Source of the DNA: Gemmatimonadota bacterium
GTDB taxonomy: Bacteria; Gemmatimonadota; Gemmatimonadetes; Longimicrobiales; Gaopeijiaceae
Direction: 5' to 3'
Assembly (NCBI GenBank): GCA_028873825.1
Contig: JAPPNM010000093.1
Location: forward strand, 1 to 34,393
DNA: 34,393 nucleotides
Shown: piece after piece, positions 1-34,393 of the stretch
How the letters are laid out: every line of letters begins with the position of its first letter
How positions within the stretch are numbered: the stretch's first letter is position 1
Position numbers and translations under genes: made by a program
The notes under the pieces: generated by a model
The model's database searches: none
What the model saw: only the letters and a program-made list of their open reading frames with translations
Told to the model about the DNA's origin: nothing

Positions 1-63
1 AAGCGGCCAGCCCGGATGCGTCGCCGTTCGAATGCCGGGGGGATTTTGTCCACGGGCTGCTAG
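1..63 (-). repeat. Stop-anchored dispersed repeat, subtype A (copy R1)
   Basis: Read on the minus strand this begins TAGCAGCCCGTGGACAAAAT and runs off the window edge. It matches the copy at 11779-11843 at roughly 85-90% by eye, and its first ~15 bases match the cores at 18375-18389, 19149-19163 and 34293-34307. It directly follows the CoxB stop codon, a TAG at 64-66 within GTAGCTAGCAG. It lies between coxB and whatever follows to the left. Confidence 0.75.
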
Positions 64-852
64 CTACCCGGCCGGGTGGGAGTTTGCGGCCGGGGGCGTC
101 TCTCCTGCCGAAGGCGCGGCGGCCGCGTTCGCCGCCGCGGGAGGCGTGTTCGCCGCCACCCAGGCCGCGTGTTCCTCGGCGCTCTCCACGAAGACCTCGC
201 CCTTCATCACCCCGTGGCCGAAGCCGCAGATCTCGGTGCATTGCAGGTCGAAGGTGCCGGTCGCCGTCGGCCGGAACCAGCCGGTGATGCTCCGCCCCGG
301 GATCGCGTCCTGCTTGATCCGCCAGACCGGAACCGAGAAGCTGTGGAGCACGTCGGTGGCCTCGAGCTTGAAGTGGTAGAGCTTATCGTTCTCGACGTGG
401 AGCTCGTCCACCGTGCGGATGTCGTCTGCGGTGTCCAGCTCGCCGTCCGCGCCGGGGTGCTGGATGATCCAGGCCCACTGCTGCCCCGTGATCCGGATCA
501 CGGCGTCGGGGTTCTCGGGCAGGTCCATCTTGATCTTGTGCCAGACGTTGAACGAGACCACGATGATCAGGACGTCGAAGGCGAGCACCGCGAGGTGAGG
601 GTAGGTGATCCACTTCTTGTGGCGCTTGTTCTTTCCGTCGATGTAGTCGGCCCGGCGTCCGTCGCCCTTCGCCCGGAACTTCATGATGAAGTACACGAAG
701 ACGAACTCGGCGGCCAGGAACCAGACGCCCACCAGCACCAGCACCAGCAGGATCAGGAAGTCGATGTCCGCCGCGTAGGAGGACCCGACCCGGATCAGCC
801 CGATGTCGTCGAAGAAGTGGCCCAGGCGTTCGAGGAGGCTCATGTCGTTCAC
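64..852 (-). CDS. coxB: Cytochrome c oxidase subunit II (CuA subunit)
   Basis: This is the subunit that takes electrons from cytochrome c through a binuclear CuA centre and passes them to subunit I, in the membrane with the CuA domain outside. Two N-terminal membrane segments lie at about residues 28-58 and 85-103. The CuA ligands are visible: His170 in DVLHSFSVP, Cys205 and Cys209 in CTEICGFGH, His213 and Met216. The aromatic stretch QQWAW precedes the cupredoxin fold. At 262 residues it is a normal length, with an Ala/Pro-rich tail and no fused heme c domain. It starts at GTG 850-852, overlapping the stop of the upstream small gene by 4 nt (GTGA); ATG 841-843 is an alternative. The neighbouring triheme cytochrome is a plausible electron donor. 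A coxA gene would be expected to the left, beyond the window. Confidence 0.95.
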   Translation of the reverse strand: MNDMSLLERLGHFFDDIGLIRVGSSYAADIDFLILLVLVLVGVWFLAAEFVFVYFIMKFRAKGDGRRADYIDGKNKRHKKWITYPHLAVLAFDVLIIVVSFNVWHKIKMDLPENPDAVIRITGQQWAWIIQHPGADGELDTADDIRTVDELHVENDKLYHFKLEATDVLHSFSVPVWRIKQDAIPGRSITGWFRPTATGTFDLQCTEICGFGHGVMKGEVFVESAEEHAAWVAANTPPAAANAAAAPSAGETPPAANSHPAG

Positions 853-1031
853 TGCAGGATGAAGGTGTAGACCACCGCCGCGCCGATGAAGCCCACGGCC
901 AGCCGGAACGTCCAGACCAGCGTCTTCCGCGCGAAGATGACCGCCTCGTTGGCCTCGTCGGGGGGCGGGGCCGGAATCTCGGCGGCCAGTTCGGCGTGGG
1001 TGGGCAAGTCGGCCGGTGTCTTCGCTGCCAT
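849..1031 (-). CDS. Small single-span membrane protein in the oxidase operon
   Basis: A 60-residue protein beginning MAAKTPADLPTHAELAAEIP, with an acidic, Pro-rich N-terminal half and one hydrophobic helix at about residues 38-58 (VWTFRLAVGFIGAAVVYTF). It starts 5 nt after the cytochrome c stop and its TGA overlaps the coxB GTG, so it is almost certainly translated with them. I do not recognise a named family. The position between a cytochrome c and CoxB, and the single membrane helix, suggest a small accessory or assembly subunit of the oxidase. That role is inference. The same frame is open far upstream, but a start at 1031 fits the operon spacing. Confidence 0.75.
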   Translation of the reverse strand: MAAKTPADLPTHAELAAEIPAPPPDEANEAVIFARKTLVWTFRLAVGFIGAAVVYTFILQ

Positions 1032-1036
1032 GGCCG

Positions 1037-2059
1037 TCAGCGGCTCAGGGTGAACACGTAGGCGGCGACGGCTCGCACCTCGTCGTCGGTGAGAGGCATG
1101 CCGGCGCGGGGCTGCATCGTGCCGGGATACTCCACCGGCTCCGGAACGCCCGTCATGACGATGGAGACGATCGACTCGTACCCGCCGTCGATGTTCAGCC
1201 ACTCGTCGTCGGCGAGGCTGGGGGCCAGCGCCCCGCCCCGGCCTTCGCGCACGTGGCAGGTGAAGCAGATCCCCCTGGTTCCGTTGAAGATCTCCTGGCC
1301 CTCCTGCGCCATCGCCACGGTAACGCCCTCGGGCAGGATCGCCGGGTCGGCGTCGACCGGAGGCAGGGGCGGGGGAGGCGGCGCGGCGATCTTGCGGGGC
1401 AGCCGCTGCATGGTCATCACGTAGGCGGTGACGTCGCGGATCCGCTCGTCGGTCAGGCCGCTGGCGGGCGCGCGCATGGTGGCGCCGGCCGCGTCGCCGA
1501 CCCCCCGCACCCCGTCGCGGTACTTCCTGAGCGACGACTCGACGTACCAGTCGTTCAGGTGGAGCAGCGAGGGCGCGTTCAGCTCCGGCACCCCCAAGTC
1601 GACCCCGCGCCCGTCCCGGCCGTGGCAGTTCGCGCAGAGTTGCACGTACTCCGCCTCGCCGGCCTGCGCGTTCCCGCCCTGGGCGGTGGCCGGCGGATCG
1701 GGGATCGGCAGGCTCACCACGTATTCCACCACCGACTCGATGTCGCCCTTGTCCGCGAACAGCGCCCGCGACATGGGGCGCATCCGCAGCCCCTCCGCGT
1801 CGGCATGATGATAGCCGCGCGCGCCGCTCTGGAACTTCAGGAGCTGGGCGGTCAGGTACCAGCCGGAACCTCCGGCGATGGCCGGCGCCCCCAGTTCCCG
1901 CTTGCCGGCCCCGTCGTCGCCGTGGCACGGCGAGCAGGCGTCGAAGATGAGCTCGCCCCGGGCCACGCCGGGCTCGGAACCGCCGCACGCTCCCGCCAAA
2001 ACCGCAAGGACGGCGGCGCGGCGCGCATTGTTGAAGCGTCCTGTCGGGAACCTCGTCAT
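1037..2059 (-). CDS. Triheme c-type cytochrome lipoprotein
   Basis: Three CXXCH heme-binding sites are present: CSPCH at residues 42-46, CANCH from 142 and CFTCH from 265, each followed by a glycine-rich loop typical of class I cytochrome c domains. The likely axial methionines lie in segments such as RMRPM, TMRAP and GTMQPRAGMP. The N-terminus has an arginine-rich start, a hydrophobic stretch and a lipobox-like LAGAC with Cys25, so it is probably a lipid-anchored periplasmic protein. A Pro-rich linker (APPPPPLPPV) separates domains two and three. I chose ATG 2057-2059 over the upstream in-frame ATG at 2110 because it gives a proper lipoprotein signal. It heads the operon with the 60-residue peptide and CoxB and probably delivers electrons to the CuA centre. 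A free-standing triheme donor beside coxB is less usual than a fused heme domain. Confidence 0.88.
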   Translation of the reverse strand: MTRFPTGRFNNARRAAVLAVLAGACGGSEPGVARGELIFDACSPCHGDDGAGKRELGAPAIAGGSGWYLTAQLLKFQSGARGYHHADAEGLRMRPMSRALFADKGDIESVVEYVVSLPIPDPPATAQGGNAQAGEAEYVQLCANCHGRDGRGVDLGVPELNAPSLLHLNDWYVESSLRKYRDGVRGVGDAAGATMRAPASGLTDERIRDVTAYVMTMQRLPRKIAAPPPPPLPPVDADPAILPEGVTVAMAQEGQEIFNGTRGICFTCHVREGRGGALAPSLADDEWLNIDGGYESIVSIVMTGVPEPVEYPGTMQPRAGMPLTDDEVRAVAAYVFTLSR

Positions 2060-2200
2060 TGTCCTCGCTCGGCGGATCGGCCTCCGAAAACCGCCCTGTA
2101 AGTTCGCCAATTCGGCGCGCGGATTCTAGCGACGGGGGACGGCTGGGGCAACCGGGGGGCTCGGGCGGGGTGGGGGATCGATTCGCGGGGCCCCGAACCG

Positions 2201-2896
2201 CTAACGCCGCAGCCGGCGGCGCCGCTTCTTCTCCAGCCGCCGCCTGCGCCGCGCCTCCCGTCTCGACTCCCCCGGGTGCCGGGTCTCGATCTCCACCGAC
2301 CCGAAGACGGAAAGGCCGTCCACCCGGATCGCCGGGGAGTCCGGAGCGACCGAAGCCGGACCCGGGCCGCGCTGCCCGAAGTTCCCGAACACGGCCGAAC
2401 CGCCGCACCGGACGTTCACCCCGGGCGGCACGAGGATCTCGACCGAGCCCATTGCCGCGACCACCGAGAAGGTCGCGCCGCCGGGCCCGAACCTGGCTTC
2501 CCTCAGGTCGATCACGGCCGATCCCATGAAGGCCACCACCGTGTTCCGTCTGGCCGGCACCCACCGCCCGGCCCTTTTCGTTTCACCGAACACGGCCACG
2601 GCCCGGTCCGCGGCCCGCACCTCCGCAAGCGGCGCGGCCGCCGCGGCATGCACCATCTTCGGCGCAGACCGATCCCCTTGCGCCGCGCCGGCGCCGGTTT
2701 CGAGCCCCTCGATGGCGCTTCCCAGCTCGGCCATCGACCCGGCCGCATGCGCCAGGCTCACGCGCCGCTCGAAGTCCTCCACGCCCAACATGTCCCTGGC
2801 GAAGCACTCGCTCAGCAGGTCGATCGCCTTCTCGCGGGCGTCGGCGAGTTCGATCGTGGCCGGTTTCGTCGCGGCCGGCTCCGGCGTGTCACCCAT
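2201..2896 (-). CDS. DUF1707 / LiaF-like cell-envelope stress protein
   Basis: Residues ~15-65 (ADAREKAIDLLSECFARDML and following, with VEDFERRVSLAHAA) match the short DUF1707 domain found at the N-terminus of many small envelope proteins. The C-terminal half (FMGSAVIDLREA, VVAAMGSVEILVPPGV, GLSVFGSVEIET) has the repeating beta pattern of the LiaF/DUF2154 C-terminal domain, which in Firmicutes modulates envelope-stress signalling. The extreme C-terminus is very basic (REARRRRRLEKKRRRRLRR). No membrane helix is visible, so it looks cytoplasmic. GAGG lies 7 nt before ATG 2896; ATG 2902 is also possible. It follows the ion-channel gene with a gap of a few bases and is probably co-transcribed. 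Function here is unknown. Confidence 0.75.
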   Translation of the reverse strand: MGDTPEPAATKPATIELADAREKAIDLLSECFARDMLGVEDFERRVSLAHAAGSMAELGSAIEGLETGAGAAQGDRSAPKMVHAAAAAPLAEVRAADRAVAVFGETKRAGRWVPARRNTVVAFMGSAVIDLREARFGPGGATFSVVAAMGSVEILVPPGVNVRCGGSAVFGNFGQRGPGPASVAPDSPAIRVDGLSVFGSVEIETRHPGESRREARRRRRLEKKRRRRLRR

Positions 2897-2905
2897 CGCC
2901 ATTCC

Positions 2906-3757
2906 TCATTCGCCGCCGACGTCGACGACGGTGCCCCCGCACGTCTTGCAGAACCGCGCGTCCTCGTCGTGCCCGCCGCTCCGGCATCCCGAACACACCC
3001 GGCCGCGGACTCGCACCAGACCTCGGGCGTGGGCCAACTCGACGCTGACGATCCCGGTCGGCACGGCGATCAGTCCATACCCGAGGAGCATGATAATAGC
3101 GGCCAGAAACTGCCCGGGCGCCGTGACCGGCGTGATGTCCCCGAATCCGACCGTGGTCAGGGTGACCACCGCCCAGTATACCGCCACCGGAATGGAGGTG
3201 AAGCCCGCCGCCGGTCCCTCGATCAGGTACATGAAGGAACCCAGGATCACGACCAGGGTCGCCACCGTGATCAGGAACACGATGACCCGGAACCGGCTGG
3301 CCGCCAGCGCCCGGCCCAGGACCCGGGCCTCCCCCAGGAAACGCACCAGCTTGAGGACCCTGAAGACGCGCAACACCCTCAGCACCCTGATGACCACCAG
3401 AAAGCGCGTATCGTAAAGGATCAGACTCAGGTAGGTCGGGATGATCGAAAGCAGGTCGACTATGCCGAAGAAGCTCAGCGCGTAGCGCCGCTTGGACCGG
3501 ACCGACGCCAGACGCGCCGCGTACTCGACAGTGAACAGGACCGTGAAGACCCATTCCAGGACGTGCAGCGCGAACCCGTGCCGCGCCTCGATCGACTCCA
3601 CCGAGTCGAGCATGACGACCAGGACGCTGGCGATGATGGTGAGGATGAGCAGGATGTCGAAGACCCTGGCCCCGACGTGGATGTCCGTCTCGAAGAGGAT
3701 GTCGTACAGCTGCCCTCGCCAGGGCGGACCGTTGCGCGCGCGGTTGCTTCGCGTCAT
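2906..3757 (-). CDS. Voltage-gated-type potassium channel with C-terminal zinc ribbon
   Basis: A six-helix cation channel in one chain. The S4 voltage-sensor-like helix carries regularly spaced arginines (RVLRVLRVFRVLKLVRF, about residues 120-140). A pore helix leads to the selectivity filter TVGFGD at residues 202-207, a K+-type filter with Phe in place of the common Tyr. After S6 the short cytoplasmic tail holds four cysteines in two CxxC pairs (CSGC and CKTC), a zinc-ribbon-like knuckle. At 283 residues it resembles compact bacterial Kv-like channels. The zinc ribbon in place of a regulatory RCK domain is the unusual part, and a metal or redox input is only a guess. The start lies 6 nt after the msrA stop, so msrA, channel and LiaF-like gene probably form one operon. 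Confidence 0.9.
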   Translation of the reverse strand: MTRSNRARNGPPWRGQLYDILFETDIHVGARVFDILLILTIIASVLVVMLDSVESIEARHGFALHVLEWVFTVLFTVEYAARLASVRSKRRYALSFFGIVDLLSIIPTYLSLILYDTRFLVVIRVLRVLRVFRVLKLVRFLGEARVLGRALAASRFRVIVFLITVATLVVILGSFMYLIEGPAAGFTSIPVAVYWAVVTLTTVGFGDITPVTAPGQFLAAIIMLLGYGLIAVPTGIVSVELAHARGLVRVRGRVCSGCRSGGHDEDARFCKTCGGTVVDVGGE

Positions 3758-3763
3758 CCGGCG

Positions 3764-4435
3764 CTATTCGGCCGCAAGCGCGACGCCGCTCGGACAGGAC
3801 ACGCCCGTGCTCCCCAGCCCGCAGTAGCCGCCCGGGTTCTTCGCCAGGTACTGCTGGTGGTACTCCTCGGCGTAGTAGAACTCGGGGGCGGGCGCGATCT
3901 CGGTGGTGATGGCCGCGAACCCGGCCCGGTCGAGCTCGGCCTGGTACCGGTCACGCGACTCCCTCGCCAGCCGCAGCTGCCGGTCTCCCACCGCATAGGC
4001 GGCCGACCGGTACTGCGTCCCCACGTCGGCGCCCTGCCGCATGCCCTGGGTCGGGTCGTGTCCCTCCCAGAAGGCGGCAAGCAAAGTTCGGTAGTCGATC
4101 GCGTCGGGATCGTAGACGACCAGCACGGCCTCGGCGTGCCCCGTACCGCCCGTGCATACTTCCCGGTACGTCGGGTTCGGGGTCGCGCCCCCCTGGTAGC
4201 CCGCCGCGGTCGAGTATACGCCGGCAAGCTCCCAGAACCGGCGCTCGGCGCCCCAGAAGCATCCCATTGCGAAGTGGGCGCGCTGGAAGCCCTCGGGGAA
4301 GGGAGGCCCGATCCGGTTGCCGTTGACGTAGTGAAGGCCGGGCGCGCTCAGCGGTTCGCGTCTTCCCGGCAGCGCCTCGCGCGCGCCCGGTATCTCGAAC
4401 TTCCAACGATCGGTAAACATTTGACGCAGATTCAT
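3764..4435 (-). CDS. msrA: Peptide-methionine (S)-S-oxide reductase
   Basis: MsrA repairs oxidised methionine by reducing the S-epimer of methionine sulfoxide. The catalytic motif GCFWGAE holds Cys59. Substrate-binding segments [14 protein letters not shown] and GTQYRSA are present, and two recycling cysteines lie in [15 protein letters not shown] near the C-terminus. It has 223 residues, with an N-terminal extension of about 50 residues ahead of the domain, as in E. coli MsrA. ATG 4433-4435 is chosen; a TTG at 4474 would add 13 residues. The catalytic residue is an ordinary Cys. It is divergent from the OsmC-type selenoprotein candidate at 4587, so the two redox genes share an upstream region of about 150 nt. 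Confidence 0.95.
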
Positions 4436-4586
4436 GGCCGAATGAAGGTAATAGGGCGCCGCCCGTCTCCCCAAGCGGGGCCGGCTTTCCTGTCGGGCGC
4501 GGCTTTCCCCGGACGCGCCGCCCGGATAGCTTCCGACGGCACCGGCGACCGGCAGCCCTCACCCACCACGCCAACGAGGCCCCTCC
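4436..4586. promoter_or_regulatory. Divergent msrA/osmC-like intergenic region
   Basis: This 151-nt gap must hold promoters for both divergent genes. On the minus strand a TATTAC lies about 15 nt before the msrA ATG and could be part of a -10 element. On the plus strand GAGG at 4576-4579 is a ribosome-binding site 7 nt before the OsmC ATG. I see no convincing operator palindrome. Confidence 0.4.
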
Positions 4587-5051
4587 ATGAGCGACCCCTT
4601 CTACACCGCCCGAGCCCACGTAGCGAAGGTGGACGGCATCCACCGTCGCGCGACGCTGGAAGACGGCACCGAGATCGACTTCGGCGTCCACGGCGCAATC
4701 AAGTCGCACTACCGCCTCGACGCGGAGCCCGACCGCCCCCTGCCGGTCGACTACGTGGTCGCGGCGGCCGCGGGCTGACTGCTCGGGACGCTCAACGGCG
4801 CACTGGAGGTGCGCGGGATCCCGATGGCGAACGACGCGATCAGCGTGGCCGCGGAGGGTGTGAACGAGGTGGTGGACCGGATCGTGGTGCTGACGAAGAT
4901 TCACGCGCACTACGCTATCCAGCTTCCGGCCGGCGCACCGCGCGACAAGGTCGACCGGGCGCTGGAAACGCACGTGGCGAAGTGCCCGACGGCGCGCAGT
5001 CTGGAAGGTGCGGTCGAGGTCACCTGGTCGGCGGACGTGACGGAGGGGTAA
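4587..5051 (+). CDS. OsmC-family peroxidase-like protein, candidate selenoprotein (in-frame TGA = Sec64)
   Basis: OsmC/Ohr proteins reduce organic peroxides with two cysteines about 65-70 residues apart. Here the frame reads 63 residues ending PVDYVVAAAAG, then TGA at 4776-4778, then continues unbroken for 90 residues (LLGTLNGALEVRG onward) to TAA. The TGA sits where the family has its first conserved Cys (the AAAAG-C or GSC motif at the start of the long central helix). The second conserved Cys is present as Cys133 in AKCPTARSL, 69 residues later. Both halves are well conserved, the frame is intact and the total of 154 residues is a normal family length. A SECIS-like hairpin follows the TGA (4798-4814). 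GAGG 7 nt upstream supports ATG 4587. I interpret it as a selenocysteine peroxidase. The alternative is a recent nonsense mutation. No sel genes are in the window to settle it. Confidence 0.8.
4776..4814 (+). promoter_or_regulatory. Bacterial SECIS-like element after TGA
   Basis: TGA occupies 4776-4778. A 6-bp perfect stem, GCGCAC (4798-4803) with GTGCGC (4809-4814), closes the 5-nt loop TGGAG (4804-4808). The loop starts 25 nt after the TGA and has G as its second base. Known bacterial SECIS elements lie within the coding region, with the apical loop about 16-37 nt after the UGA and a G among the first two loop bases, so this fits. GC-rich sequence forms short stems by chance, so the hairpin supports but does not prove the case. 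Confidence 0.6.
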
Positions 5052-5083
5052 GCGTGCGCCGCGCCCCGCTCGCCGAACCGGGT

Positions 5084-5105
5084 GCCCGCGTACACGATCG
5101 CGGGC
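5084..5105 (+). terminator. Possible terminator between convergent genes
   Basis: GCCCGCG (5084-5090) and CGCGGGC (5099-5105) form a 7-bp stem with an 8-nt loop, followed by GTTTCGTC. It lies in the 60-nt gap between the OsmC-like gene and the converging HEAT-repeat gene. The T-tract is poor. Confidence 0.4.
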
Positions 5106-5111
5106 GTTTCG

Positions 5112-6914
5112 TCACTTGCGCGAACCGCTTCTCCCGGTCTTCGGCAGGGTGTCCCGTTGCGGCCCGCGCAGCAGCTCCAGGAGGAAGTCGACCGCTTCCG
5201 GGGATCCGGTGCGGCCCAGCCAGCTGACCGCACGTTCACGCACTTCGGGATCGGATTCCAGGCGGGCGAGCTCGACCATCTGCCGCACGACTTGAGACTT
5301 GGCCTCGCCCTTCGACCGGCCCGCCTTGCGGTAGAGGGCGTAGTAGATCCGTTCGCGCAGGTCGGACTCCCCGAGCCGCCGGTACGCTTCGACCAGGCCC
5401 GAGAGTTCCAGCGACGGGCTTCTCGCCCAGGCTTCGAGCGCTTTCGAGCGGATGCGGCTCGCCTCGTTCGCGTCGAAGGCCAGTCCGAACAGCCAGGCTT
5501 CCGCCTGTTTGCTCCCGTTCGCCGCCCTGAGGCGCAGCCGGTCGATCAGGGCGGTCTTGAGCTTAGGGGTTTCCATCTCGTCGTAGATCCCGATCAGCGC
5601 CTCGGTTTCCGCGTCGTCGCGCCGGCCCAGCGCCACGATGGCGTTCTCGCGAAGGCCCTCCGGTTTCGAAGCGTCCGCGGCGAAGGCCGCGAGCGCGTCG
5701 CGGGCCCCCGGGTTCCTGCTGCCCCCAAGTCCCCGAATCGCGGCTTCCTGCATCTTCGCGTCGTTCGAGCGCGCGAGCACGTTCACGAGGGCGGCGAGAG
5801 CGGTCGGCGTGTCGAACCGCCGCAAGCCCGACACGGCGGCGAGGCGGGTTCCCCGGTTCGGATGGGTGGCGGCGATGCCGACCAGCTCCCGCTCCGCTTC
5901 GGGGGTGCCGTCGCGCGCGAGCCGCCCGACCGCGTAGGCGCGCAGATTGACGGAGCACTCGTCGTCGCGGTCGATCACGTTGCGCAGGATCCGGATCCGA
6001 TCCGTCTCCACGATACGCAGGACCGACGTCAGCGCCTCCTGCTGCACGGACGCGTCTTCGCAGTGCTCCGGGAGCTCATGATCGGATGTCACCGTGAACC
6101 GCCCCTCCCCCACCTGCACAACTAGCCGCCTGAGCCCTGACATCTCCGCCAGATCGATCACCGTGGTTTCCTCGGTCATGACATTCGTCAGCGAGTCGAG
6201 GGCCGGACCCATAGCCTGGGTAGCCTGGGCAAAGCCGTCCGACGCCGTCGCCATGGCCGCCGCGGCGCTGTCCCACACCGCGTACATGGCCGCCGCGGCG
6301 CTGTCCCCAGCAATCGCGGCGCTGTCCAATGCAATCGCGGCGCTGTCCCAAGAGATCGCGGCTCTGTCCCAAGCAGTCACGGCGCTGTCCCACGCCGCCC
6401 CGATGGCCAGCTCCGACTGTCGCAGCACCTCCCGGGCCGCACGCGGATCGCCCTGCTCCGCCATCTCTCCGAAGATGCGAAGACGGAGTTGGCGCGCGTC
6501 GTTCACGCGACGTGCCTCCAATCCGTCGGCCGGCAGGCTGTCCGGAAGATTCTCCAGCATGTTGCCGAGGAGGAGGGCCGCCCGTTCCAGCTGGCCCTGC
6601 CGGTGGCGGGCGAACGCTTCCCAGTAGAAGGAGTCGCTCACGTATTGCCCCTTCGGGTACCTTTGCCGGTACGTCTCGAACGACCGGGCGGCATCCGCCC
6701 ATTTCGTCCGGTTGATCAGCGACCTCGCGACGAGGAAATACCGCTCCTCGGCACTCACTTCCTGGGCCGGGAGGTGCCCGTTGGCCAGCGCACGGCCGGG
6801 CCCGGCGGTCGTCGCCGCCGCGTCCGCCGCCAGGAGGAGTGCCAGGAGTCCGTGTACCGTCCCGGCGATCATCGCCTTTCTCGCGCCTTTCGTCATCGTA
6901 TCCGGGCTCGTCAT
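5112..6914 (-). CDS. Exported HEAT-repeat protein with WDSA heptad tract
   Basis: A 600-residue protein with an N-terminal signal-like segment (MIAGTVHGLLALLLAADAAA, about residues 15-34). Next is a TPR-like helical region (YFLVARSLINRTKWADAARSF, SDSFYWEAFARHRQGQLERA, residues ~57-115), then an Ala-rich tract of WDSA heptads (about residues 175-220). The C-terminal half (from ~290) carries HEAT/PBS-type repeats such as LRAYAVGRLARDGTPEAE, GTRLAAVSGLRRFDTPTA and REYAL-like units ending in VRERAVSWLGRTGSPEAVDF. It is probably a periplasmic scaffold or protein-interaction protein. It starts 50 nt after the anti-sigma candidate and is probably in the same operon, so it may be an output or sensor of that sigma system. 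No enzymatic motif is seen. Confidence 0.85.
   Translation of the reverse strand: MTSPDTMTKGARKAMIAGTVHGLLALLLAADAAATTAGPGRALANGHLPAQEVSAEERYFLVARSLINRTKWADAARSFETYRQRYPKGQYVSDSFYWEAFARHRQGQLERAALLLGNMLENLPDSLPADGLEARRVNDARQLRLRIFGEMAEQGDPRAAREVLRQSELAIGAAWDSAVTAWDRAAISWDSAAIALDSAAIAGDSAAAAMYAVWDSAAAAMATASDGFAQATQAMGPALDSLTNVMTEETTVIDLAEMSGLRRLVVQVGEGRFTVTSDHELPEHCEDASVQQEALTSVLRIVETDRIRILRNVIDRDDECSVNLRAYAVGRLARDGTPEAERELVGIAATHPNRGTRLAAVSGLRRFDTPTALAALVNVLARSNDAKMQEAAIRGLGGSRNPGARDALAAFAADASKPEGLRENAIVALGRRDDAETEALIGIYDEMETPKLKTALIDRLRLRAANGSKQAEAWLFGLAFDANEASRIRSKALEAWARSPSLELSGLVEAYRRLGESDLRERIYYALYRKAGRSKGEAKSQVVRQMVELARLESDPEVRERAVSWLGRTGSPEAVDFLLELLRGPQRDTLPKTGRSGSRK
6262..6390 (-). 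repeat. 21-nt tandem repeat encoding WDSAAIA heptads
   Basis: GCGGCGCTGTCC-type units begin at 6295, 6316, 6337, 6358 and 6379 at exact 21-nt spacing, with a further unit at 6262. They encode WDSAVTA, WDRAAIS, WDSAAIA, LDSAAIA and GDSAAAA inside the HEAT-repeat protein. Copies differ at several bases, mostly in the variable residues, so the tract is not freshly duplicated. Copy number could vary between strains. Confidence 0.8.
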
Positions 6915-6964
6915 CTCTCAGCCTTTCCGTTCGTGGTTTTTTCCACGTGCGTGATTCGGTCGGG

Positions 6965-8065
6965 TCAGGTCTCGGCGGCGGCGCTCGCAGCTCGCAGCCT
7001 CACCAGGGTGCCCCGCCGCTCCATGCTCTCGCGCGCGAGGTCCCACTCGAAGTCCGGCGCCCCGGGACCCATGCCCGCGATCTGGATGAGGACGAGCTCC
7101 AGGTCTTCGAGCAGGGCGTGCTCCACCGGCAATCCGGATTCGGAAGAGAGTTCCAGGAACATGCGCGTCTCCACGAGCAGCCCGCGCGCCCACCGCGCCA
7201 GATCCAGCCGGGAGGCGGGAGTGCGCCGGTCGGTCCGAAAGGCGGTGAGCAGGGTCGCGGCCCGTCCGAGGTGCCGGGCGGTGGCGTAGTCGAGCTCCGG
7301 CTCAACCCGACCGCCTTCCGGAAGGGATCGTCCGTCCGGGATACCGCCGGGTGCGGGCCCGAGCAGCGCGACGGCGGGGGCGGACTCGGCTCCGGAGGCG
7401 TTGTTCGGTGTCGCGAGCGGCTCCGGCCGCGGTCCGGCCGCCGCCATCCTCGGTGCGTCCGCCTCGCCGGCGCGAAGTGGGCCGCCGACTGCCGCCACCC
7501 GTCCGGCGAGGCCCGCCTCTCCGGCCGGCGTCCCGGAATCGTCCGTCTTCCGGAGTTCCCGCTCGGCGACCGTCGCGGGCGACGCCGCCGGTGCCGTCAC
7601 CCCGCCGGACACGGAAGCGGCTGGCGGCGGCGCCGTCTCGGCCGGCAAACCGGGTCGTGCGCCCCTGCCGAGCGCGATGCCCAGAACCAGGGACGCCGCC
7701 GCCGCCAGCGCCGCGAGCCAGCCCTTCCCGCCTCGCCTCGCCGGCCACCGCGCGCCCGCTCGCGCGACCGGCTCGGCCCCATCCCCCCCCACCGACCGCC
7801 TGAGCGCCCACGCCGCCTCGATCCGCGTCCACATCGCCTCGCGCGGCACCGGGGGCGACGCGTTGTAGGCCAGCGCTTCGAACATGGGGCCGCCCGCTCC
7901 GGCGGCCTCGTCGCCGACCTCGGCCTCTAAGTCCAGGTCGGCACCGGCAACTCCCAGCCGCCCTTCCACTCGCTGCCACATCGCGCCGGCAGGGGTCGCG
8001 GGCGGCCGGTTGTAGCTCGCGGCTTCCCGCAGCAGCAACGCGGCGAACCGGTCCGCGTCGGTCAC
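6965..8065 (-). CDS. Membrane anti-sigma-like protein
   Basis: This gene directly follows the ECF sigma gene and starts at GTG 8063-8065, overlapping the sigma stop (GTGA). GGGGAG lies 8 nt before this GTG, which favours it over the upstream GTG at 8074. The N-terminal cytoplasmic part contains two related segments, YNRPPATPAGAMWQRVEGRL and YNASPPVPREAMWTRIEAAW. One membrane helix follows (GWLAALAAAASLVLGIALG, about residues 125-143), then an Ala/Pro-rich linker and a conserved-looking helical C-terminus. No HxxxCxxC zinc anti-sigma motif is visible, so the family assignment rests on layout. It probably holds the sigma factor at the membrane. Confidence 0.7.
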   Translation of the reverse strand: MTDADRFAALLLREAASYNRPPATPAGAMWQRVEGRLGVAGADLDLEAEVGDEAAGAGGPMFEALAYNASPPVPREAMWTRIEAAWALRRSVGGDGAEPVARAGARWPARRGGKGWLAALAAAASLVLGIALGRGARPGLPAETAPPPAASVSGGVTAPAASPATVAERELRKTDDSGTPAGEAGLAGRVAAVGGPLRAGEADAPRMAAAGPRPEPLATPNNASGAESAPAVALLGPAPGGIPDGRSLPEGGRVEPELDYATARHLGRAATLLTAFRTDRRTPASRLDLARWARGLLVETRMFLELSSESGLPVEHALLEDLELVLIQIAGMGPGAPDFEWDLARESMERRGTLVRLRAASAAAET

Positions 8066-8604
8066 GAGGCCCACTCCCCGGCGTGTTTCGCCAGCTTGTC
8101 GCGCAGCCGGTTCCGGGCGCGGAACAGCTGGGACTTCGAGGTCCCCGCCTTGATGCCGAGAATCTTGCCGATCTCCTCGTGCGTGTAGCCCTCCAGATCG
8201 TGGAGCAGAAAGACCGTTCGGTATCCTTCGGGGAGACCGTCGATCGCGCGGTGGAGATCGTCGCGCAGGTCGGGCTCGACGGCGCGGCGGGCGCTTCCGC
8301 TACGCAGCTGGTCGTCCAGCGGCGCCTCGCGGGACCGAAACCGCTTGATGCGCCTCAGTTCGTTTAGCGACACGGTCGTCGCGATGGCGCAGATCCAGGT
8401 CCCGAACGCGGACTCGCCTCGGAAGGTGCGTATCTTGGCGAATGCGCGCACGAACGTTTCCTGGGTGAAGTCCTGGGCGAGGTCGTACTCGCCCGCGAAC
8501 CGGTAGCAGAGCCGGAAGACCCGGTCGACGTGCAGGTCGTAGAGCGACCGCGCGACTCCGCGGTCTCCCTCCTTCAGGCGTTGTACGAGTTGTGATTCCG
8601 TCAC
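8062..8604 (-). CDS. ECF-family RNA polymerase sigma factor
   Basis: Sigma-70 region 2 is clear (LYDLHVDRVFRLCYRFAGEY, DLAQDFTQETFVRAFAKI, FRGESAFGTWICAIA), followed by a linker and region 4 with an HTH (LPEGYRTVFLLHDLEGYTHE, EIGKILGIKAGTSKSQLFRA). Regions 1 and 3 are missing, as expected for an ECF sigma of 180 residues. It starts at GTG 8602-8604. It is first in an operon with the anti-sigma candidate and the HEAT protein, and probably directs transcription in response to an envelope or periplasmic signal and regulates its own operon. No -35 AAC-type motif was confidently seen in the 174-nt gap upstream. Confidence 0.93.
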   Translation of the reverse strand: MTESQLVQRLKEGDRGVARSLYDLHVDRVFRLCYRFAGEYDLAQDFTQETFVRAFAKIRTFRGESAFGTWICAIATTVSLNELRRIKRFRSREAPLDDQLRSGSARRAVEPDLRDDLHRAIDGLPEGYRTVFLLHDLEGYTHEEIGKILGIKAGTSKSQLFRARNRLRDKLAKHAGEWAS

Positions 8605-8778
8605 CGGGCCAAATCTCCGCTCCCGCGCCGTGGCGCCGCTCTTTTCCGACCGGTGGACACCGTGCGGTGTGGAAGGGTTGCGCCGAGCCGCGGGGACGAA
8701 GGTACGGCGAACACTTCACCACTTCGATGGAGCAGATTATCGTTCCCGTACCATGGCCAGGCTTCCCCCAACCCTCTG

Positions 8779-9471
8779 ATGGCCGAGCTCGACCTTCCGC
8801 GCGGCCCCCGCGAACTCCTCGAAGCCGTTCGCCATCCGCTCGGCTACCACCTCGGGGGCGAGCACCACCTTGTGCTCGGGGGCGGCACTGCGCTCGCCGC
8901 GCGCTGGGCGCACCGGCACAGCACCGACGTGGACCTCGCCGTAGACCACGACATCCACCACCGGCTCCCCGCCAGCGGCTTCCGAGACGACCTTGCCCGC
9001 CACATCGACGGACGCGCCTACCTGACCTTCCACCAAGGGCTCACCCGAATCGACCTCCCCGCCGGTGAAGTCACCATCGACAGCTCCTACCCCGCCACCT
9101 CCCACCCGCACTCGGCCGACACCGTGCGCGGCACCCGTATCGGCGTGCACACCAGTGCCGAAATCCTCGCCAGGAAACTCGTCTACCGCGTGCTCGGCGA
9201 ATCCGTCTTCCTCTCTCGCGACCTCTACGACCTTGCCGTTGCCCGTCACCAGGACCCTGCCGCTCTCAAGACCGCCTTCGACACCGTGCACGCCTCCAAC
9301 CTCCTTGTCATCCAACGCGGGCTCAACGAGCTTGACCAGGTCTCCATCGTCCACGATTCCCGGCCGCTTCGGCACCCGGCACATTCGGATGAAGCCGCCG
9401 ACTTCCTCGCCATCGTCCAGCGCCTTGTCGAGCGTGAGATCGACCAGCGCATTCCTCGTCGCACCCGCTGA
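8779..9471 (+). CDS. AbiEii-like nucleotidyltransferase (type IV toxin family)
   Basis: A DUF1814/AbiEii-type nucleotidyltransferase. The N-terminal core has LVLGGGTALAARWAHRHSTD then VDLAVD, the GG-(x)n-(S/T)DxD signature that binds NTP and metal. A later helix EILARKLVYRVLG supplies the conserved Lys, and LSRDLYDLAVA matches the family's RDLYDL motif. It has 230 residues. AbiEii enzymes usually pair with an upstream AbiEi antitoxin, but none is present here; a different gene follows 6 nt downstream. No good ribosome-binding site precedes ATG 8779, and an in-frame ATG at 8653 exists. Codons here end in C more than in the flanking genes (CTC and GTC over CTG and GTG), suggesting a different origin. 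Confidence 0.85.
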   Translation: MAELDLPRGPRELLEAVRHPLGYHLGGEHHLVLGGGTALAARWAHRHSTDVDLAVDHDIHHRLPASGFRDDLARHIDGRAYLTFHQGLTRIDLPAGEVTIDSSYPATSHPHSADTVRGTRIGVHTSAEILARKLVYRVLGESVFLSRDLYDLAVARHQDPAALKTAFDTVHASNLLVIQRGLNELDQVSIVHDSRPLRHPAHSDEAADFLAIVQRLVEREIDQRIPRRTR

Positions 9472-9477
9472 TCAGCC

Positions 9478-10077
9478 ATGCTCGACTTCGACAAGGTCCG
9501 CGCTCTCTACTTCGACCCGCCCCCGTACGATCCCGAGCGCATCCCCTCGCGCGAAGAACTCACCGCCCGTTACGAGCGAGAGCGCTTCGATGCCTGCGTC
9601 CTTCGCGGTGGCGATCCCGAGGCCGAGGCGCTCGGTCCCCACGGCTTTCTGATCGGCGGCGACGGCAAGCCGCCCACCGTTCACCATGTCCTTCCCGAAG
9701 TTCACGCCAGGCTGCGTCCCCTCCCTCTCACCTGGTTCGACCATCCCCGCCGCCACACCCGCACCCTACCTCCGGGCGGCATCGAGGAGGCCCACCTCTT
9801 TTTCCGTTCCCTCTCGCACGGCCATTTGGCGGGACATCGCGACCGCCCTTCCGGGGCTCGTCTCCGCCGTCACTTCCAGGCGCCCGAGCTCTCCGGTCTT
9901 CCCTTGTCGCTTGTCCGGCACGTCCTTGCCTGCATCCGCGGCCTCGACCTCAACCGGCTTCTCGCGTACGGCGGCCTCTCCCTCTACGAGATCGCCCGCG
10001 CCATCCACCTCACCGGCATTCGCCGCGTCTCCGTCACACGGTGGATCAACCAGTATGCCATTCGACCAACCCAATGA
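9478..10077 (+). CDS. Unrecognised protein paired with the AbiEii-like gene
   Basis: A 199-residue protein starting MLDFDKVRALYFDPPPYDPE, 6 nt after the nucleotidyltransferase stop and sharing its C-ending codon bias. I do not recognise a family. The N-terminal half is acidic and mixed (IPSREELTARYERERFDA, GPHGFLIGGDGKPPTVHHVL). The middle is rich in His and Arg (RSLSHGHLAGHRDRPSG). The C-terminal ~60 residues look helical (LVRHVLACIRGLDLNRLLAY, YEIARAIHLTGIRRVSVTRW) and could be a small DNA-binding or interaction domain. By position it may be an antitoxin or co-factor of the AbiEii-like enzyme. That is inference from linkage only. Confidence 0.65.
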   Translation: MLDFDKVRALYFDPPPYDPERIPSREELTARYERERFDACVLRGGDPEAEALGPHGFLIGGDGKPPTVHHVLPEVHARLRPLPLTWFDHPRRHTRTLPPGGIEEAHLFFRSLSHGHLAGHRDRPSGARLRRHFQAPELSGLPLSLVRHVLACIRGLDLNRLLAYGGLSLYEIARAIHLTGIRRVSVTRWINQYAIRPTQ

Positions 10078-10131
10078 GCCAGCCCTTCCGGTAGCGTTGC
10101 CGAGGGAACGACGGACCCATCCCCGCAACCC

Positions 10132-11661
10132 ATGACCTTCCAGCCCCTCGACATAGCCGCCTTTGTCGGGTTCCTGGCGCTCGTGGTCGGCGTCTCCCTC
10201 TACGCCTCGCGCGGCAAGCACGACGCCGCCGACTACTTCCTGGCGGGCCGCAACCTCCCCTGGTGGCTGATCGGCTTCTCGCTGATCGCGTCCAACATTT
10301 CGACCGAGCACTTCGTGGGGATGGCGGGCCGTGGCTACGACCTGGGCTTGGCGATCGCGAGCTACGAATGGATGGCCGCGGTGACGCTCGTGCTGGTGGG
10401 ACTCTTCTTCCTGCCACGGTTCCTGCAGGCGGGCATCTACACGATCCCCGAGTACCTCGAATTCCGCTACGACGTGCGCACCCGCACCCTCATGGCGGCC
10501 TTCATCATGGCGGCGTACGTGTTCGTGGCGCTGGCGACCGTGCTCTACTCGGGGGCGCTCGCGCTGGAGTCCATCTTCGGGATCGACCTGAACCTGGGCA
10601 TCTGGCTGATCGGCGTGCTCGCCGGGGGGTACACGATCTACGGCGGGCTCAAGGCGGTGGTGTGGTCCGACCTGCTCCAGGGAGTGGCGCTGCTCCTGGG
10701 CGGGGTGGTGGTGACGGTGCTGGGATTTCAGGCGATCGGAGGCATCGAGCCCTTCCTCGAGGCGGCCGACGGCAAGCTGAACACCGTCCTGCCCTGGAAT
10801 CACCCGGAGATGCCGTGGCTCGCGGTCTTCGTCGGCGGGCTCTGGATCCCGAACCTCTTCTACTGGGGACTGAACCAGTTCATCACGCAGCGCACGCTCG
10901 CGGCGCGCAGCCTGGCGGACGGGCAGCGCGGCATCTTCCTGGCAGGGTTCATCAAGCTGGCCATCCCCTTCGTCATCGTCTTCCCGGGGATCATGGCCGC
11001 CGAGCTCTTCGCCGACCAAGTGGCGCATCCCGACCAAGCGTACCCGGTCATGATGCGCGAGCTGCTCCCCGCGGGGCTGACCGGCGTCATGTTCGCCGCG
11101 CTCTTCGGCGCCGTGATGAGTTCGCTCGACTCGATGCTCAACTCCGCCGCGACGATCTTCAGCGTGGACCTCTACAAGCGGCACCTGCGGCCGGAGGCGT
11201 CGTCCCGCAGACTGATGGTCGTGGGACGCTGGACGACCGCGGCCCTGGTGCTGGTCGGGTGTCTGTGGGCGCCGCTGGTGGCGAAGGCGGGCAGCGTCTT
11301 CGACTACATCCAGATGTTCTGGGGCTTCATCTCGCCGGGGATCGTGGCGGCGTTTCTGTTCGGGCTGTTCGTGCCGCGGACGCCGCCGGTTGCCGCCTTC
11401 GGAGGGATGATTCTGGGGATTCCGGTGTACGGGCTGCTGCTGTGGCTGCTGCCGGAAGTGGCGTTTCTCCACCACATGGCGATTACGTTCGTGGTGATTT
11501 CGGTGTTCATGGCGACCCTGACGCTGCGTCAGGGTTTGGCCGAGCCGAGGAGGCTGCCCAGGTCGGCGGCGCAGGTGGACCTGACGCCCGCACCGGGGGC
11601 GAAGTGGTGGGCGGGCGGGGTGATCGGGTGTGCGGCGGTGCTGTACGCGGTATTCTGGTGA
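10132..11661 (+). CDS. Sodium:solute symporter (SSS family)
   Basis: A 509-residue membrane protein of the SLC5/SSS fold with about 13-14 predicted helices. Recognisable segments are DYFLAGRNLPWWLIGFSLIA and SNISTEHFVGMAG near the N-terminus (unwound TM1 and the Na+ site region), IPEYLEFRYDVRTRT, the YGGLKAVVWSDLLQG motif, and GVMFAALFGAVMSSLDSMLN in TM8 with the serines that help bind Na+. Sugar-type SSS transporters share these features, but substrate cannot be read from sequence. It ends just before the hairpin repeat at 11663. A functional link to the exported GH2 enzyme 1.6 kb downstream is plausible, though an accessory cluster on the other strand lies between. Confidence 0.93.
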   Translation: MTFQPLDIAAFVGFLALVVGVSLYASRGKHDAADYFLAGRNLPWWLIGFSLIASNISTEHFVGMAGRGYDLGLAIASYEWMAAVTLVLVGLFFLPRFLQAGIYTIPEYLEFRYDVRTRTLMAAFIMAAYVFVALATVLYSGALALESIFGIDLNLGIWLIGVLAGGYTIYGGLKAVVWSDLLQGVALLLGGVVVTVLGFQAIGGIEPFLEAADGKLNTVLPWNHPEMPWLAVFVGGLWIPNLFYWGLNQFITQRTLAARSLADGQRGIFLAGFIKLAIPFVIVFPGIMAAELFADQVAHPDQAYPVMMRELLPAGLTGVMFAALFGAVMSSLDSMLNSAATIFSVDLYKRHLRPEASSRRLMVVGRWTTAALVLVGCLWAPLVAKAGSVFDYIQMFWGFISPGIVAAFLFGLFVPRTPPVAAFGGMILGIPVYGLLLWLLPEVAFLHHMAITFVVISVFMATLTLRQGLAEPRRLPRSAAQVDLTPAPGAKWWAGGVIGCAAVLYAVFW

Positions 11662-11662
11662 A

Positions 11663-11690
11663 GGGCCAATAGCAGAGCTGTTGGCCCGAG
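11663..11690 (+). repeat. Hairpin repeat module after the symporter stop
   Basis: The arms GGGCCAATAGC (11663-11673) and GCTGTTGGCCC (11677-11687) pair over 11 bp with one T-G wobble and a 3-nt AGA loop, starting 1 nt after the TGA. It is followed by CGAGGAGCAACGC. A matching hairpin plus CGAGGAG lies at 34363-34390, inside the repeat at the window end, so this is a module of the same dispersed element. It may act as a terminator, although no T-tract follows. Confidence 0.7.
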
Positions 11691-11725
11691 GAGCAACGCG
11701 GAGCGAAGCCACGAAGGGGCGAAAA

Positions 11726-11762
11726 GTATAGTAAACATTACATCATGTAAATCAGAGTTTAC
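11726..11762. promoter_or_regulatory. AT-rich palindromic island 1
   Basis: A sharp AT-rich patch holds TTACATCATGTAA (11738-11750, 6+1+6 palindrome) nested between GTAAAC (11731-11736) and GTTTAC (11757-11762). GTATAGTAAACATT (11726-11739) matches 13 of 14 bases of 18355-18368. It sits between converging genes and includes the stop of the HTH gene. Operator, terminator or integration scar are all possible. Confidence 0.5.
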
Positions 11763-12673
11763 ACTTTGGAGAGGTGAGCGGAGCGGTCCGGCCCGGATGC
11801 ATCGCCGCTCGAATGCCGGGCGGATTTCGTCCACGGGCTGTAGGCCCCGCGCAGCCCCGTTATTCGCCTGCTCAGCTCGTCGAGGAACTCGGGCAGCGTC
11901 ATGTCGAACGCTCTCGCCAACTTGGTCGCCGCCTCAACGGTGAGGCGCGTTTTCTCCTTTTCCAACCGCCGAACGTGCCTCTCCGACAGCCCCTGGATCT
12001 CGGTTTGCTTCAGGTGCCGGTCACTCCTCATGTCCAGCAGGGCCAGCGACAGTTTCTCCATCTCGTACCGGCGGATTTCCACGTCGGCCAGGTGCATAGG
12101 ATCTACGGCCTGTAGCATCTGAGACGGACCCATATGCACGTCTCGGTCCGGCCAGTAGAGGTAGGAGCCGGATGAGTCGATCACGAACTGGCCGACCGCG
12201 GCCGGCTCGAACCGCCTTACCCGGGGGAGCATTCCGATAGGGAAGTCTCTGACGCTCATGTCCCCGAGGACCATCACGAGAGAATCCTCAAGGACATATG
12301 CGTCAAGGATGCCCTCCCACGGGGCCGGTCTCTTGAGCGCTATGACCAGACGCTTCACAACCAGGGGGTCACGGCACACTTGCAGCCGCCGATCCGGCTT
12401 GTGAAGCCGCAGTGCCGTAGCGAGGCGAAGCGCTGCCTGCTCCGGCACGTCCAGAACAACCAGGTAGCGAGTGTCGGTATCCGCCCAGTTCGGCAGCCTG
12501 AGCCGGTGCGGGCCGATCAGCTCGCTTGCCCGGGCCACGACCAAGCTCGGACCTGGTCCGGGGCGGGAGGAAGCTGCTAGCTGCCTCGCCAGAGAGCGAA
12601 ACTCGGCGTTCGGCAAGCAGCCTCCCACCGTCCCGCAGAAGGCGATGTGGCTGATCGGTCTTGCGTCACTCAT
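11759..12673 (-). CDS. DUF2442-like protein with C-terminal HTH
   Basis: A 304-residue protein. Residues ~1-110 are unrecognised (FCGTVGGCLPNAEF and on). Residues ~120-190 resemble DUF2442: a beta segment ILDAYVLEDSLVMVLGDMSV, then SGSYLYWPDRDVHMGPSQML. Residues ~205-270 form an XRE-type HTH (LKQTEIQGLSERHVRRLEKE, TRLTVEAATKLARAFDMTLP). DUF2442/HTH proteins often occur in toxin-antitoxin-like modules, so this is probably a DNA-binding antitoxin or repressor. The last ~27 residues (AYSPWTKSARHSSGD onward) are encoded by the dispersed repeat at 11779-11843. A one-base deletion changed the repeat's TAG to TAC, and the native end was probably RRITGLRGA. The ATG overlaps the stop of a mini-ORF upstream. 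Confidence 0.75.
   Translation of the reverse strand: MSDARPISHIAFCGTVGGCLPNAEFRSLARQLAASSRPGPGPSLVVARASELIGPHRLRLPNWADTDTRYLVVLDVPEQAALRLATALRLHKPDRRLQVCRDPLVVKRLVIALKRPAPWEGILDAYVLEDSLVMVLGDMSVRDFPIGMLPRVRRFEPAAVGQFVIDSSGSYLYWPDRDVHMGPSQMLQAVDPMHLADVEIRRYEMEKLSLALLDMRSDRHLKQTEIQGLSERHVRRLEKEKTRLTVEAATKLARAFDMTLPEFLDELSRRITGLRGAYSPWTKSARHSSGDASGPDRSAHLSKV
11779..11843 (-). repeat. Stop-anchored dispersed repeat, subtype A (copy R2)
   Basis: On the minus strand it reads TACAGCCCGTGGACGAAATC then CGCCCGGCATTCGAGCGG, close to copy R1 at 1-63. Relative to the other copies the G of the leading TAG is missing, so the HTH gene reads into the element and gains about 27 residues. The remaining copies keep TAG or TAA at this place. 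Confidence 0.8.
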
Positions 12674-12746
12674 CCGCCTGACTCCGCTCCCATTCCTCGA
12701 AAAGCTCCGCGCGGTGTGCAGCGGCCAGCCGCAAGATCTTCCTCAC
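12666..12746 (-). CDS. Mini-ORF, possible DUF4160 C-terminal remnant
   Basis: A 26-residue frame from GTG 12744-12746: VRKILRLAAAHRAELF then EEWERSQADE. GAGG lies 6 nt before the GTG, and its TGA overlaps the next gene's ATG by 8 nt, which suggests translational coupling. The sequence resembles the C-terminal helix of DUF4160 proteins, whose genes often precede DUF2442 genes. Upstream the frame stays open back to the DUF2188 stop. It may be the decayed end of a lost DUF4160 partner, or simply a leader peptide. Confidence 0.4.
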   Translation of the reverse strand: MRKILRLAAAHRAELFEEWERSQADE

Positions 12747-12788
12747 GGTTTTCCTCGGAACGGCTACTTCCTGGTATGGGCAGGAACC

Positions 12789-13016
12789 TCACCCCTTCGG
12801 CGGGTTGCGATCCCGGCCATATGTGTTCTTCTCTCGAATCCGCCCATCCCGTCCATGGACCAGCAGCTCGGACCGCTGATTCCTTGCGATCTCGCGGCCC
12901 CTCTCGATGGCTTCCCGCTGCGTGCCGAACACCTTCGTCGCCTTCGGGCTGCCTGCGCGCCTGACCGCCCAGCCGTCCGTCGTCGGGACAACGTGCTGGT
13001 TACGCTCCCTCGTCAT
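12789..13016 (-). CDS. DUF2188 domain protein
   Basis: A 75-residue protein. HVVPTTDGWAVRRAGSPKAT, TQREAIERGREIARNQRSEL and VHGRDGRIREKNTYGRDRNP match the short DUF2188 family over its whole length, including the typical NPPKG ending. DUF2188 proteins are small, soluble and of unknown function, and are common near restriction or toxin-antitoxin genes. GGAGGAGGG lies about 9 nt before ATG 13014-13016 and is a strong ribosome-binding site; an ATG at 13073 is in frame but lacks one. It is first in a minus-strand cluster with the mini-ORF and the DUF2442/HTH gene. The gap to the HTH gene is 115 nt, most of it open in the same frame. Confidence 0.88.
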   Translation of the reverse strand: MTRERNQHVVPTTDGWAVRRAGSPKATKVFGTQREAIERGREIARNQRSELLVHGRDGRIREKNTYGRDRNPPKG

Positions 13017-13057
13017 GAGTCCTACCCTCCTCCGCGTGTTGAACCGGACATGACGAT

Positions 13058-13086
13058 ACCGTAACCTATCCATGGCGTCCGGTCAA
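13058..13086 (-). promoter_or_regulatory. Candidate promoter for the DUF2188 cluster
   Basis: On the minus strand a -35 like TTGACC (13081-13086) and a -10 like TACGGT (13058-13063) are separated by 17 nt, about 40 nt before the DUF2188 ATG. The -35 is good and the -10 is weak. Confidence 0.4.
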
Positions 13087-13181
13087 GACGCCTGCGCGAA
13101 CGTCTCCGGTCTTCCCCCGATGGCAAGGCGTCGCCAGCAGGTCGGGATCCCGTACGCCCGCGGTCGGTCATCGGACGTTAG

Positions 13182-17444
<4,263 letters not shown>

Positions 17445-17448
<4 letters not shown>

Positions 17449-18263
17449 GACCCCTCGCAAGAGCCGCTCGGTCCCTCCGCCGGGCGGCGTTCGCCCGCGG
17501 CGCCCGGGCCGGGCCCGCGTTCTTCCCGCGCGCGCCTCGCAGCCCGCTTCGCGGCCCGCCGCCACACCGAGTCGAACATCTCCTCCGTCAGCTTGCCGGT
17601 GAACGTATTTTGCTGGCTGGGGTGATAGGATCCCAGCAGCACCACCTTCCCCAGATCGACCTCCGCCCCATGACCGAACCGGGGTCGAGGCGTGGGGATC
17701 GCGACCCCCCGTTGCGCCAGCAGCCAGAGGGCGACGGAGTGGGCGAACCCGCCCAGCGCCACGATCGTATGCAGGCGGTTCCAGAGGATCTCCGCCTCGC
17801 GGCACAGGAACGGCGCACAACGGTCGCGCTCCTCCGCCGTGGGACGATTCCGCGGCGGCGCACACCGGACTCCGGCCGTCACGTACGCGCCCCGGAGCAC
17901 GAGCCCGTCGTCGCGATCGCGGCTGAGAGGCCGGTTGGCGAACCCGGCCCTGTGCATGGCCCGGTACAGCCAGTCCCCCGCGCGGTCCCCGGTGAACATC
18001 CGTCCGGTGCGGTTGGCGCCGTGTGCGGCCGGGGCGAGACCCACCACCAGCACCGAGGCCTCCGGGTCCCCGAATCCGGGCACGGGCCTTCCCCAATAGC
18101 GTTCGTCCCGGTAGGAAGCGCGCTTCTCCCTCGCCACCTTCTCGCGCCACGCGACCAGTCGCGGGCAGCGCCGGCACCGCACAAGCTCCTCGCGGAGGCT
18201 TCCGAGCTTCGACCGTTCCGGGTTCTCCGCAAGACGGCCGCATTCACGAACCGCCAGTGTCAT
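17445..18263 (-). CDS. Type-5 uracil-DNA glycosylase (UdgB-like, Fe-S)
   Basis: It removes uracil and related deaminated bases from DNA in base-excision repair. Four cysteines suited to a [4Fe-4S] cluster are seen at 30, 33, 134 and 149 (CRRC, VRC, DRC). The active-site motif GLAPAAHGANRTGRMFTGD matches the UdgB-type pattern, which lacks the polar catalytic residue of family-1 enzymes. SYHPSQQNTFTGK is the HPSxxN loop. ATG 18261-18263 gives 272 residues; a GTG at 18291-18293 would add ten. The C-terminus is basic and low complexity. The AT-rich palindrome cluster at 18328-18368 lies directly upstream and may regulate it. It is paired by a 4-nt overlap with the thioesterase gene. Confidence 0.92.
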
Positions 18264-18327
18264 GTCCCGGAAATCTCTTGGCGATTCGAGCACCCGGGCC
18301 GGATCGCTTCGCTCAAGTTATCTGCAA

Positions 18328-18368
18328 TGTAATGAGAACATTACAATGTGTAATGTATAGTATACATT
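18328..18368. promoter_or_regulatory. AT-rich palindromic island 2
   Basis: Three overlapping palindromes occur: TGTAATG-AGAA-CATTACA (18328-18345), TTACA-ATG-TGTAA (18341-18353) and AATGTATA-G-TATACATT (18352-18368). The last shares 13 of 14 bases with island 1 (11726-11739). The island lies 65-105 nt upstream of the UDG start and 6 nt from the repeat core at 18375. TATACT- and TATAAT-like -10 boxes are within it, so it may be a regulated promoter of the UDG/thioesterase pair. Confidence 0.55.
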
Positions 18369-18374
18369 CTGCCC

Positions 18375-18389
18375 GTCCACGGACCGCTA
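18375..18389 (-). repeat. Stop-anchored repeat core only (copy R3)
   Basis: On the minus strand TAGCGGTCCGTGGAC matches the shared core of the other copies with CGG for CAG. The leading TAG is the stop codon of the cyclophilin gene (18387-18389). No recognisable body follows, so this is a truncated or highly diverged copy. Confidence 0.6.
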
Positions 18390-19154
18390 TCCGCCGGCGG
18401 GCTCCGCCAGAGCCGCCGAGACGATATGGTCCAGTTCCGGGAAGTTCTCTTCCAGGTACCCGTTGCCCTCGTAGGCGATGTGCCGCGCATCGGGGCCGTC
18501 GCCCCCGCTATTGGCGAGGTCCCCGTAACCCGCATGGAGCTGGTCGACGACTTCCATTCCCTCGATAACCCGGCCCAGCGGGGCGAAGCCGTCGAGGTCG
18601 AGGTTCGAGTTGTCCCGGTAGTTGATGAAGAGCTGGGTCGTCCGGCTGTCGGGCCCCCTCTTCGCGTACGTGATCGTCCCGCGCGTGTTGGAGGCCACGA
18701 CGGGATCGTCCTCGATCGTCGCGCGATTCCACCTCGCCTGAACCTGCGGCTCTCCGTGCATGCCGAACTGCGCCATGAACCCCGCCATCACCCGGTAGAA
18801 GTACACGCCGTCGTAGTAGCCGCTCCGGACCAGGTTGAAGAGGCGGTCAGCACCGTTGGGCGCCCAGGCGCGGGCCACCTCGACGAGGAATTCGCCCTTG
18901 GTGGTTTCGAAGCGTACCCGGAACGTCTCGGGCGCGGTCTCGACGAGCCTGTCCGGGTAGTAGAGAATTGCGTTCGGCCCCTCGCCGCCGGCCGCCGCGG
19001 CGCTGTCGCCGTCTCCCTCCGCGCTTCCGTCTCCCCTTCCGCACCCCGCAAGCGCGGCCAGCAACCCGAGGGCGAATCCGCGCGAGCACCGGGACCGGCG
19101 CGCCTTGCCAGCGGGGCGCTTCGCCGCTCTCGGTGCTCGCGCGAGATTATCCAC
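18387..19154 (-). CDS. Cyclophilin-type peptidyl-prolyl isomerase lipoprotein
   Basis: It catalyses cis-trans isomerisation of Xaa-Pro bonds, here outside the cytoplasm. The lipoprotein signal is RRSRCSRGFALGLLAALAGC, with the lipobox Cys at residue 38. After an acidic, Ala-rich linker the cyclophilin domain (~78-250) shows YFYRVMAGFMAQFG (the FHRV..FMxQGG motif), GTITYAKRGPDSRTTQLFIN and FAPLGRVIEGMEVVDQL. The active-site Arg is present in FYRV. It starts at GTG 19152-19154, the only start ahead of the lipobox helix. That GTG and the next ~18 codons lie in dispersed repeat R4. The stop TAG belongs to repeat R3. It follows the DUF4340 gene by 6 nt and is last in the GldA/F/G-like operon, where it may help fold an exported partner (inference). 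Confidence 0.88.
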   Translation of the reverse strand: MDNLARAPRAAKRPAGKARRSRCSRGFALGLLAALAGCGRGDGSAEGDGDSAAAAGGEGPNAILYYPDRLVETAPETFRVRFETTKGEFLVEVARAWAPNGADRLFNLVRSGYYDGVYFYRVMAGFMAQFGMHGEPQVQARWNRATIEDDPVVASNTRGTITYAKRGPDSRTTQLFINYRDNSNLDLDGFAPLGRVIEGMEVVDQLHAGYGDLANSGGDGPDARHIAYEGNGYLEENFPELDHIVSAALAEPAGG

Positions 19155-19163
19155 GGACTGCTA
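19098..19163 (-). repeat. Stop-anchored dispersed repeat, subtype B (copy R4)
   Basis: On the minus strand it begins TAGCAGTCCGTGGATAATCT and continues GCGCGAGCACCGAGAGCGG then GCTGGCAAGGCGCG. It matches the copy at 34293-34357 at about 85% by eye. TAG is the stop of the DUF4340 gene and GTG (19152-19154) is the start of the cyclophilin gene, so it forms the junction of two genes. Confidence 0.85.
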
Positions 19164-20099
19164 GAAGATGTCTCCGACCGCCTGCTCGACCCGTTCGGCC
19201 AGCGTGGTGTGGGTGCGAGCTACGATGCGCGTGCTCTCGCTTCGCAGATAGTGGGCGTTGCGTTCCGCCAGATCGTCGCGCAGGAGCTCCATGAATCCGA
19301 GGGCGCCGCCATCTTCGTCCAAGTAATCCACTCGAAGCAGCAGCCTGAGCCTGTCGGCCGGAGGCAGGTTGTCGTAGCCCTCGATGGCCAATCCGTCCAC
19401 GCGCTCCATGAAGTTGCCGAAGCCGAGGTCGGGAGTGTCGCCTCCGGGCTCCACCCACTCGCCCGACTCCGCGGGCACCATCGTCCGTTCCTCGCCCGCG
19501 CCCGCCGTAACGCGTACCTCGGCGACCCTGTCGCTGCGGAAGTTGTGTACCATCCGTTCCCGGATCGCACCCTCGCCGATTTCGATCGGATTCACGATGT
19601 GCCGCGAGATCACGTATCCCCTGTCCGTTGCGGTAACCAGGACGTAGCGATCCTCGCTCCCGAAGACCGAATCGCCCACCACCAGCTGACGCCGCCCGTC
19701 GCTGAACTCCACCGTGAGCCTCGCCTCGGAGTCCGCGAGCCCGTAACGCGCCCGCTGTTCGGGGGAAAGTGCGCCGAGTTCGCGCAGCACCTGCAGCGCA
19801 GCCAAGTTGGGAACGAGTTCCGCCCCTGACCAACCGACGGGAAACTCCAGCGGCCCGGCCGGCTCGTCCCCCCGGGTCTGGATCCCCCAGTAGAACGGAC
19901 CCTCCCGGTCGGTACGGCGTTCGATGCGGAGATCCAGGTGGGGACTCGTGTAGTGCATCGACCTGAAGTCCGTCGTGTCGTGCTTCCAGGCCAGAGCGAG
20001 ATCGCTGGACGCCTCGCCGACCTCGTCCCGGTTCCAGATCAGCAGCGCCGCGACCGCGGCCGCCGCAAAAAGGACCAGGTGCGCCTTCAGATCCCTCAT
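19161..20099 (-). CDS. DUF4340 protein
   Basis: A 312-residue protein with an N-terminal membrane anchor (LVLFAAAAVAALLIWN) and an extracytoplasmic beta-rich remainder. The pattern matches DUF4340 proteins, which usually follow the GldG-like gene in this type of ABC cluster. Segments include PVGWSGAELVPNLAALQVLR, GLADSEARLTVEFSDGRRQL and the turn-rich YVLVTATDRGYVISRHIV. Its ATG overlaps the GldG-like stop by 4 nt (ATGA). The stop TAG is the first triplet of the repeat R4. Biochemical function is not established; it probably works with the GldF/GldG-like complex at the membrane. Confidence 0.85.
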   Translation of the reverse strand: MRDLKAHLVLFAAAAVAALLIWNRDEVGEASSDLALAWKHDTTDFRSMHYTSPHLDLRIERRTDREGPFYWGIQTRGDEPAGPLEFPVGWSGAELVPNLAALQVLRELGALSPEQRARYGLADSEARLTVEFSDGRRQLVVGDSVFGSEDRYVLVTATDRGYVISRHIVNPIEIGEGAIRERMVHNFRSDRVAEVRVTAGAGEERTMVPAESGEWVEPGGDTPDLGFGNFMERVDGLAIEGYDNLPPADRLRLLLRVDYLDEDGGALGFMELLRDDLAERNAHYLRSESTRIVARTHTTLAERVEQAVGDIF

Positions 20100-22030
20100 G
20101 ACGCACTCGCGAAGCGGGGGCGCCGGCGTCGTCCGTAGAGCATCGACAGTCCGGCGCCCAGCACCAGAGCCGGGGCTCCGAATATGATCGCGTAGAACCA
20201 GATCACGTTTTCGGACCGCGTGTGGTGGATCGCCACGTCCTCCTCGGAGACGACTTCGCCCGCGAACTCCTCCTCCCTGCCCAGCCAGCGGATTCCGTCG
20301 ACGACCACCTCCCGCTGCAGCGCCAGGCTCCGCAGAACGCGCCCCGAGAACATCTCCGCGTCCGCGTAGACGAGTGCGCGCAGGCCCGGCGGCCCGTCGT
20401 CCTCATCCGCGCTTTCGCCGGCCACTCCCTCCACGGCCGCGGCAATACCGTGGCTTCCCCGCACCTCGGTCTCGCGGTTGAAGCGGAAGTCGCCGTTCCG
20501 GTCCTGGAAGCTGGTCGGCATGCTGTTGACGATCAGGGTGGCGCGCAGGTCTTCCACGTCCTCCGCCGGGGTCAGCCTCCCCGGTCCTATCATCAATACG
20601 GCCGTCGCGACGCCGCGGCGGCTGGCCGTCGTAACCGCGGCGTGCGCGGAAAACCGATTGGTGAAGATGTTCCGGCGATCGGCTATCGTGAGCCTTTCCG
20701 GAACGAAGTTGGCGTCATCCAAGGTCATCGCCTCGTCGTATTCGATCCCCAGGTCCCCGAGCTCCTCGAAGCGGAATCCGGATTCCGGCTCGAGGGCGAC
20801 GAGCAGCGAACCGCCCCTGCCGAGGTACTCCCGGATCGTATTCATCTCCTCTTCCAGAAACGGGGTCTGGGGCCCGATGATCATGACCATCGCCGCGTCG
20901 TTGGGGATCCTGTGCCCCAACCCCTGCGCGATCCCGAACTCCCGGGCTTCGTAGTTGACGGTGGTCAACAAATTGCGCAGAACCTCCAGCCGCGCCGGCG
21001 GCTGCGTCGACCGCTCCGTGCCCCTCCGCAGGTCTCGCATCCACTGGTTGGCCGGATCCTCCGCGGGATCGGCCCCGAGCGGGTCGTTGAATTCGCCGTG
21101 ACCGGTCGTCAGGTAGGCGTACCGCCGTTCGCGCACGAGCAGAAGAAGGGCCCGCTGCACCCGGCTGTCCAGCACTCTGAGCTCGCTCCGCCCGTCGTCC
21201 AGTTCCAGCGGCAACCGGACCTGCTCGGTGCGTCCCGCGACGCGCAAGAAGATGGATCCGTCCCGGCGGGCACCGTAGTCGGCCGCGGCCTCGAGGTCCA
21301 CGAAACGGTCGTACTCCTCGACGGCCACCCTGTTCGTGGCCCGGGCCAGTTTCCGGAAGTACTCGAGGGCTTCGTCCTTGACGGCATTCACCGGCGGGAA
21401 GAAGAACGCCGCCTCCAGCGGCCCCTCCAGACTCATGACGATCTCGCGGACCGCCTCTCCGGGCCGGGACGTCTTGAAGTAGCTGAAGTCGGCGGTTCGG
21501 TCCAGCGCCGTCGTCACGTAGCCGACCAGCATCAGCGCGGCCCCGGCGAGTCCGAGACTGAGGGCGGCCGCCGACGTCTCTCTGGCCCGGAGGGCATCGA
21601 CGCGCAGGGCGCCCTCGCTCCCCCCCTTGCCGGCCGCCCACTGGGCCCCGAGCACCGGCAGAAGCGAACAGCTCAGCACGATCGGGGCGACCGCGAAGAA
21701 GAACCGCTGGAGGCGCAGCCGTTCCGCGACGAGTTCGAAGTCGAGATTCAGCAGCTCCACGCCGCCCTCGGTGACCGGAACGAAGCACGCCACTCCGACC
21801 AGGCATCCGAGGGTGCCGAAGGCGAAGACGGCCGCTATCGCGCGCTCCTCTCCTTCGGCTCGGCGCCAAGCGCGAAGGCGCCAGCCGGCCGCGACCAGCA
21901 GACCGGCGACCCCCAACGCGAGGAGCGGGATACGCACCGCCGCCTGACCGTCGAAGATGCGCCATCCCGCGAAGGCCACGACGAGACTCGCGACGAGGAG
22001 CCAGGTGGGCCGGGAGCTCGTCACTCCCAT
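20096..22030 (-). CDS. GldG-like ABC-associated membrane protein
   Basis: A 644-residue protein with several N-terminal membrane helices (residues ~8-180) and a C-terminal helix (~615-635), and between them a large extracytoplasmic domain. That domain has DGRSELRVLDSRVQRALLLL, YAYLTTGHGEFNDPLG and NDAAMVMIIGPQTPFLEEEM, the features of the GldG/ABC-type uncharacterised transport family. In Bacteroidetes GldG works with GldA and GldF in gliding and secretion. In non-gliding bacteria related clusters have unknown roles, so gliding should not be assumed. GGAGG lies 7 nt before ATG 22030, inside the permease end, and fixes the start. It overlaps the permease gene by 10 nt. Confidence 0.85.
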   Translation of the reverse strand: MGVTSSRPTWLLVASLVVAFAGWRIFDGQAAVRIPLLALGVAGLLVAAGWRLRAWRRAEGEERAIAAVFAFGTLGCLVGVACFVPVTEGGVELLNLDFELVAERLRLQRFFFAVAPIVLSCSLLPVLGAQWAAGKGGSEGALRVDALRARETSAAALSLGLAGAALMLVGYVTTALDRTADFSYFKTSRPGEAVREIVMSLEGPLEAAFFFPPVNAVKDEALEYFRKLARATNRVAVEEYDRFVDLEAAADYGARRDGSIFLRVAGRTEQVRLPLELDDGRSELRVLDSRVQRALLLLVRERRYAYLTTGHGEFNDPLGADPAEDPANQWMRDLRRGTERSTQPPARLEVLRNLLTTVNYEAREFGIAQGLGHRIPNDAAMVMIIGPQTPFLEEEMNTIREYLGRGGSLLVALEPESGFRFEELGDLGIEYDEAMTLDDANFVPERLTIADRRNIFTNRFSAHAAVTTASRRGVATAVLMIGPGRLTPAEDVEDLRATLIVNSMPTSFQDRNGDFRFNRETEVRGSHGIAAAVEGVAGESADEDDGPPGLRALVYADAEMFSGRVLRSLALQREVVVDGIRWLGREEEFAGEVVSEEDVAIHHTRSENVIWFYAIIFGAPALVLGAGLSMLYGRRRRPRFASAS

Positions 22031-22758
22031 CGCTTCGCCTCCATCGCCTTCGCGGCCGCATAGAGGAAGAAGTAGGTGAGAGCCGCATAGTAGGCGAGGT
22101 CCCGGAGGTGCAGCGCCCCCGAACCGAAGCCCGCCCAGTGGTGTCCGTGAATGGTGAGAGCCGACAGGACGCCGTTCAAGGGCGGGCCCACGACATGGGC
22201 CAGCGACGAGAAGAGGAACAGGGCCCCGGTGATGACCGACGCCACCGCCGCCGCCACGAGCTGGTGGCGAGTGAGGGACGAGGCGAACAGCCCGATCGAA
22301 AGAACCGCGCCACCCAGGCAGACCAGGCCCAGGTATCCGACCAGGATGTGGCCGACGGCGATCTTGCCGTTGACCAGAATCAGCAAGGGGATGTACACCG
22401 TCGCGACGGTGATGGCCCCGAGAAAGGCCAGCGCCGAAAGAAACTTGCCGAGCACTATCTCCCAGTCGCGCACCGGCGACGTGTCCAGCAGCAGCAGGGT
22501 GCCGGTCTGGCGCTCCTCGGCGACGAGCCGAATGGAAAGGGCCACCGCCGCGATCGCCGTCATGCCGCTGGCGTTGTAGAAGAAGCCCTGAAGCACCTCG
22601 CCGGAGAGCCGCGCCCCCCAGCGGGGGCCCAGCGCCAGCCCGTAGAAGAGGATGCCGTCGAGGAGGAGTACCGCCGCCGCGACGATGTACCCCATCGGGG
22701 ATCTGGTGTAGGCCCGGAACTCGCGCCGGAAGACGACGCCCGTCGCTCCCGAGGTCAC
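22021..22758 (-). CDS. ABC-2 type permease (GldF-like)
   Basis: A 245-residue integral membrane protein with six helices. It starts FRREFRAYTRSPMGYIVAAA, the usual cytoplasmic N-terminus of ABC-2 permeases, and has the conserved coupling segment RLVAEERQTGTLLLLDTSPV then RDWEIVLGKFLSALAF. It forms the membrane channel with the ATPase encoded next to it. It starts at GTG 22756-22758, overlapping the ATPase stop (GTGA); the upstream open frame is not needed. The substrate is unknown. Confidence 0.92.
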   Translation of the reverse strand: MTSGATGVVFRREFRAYTRSPMGYIVAAAVLLLDGILFYGLALGPRWGARLSGEVLQGFFYNASGMTAIAAVALSIRLVAEERQTGTLLLLDTSPVRDWEIVLGKFLSALAFLGAITVATVYIPLLILVNGKIAVGHILVGYLGLVCLGGAVLSIGLFASSLTRHQLVAAAVASVITGALFLFSSLAHVVGPPLNGVLSALTIHGHHWAGFGSGALHLRDLAYYAALTYFFLYAAAKAMEAKRWE

Positions 22759-23741
22759 GTGCGTTCTCCTCCCACCAACCCGACGAAGACCCGCTCCAGC
22801 TCGCGCTCGGCCCTCGCCAGGCCGATCACGGCGCAACCCTTCTCGACCAGAGCCCGGCAGACCTCGGCGCGCAGGTCCGCTTCGCTCTCCACCTCCAAGG
22901 TGACGGCGCCCGTCTCCCGGACGGAACCGTCGCCGCGGTCCTGCCGCCGTACGCCGGTGACGCCCGGGACCTCCCCGATCGCCGCCTCGGCGGCCCGCAC
23001 GGCGGCGCCCCCGCTGCCGTTGCCCGCCTCGCCACCCTCGACCCGGATCGTGACCGCCATCCTGCGGGTCCGCATGAGCATCTCGCCCAGCTCCTCCTCG
23101 CTCCCCGAGGCCACGATCTCGCCGTCGTCGAGGATGAGAAGACGGTCGCAGGTCTGGCTGATCTCGGGAAGGATGTGGCTGGAGATCAGGATGGTGTGGG
23201 AGTCCTTGAGCGACCGGATCATCCCGCGCATCTCCATGATCTGCACGGGGTCCAGGTCGTGGGTGGGCTCGTCCAGGATGAGGAGCTCGGGATTGTGGAC
23301 GATCGCCTGCGCCACTCCGACCCGCTGGCGATAGCCCTCCGACAGATGCCCGGTGGGCACGTCGTGCACTTCGGCGACCCGGGCGCGCTCCTCGACTTCG
23401 GGAATGCGCCTTGCCACCGCCTCCGGGGTCATTCCCTTGATGCGCCCCGCGAAGGCCAGGTAGTCGCCCACCGTCATGTCCCGGTATACGGGCGGCGTTT
23501 CCGGCAGATACCCCACGCGCTTCCGCACCTCGTGGGGATCGCGCAGCACGTCCAGACCGTCGACCACGGCACTCCCCGAGGAAGGACGCAGTCCGCAGGC
23601 CAGGATCTTGAGCAGAGTGGTCTTGCCCACGCCGTTCAACCCCAGGATTCCGACAGTATCGCCCCTTTCGATCTCGAACGACACCGGGCCCAGGGCTCTC
23701 TTGGGGCCGTAGTACTTGGTGACTTCGGTCAGCTGAACCAT
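22755..23741 (-). CDS. ABC transporter ATP-binding protein (GldA-like)
   Basis: The ATPase of the cluster, 328 residues. Walker A is GLNGVGKT at residues 34-41, the Q-loop region is YLPETPPVYRDMTVGDYLAF, the signature is LSEGYRQRVGVAQ and Walker B is ELLILDEP. The D-loop region reads DEPTHDLDP, with His where Asn or Ser is usual, and the H-loop is LISSHILPEI. The C-terminal ~90 residues form an alpha/beta extension typical of GldA/CcmA-like ATPases. It starts at ATG 23739-23741 and heads a tight five-gene operon, with a candidate promoter at 23780-23807. Confidence 0.94.
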   Translation of the reverse strand: MVQLTEVTKYYGPKRALGPVSFEIERGDTVGILGLNGVGKTTLLKILACGLRPSSGSAVVDGLDVLRDPHEVRKRVGYLPETPPVYRDMTVGDYLAFAGRIKGMTPEAVARRIPEVEERARVAEVHDVPTGHLSEGYRQRVGVAQAIVHNPELLILDEPTHDLDPVQIMEMRGMIRSLKDSHTILISSHILPEISQTCDRLLILDDGEIVASGSEEELGEMLMRTRRMAVTIRVEGGEAGNGSGGAAVRAAEAAIGEVPGVTGVRRQDRGDGSVRETGAVTLEVESEADLRAEVCRALVEKGCAVIGLARAERELERVFVGLVGGERT

Positions 23742-23779
23742 TGCGTGGGATCGGTGAGATGAAGGCGGGCGCGGCAGGA

Positions 23780-23807
23780 AAACTAGAAGGGGTTGGCGGC
23801 AGGTCAA
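23780..23807 (-). promoter_or_regulatory. Candidate promoter of the ABC operon
   Basis: TTGACC (23802-23807, minus strand) and TAGTTT (23780-23785) are spaced by 16 nt, and the ATG lies about 38 nt downstream. It is in the 173-nt gap between the regulatory-domain gene and gldA, whose remaining bases hold nothing I can name. Confidence 0.45.
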
Positions 23808-23914
23808 GTCCGGCGGCCGCCTCCGGGAGGAATCCGGCGGGGCGCGAGAGCGGCGCGACGCCGGGGAGGTTCCTATCCGCAGACCGCCCCGCCCGGCACC
23901 GGACCGAATTCGGG

Positions 23915-25630
23915 TCAGGCGCCGCCGGCGGGAACGATCAGAGTTTCCACCATGGCCTCCGCGCCGGCTCTCACGAGGAAGGACTCCGTCAACGCCGGCT
24001 CGGCGTCGGCGGGCCCTCTCACGGTGAAACGCAGGCGCGTCCAGCCGGGCACGTCGCAGAGAAGGAACAGCCCGCGCCGGTCGGTGGTCGCCGTGGCGGT
24101 GACGGACGCGCCGTCGCGGTGGATTCTCCATTTGCTGTTCCCCGCGCCTTCCGGCCCGGCCGGCGCCGCGGTCTCCGGAGCCGCGTAGCCCGCCGCACGC
24201 GACCAGCTCGCCACCACCGTCATCCGGTCCGCGGGCACGCCGTCGGGCGTGGCGATGCGGCCCAGGAAGGCGGTGGTCCGATCCGGGCGCGGCGCCCCTC
24301 CGCACGAAGCGGCCAGCGCATCCGCCAGCGTGGGCACCCGCAAGCGGACGTGGGTCATCTCGCCTCGCCTTCCTTCCGCCTCCACCCGTGCGGGCGAGGC
24401 CAAACCCCAGTCGGCGTGGAGCGGAGGCTGGACCTCCAACGGATGGCGCCCCTCCTCCAGGCCTGCGAGAAGAAACGAGCCGTCCTCCTCCGTGACCGCC
24501 CGCCTGCCGGTTCCGGACACCCGCACCACAACCGGCTCCGGCGGCGGCCCGGCGCCCGCCGAGTCGGCGACGACCCCCGAGATGCTCGCGGTCTCGGTGT
24601 GCAGGATGAGCCTTCCGGCCGAGTCCGTTATCGCCCAGGTGACTCCGGCGTCCTCCGTATAGCCGGTCCGCCGGAGCGGCCCGCGCGGCATCTGTTCGAG
24701 CCTGGGCCCGCGGATCGCCCACTCGCGAACGATCCACGCGCCGTTCGGAAGCCGCGTGAAGGCGACCTCTCCCCCCGGCGTTCCGACCTCGCTGGTCCGC
24801 AGGAGGTTCTGGTACAGAAACTCCAGCCGCTCCAGCTCCCAGGTGGCGGCGTTCAGCCAGAGCACCCCCTTGATCTCCGGCACCCTGCGGCCGGGAAGGG
24901 GCTCGAACGCCAGGCCGATCCTGTCCCCGTCCCCCTCTTGCAGGCCGAAACAGTGCGTGTCGAGAAAGGCGTCCGAGAGGAGGGTCTCGGCATCCGGCGC
25001 GTAGTAGTGGTGGACCGAATCCGTCGGCTTGACGAACCCAAGGGTCGTCAGCTGTTCGACCGGGGCGGAACGGAAGGCGGCCCGCAGGTGTTTCGCCGTC
25101 GCGAACCTTTCGGCGAGGACGTTGTTCGCATTGCGGTCCAGGTCGCGCCTGTAGCGGCGCAACGTGTAGCGGTAGAGCCCCGCCTCCCGCGTGTACGCCT
25201 CGGCCGCCAGCGCCTTTCGCGCCTGCGACCAGACGCGAGCCGTGCCCGCCCCGCCCGTCGGCCCGGGCTGGCAGCGCCGCTCGCCCGACACGTCGAGACC
25301 CGCGAGCGTGACCGCTTCGAACGGGACCTCGATTCCGAGGTGCCGCCCGGACGCCTTCAGCCGAAAGGGGTCCGTGGACCAGTCGACGTAGCCGATCCGC
25401 TCGACGGCGATAACGTGCAGGCCGGGTGCGCGCGCTTTCATGGCGAAACGGCCGGCGGCATCGGTGAGCGTGCGGTCGACCCGCGTGCCGGCGCTGTCCA
25501 GGAGGAGCACCATGGCCGCCGGCACGGGCGTGCCCGCGCCCCGTTCCAGGACGACGCCGGCGACGGGCTGGGCCGCTCCGCGAAGCGGGACGGAGGCCGC
25601 CGCGATCAGAAGCAGGCGGAAAACGCGCAT
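23915..25630 (-). CDS. Exported protein with carboxypeptidase-regulatory-like domains
   Basis: A 571-residue protein with a signal peptide (MRVFRLLLIAAASVPLRGAA then Q). Residues ~20-100 form a CarboxypepD_reg-like beta-sandwich (PVAGVVLERGAGTPVPAAMV, TDAAGRFAMKARAPG). A middle region (~120-350) resembles exported proteins of Bacteroidetes and Gemmatimonadota that follow such a domain. Two further regulatory-like domains follow (SISGVVADSAGAG with TEEDGSFLLAGLEEGRHPLE, and FLGRIATPDGVPADRMTVVA). No TonB-dependent barrel is seen, so it is a periplasmic or surface protein and not a SusC-type receptor. I chose ATG 25628-25630 because it is directly followed by the signal peptide. Function is unknown. 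Confidence 0.78.
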   Translation of the reverse strand: MRVFRLLLIAAASVPLRGAAQPVAGVVLERGAGTPVPAAMVLLLDSAGTRVDRTLTDAAGRFAMKARAPGLHVIAVERIGYVDWSTDPFRLKASGRHLGIEVPFEAVTLAGLDVSGERRCQPGPTGGAGTARVWSQARKALAAEAYTREAGLYRYTLRRYRRDLDRNANNVLAERFATAKHLRAAFRSAPVEQLTTLGFVKPTDSVHHYYAPDAETLLSDAFLDTHCFGLQEGDGDRIGLAFEPLPGRRVPEIKGVLWLNAATWELERLEFLYQNLLRTSEVGTPGGEVAFTRLPNGAWIVREWAIRGPRLEQMPRGPLRRTGYTEDAGVTWAITDSAGRLILHTETASISGVVADSAGAGPPPEPVVVRVSGTGRRAVTEEDGSFLLAGLEEGRHPLEVQPPLHADWGLASPARVEAEGRRGEMTHVRLRVPTLADALAASCGGAPRPDRTTAFLGRIATPDGVPADRMTVVASWSRAAGYAAPETAAPAGPEGAGNSKWRIHRDGASVTATATTDRRGLFLLCDVPGWTRLRFTVRGPADAEPALTESFLVRAGAEAMVETLIVPAGGA

Positions 25631-25836
25631 CTCTGAAGATTCCGCGCGCCGCGGCCCGCGCGCCAGATGCCGCGGGGCGGCCCGGTCCGCTGCCGCTCGA
25701 AGTCCGCGGGCGTCTTGTCCGCGGACCTCCAACGGATCATGCGCGCAACGTGTCTTCGAGGCACCGGGTCACGGGCGCCGGCCCCGGCGCGGCCGGTCCT
25801 GGAGCCGCGCCGACAACGCGCCGTGAAAGTCTGAAA
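25631..25836. other. Divergent intergenic region
   Basis: This 206-nt gap separates the regulatory-domain gene from the exonuclease gene. It holds a degraded repeat-like segment (25691-25729) and an alternative in-frame ATG for the exonuclease at 25750. No convincing -35/-10 pair was seen. Confidence 0.4.
25691..25729 (-). repeat. Possible degenerate copy of repeat subtype A (R6)
   Basis: On the minus strand GGTCCGCGGACAAGACGCCC then GCGGACTTCGAGCGGCA aligns with R1 at roughly 30 of 41 positions by eye. In one frame it encodes ADKTPADFERQ, close to VDKIPPAFERR of R1. The stop-codon core is not preserved, so chance similarity in GC-rich DNA is possible. Confidence 0.35.
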
Positions 25837-26736
25837 GTGATTGTCCACCTCGTCGACGGCACCTACGAGCTCTTCCGCCACCACTACGGAGCCCCCGCGG
25901 CCCTGGACGTCTCCGGACGGCCCGCGGGGGGCGTGCGCGGCGTCCTGGCCTCGCTGCTCGGCATGCTGGAACGCGGCGCCACCCACATGGCGGTGGCGAC
26001 CGACCACGTCATCGAGTCGTTCCGCAACGATCTCTGGCCCGGCTACAAGACCGGGGACGGGATCGACCCCGTCCTCATGGCGCAATTCCGCCCGCTGGAG
26101 GAGGCGCTCGGGGCGATGGGCGTGCAGGTGTGGGCGATGGAGGAGCTGGAGGCCGACGACGGGTTGGCGTCGGGAGCGGCGCGGGCCGCCCGCGACCCCA
26201 GGGTCGAGCGCGTGTACATCTGCACTCCGGACAAGGACCTTTCGCAGTGCGTGGTGGGCGACCGCGTGGTTCAGTGGGACCGGCGCAGGGACGAGATCCG
26301 CGACGAGCGGGGGGTCGCGGCGAAGTTTGGGGTTCCCCCCGCCAGCATTCCCGACTACCTCGCCCTGGTCGGGGACAGCGCCGACGGCTTCCCGGGCATC
26401 CCGGGCTGGGGTGCGAAGTCCACCGCCGCGGTGCTGGCGCGCTACCGCCACCTGGAGCACATCCCCGGGCGCGCCGACCGCTGGGACGTTCCGGTCCGCG
26501 GTGCCGCGCGCCTTGCCGCGTCGCTCGCCAGCAACCGCGCGGCCGCGATGCTCTTCCGGGACCTGGCGACGCTGCGGGACAGCGCGGCGCTCTTCGAGGA
26601 CGTCGACGAACTGGAGTGGAAGGGGCCGGCTCCGGGATTCAGGGAGGCGGCCGCCGACCTCGGGGCGCCCGGGCTGTGGAAGCGCGCCGCGCGACTGCGC
26701 GATTCGCGCCGTGGGGCAGCGGACATGTCATCTTGA
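25837..26736 (+). CDS. Stand-alone 5'-3' exonuclease (PolI N-terminal/FEN family)
   Basis: A 299-residue flap-endonuclease-type nuclease like the N-terminal domain of DNA polymerase I, which removes RNA primers and flaps. The N-terminus VIVHLVDGTYELFRHHYG carries the first metal Asp. Further acidic metal ligands are visible: Asp107 and Asp108 in EADDGLAS, Asp132 and Asp134 in TPDKDLSQ, Asp180 and Asp183 in GDSADGFPGIPGWGAKSTAA, the last being the helix-hairpin DNA-binding motif. GTG 25837 matches the family N-terminus; ATG 25750 would add 29 residues of low-complexity sequence. No polymerase domain follows, and it ends 45 nt before the converging DnaE gene. Confidence 0.88.
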   Translation: MIVHLVDGTYELFRHHYGAPAALDVSGRPAGGVRGVLASLLGMLERGATHMAVATDHVIESFRNDLWPGYKTGDGIDPVLMAQFRPLEEALGAMGVQVWAMEELEADDGLASGAARAARDPRVERVYICTPDKDLSQCVVGDRVVQWDRRRDEIRDERGVAAKFGVPPASIPDYLALVGDSADGFPGIPGWGAKSTAAVLARYRHLEHIPGRADRWDVPVRGAARLAASLASNRAAAMLFRDLATLRDSAALFEDVDELEWKGPAPGFREAAADLGAPGLWKRAARLRDSRRGAADMSS

Positions 26737-26767
26737 CTTTCCATAAAGTCAACTGAAGTTGACATTT
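26725..26767. other. AT-rich nested palindromes between convergent genes
   Basis: TTGACTTT-CCAT-AAAGTCAA (26733-26752) is a perfect 8-bp inverted repeat that begins within the exonuclease stop codon. It overlaps GTCAACT-GA-AGTTGAC (26748-26763). The GTCAA/TTGAC half-site occurs three times in about 30 nt. It fits a two-way terminator or a protein-binding site; no T-tract is seen. Confidence 0.5.
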
Positions 26768-26781
26768 CGGTCACGGACGCC

Positions 26782-29700
26782 TCACGCCTTCGCCAACCCC
26801 ACCGCCCCCTTCCCGAACACGGCTTCGAGCTCCCGGATCGTAGCGCGGTCCGGCGCGACCCGTAGCGACCGCGACCGCAAGCGCGGCGCCCCGGGCACCT
26901 TTCCGCCACCTACGACCAGCTCGACGGGCGAGCCCCCTGCGTGCGCCTCCATCACCTCACGCGCCCGGGAGAAGGCGTCGCCGGGGAGTTCGCCGTCCCG
27001 CTCCACCGCGATCCGGACCGCCAGCCGGCCTCCGTCCCGCACCCGAACCAGCGGTTCGGCCGAATCCAGGAAGACCGGGGGGTCCTCTTCGTCCCGCTCC
27101 CGGTCGCTGACCTTGCCGCGCAGGAGCACCGCCGCATCCGCCTCCAGCGTCGCCCTGTGCGACTGCCAGACATCCTTGAAGGCGAGGACCGTGGCCGTGC
27201 CTTGGAAGCCCTCGACGGTGATCCTGGCCCATTCGGAGCCGTCGCGCCGCGAGACCTGCCGCGCCACCGCCGTGACCACGCACGCCATCTCGACCGAGTC
27301 GCCCATGCGGTCCTTCAGCGTGTCCGCGCCCGGCTCGTCGAAGGCGCGCACGATCTCCCGGTAGCGGTCGAGCGGATGTCCCGAGATGAAGAAGCCCAGC
27401 GCCTCCTTCTCGCGGGCTAGGCGTTCGCGGTCGCCCCACTCGGGTTCGGCGGGGAGCGCGGGCTCGGAGCGCTCCAGGCCGCCCCCTTCGCCGAAGAGCG
27501 ACCGCTGACCCGCTTCCGCCTCCTGCAGGCGCGCCATGACCTCGCCGTGGGCCTCCTCCAGACCGGCCGTCAGCCGGGACCGGTGGCCGAACGAATCCAG
27601 CGCCCCGGCCGCGATCAGCGCTTCGCAGGCCCGCTTGTTGAGCGCCCGCGGGTCGATCCGCTTCAGGAAGCCGAAGAAGGTCTCGAACGGGCCGCCCTCC
27701 TCGCGGGCGGACAGAATCGACTGCACGGCGGCGGCGCCCACTCCCCGCACGGCTCCCAGGCCGAAGCGGATGCTCGAGGCCCCGACCGCGGTGAACTTCC
27801 ATCCGCTCTCGTTGACGTCGGGCGGCAGAACCTCCAGGCCGTCGTCGAGCCCGGGATGGTGGCGGCCCATCTCGCGGCACTCGCCGATGTGCCTCACCAC
27901 GTCGTCGGTCTTGTCGAGCACCGACGAGAGGAGCGCGGCCATGAACTCCGCCGGGTAGTGGCGCTTCAGCCACGCCGTCTTGTACGAGAGCAGCGAGTAG
28001 GCGGCCGAGTGGGACTTGTTGAAGCCGTACCGGCCGAAGGTCTCGATCTGGCGGGCCAGCGCCGCGGCGACGTTTCGCGGCAGGCCCCCCTCGACGACCC
28101 GGTCCTGGAAGCGGGACAGCTCGGCCCGAATTAGCTTCGCGTCCTTCTTCCCCATCGCCTTGCGCAGCACGTCGGCTTCGCCCAGGGAATAGCCGGCCAG
28201 ATCGCTGGCGATGAGCATCACCTGCTCCTGGTAGACGATGATGCCGTAGGTGGGCTCGAGGATGTGCTCCAGCCCCGGAGCGGGGTAGGAGACCGACTCG
28301 TTCCCCAGCTTGCGCTGGATGTACTTGTCGGTCATTCCCGAGTCGAGGGGACCGGGCCGGATGAGGGCGTTGGTGGCGACCAGGTCGTCGAAGCGGTCGC
28401 AGCGCATGGCCCTCAGCTTGTCGAGCGCCAGATTCGACTCGAACTGAAAGACGCCGGAGGTCCCGCCGCCGGCCAGCATCCGGTAGACCTCGGGGTCGTC
28501 CAGCGGCACGTCGTCCATGGCGTCGGAGCGGTAGACCGCGCCGGTGTCCGGGTGGGCGAACTCCCCCAGCCGGTTCCTCACCGCGCGCACCGCGTCGTGG
28601 ATGACCGTCAGCGTCTTGAGGCCCAGGAAGTCCATCTTGAGCATCCCGGCGTCCTCGAGACAGTTCATGTCGTACTGGGTGACGATGTCCGGGCCGTCCT
28701 CCCGGCCGTTCGCGCGCGTCCCCGCACCGGTTGTCCCGCCGTTCCGCGCACCCTTGCTCGGCGTGCAGATCGGCACGTAGTCGTGCAGCGGCCCCGGCGC
28801 TATCACCACGCCGGCCGCGTGCACCGAGGCGTGGCGCGCAAGCCCCTCCAGCGTCATCGAGTAGTCGAAGAGCCGCCTGTGCCGCTCGTCCGACTCGTAG
28901 AGCGCCTTCACGTCCCGGATCCGCTCCGCGGCCTCGGCCACCGTGTAGCTCTTCCCGGGCTGGTTCGGGATCATCTTGGCGATCCGGTCGGTCTCGCCAA
29001 CGTCGAACTTGAGCACCCTGCCCACGTCGCGGATCACCGCGCGGCTCTTCATCGTCCCGAAGGTGACGATCTGGCCCACGGCGTCGCGCCCGTACTTGCG
29101 CCGCACGTACTCGATCACCTCGCCCCGGCGCTCGTAGCAGAAGTCGATGTCGATGTCCGGCATCGAGATTCGTTCGGGGTTCAGGAAGCGCTCGAAGAGG
29201 AGGCCGTACTCGAGCGGGTCGAGGTCCGTGATGCGAAGCGCGTACGACACGAGCGAGCCCGCCGCCGATCCCCTCCCGGGCCCCACCGGAATCCCGTGCT
29301 CGCGGGACCAGCGGATGAAGTCCCAGGTGATCAGGAAGTAGCCGGCGTAGCCGGTCTTGAGGATGACTTCGAGCTCGTAGTCGAGGCGTTTGCGGACTTC
29401 GGCGGGGAGGGGGTCGTCCCCCGCCGGCGCAGCTCCGCCTCCGCGAAGCGCGGCGTCCCCCGCGGATACCGCGCCGACGGAGTCGCGCGCGTACCTCTCC
29501 CTGGCGCCCGCCTCGGCCAGATGGACCAGGTAGTCGTTGGGGTCGGTGAAGCGGGCGGGAAGGGGGAAGGACGGCAGCCGGTATGTCTTCTCCAGCGCGA
29601 GCGTGACCTCGTCGGCGATCCGCAGCGTGTTCTCGATCACGTCGGGACGGCCGGGAAAGGCCGCCGACATTTCCTCCGGGCTCTTCAGGTAGAGGCCGTC

Positions 29701-30417
29701 GTCGTACCGGAGCCGGTCCTCGTCGTCGTGGTTCTTGGCCGTGCCGATGCATACCAGGATGTCGTGGGCCGGGTGGTGTTCGCGCCGCAGGAAATGGGCG
29801 TCGTTGGTGGCCACGACCGGCAGCCCGAGCTCGCCCGCGAGCGCGAAGACCTTCTCGTTGACGCCGGCCTGGCCCGGAGTGCCGTGCGCCTGCACCTCCA
29901 GGTAGTAGCGGCCGGGGAAGGCGTCGGCGTACCAGCCGGCCACCTCGCGCGCGACCTCGTCGTTGCCGGCCACCAGGTGCCGCGCCAGTTCGCCCGCCAT
30001 GCACGCCGAGGTCACGATGATCCCTTCGGAATGGCGGGCCAGCGTCTCCCGGTCCACCCGCGGCCGGTAGTAGAACCCCTCGGTGTAACCGATGGAGGAC
30101 AGCCTGACGAGGTTGCGGTAGCCCTCGGCGTCCCGCGCCAGCAGCACCAGGTGGTAGTGCGCCTTGCCCCCCTGGCCGGAGCGGGCCCGCTCCCTCCGGT
30201 CGCCGGGCGCCACGTAGGCCTCCATCCCAATGATCGGCTTGACCCCCTCCTTGCGCGCGAGCTTCCGGAAGGTCCAGGCGCCGTGGAGGCAGCCGTGGTC
30301 GGTCAGGGCCAGCGCCGGCATGTCGAACGCCTTGGCCCTGCGGATCAGGTCCCCGAGGCGGTTAGCGCCGTCGAGGAGGGAGTATTCGGAGTGGGTGTGG
30401 AGGTGGACGAAGGACAA
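26782..30417 (-). CDS. dnaE: DNA polymerase III alpha subunit
   Basis: The replicative polymerase, 1211 residues. The PHP domain starts at once with HLHTHSEYSLL (residues 5-15) and includes the metal-binding ALTDHGCLHG. The palm has catalytic aspartates in PDIDIDF (Asp421 and Asp423 in the C-family pattern). GPGRGSAAGSLVSYAL and the fingers segment FGRYGFNKSHSAAYSLLSYK are typical. A clamp-binding QRSLFG lies at 971-976, and an OB domain closes the C-terminus (ARITVEGFQGTATVLAFKDV). An Ala/Gly-rich insertion near residue 320 (AVSAGDAALRGGGAAPAGDD) is unusual. The start is TTG 30415-30417: an in-frame TAA at 30430 blocks anything longer and no ATG or GTG precedes the PHP motif. It follows the DUF4837 gene closely. 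Confidence 0.97.
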   Translation of the reverse strand: MSFVHLHTHSEYSLLDGANRLGDLIRRAKAFDMPALALTDHGCLHGAWTFRKLARKEGVKPIIGMEAYVAPGDRRERARSGQGGKAHYHLVLLARDAEGYRNLVRLSSIGYTEGFYYRPRVDRETLARHSEGIIVTSACMAGELARHLVAGNDEVAREVAGWYADAFPGRYYLEVQAHGTPGQAGVNEKVFALAGELGLPVVATNDAHFLRREHHPAHDILVCIGTAKNHDDEDRLRYDDGLYLKSPEEMSAAFPGRPDVIENTLRIADEVTLALEKTYRLPSFPLPARFTDPNDYLVHLAEAGARERYARDSVGAVSAGDAALRGGGAAPAGDDPLPAEVRKRLDYELEVILKTGYAGYFLITWDFIRWSREHGIPVGPGRGSAAGSLVSYALRITDLDPLEYGLLFERFLNPERISMPDIDIDFCYERRGEVIEYVRRKYGRDAVGQIVTFGTMKSRAVIRDVGRVLKFDVGETDRIAKMIPNQPGKSYTVAEAAERIRDVKALYESDERHRRLFDYSMTLEGLARHASVHAAGVVIAPGPLHDYVPICTPSKGARNGGTTGAGTRANGREDGPDIVTQYDMNCLEDAGMLKMDFLGLKTLTVIHDAVRAVRNRLGEFAHPDTGAVYRSDAMDDVPLDDPEVYRMLAGGGTSGVFQFESNLALDKLRAMRCDRFDDLVATNALIRPGPLDSGMTDKYIQRKLGNESVSYPAPGLEHILEPTYGIIVYQEQVMLIASDLAGYSLGEADVLRKAMGKKDAKLIRAELSRFQDRVVEGGLPRNVAAALARQIETFGRYGFNKSHSAAYSLLSYKTAWLKRHYPAEFMAALLSSVLDKTDDVVRHIGECREMGRHHPGLDDGLEVLPPDVNESGWKFTAVGASSIRFGLGAVRGVGAAAVQSILSAREEGGPFETFFGFLKRIDPRALNKRACEALIAAGALDSFGHRSRLTAGLEEAHGEVMARLQEAEAGQRSLFGEGGGLERSEPALPAEPEWGDRERLAREKEALGFFISGHPLDRYREIVRAFDEPGADTLKDRMGDSVEMACVVTAVARQVSRRDGSEWARITVEGFQGTATVLAFKDVWQSHRATLEADAAVLLRGKVSDRERDEEDPPVFLDSAEPLVRVRDGGRLAVRIAVERDGELPGDAFSRAREVMEAHAGGSPVELVVGGGKVPGAPRLRSRSLRVAPDRATIRELEAVFGKGAVGLAKA

Positions 30418-30429
30418 GGGGCCGGACGG

Positions 30430-31464
30430 TTACCCTTTCGTGCAGCGAAAGGAATCCATGATTGTCTCCAGCTGGATCATGTACTGGTACTTGTCCCGGC
30501 CGGGCGCGTACAGCCACGCGTCCATGAGGTAGCGGCGACCCTGGTCCGGACAGTCCACCGCACGCACGATGAACGGCCCCGCGGCGGGATATCCGCCAGG
30601 CGGGTTCTCCCAGACGGCCTGGTAGGTGAGCGTGGCGTTGCCGTGCAGGACCGCCCTGCCCTCCACCGCACGCTCGAGGTTGAGGATCTGCGGGTAGTTG
30701 TAGTGGTCGTCCACGATTCGGGACCGCCACGCGAGCAGATCCGCGGTGCCGAATCCGGGCTGGACGGGAGCCTGCCAGGAGACGGCGAACTGGCGGATCA
30801 GCTCGGAGGGGTCGGGGTTGTCGTTCCGGAAGAGGTGTACCGAGCCGGCGCTCGCGTACGTGTAGACCGAGGGCACCAGCAGGGTGAACCGGTGCTCCTC
30901 CCAAAGCCGCCGGGCGAGCGCCGTGTCGGGGTCGGTGACGAACATCCTCGCAACGGCGCGCTCCCTGAACTGGCTGTCGTAGAGCTCGGCCAGCGACGGA
31001 AGCAGCTCCAGAACCCCCTCCGCCTCGTTGCCCTCTTCCAGCACGACCAGGGTTACCACCTGGCCCCGCGCCCACACGTCCTCCACCTGCGCGATCCGCG
31101 GGGGAACCACCTCTTCCTTCGCCTTGGCCAGCGCCGGCTCCATCCACGGGTCCGCCGGAGTCCCCAGCACCAGCTGCCGTCTCAGCTGGCGGAGCAGAGG
31201 CCAGTTCTCGCCGCCCAGCTCGCCCGAGGTCACCGTAAAGGTCTTCTCGTCGCGCACCGTGAAGACGGTTCGCTCCAACGCGGGCACCAGGGATACCGCC
31301 ACCTCCTCCCACAGCTCCGGCGCCGCGGTCACGATGATGCTGTTCTCGTCGCCCAGGGACAGCGGCAGGCTGTCGCAGGCGACCGAATGGACGGCGGCGA
31401 GGAACGCGAGCGGCACTCCTTGCCGGAACCTACGCGGCAAGGCCCCGGGTCTTCGGCTGGGCAT
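30430..31464 (-). CDS. DUF4837 family lipoprotein
   Basis: A 344-residue exported lipoprotein. The signal PRRFRQGVPLAFLAAVHSVAC places the lipid Cys at about residue 30. The body matches DUF4837: SIIVTAAPELWEEVAVSLVP, DVWARGQVVTLVVLEEG, LWEEHRFTLLVPSVYTYASA and FAVSWQAPVQPGF, ending YLMDAWLYAPGRDKYQYMIQ then LETIMDSFRC. DUF4837 proteins are typical of Bacteroidetes and relatives and have no known function. ATG 31462-31464 is chosen for the lipoprotein signal, with GGGAG about 10 nt upstream. It ends 12 nt before the dnaE start codon, so the two probably form one transcript. Confidence 0.85.
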   Translation of the reverse strand: MPSRRPGALPRRFRQGVPLAFLAAVHSVACDSLPLSLGDENSIIVTAAPELWEEVAVSLVPALERTVFTVRDEKTFTVTSGELGGENWPLLRQLRRQLVLGTPADPWMEPALAKAKEEVVPPRIAQVEDVWARGQVVTLVVLEEGNEAEGVLELLPSLAELYDSQFRERAVARMFVTDPDTALARRLWEEHRFTLLVPSVYTYASAGSVHLFRNDNPDPSELIRQFAVSWQAPVQPGFGTADLLAWRSRIVDDHYNYPQILNLERAVEGRAVLHGNATLTYQAVWENPPGGYPAAGPFIVRAVDCPDQGRRYLMDAWLYAPGRDKYQYMIQLETIMDSFRCTKG

Positions 31465-31773
31465 TCCGTCGACTCTCCCATGTTTCGACAGTCGAAAAAC
31501 GGCGCGCGGTCGCGACTTCGGGCACGCTCGGCGGACGGATATACTATATGCCTGCGGAGGAACGCCGGTCCATGCTTCGAATCCGCGCCGGCGGAACCGC
31601 AGCGCTTCGTTGCGGTATCGTAATCCTCGTTGGGGACTGCGCTTCCGGCCGTATGCCTGAAGCGCCGCCGGAGCGACGCGGACCCGCGGGCGCCGCCCCC
31701 CTCTCCCCCCCGTCGCCGGGGCGCTTCCGGTACATTGGAGGCTGAGACGCACCCGGCCGAACGGAGCGACGCG
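31465..31773. other. 309-nt divergent intergenic region
   Basis: This gap lies between the DUF4837 gene (-) and the beta-lactamase-like gene (+). The one notable element is ATATACTATAT (31539-31549), a perfect AT-rich palindrome in GC-rich DNA. It gives a TATACT box on the plus strand and a TATAGT box on the minus strand, so it could be a shared -10 region, but no good -35 was found on either side. The small open frame from 31548 has no support as a gene. Confidence 0.5.
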
Positions 31774-33393
31774 ATGTCTTACGGCAACACACGGCGGAAC
31801 TTGGCAGCCCGCGCCGGGCGTCTCGCCTGCCGCGCTCTCGCGGGCCTTGCGATCGCCGGCCAGGGATTCCCCGAGCTCGCCGCCCAGGTGGGGGACCGCG
31901 ACCCGCGGCCCGAGGACACGGCCGCCGCCGCCGCTCTCGTCCCCGTCGACGAGGCCTTCGCCGGCTTCGACGATTTCGTCGCGGCCGGCATGGCGGAGTG
32001 GCGGGTGCCCGGCCTCGCCGTCGGCGTCGTGCGCGACGGCGAGGTGGTTCTCGCGAGGGGCTACGGCCATCGCGACCTCGAGGCGCGGCTTCCGGTCACC
32101 GAGCGCACGACCATGGCCATCGGGTCCAACAGCAAGTCCTTCACGGTGACCCTCCTGGCGATGCTGGTCGACGAGGGCGACCTGGAGTGGGACCGGCCGG
32201 TCCGCGAGTACCTTCCCGACTTCCGGCTGTACGACGATTTCGCCACCGCCGAGATGACACCCCGCGACCTCGTCTCCCACCAGTCGGGACTCCCGAGGCA
32301 CGACAACGTCTGGTACGGCCGGCCCCGAACCCGGATCGAGCTCCTGGAGAGGCTCCGGTATCTGGAGCCCAGCGCCTCGTTCCGGAGCCGTTACCAGTAC
32401 CAGAACCTGATGTTCATGGTGGCCGGCCACCTGGCGGAGAGAATCGCCGGGACGGACTGGCACCGGCTCGTCGACGAGAGGATCTTCACCCCGCTCGACA
32501 TGGACCGCTCCAACACCTCCGTCGGCGAAAATCCCGCGTCGGGCGACTACGCGCTGCCCTACGTCCTGCGGGACGGCGTTCTGGAGCGGGTTCCCTTCCG
32601 CGACATGGACCCCGTGGGTCCGGCCGGATCCATCAACTCGAACGTCGTCGACATGCTGGCGTACGTACGGACCCACCTGGACGGCGGCGTCTTCGGGGGC
32701 CGCCGAATCATCTCCGCGGAGAGCTCGGCGCGGATGCAGGAGCCCCAGTTCGCGATGCCGGGGCAGTCCGAGTTCCCCGAGCTGGGGCAGGTGAGCTACG
32801 GACTCGGCCTGCGCGTGGGCAGTTACCGCGGACGCAAGCTGGTGTCGCACGGAGGCGGGGTCGACGGCTTCGTCTCGTCCATGTCATGGCTGCCGCGCGA
32901 GAGGATCGGCGTCGTCGTTCTCAGCAACCGGTCGGGGGACATGAATCCCGTTCCGGCGATCGTCGCCTACAACGTCTACGACCGTCTCCTCGGCCTTCCC
33001 GAGATCGACTGGAACTCCCGCAACCTCAAGCTGCGGGCGGAGCGCCGGGCCCGGGCCGAAGAGGGCGCGCGCGACCTGGAGGCGCGGCGCGCGAAGGGTA
33101 CTCGGCCGAGCCTGGAACTTGCCGCCTACGCGGGCCGATACCGCCACCCGGCGTACGGAACCATCGAAGTCCGCGCCGGGGAGGACCGCCTCGAAATCGT
33201 CTACGACGGCTTCCGCATCGGGCTCGAGCACTACCACTACGACGTCTTCCGGATCTCAACCCGGCCCGCCATGGTTCCGGTCACCGGACTGGTCGCCTTC
33301 TCCACCGGCGAGTCCGGCGAAGTCGTCGCCGTGGCCGTTCCGTTCGAGCCGAACGCGGCCGACATCGTCTTCGAGCGGGCCGCCTCCCGGTAG
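31774..33393 (+). CDS. Serine beta-lactamase-like hydrolase with C-terminal DUF3471-type domain
   Basis: A penicillin-binding-protein/class C-type serine hydrolase, 539 residues, with a signal-like N-terminus (LACRALAGLAIAGQ). The nucleophile motif SxxK is Ser118-Asn-Ser-Lys121. The second motif is in YQYQNLMF (YxN-type), and the third is the SHGGG that replaces KTG in this group. The C-terminal ~100 residues (LAAYAGRYRHPAYGTIEVRA and on) resemble DUF3471, a lipocalin-like beta domain. Such enzymes are usually esterases or D-aminopeptidases, and an antibiotic-degrading role cannot be claimed. GGAG lies 8 nt before ATG 31774. It precedes doxX and the HU gene on the same strand. Confidence 0.9.
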   Translation: MSYGNTRRNLAARAGRLACRALAGLAIAGQGFPELAAQVGDRDPRPEDTAAAAALVPVDEAFAGFDDFVAAGMAEWRVPGLAVGVVRDGEVVLARGYGHRDLEARLPVTERTTMAIGSNSKSFTVTLLAMLVDEGDLEWDRPVREYLPDFRLYDDFATAEMTPRDLVSHQSGLPRHDNVWYGRPRTRIELLERLRYLEPSASFRSRYQYQNLMFMVAGHLAERIAGTDWHRLVDERIFTPLDMDRSNTSVGENPASGDYALPYVLRDGVLERVPFRDMDPVGPAGSINSNVVDMLAYVRTHLDGGVFGGRRIISAESSARMQEPQFAMPGQSEFPELGQVSYGLGLRVGSYRGRKLVSHGGGVDGFVSSMSWLPRERIGVVVLSNRSGDMNPVPAIVAYNVYDRLLGLPEIDWNSRNLKLRAERRARAEEGARDLEARRAKGTRPSLELAAYAGRYRHPAYGTIEVRAGEDRLEIVYDGFRIGLEHYHYDVFRISTRPAMVPVTGLVAFSTGESGEVVAVAVPFEPNAADIVFERAASR

Positions 33394-33497
33394 CGCGCCC
33401 CGGGGCGACCCCCCTTTGCGCCGGCGGCACCGGCGGCGTTACGCTGTCGGCGTTCCCCGCCGTACCGGAGCGACCCCCTTCAGGAGGCGACAACGCG

Positions 33498-33902
33498 ATG
33501 TTCAACACGGACCACGCCGGACTCAAGGAGCTGACTCACAACGCCCTGCGGATCGTGGCGGGCTTCCTCTTCGTGCAACACGGCGCCCAGAAGCTCTTCG
33601 GGGTGCTGGGAAGGGAAGCGGTGGAGAGCCTGATGAGCCGGGCGGGCGTCGCCGGGATCCTGGAGTTTTTCGGCGGACTTCTGATAATCGTGGGGCTGTT
33701 CACGCGGCCCGTGGCCTTCCTCGTGTCGGGCCAGATGGCGGTGGCCTACTTCATCGCTCACGCCGGCCGCGGATTTTGGCCGGTCTTGAACGGGGGCGAA
33801 CTAGCGGCCTTCTACGCCTTTACCTGGCTCTTCTTCTTCGCACACGGGGCCGGCAGATTCTCGGTCGACGGATGGCTGGCCGGAAGGAGGAACCCGGACT
33901 GA
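33498..33902 (+). CDS. DoxX family membrane protein
   Basis: A 134-residue four-helix membrane protein of the DoxX/SURF4-like family. ALRIVAGFLFVQHGAQKLFG at residues ~15-35 is the family's first helix motif. ILEFFGGLLIIVGLFTRPVA, MAVAYFIAHAGRGFWPVLNG and AFYAFTWLFFFAHGAGRFSV follow. DoxX proteins are associated with redox or quinone-linked membrane functions in several bacteria; the precise role here is unknown. AGGAGG at 33482-33487 is a strong ribosome-binding site before ATG 33498. It ends 5 nt before the HU gene start. Confidence 0.92.
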   Translation: MFNTDHAGLKELTHNALRIVAGFLFVQHGAQKLFGVLGREAVESLMSRAGVAGILEFFGGLLIIVGLFTRPVAFLVSGQMAVAYFIAHAGRGFWPVLNGGELAAFYAFTWLFFFAHGAGRFSVDGWLAGRRNPD

Positions 33903-33907
33903 CGCGG

Positions 33908-34249
33908 GTGAAGAGGACGACCAAGGCCGACCTCGTCGAGCAGGTCGCCGACGCGATCGGACCGCGAGGCACGAAGAGGGCGTGCGCTCTGGTGGTCGAC
34001 GCCCTCCTCGAAGCCGTGAAGGACGCGCTCGCGCGAGGCGACCGCATCGAGCTCCGGGGGTTCGGCACCTTCGCGGTGCGGCACCGCAAGGCCCACCCCG
34101 GCCGCAACCCCAGGACCGGCGAGCCGGTCGTGGTTCCGCCGCGCCGCGTGCCGGTCTTCAAACCTTCGAAGCTCCTGCGCAGCCGGGTGGACCGAGCCAC
34201 GGGCGCGTCCGGAACGGAAGGGCCGACGGCGGCCGTTCGCGAACCGTAG
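33908..34249 (+). CDS. HU/IHF-family DNA-binding protein
   Basis: A 113-residue histone-like protein. TKADLVEQVADAIGPRGTKR and VVDALLEAVKDALARGDRIE form the helical dimer core, and RGFGTFAVRHRKAHPGRNPR begins the DNA-bending beta arm with the Pro that inserts between base pairs (TGEPVVVPPRRVPVFKPSKL). It bends DNA and shapes the nucleoid. It starts at GTG 33908, 5 nt after the doxX stop. A Ser/Thr/Gly-rich tail of about 20 residues beyond the usual end is present. The dispersed repeat at 34292 begins about 40 nt after its stop. Confidence 0.92.
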   Translation: MKRTTKADLVEQVADAIGPRGTKRACALVVDALLEAVKDALARGDRIELRGFGTFAVRHRKAHPGRNPRTGEPVVVPPRRVPVFKPSKLLRSRVDRATGASGTEGPTAAVREP

Positions 34250-34291
34250 TTTCCGGAGCGCGAGGGCGCGAACAGGCCAGCGGGCGGGTGA

Positions 34292-34393
34292 CTAACAGTC
34301 CGTGGATAAAGCCGCCCGAGCACCGAGAGCGGCGAGGTGCCGCGCTGGCAAGGCGCGACGAAGGGGGAATAGCAGCGCTATTCGCCCGAGGAG
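34292..34393 (+). repeat. Stop-anchored dispersed repeat, subtype B with hairpin (copy R5)
   Basis: It reads CTAACAGTCCGTGGATAAAG, then the subtype B body (GAGCACCGAGAGCGGCGAGG, GCTGGCAAGGCGCGACGAAG), then a hairpin with arms GAATAGC and GCTATTC (34367-34383, loop AGC) extended by GGG/CCC past one mismatch, then CGAGGAG to the window edge. It joins the subtype B body to the hairpin module seen alone at 11663. The triplet at the stop position is TAA, but it is not in frame with the HU gene. Confidence 0.85.

Follow-up and report, generated by a model that had tools for sequence, protein, structure and literature searches.

Our data allow the conclusion that a gene of the window, by which we mean the whole stretch of 34,393 nt that was analysed, encodes an OsmC-fold selenoprotein with a predicted selenocysteine (Sec) at codon 64, and we put the probability of this reading at roughly 95%. 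We draw this conclusion, and infer the incorporation of Sec itself, from several lines of sequence evidence, namely the position of a UGA at the catalytic Cys and its conservation, selection on the reading frame, a covarying hairpin downstream, the presence of the Sec machinery and the correlated occurrence of selA in two phyla. The preliminary description of this DNA had proposed a candidate selenoprotein, and the tests it had named beforehand (a search for selA, selB, tRNA-Sec and selD, for scattered stops or frameshifts in relatives and for homologues with Cys or TGA at this codon) did not refute the proposal, which is supported by our analysis. The features of the locus are as follows:

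4587-5051, plus strand: gene for a predicted selenoprotein of the OsmC family, 154 residues long, including Sec64 (U64) and Cys133; PF02566 match, purifying selection before and after the TGA, orthologues
4776-4778, plus strand: in-frame TGA, predicted to be read as selenocysteine (U64), in the first conserved OsmC Cys column; TGA at all 111 related loci examined, aligned to Cys of 1ukk, 1ml8 and Gemmatimonadota Cys homologues
4798-4814, plus strand: SECIS-like stem-loop, 6-bp stem of 4798-4803 with 4809-4814, loop TGGAG with conserved GG; pairing, covariation, absence of synonymous change in the genus and held-out loci
4983-4985, plus strand: codon of Cys133, the second conserved OsmC Cys and presumed resolving Cys; invariant in 49 sequences, in the column of the second 1ukk Cys
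4576-4579, plus strand: GAGG, a possible ribosome-binding site 7 nt before the ATG, read from the sequence

The frame starts with the ATG at 4587 and comprises 63 sense codons, the TGA, 90 further sense codons and a TAA at 5049-5051, just as the preliminary description had read it. Gene callers that treat UGA as a stop split or miss such genes, and standard annotation would cut this one at the UGA. The read-through product scores 50.5 bits against the Pfam model PF02566 (OsmC; cut-off 27.5), and all 49 relatives match the same family. In sequence alignments, codon 64 falls on the first conserved Cys of the Thermus OsmC protein (1ukk) and of 1ml8, and the same column is occupied by Cys in the Gemmatimonadota Cys homologues, which confirms the claim that the TGA replaces this residue at the presumed active site, within the motif U-L-L-G-T. 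The second Cys was also placed correctly, since C133, located 69 residues past U64, aligns with the second conserved Cys of 1ukk and thus shows the normal spacing.

The TGA is conserved far beyond the source genome. Within the genus, 21 of 22 congeneric genomes have an orthologue of 78-91% identity whose codon 64 is likewise an in-frame TGA, the exception being G016 (86% complete), in which we found a paralogue only. A search of 395 Gemmatimonadota genomes yielded about 90 loci with at least 50% identity as well as many paralogues with 34-48% identity, each with the TGA among the matches listed. For 111 related loci (91 orthologues and 20 paralogues, with some genomes fetched twice) the sequence was fetched, and the codon aligned with 64 is TGA in 111/111 and never TAA or TAG. 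The gene also extends to a second phylum (G400, the genome of locus L070, is titled Acidobacteriota), where it is found in 25 of 297 genomes, again with TGA in all 25. No relative was detected in the plasmid records searched.

Selection on the protein continues past the TGA. Among 21 congeneric sequences, pN/pS is 0.150 before and 0.200 after it, whereas the two shifted frames downstream give values of 1.9 and 2.8. Moreover, the ten codons leading from the TGA to the GTG at 4809, the only internal start candidate, show no amino-acid change in 210 pairs (pN = 0). These data bear on the idea that the TGA is a true stop that separates a 63-residue N-terminal piece from an 80-residue protein starting at this GTG, from which a frame is indeed open to 5051. 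Such a split is very unlikely in view of the purifying selection downstream and the invariance of exactly those codons that would lie between the two proteins; furthermore, the GTG forms part of the stem-loop and relatives have GCG or GCA in its place, the TGA is never exchanged for another stop codon, and the division would cut a long helix of the predicted fold. A pseudogene or a sequencing error, i.e. one nonsense mutation, would look identical in one sequence, where the gene is intact but for one in-frame stop. However, the same TGA recurs in many assemblies that are independent of each other and include single-contig genomes, and 83 distinct loci contain neither another in-frame stop nor a frameshift between codons -60 and +83, so that together with the continued purifying selection this explanation can be regarded as excluded for practical purposes. 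The conserved TGA, the lack of further stops and the covariation of the hairpin described below show that the pattern goes beyond chance.

Further support comes from the hairpin (GCGCAC-TGGAG-GTGCGC). Its 6-bp stem and TGGAG loop are present as initially described; the distance of 25 nt after the TGA given there fits the start of the loop, whereas the stem already starts at 19 nt. A G is located in the apical loop of this hairpin 3' of the UGA, which is the criterion for a bacterial SECIS element. Synonymous variation in the stem codons (+6 to +12) is zero within the genus, while the mean heterozygosity is 0.27 upstream of them and 0.30 downstream. In a set of 65 distinct sequences that covers both paralogue groups but excludes L119-L122, all 390 cells are standard pairs and 28 of them are compensatory; related sequences are treated as separate in these counts, and the changes recur in distant lineages. 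The covariation score of 0.224 exceeds the shuffled mean of 0.120, with none of 500 shuffles reaching it and all slid versions scoring lower. The pairing is also visible in the choice of stem codons, as Ala GCA stands opposite GTG in 57/57 cases, GCG opposite GCG in 16/16 and Val GTG opposite GCA in 6/6, while GCA is rare among the Ala codons elsewhere in these genes (81/1233). The structure was fixed before the loci of the second phylum were fetched, and 12/12 of these held-out loci keep 6/6 stem pairs, with G-U pairs in several.

In the window, an extra lower stem (4783-4788 with 4819-4824) also folds well, but across relatives only 60% of its cells are paired and we do not claim it. The Rfam scan of the window returned nothing at gathering scores. 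Four distant paralogues of group 2 (L119-L122) keep the UGA, but their sequence differs in this region and forms no equivalent stem, which may reflect either another SECIS shape or a loss of decoding.

The source genome (3.3 Mb in 183 contigs, 93% complete, the second smallest of 23 assemblies in the genus) encodes most of the machinery for Sec insertion. A tRNA-Sec is detected over the cut-off with 78.2 bits and is called tRNA-SeC with anticodon TCA by ARAGORN, SelA scores 482 bits, and SelB is recognised by its C-terminal wing domain over the cut-off; against the full-length SelB model it scores 181.8 bits (cut-off 242), a contig end truncating it by the N-terminal 86 positions of the model. 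Of the machinery genes proposed for inspection, selA, selB and tRNA-Sec were thus found, whereas selD gave no match over the cut-off in this fragmented, incomplete assembly. As SelD is present in 22/22 congeners (E < 1e-100), the simplest reading of its absence is an assembly gap. The SelD of nearly all these genomes (e.g. L085, L086, L087) contains an in-frame TGA of its own and is probably itself a selenoprotein.

On a broader scale, selA occurs in 38 of 40 genomes with the Sec-OsmC gene compared with 6 of 19 without it (59 related genomes; Fisher p 5e-7), and in the second phylum it is over the cut-off in 24/25 genomes with the gene compared with 167/272 without it (p 1.5e-4), both tests ignoring shared ancestry. 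The two Sec-OsmC genomes lacking a selA match (G024, G043) are both assembled in hundreds of contigs, and both have selD. A general reading of UGA as Trp, Gly or Cys in this organism would likewise leave an open frame through the codon, but this is excluded in practice, because TGA is the ordinary end of 13 of the 21 gene models in the window, selA, selB and tRNA-Sec are present, and the UGA stands at a Cys column upstream of a covarying hairpin.

In the proposed model for decoding as Sec, SelB together with Sec-tRNA-Sec would serve the ribosome at the UGA of codon 64, with the stem-loop at 4798-4814 holding SelB at this site. Translation would then continue to a 154-residue protein with Sec64 in a long helix and Cys133 as its partner. 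The AlphaFold model of this protein has the OsmC alpha/beta fold (pLDDT 96.3), and the PDB structures that match it best belong to E. coli OsmC (1qwi, 1nye), Thermus OsmC (1ukk) and Ohr proteins (best E 7.5e-10, TM about 0.7-0.8). Residues invariant in the 49 relatives include R20, H35, D55, U64, R76, Y109, R124 and C133. The two Cys of Ohr/OsmC correspond in the alignment to Sec64 and Cys133, and the invariant Arg20 is a candidate catalytic Arg based on sequence. The catalytic residues of Xylella Ohr are Arg19, Glu51, Cys61 and Cys125 (PMC5962072). In the sequence alignment, Val54 occupies the column of the catalytic Glu of Ohr and the invariant Asp55 adjoins it.

From the fold and the Sec/Cys spacing, a role as peroxidase appears fairly probable. 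If the protein follows the chemistry of Ohr/OsmC, it would use the Sec64 selenolate to reduce an organic hydroperoxide, Cys133 would resolve the resulting selenenic acid as an Se-S bond, and a dithiol, e.g. a lipoylated protein or thioredoxin, would reduce this bond and reset the enzyme. Sec64 and Cys133 would then take the parts that Cys61 and Cys125 play in Ohr (PMC5962072). Because of Val54 at the Glu column, although the invariant Asp55 is located beside it, the peroxidase chemistry is unproven. Sec64 and Cys133 could instead serve a different redox reaction, e.g. the reduction of disulfides or sulfenates, so that the protein would be an OsmC-fold selenoprotein without being a peroxidase. 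The displaced Glu fits this possibility, as do the invariant R20, H35, D55, R76 and Y109, which would define a site of its own, and the absence of a conserved neighbour gene pointing to a substrate at the loci compared; in addition, the OsmC-family-related FTN_1133 is reported to lack thiol peroxidase activity (PMC4069020). We nevertheless regard such a role as rather unlikely, since both the fold and the Sec/Cys spacing match Ohr/OsmC. The reduction of organic hydroperoxides by those Ohr and OsmC proteins that have been characterised also speaks for the peroxidase.

The gene neighbourhood pointed to no conserved functional partner at the loci compared. The preliminary description had placed the proposed Sec peroxidase beside msrA. 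We reject msrA as a functional partner, because another gene intervenes in most congeners and a search of 4 kb around the gene in the more distant loci outside the genus detected no msrA; the adjacency is therefore a gene order at the level of the genus. The intervening gene resembles a PLP-dependent diaminopropionate ammonia-lyase (e.g. L043:2700-3924, L049:2619-4004), and the window either lost it or never had it. As a side observation, nearly the same locus is present on two contigs (L050, L052) of one MAG titled Deltaproteobacteria, a title unlike its gene content, and this MAG is probably a mixed or mislabelled assembly.

OsmC-like selenoproteins as such have been known since 2005, when three sequences with the motif UxxT were described from the Sargasso Sea (PMC1088965), followed in 2008 by five sequences in the GOS data (PMC2398784), and the marine protein is listed in reviews of 2022 and 2026 (PMC9312934, PMC13188914). 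The preliminary description was thus right to mention such proteins from marine metagenomes. The protein described here shares with them the PF02566 family, Sec at the conserved redox position and a bacterial SECIS element downstream. In contrast to UxxT, its motif U-L-L-G-T reads UxxG with Thr at +4; it is set apart by the published motif, and some of the marine proteins may belong to its clade.

The best NCBIfam match of the window protein is NF041052 (OsmC_like_Se), which has the same Cys/Sec column, but the score of 28.8 bits lies well below the cut-off of 95, and the best of the 49 relatives reaches only E 6.8e-10. One locus in the 395 Gemmatimonadota genomes passes this cut-off, and it has no in-frame stop; TGA-bearing loci above the cut-off are absent among the matches listed. 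Similarly, the window protein scores 22.3 bits against TIGR03563 (OsmC / SACOL1771-type peroxiredoxin subfamilies; cut-off 166) and remains unmatched by TIGR03562 at E 0.001. Judged by these sequence models, it is an OsmC-fold selenoprotein outside the curated subfamily NF041052. Compared with the OsmC/Ohr peroxidases of known structure (1qwi, 1nye, 1ukk, Ohr), the fold and the two Cys columns are alike, whereas the window protein has Sec for the first Cys, Val with an invariant Asp beside it at the Glu position of Ohr, and only about 16-24% identity. The literature searched contained no report of an OsmC selenoprotein from Gemmatimonadota.

A tree of 53 proteins groups the window protein with a second paralogue in a single Sec-only clade (100/96). 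Among the matches listed from about 690 genomes of two phyla, there is no Cys version of this clade, and all listed matches stronger than E 1e-9 carry the TGA, except for one in G480 (3.7e-12), which is a 66-residue fragment at a contig end without the TGA region. Those matches that lack a stop are much weaker and represent distant OsmC proteins. The codon state covers the listed matches, and a few paralogue matches of about E 1e-16 to 1e-21 lie outside the list. In many selenoprotein families, Cys members far outnumber Sec members (e.g. the GOS counts, PMC2398784). It is about an even bet that we are dealing with a widespread OsmC subfamily existing only with selenocysteine, in which the reaction may require Sec, rather than Sec being an optional upgrade of Cys. 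With about 100 loci in Gemmatimonadota and a second phylum, mostly together with Sec machinery, a clade in which no Cys member is seen makes a clean case for studying what Sec does that Cys cannot.

The second paralogous Sec-OsmC (L108-L127; 34-48% identity) has the motif UL[VTA]GT and accompanies the first in many genomes, but no copy of it was detected in the source genome of the window. A separate group 3 (UTSMT; 98/98) is nested inside a Cys clade (100/99) of the same tree, for which the program flags long branches and the deep joins are tentative. Sec thus appears to occur in two separate OsmC-family lineages of Gemmatimonadota, with the same reservation about the deep joins, and the second lineage with its Cys sisters would provide a natural control. 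Like the window protein, group 3 has Sec in the same column and a hairpin 3' of the UGA, but it forms its own clade among Cys homologues (sisters such as L141 and L150). Its loci (L154-L166, from G303, G184, G155, G121, G283, G120, G152, G071, G192, G378, G356, G260 and G243) read LGAUTSMTIALYARRK and come from genomes of another family of the same class. At one of them, L154, a group 3 and a group 2 Sec-OsmC gene are located on the same strand within about 1.4 kb.
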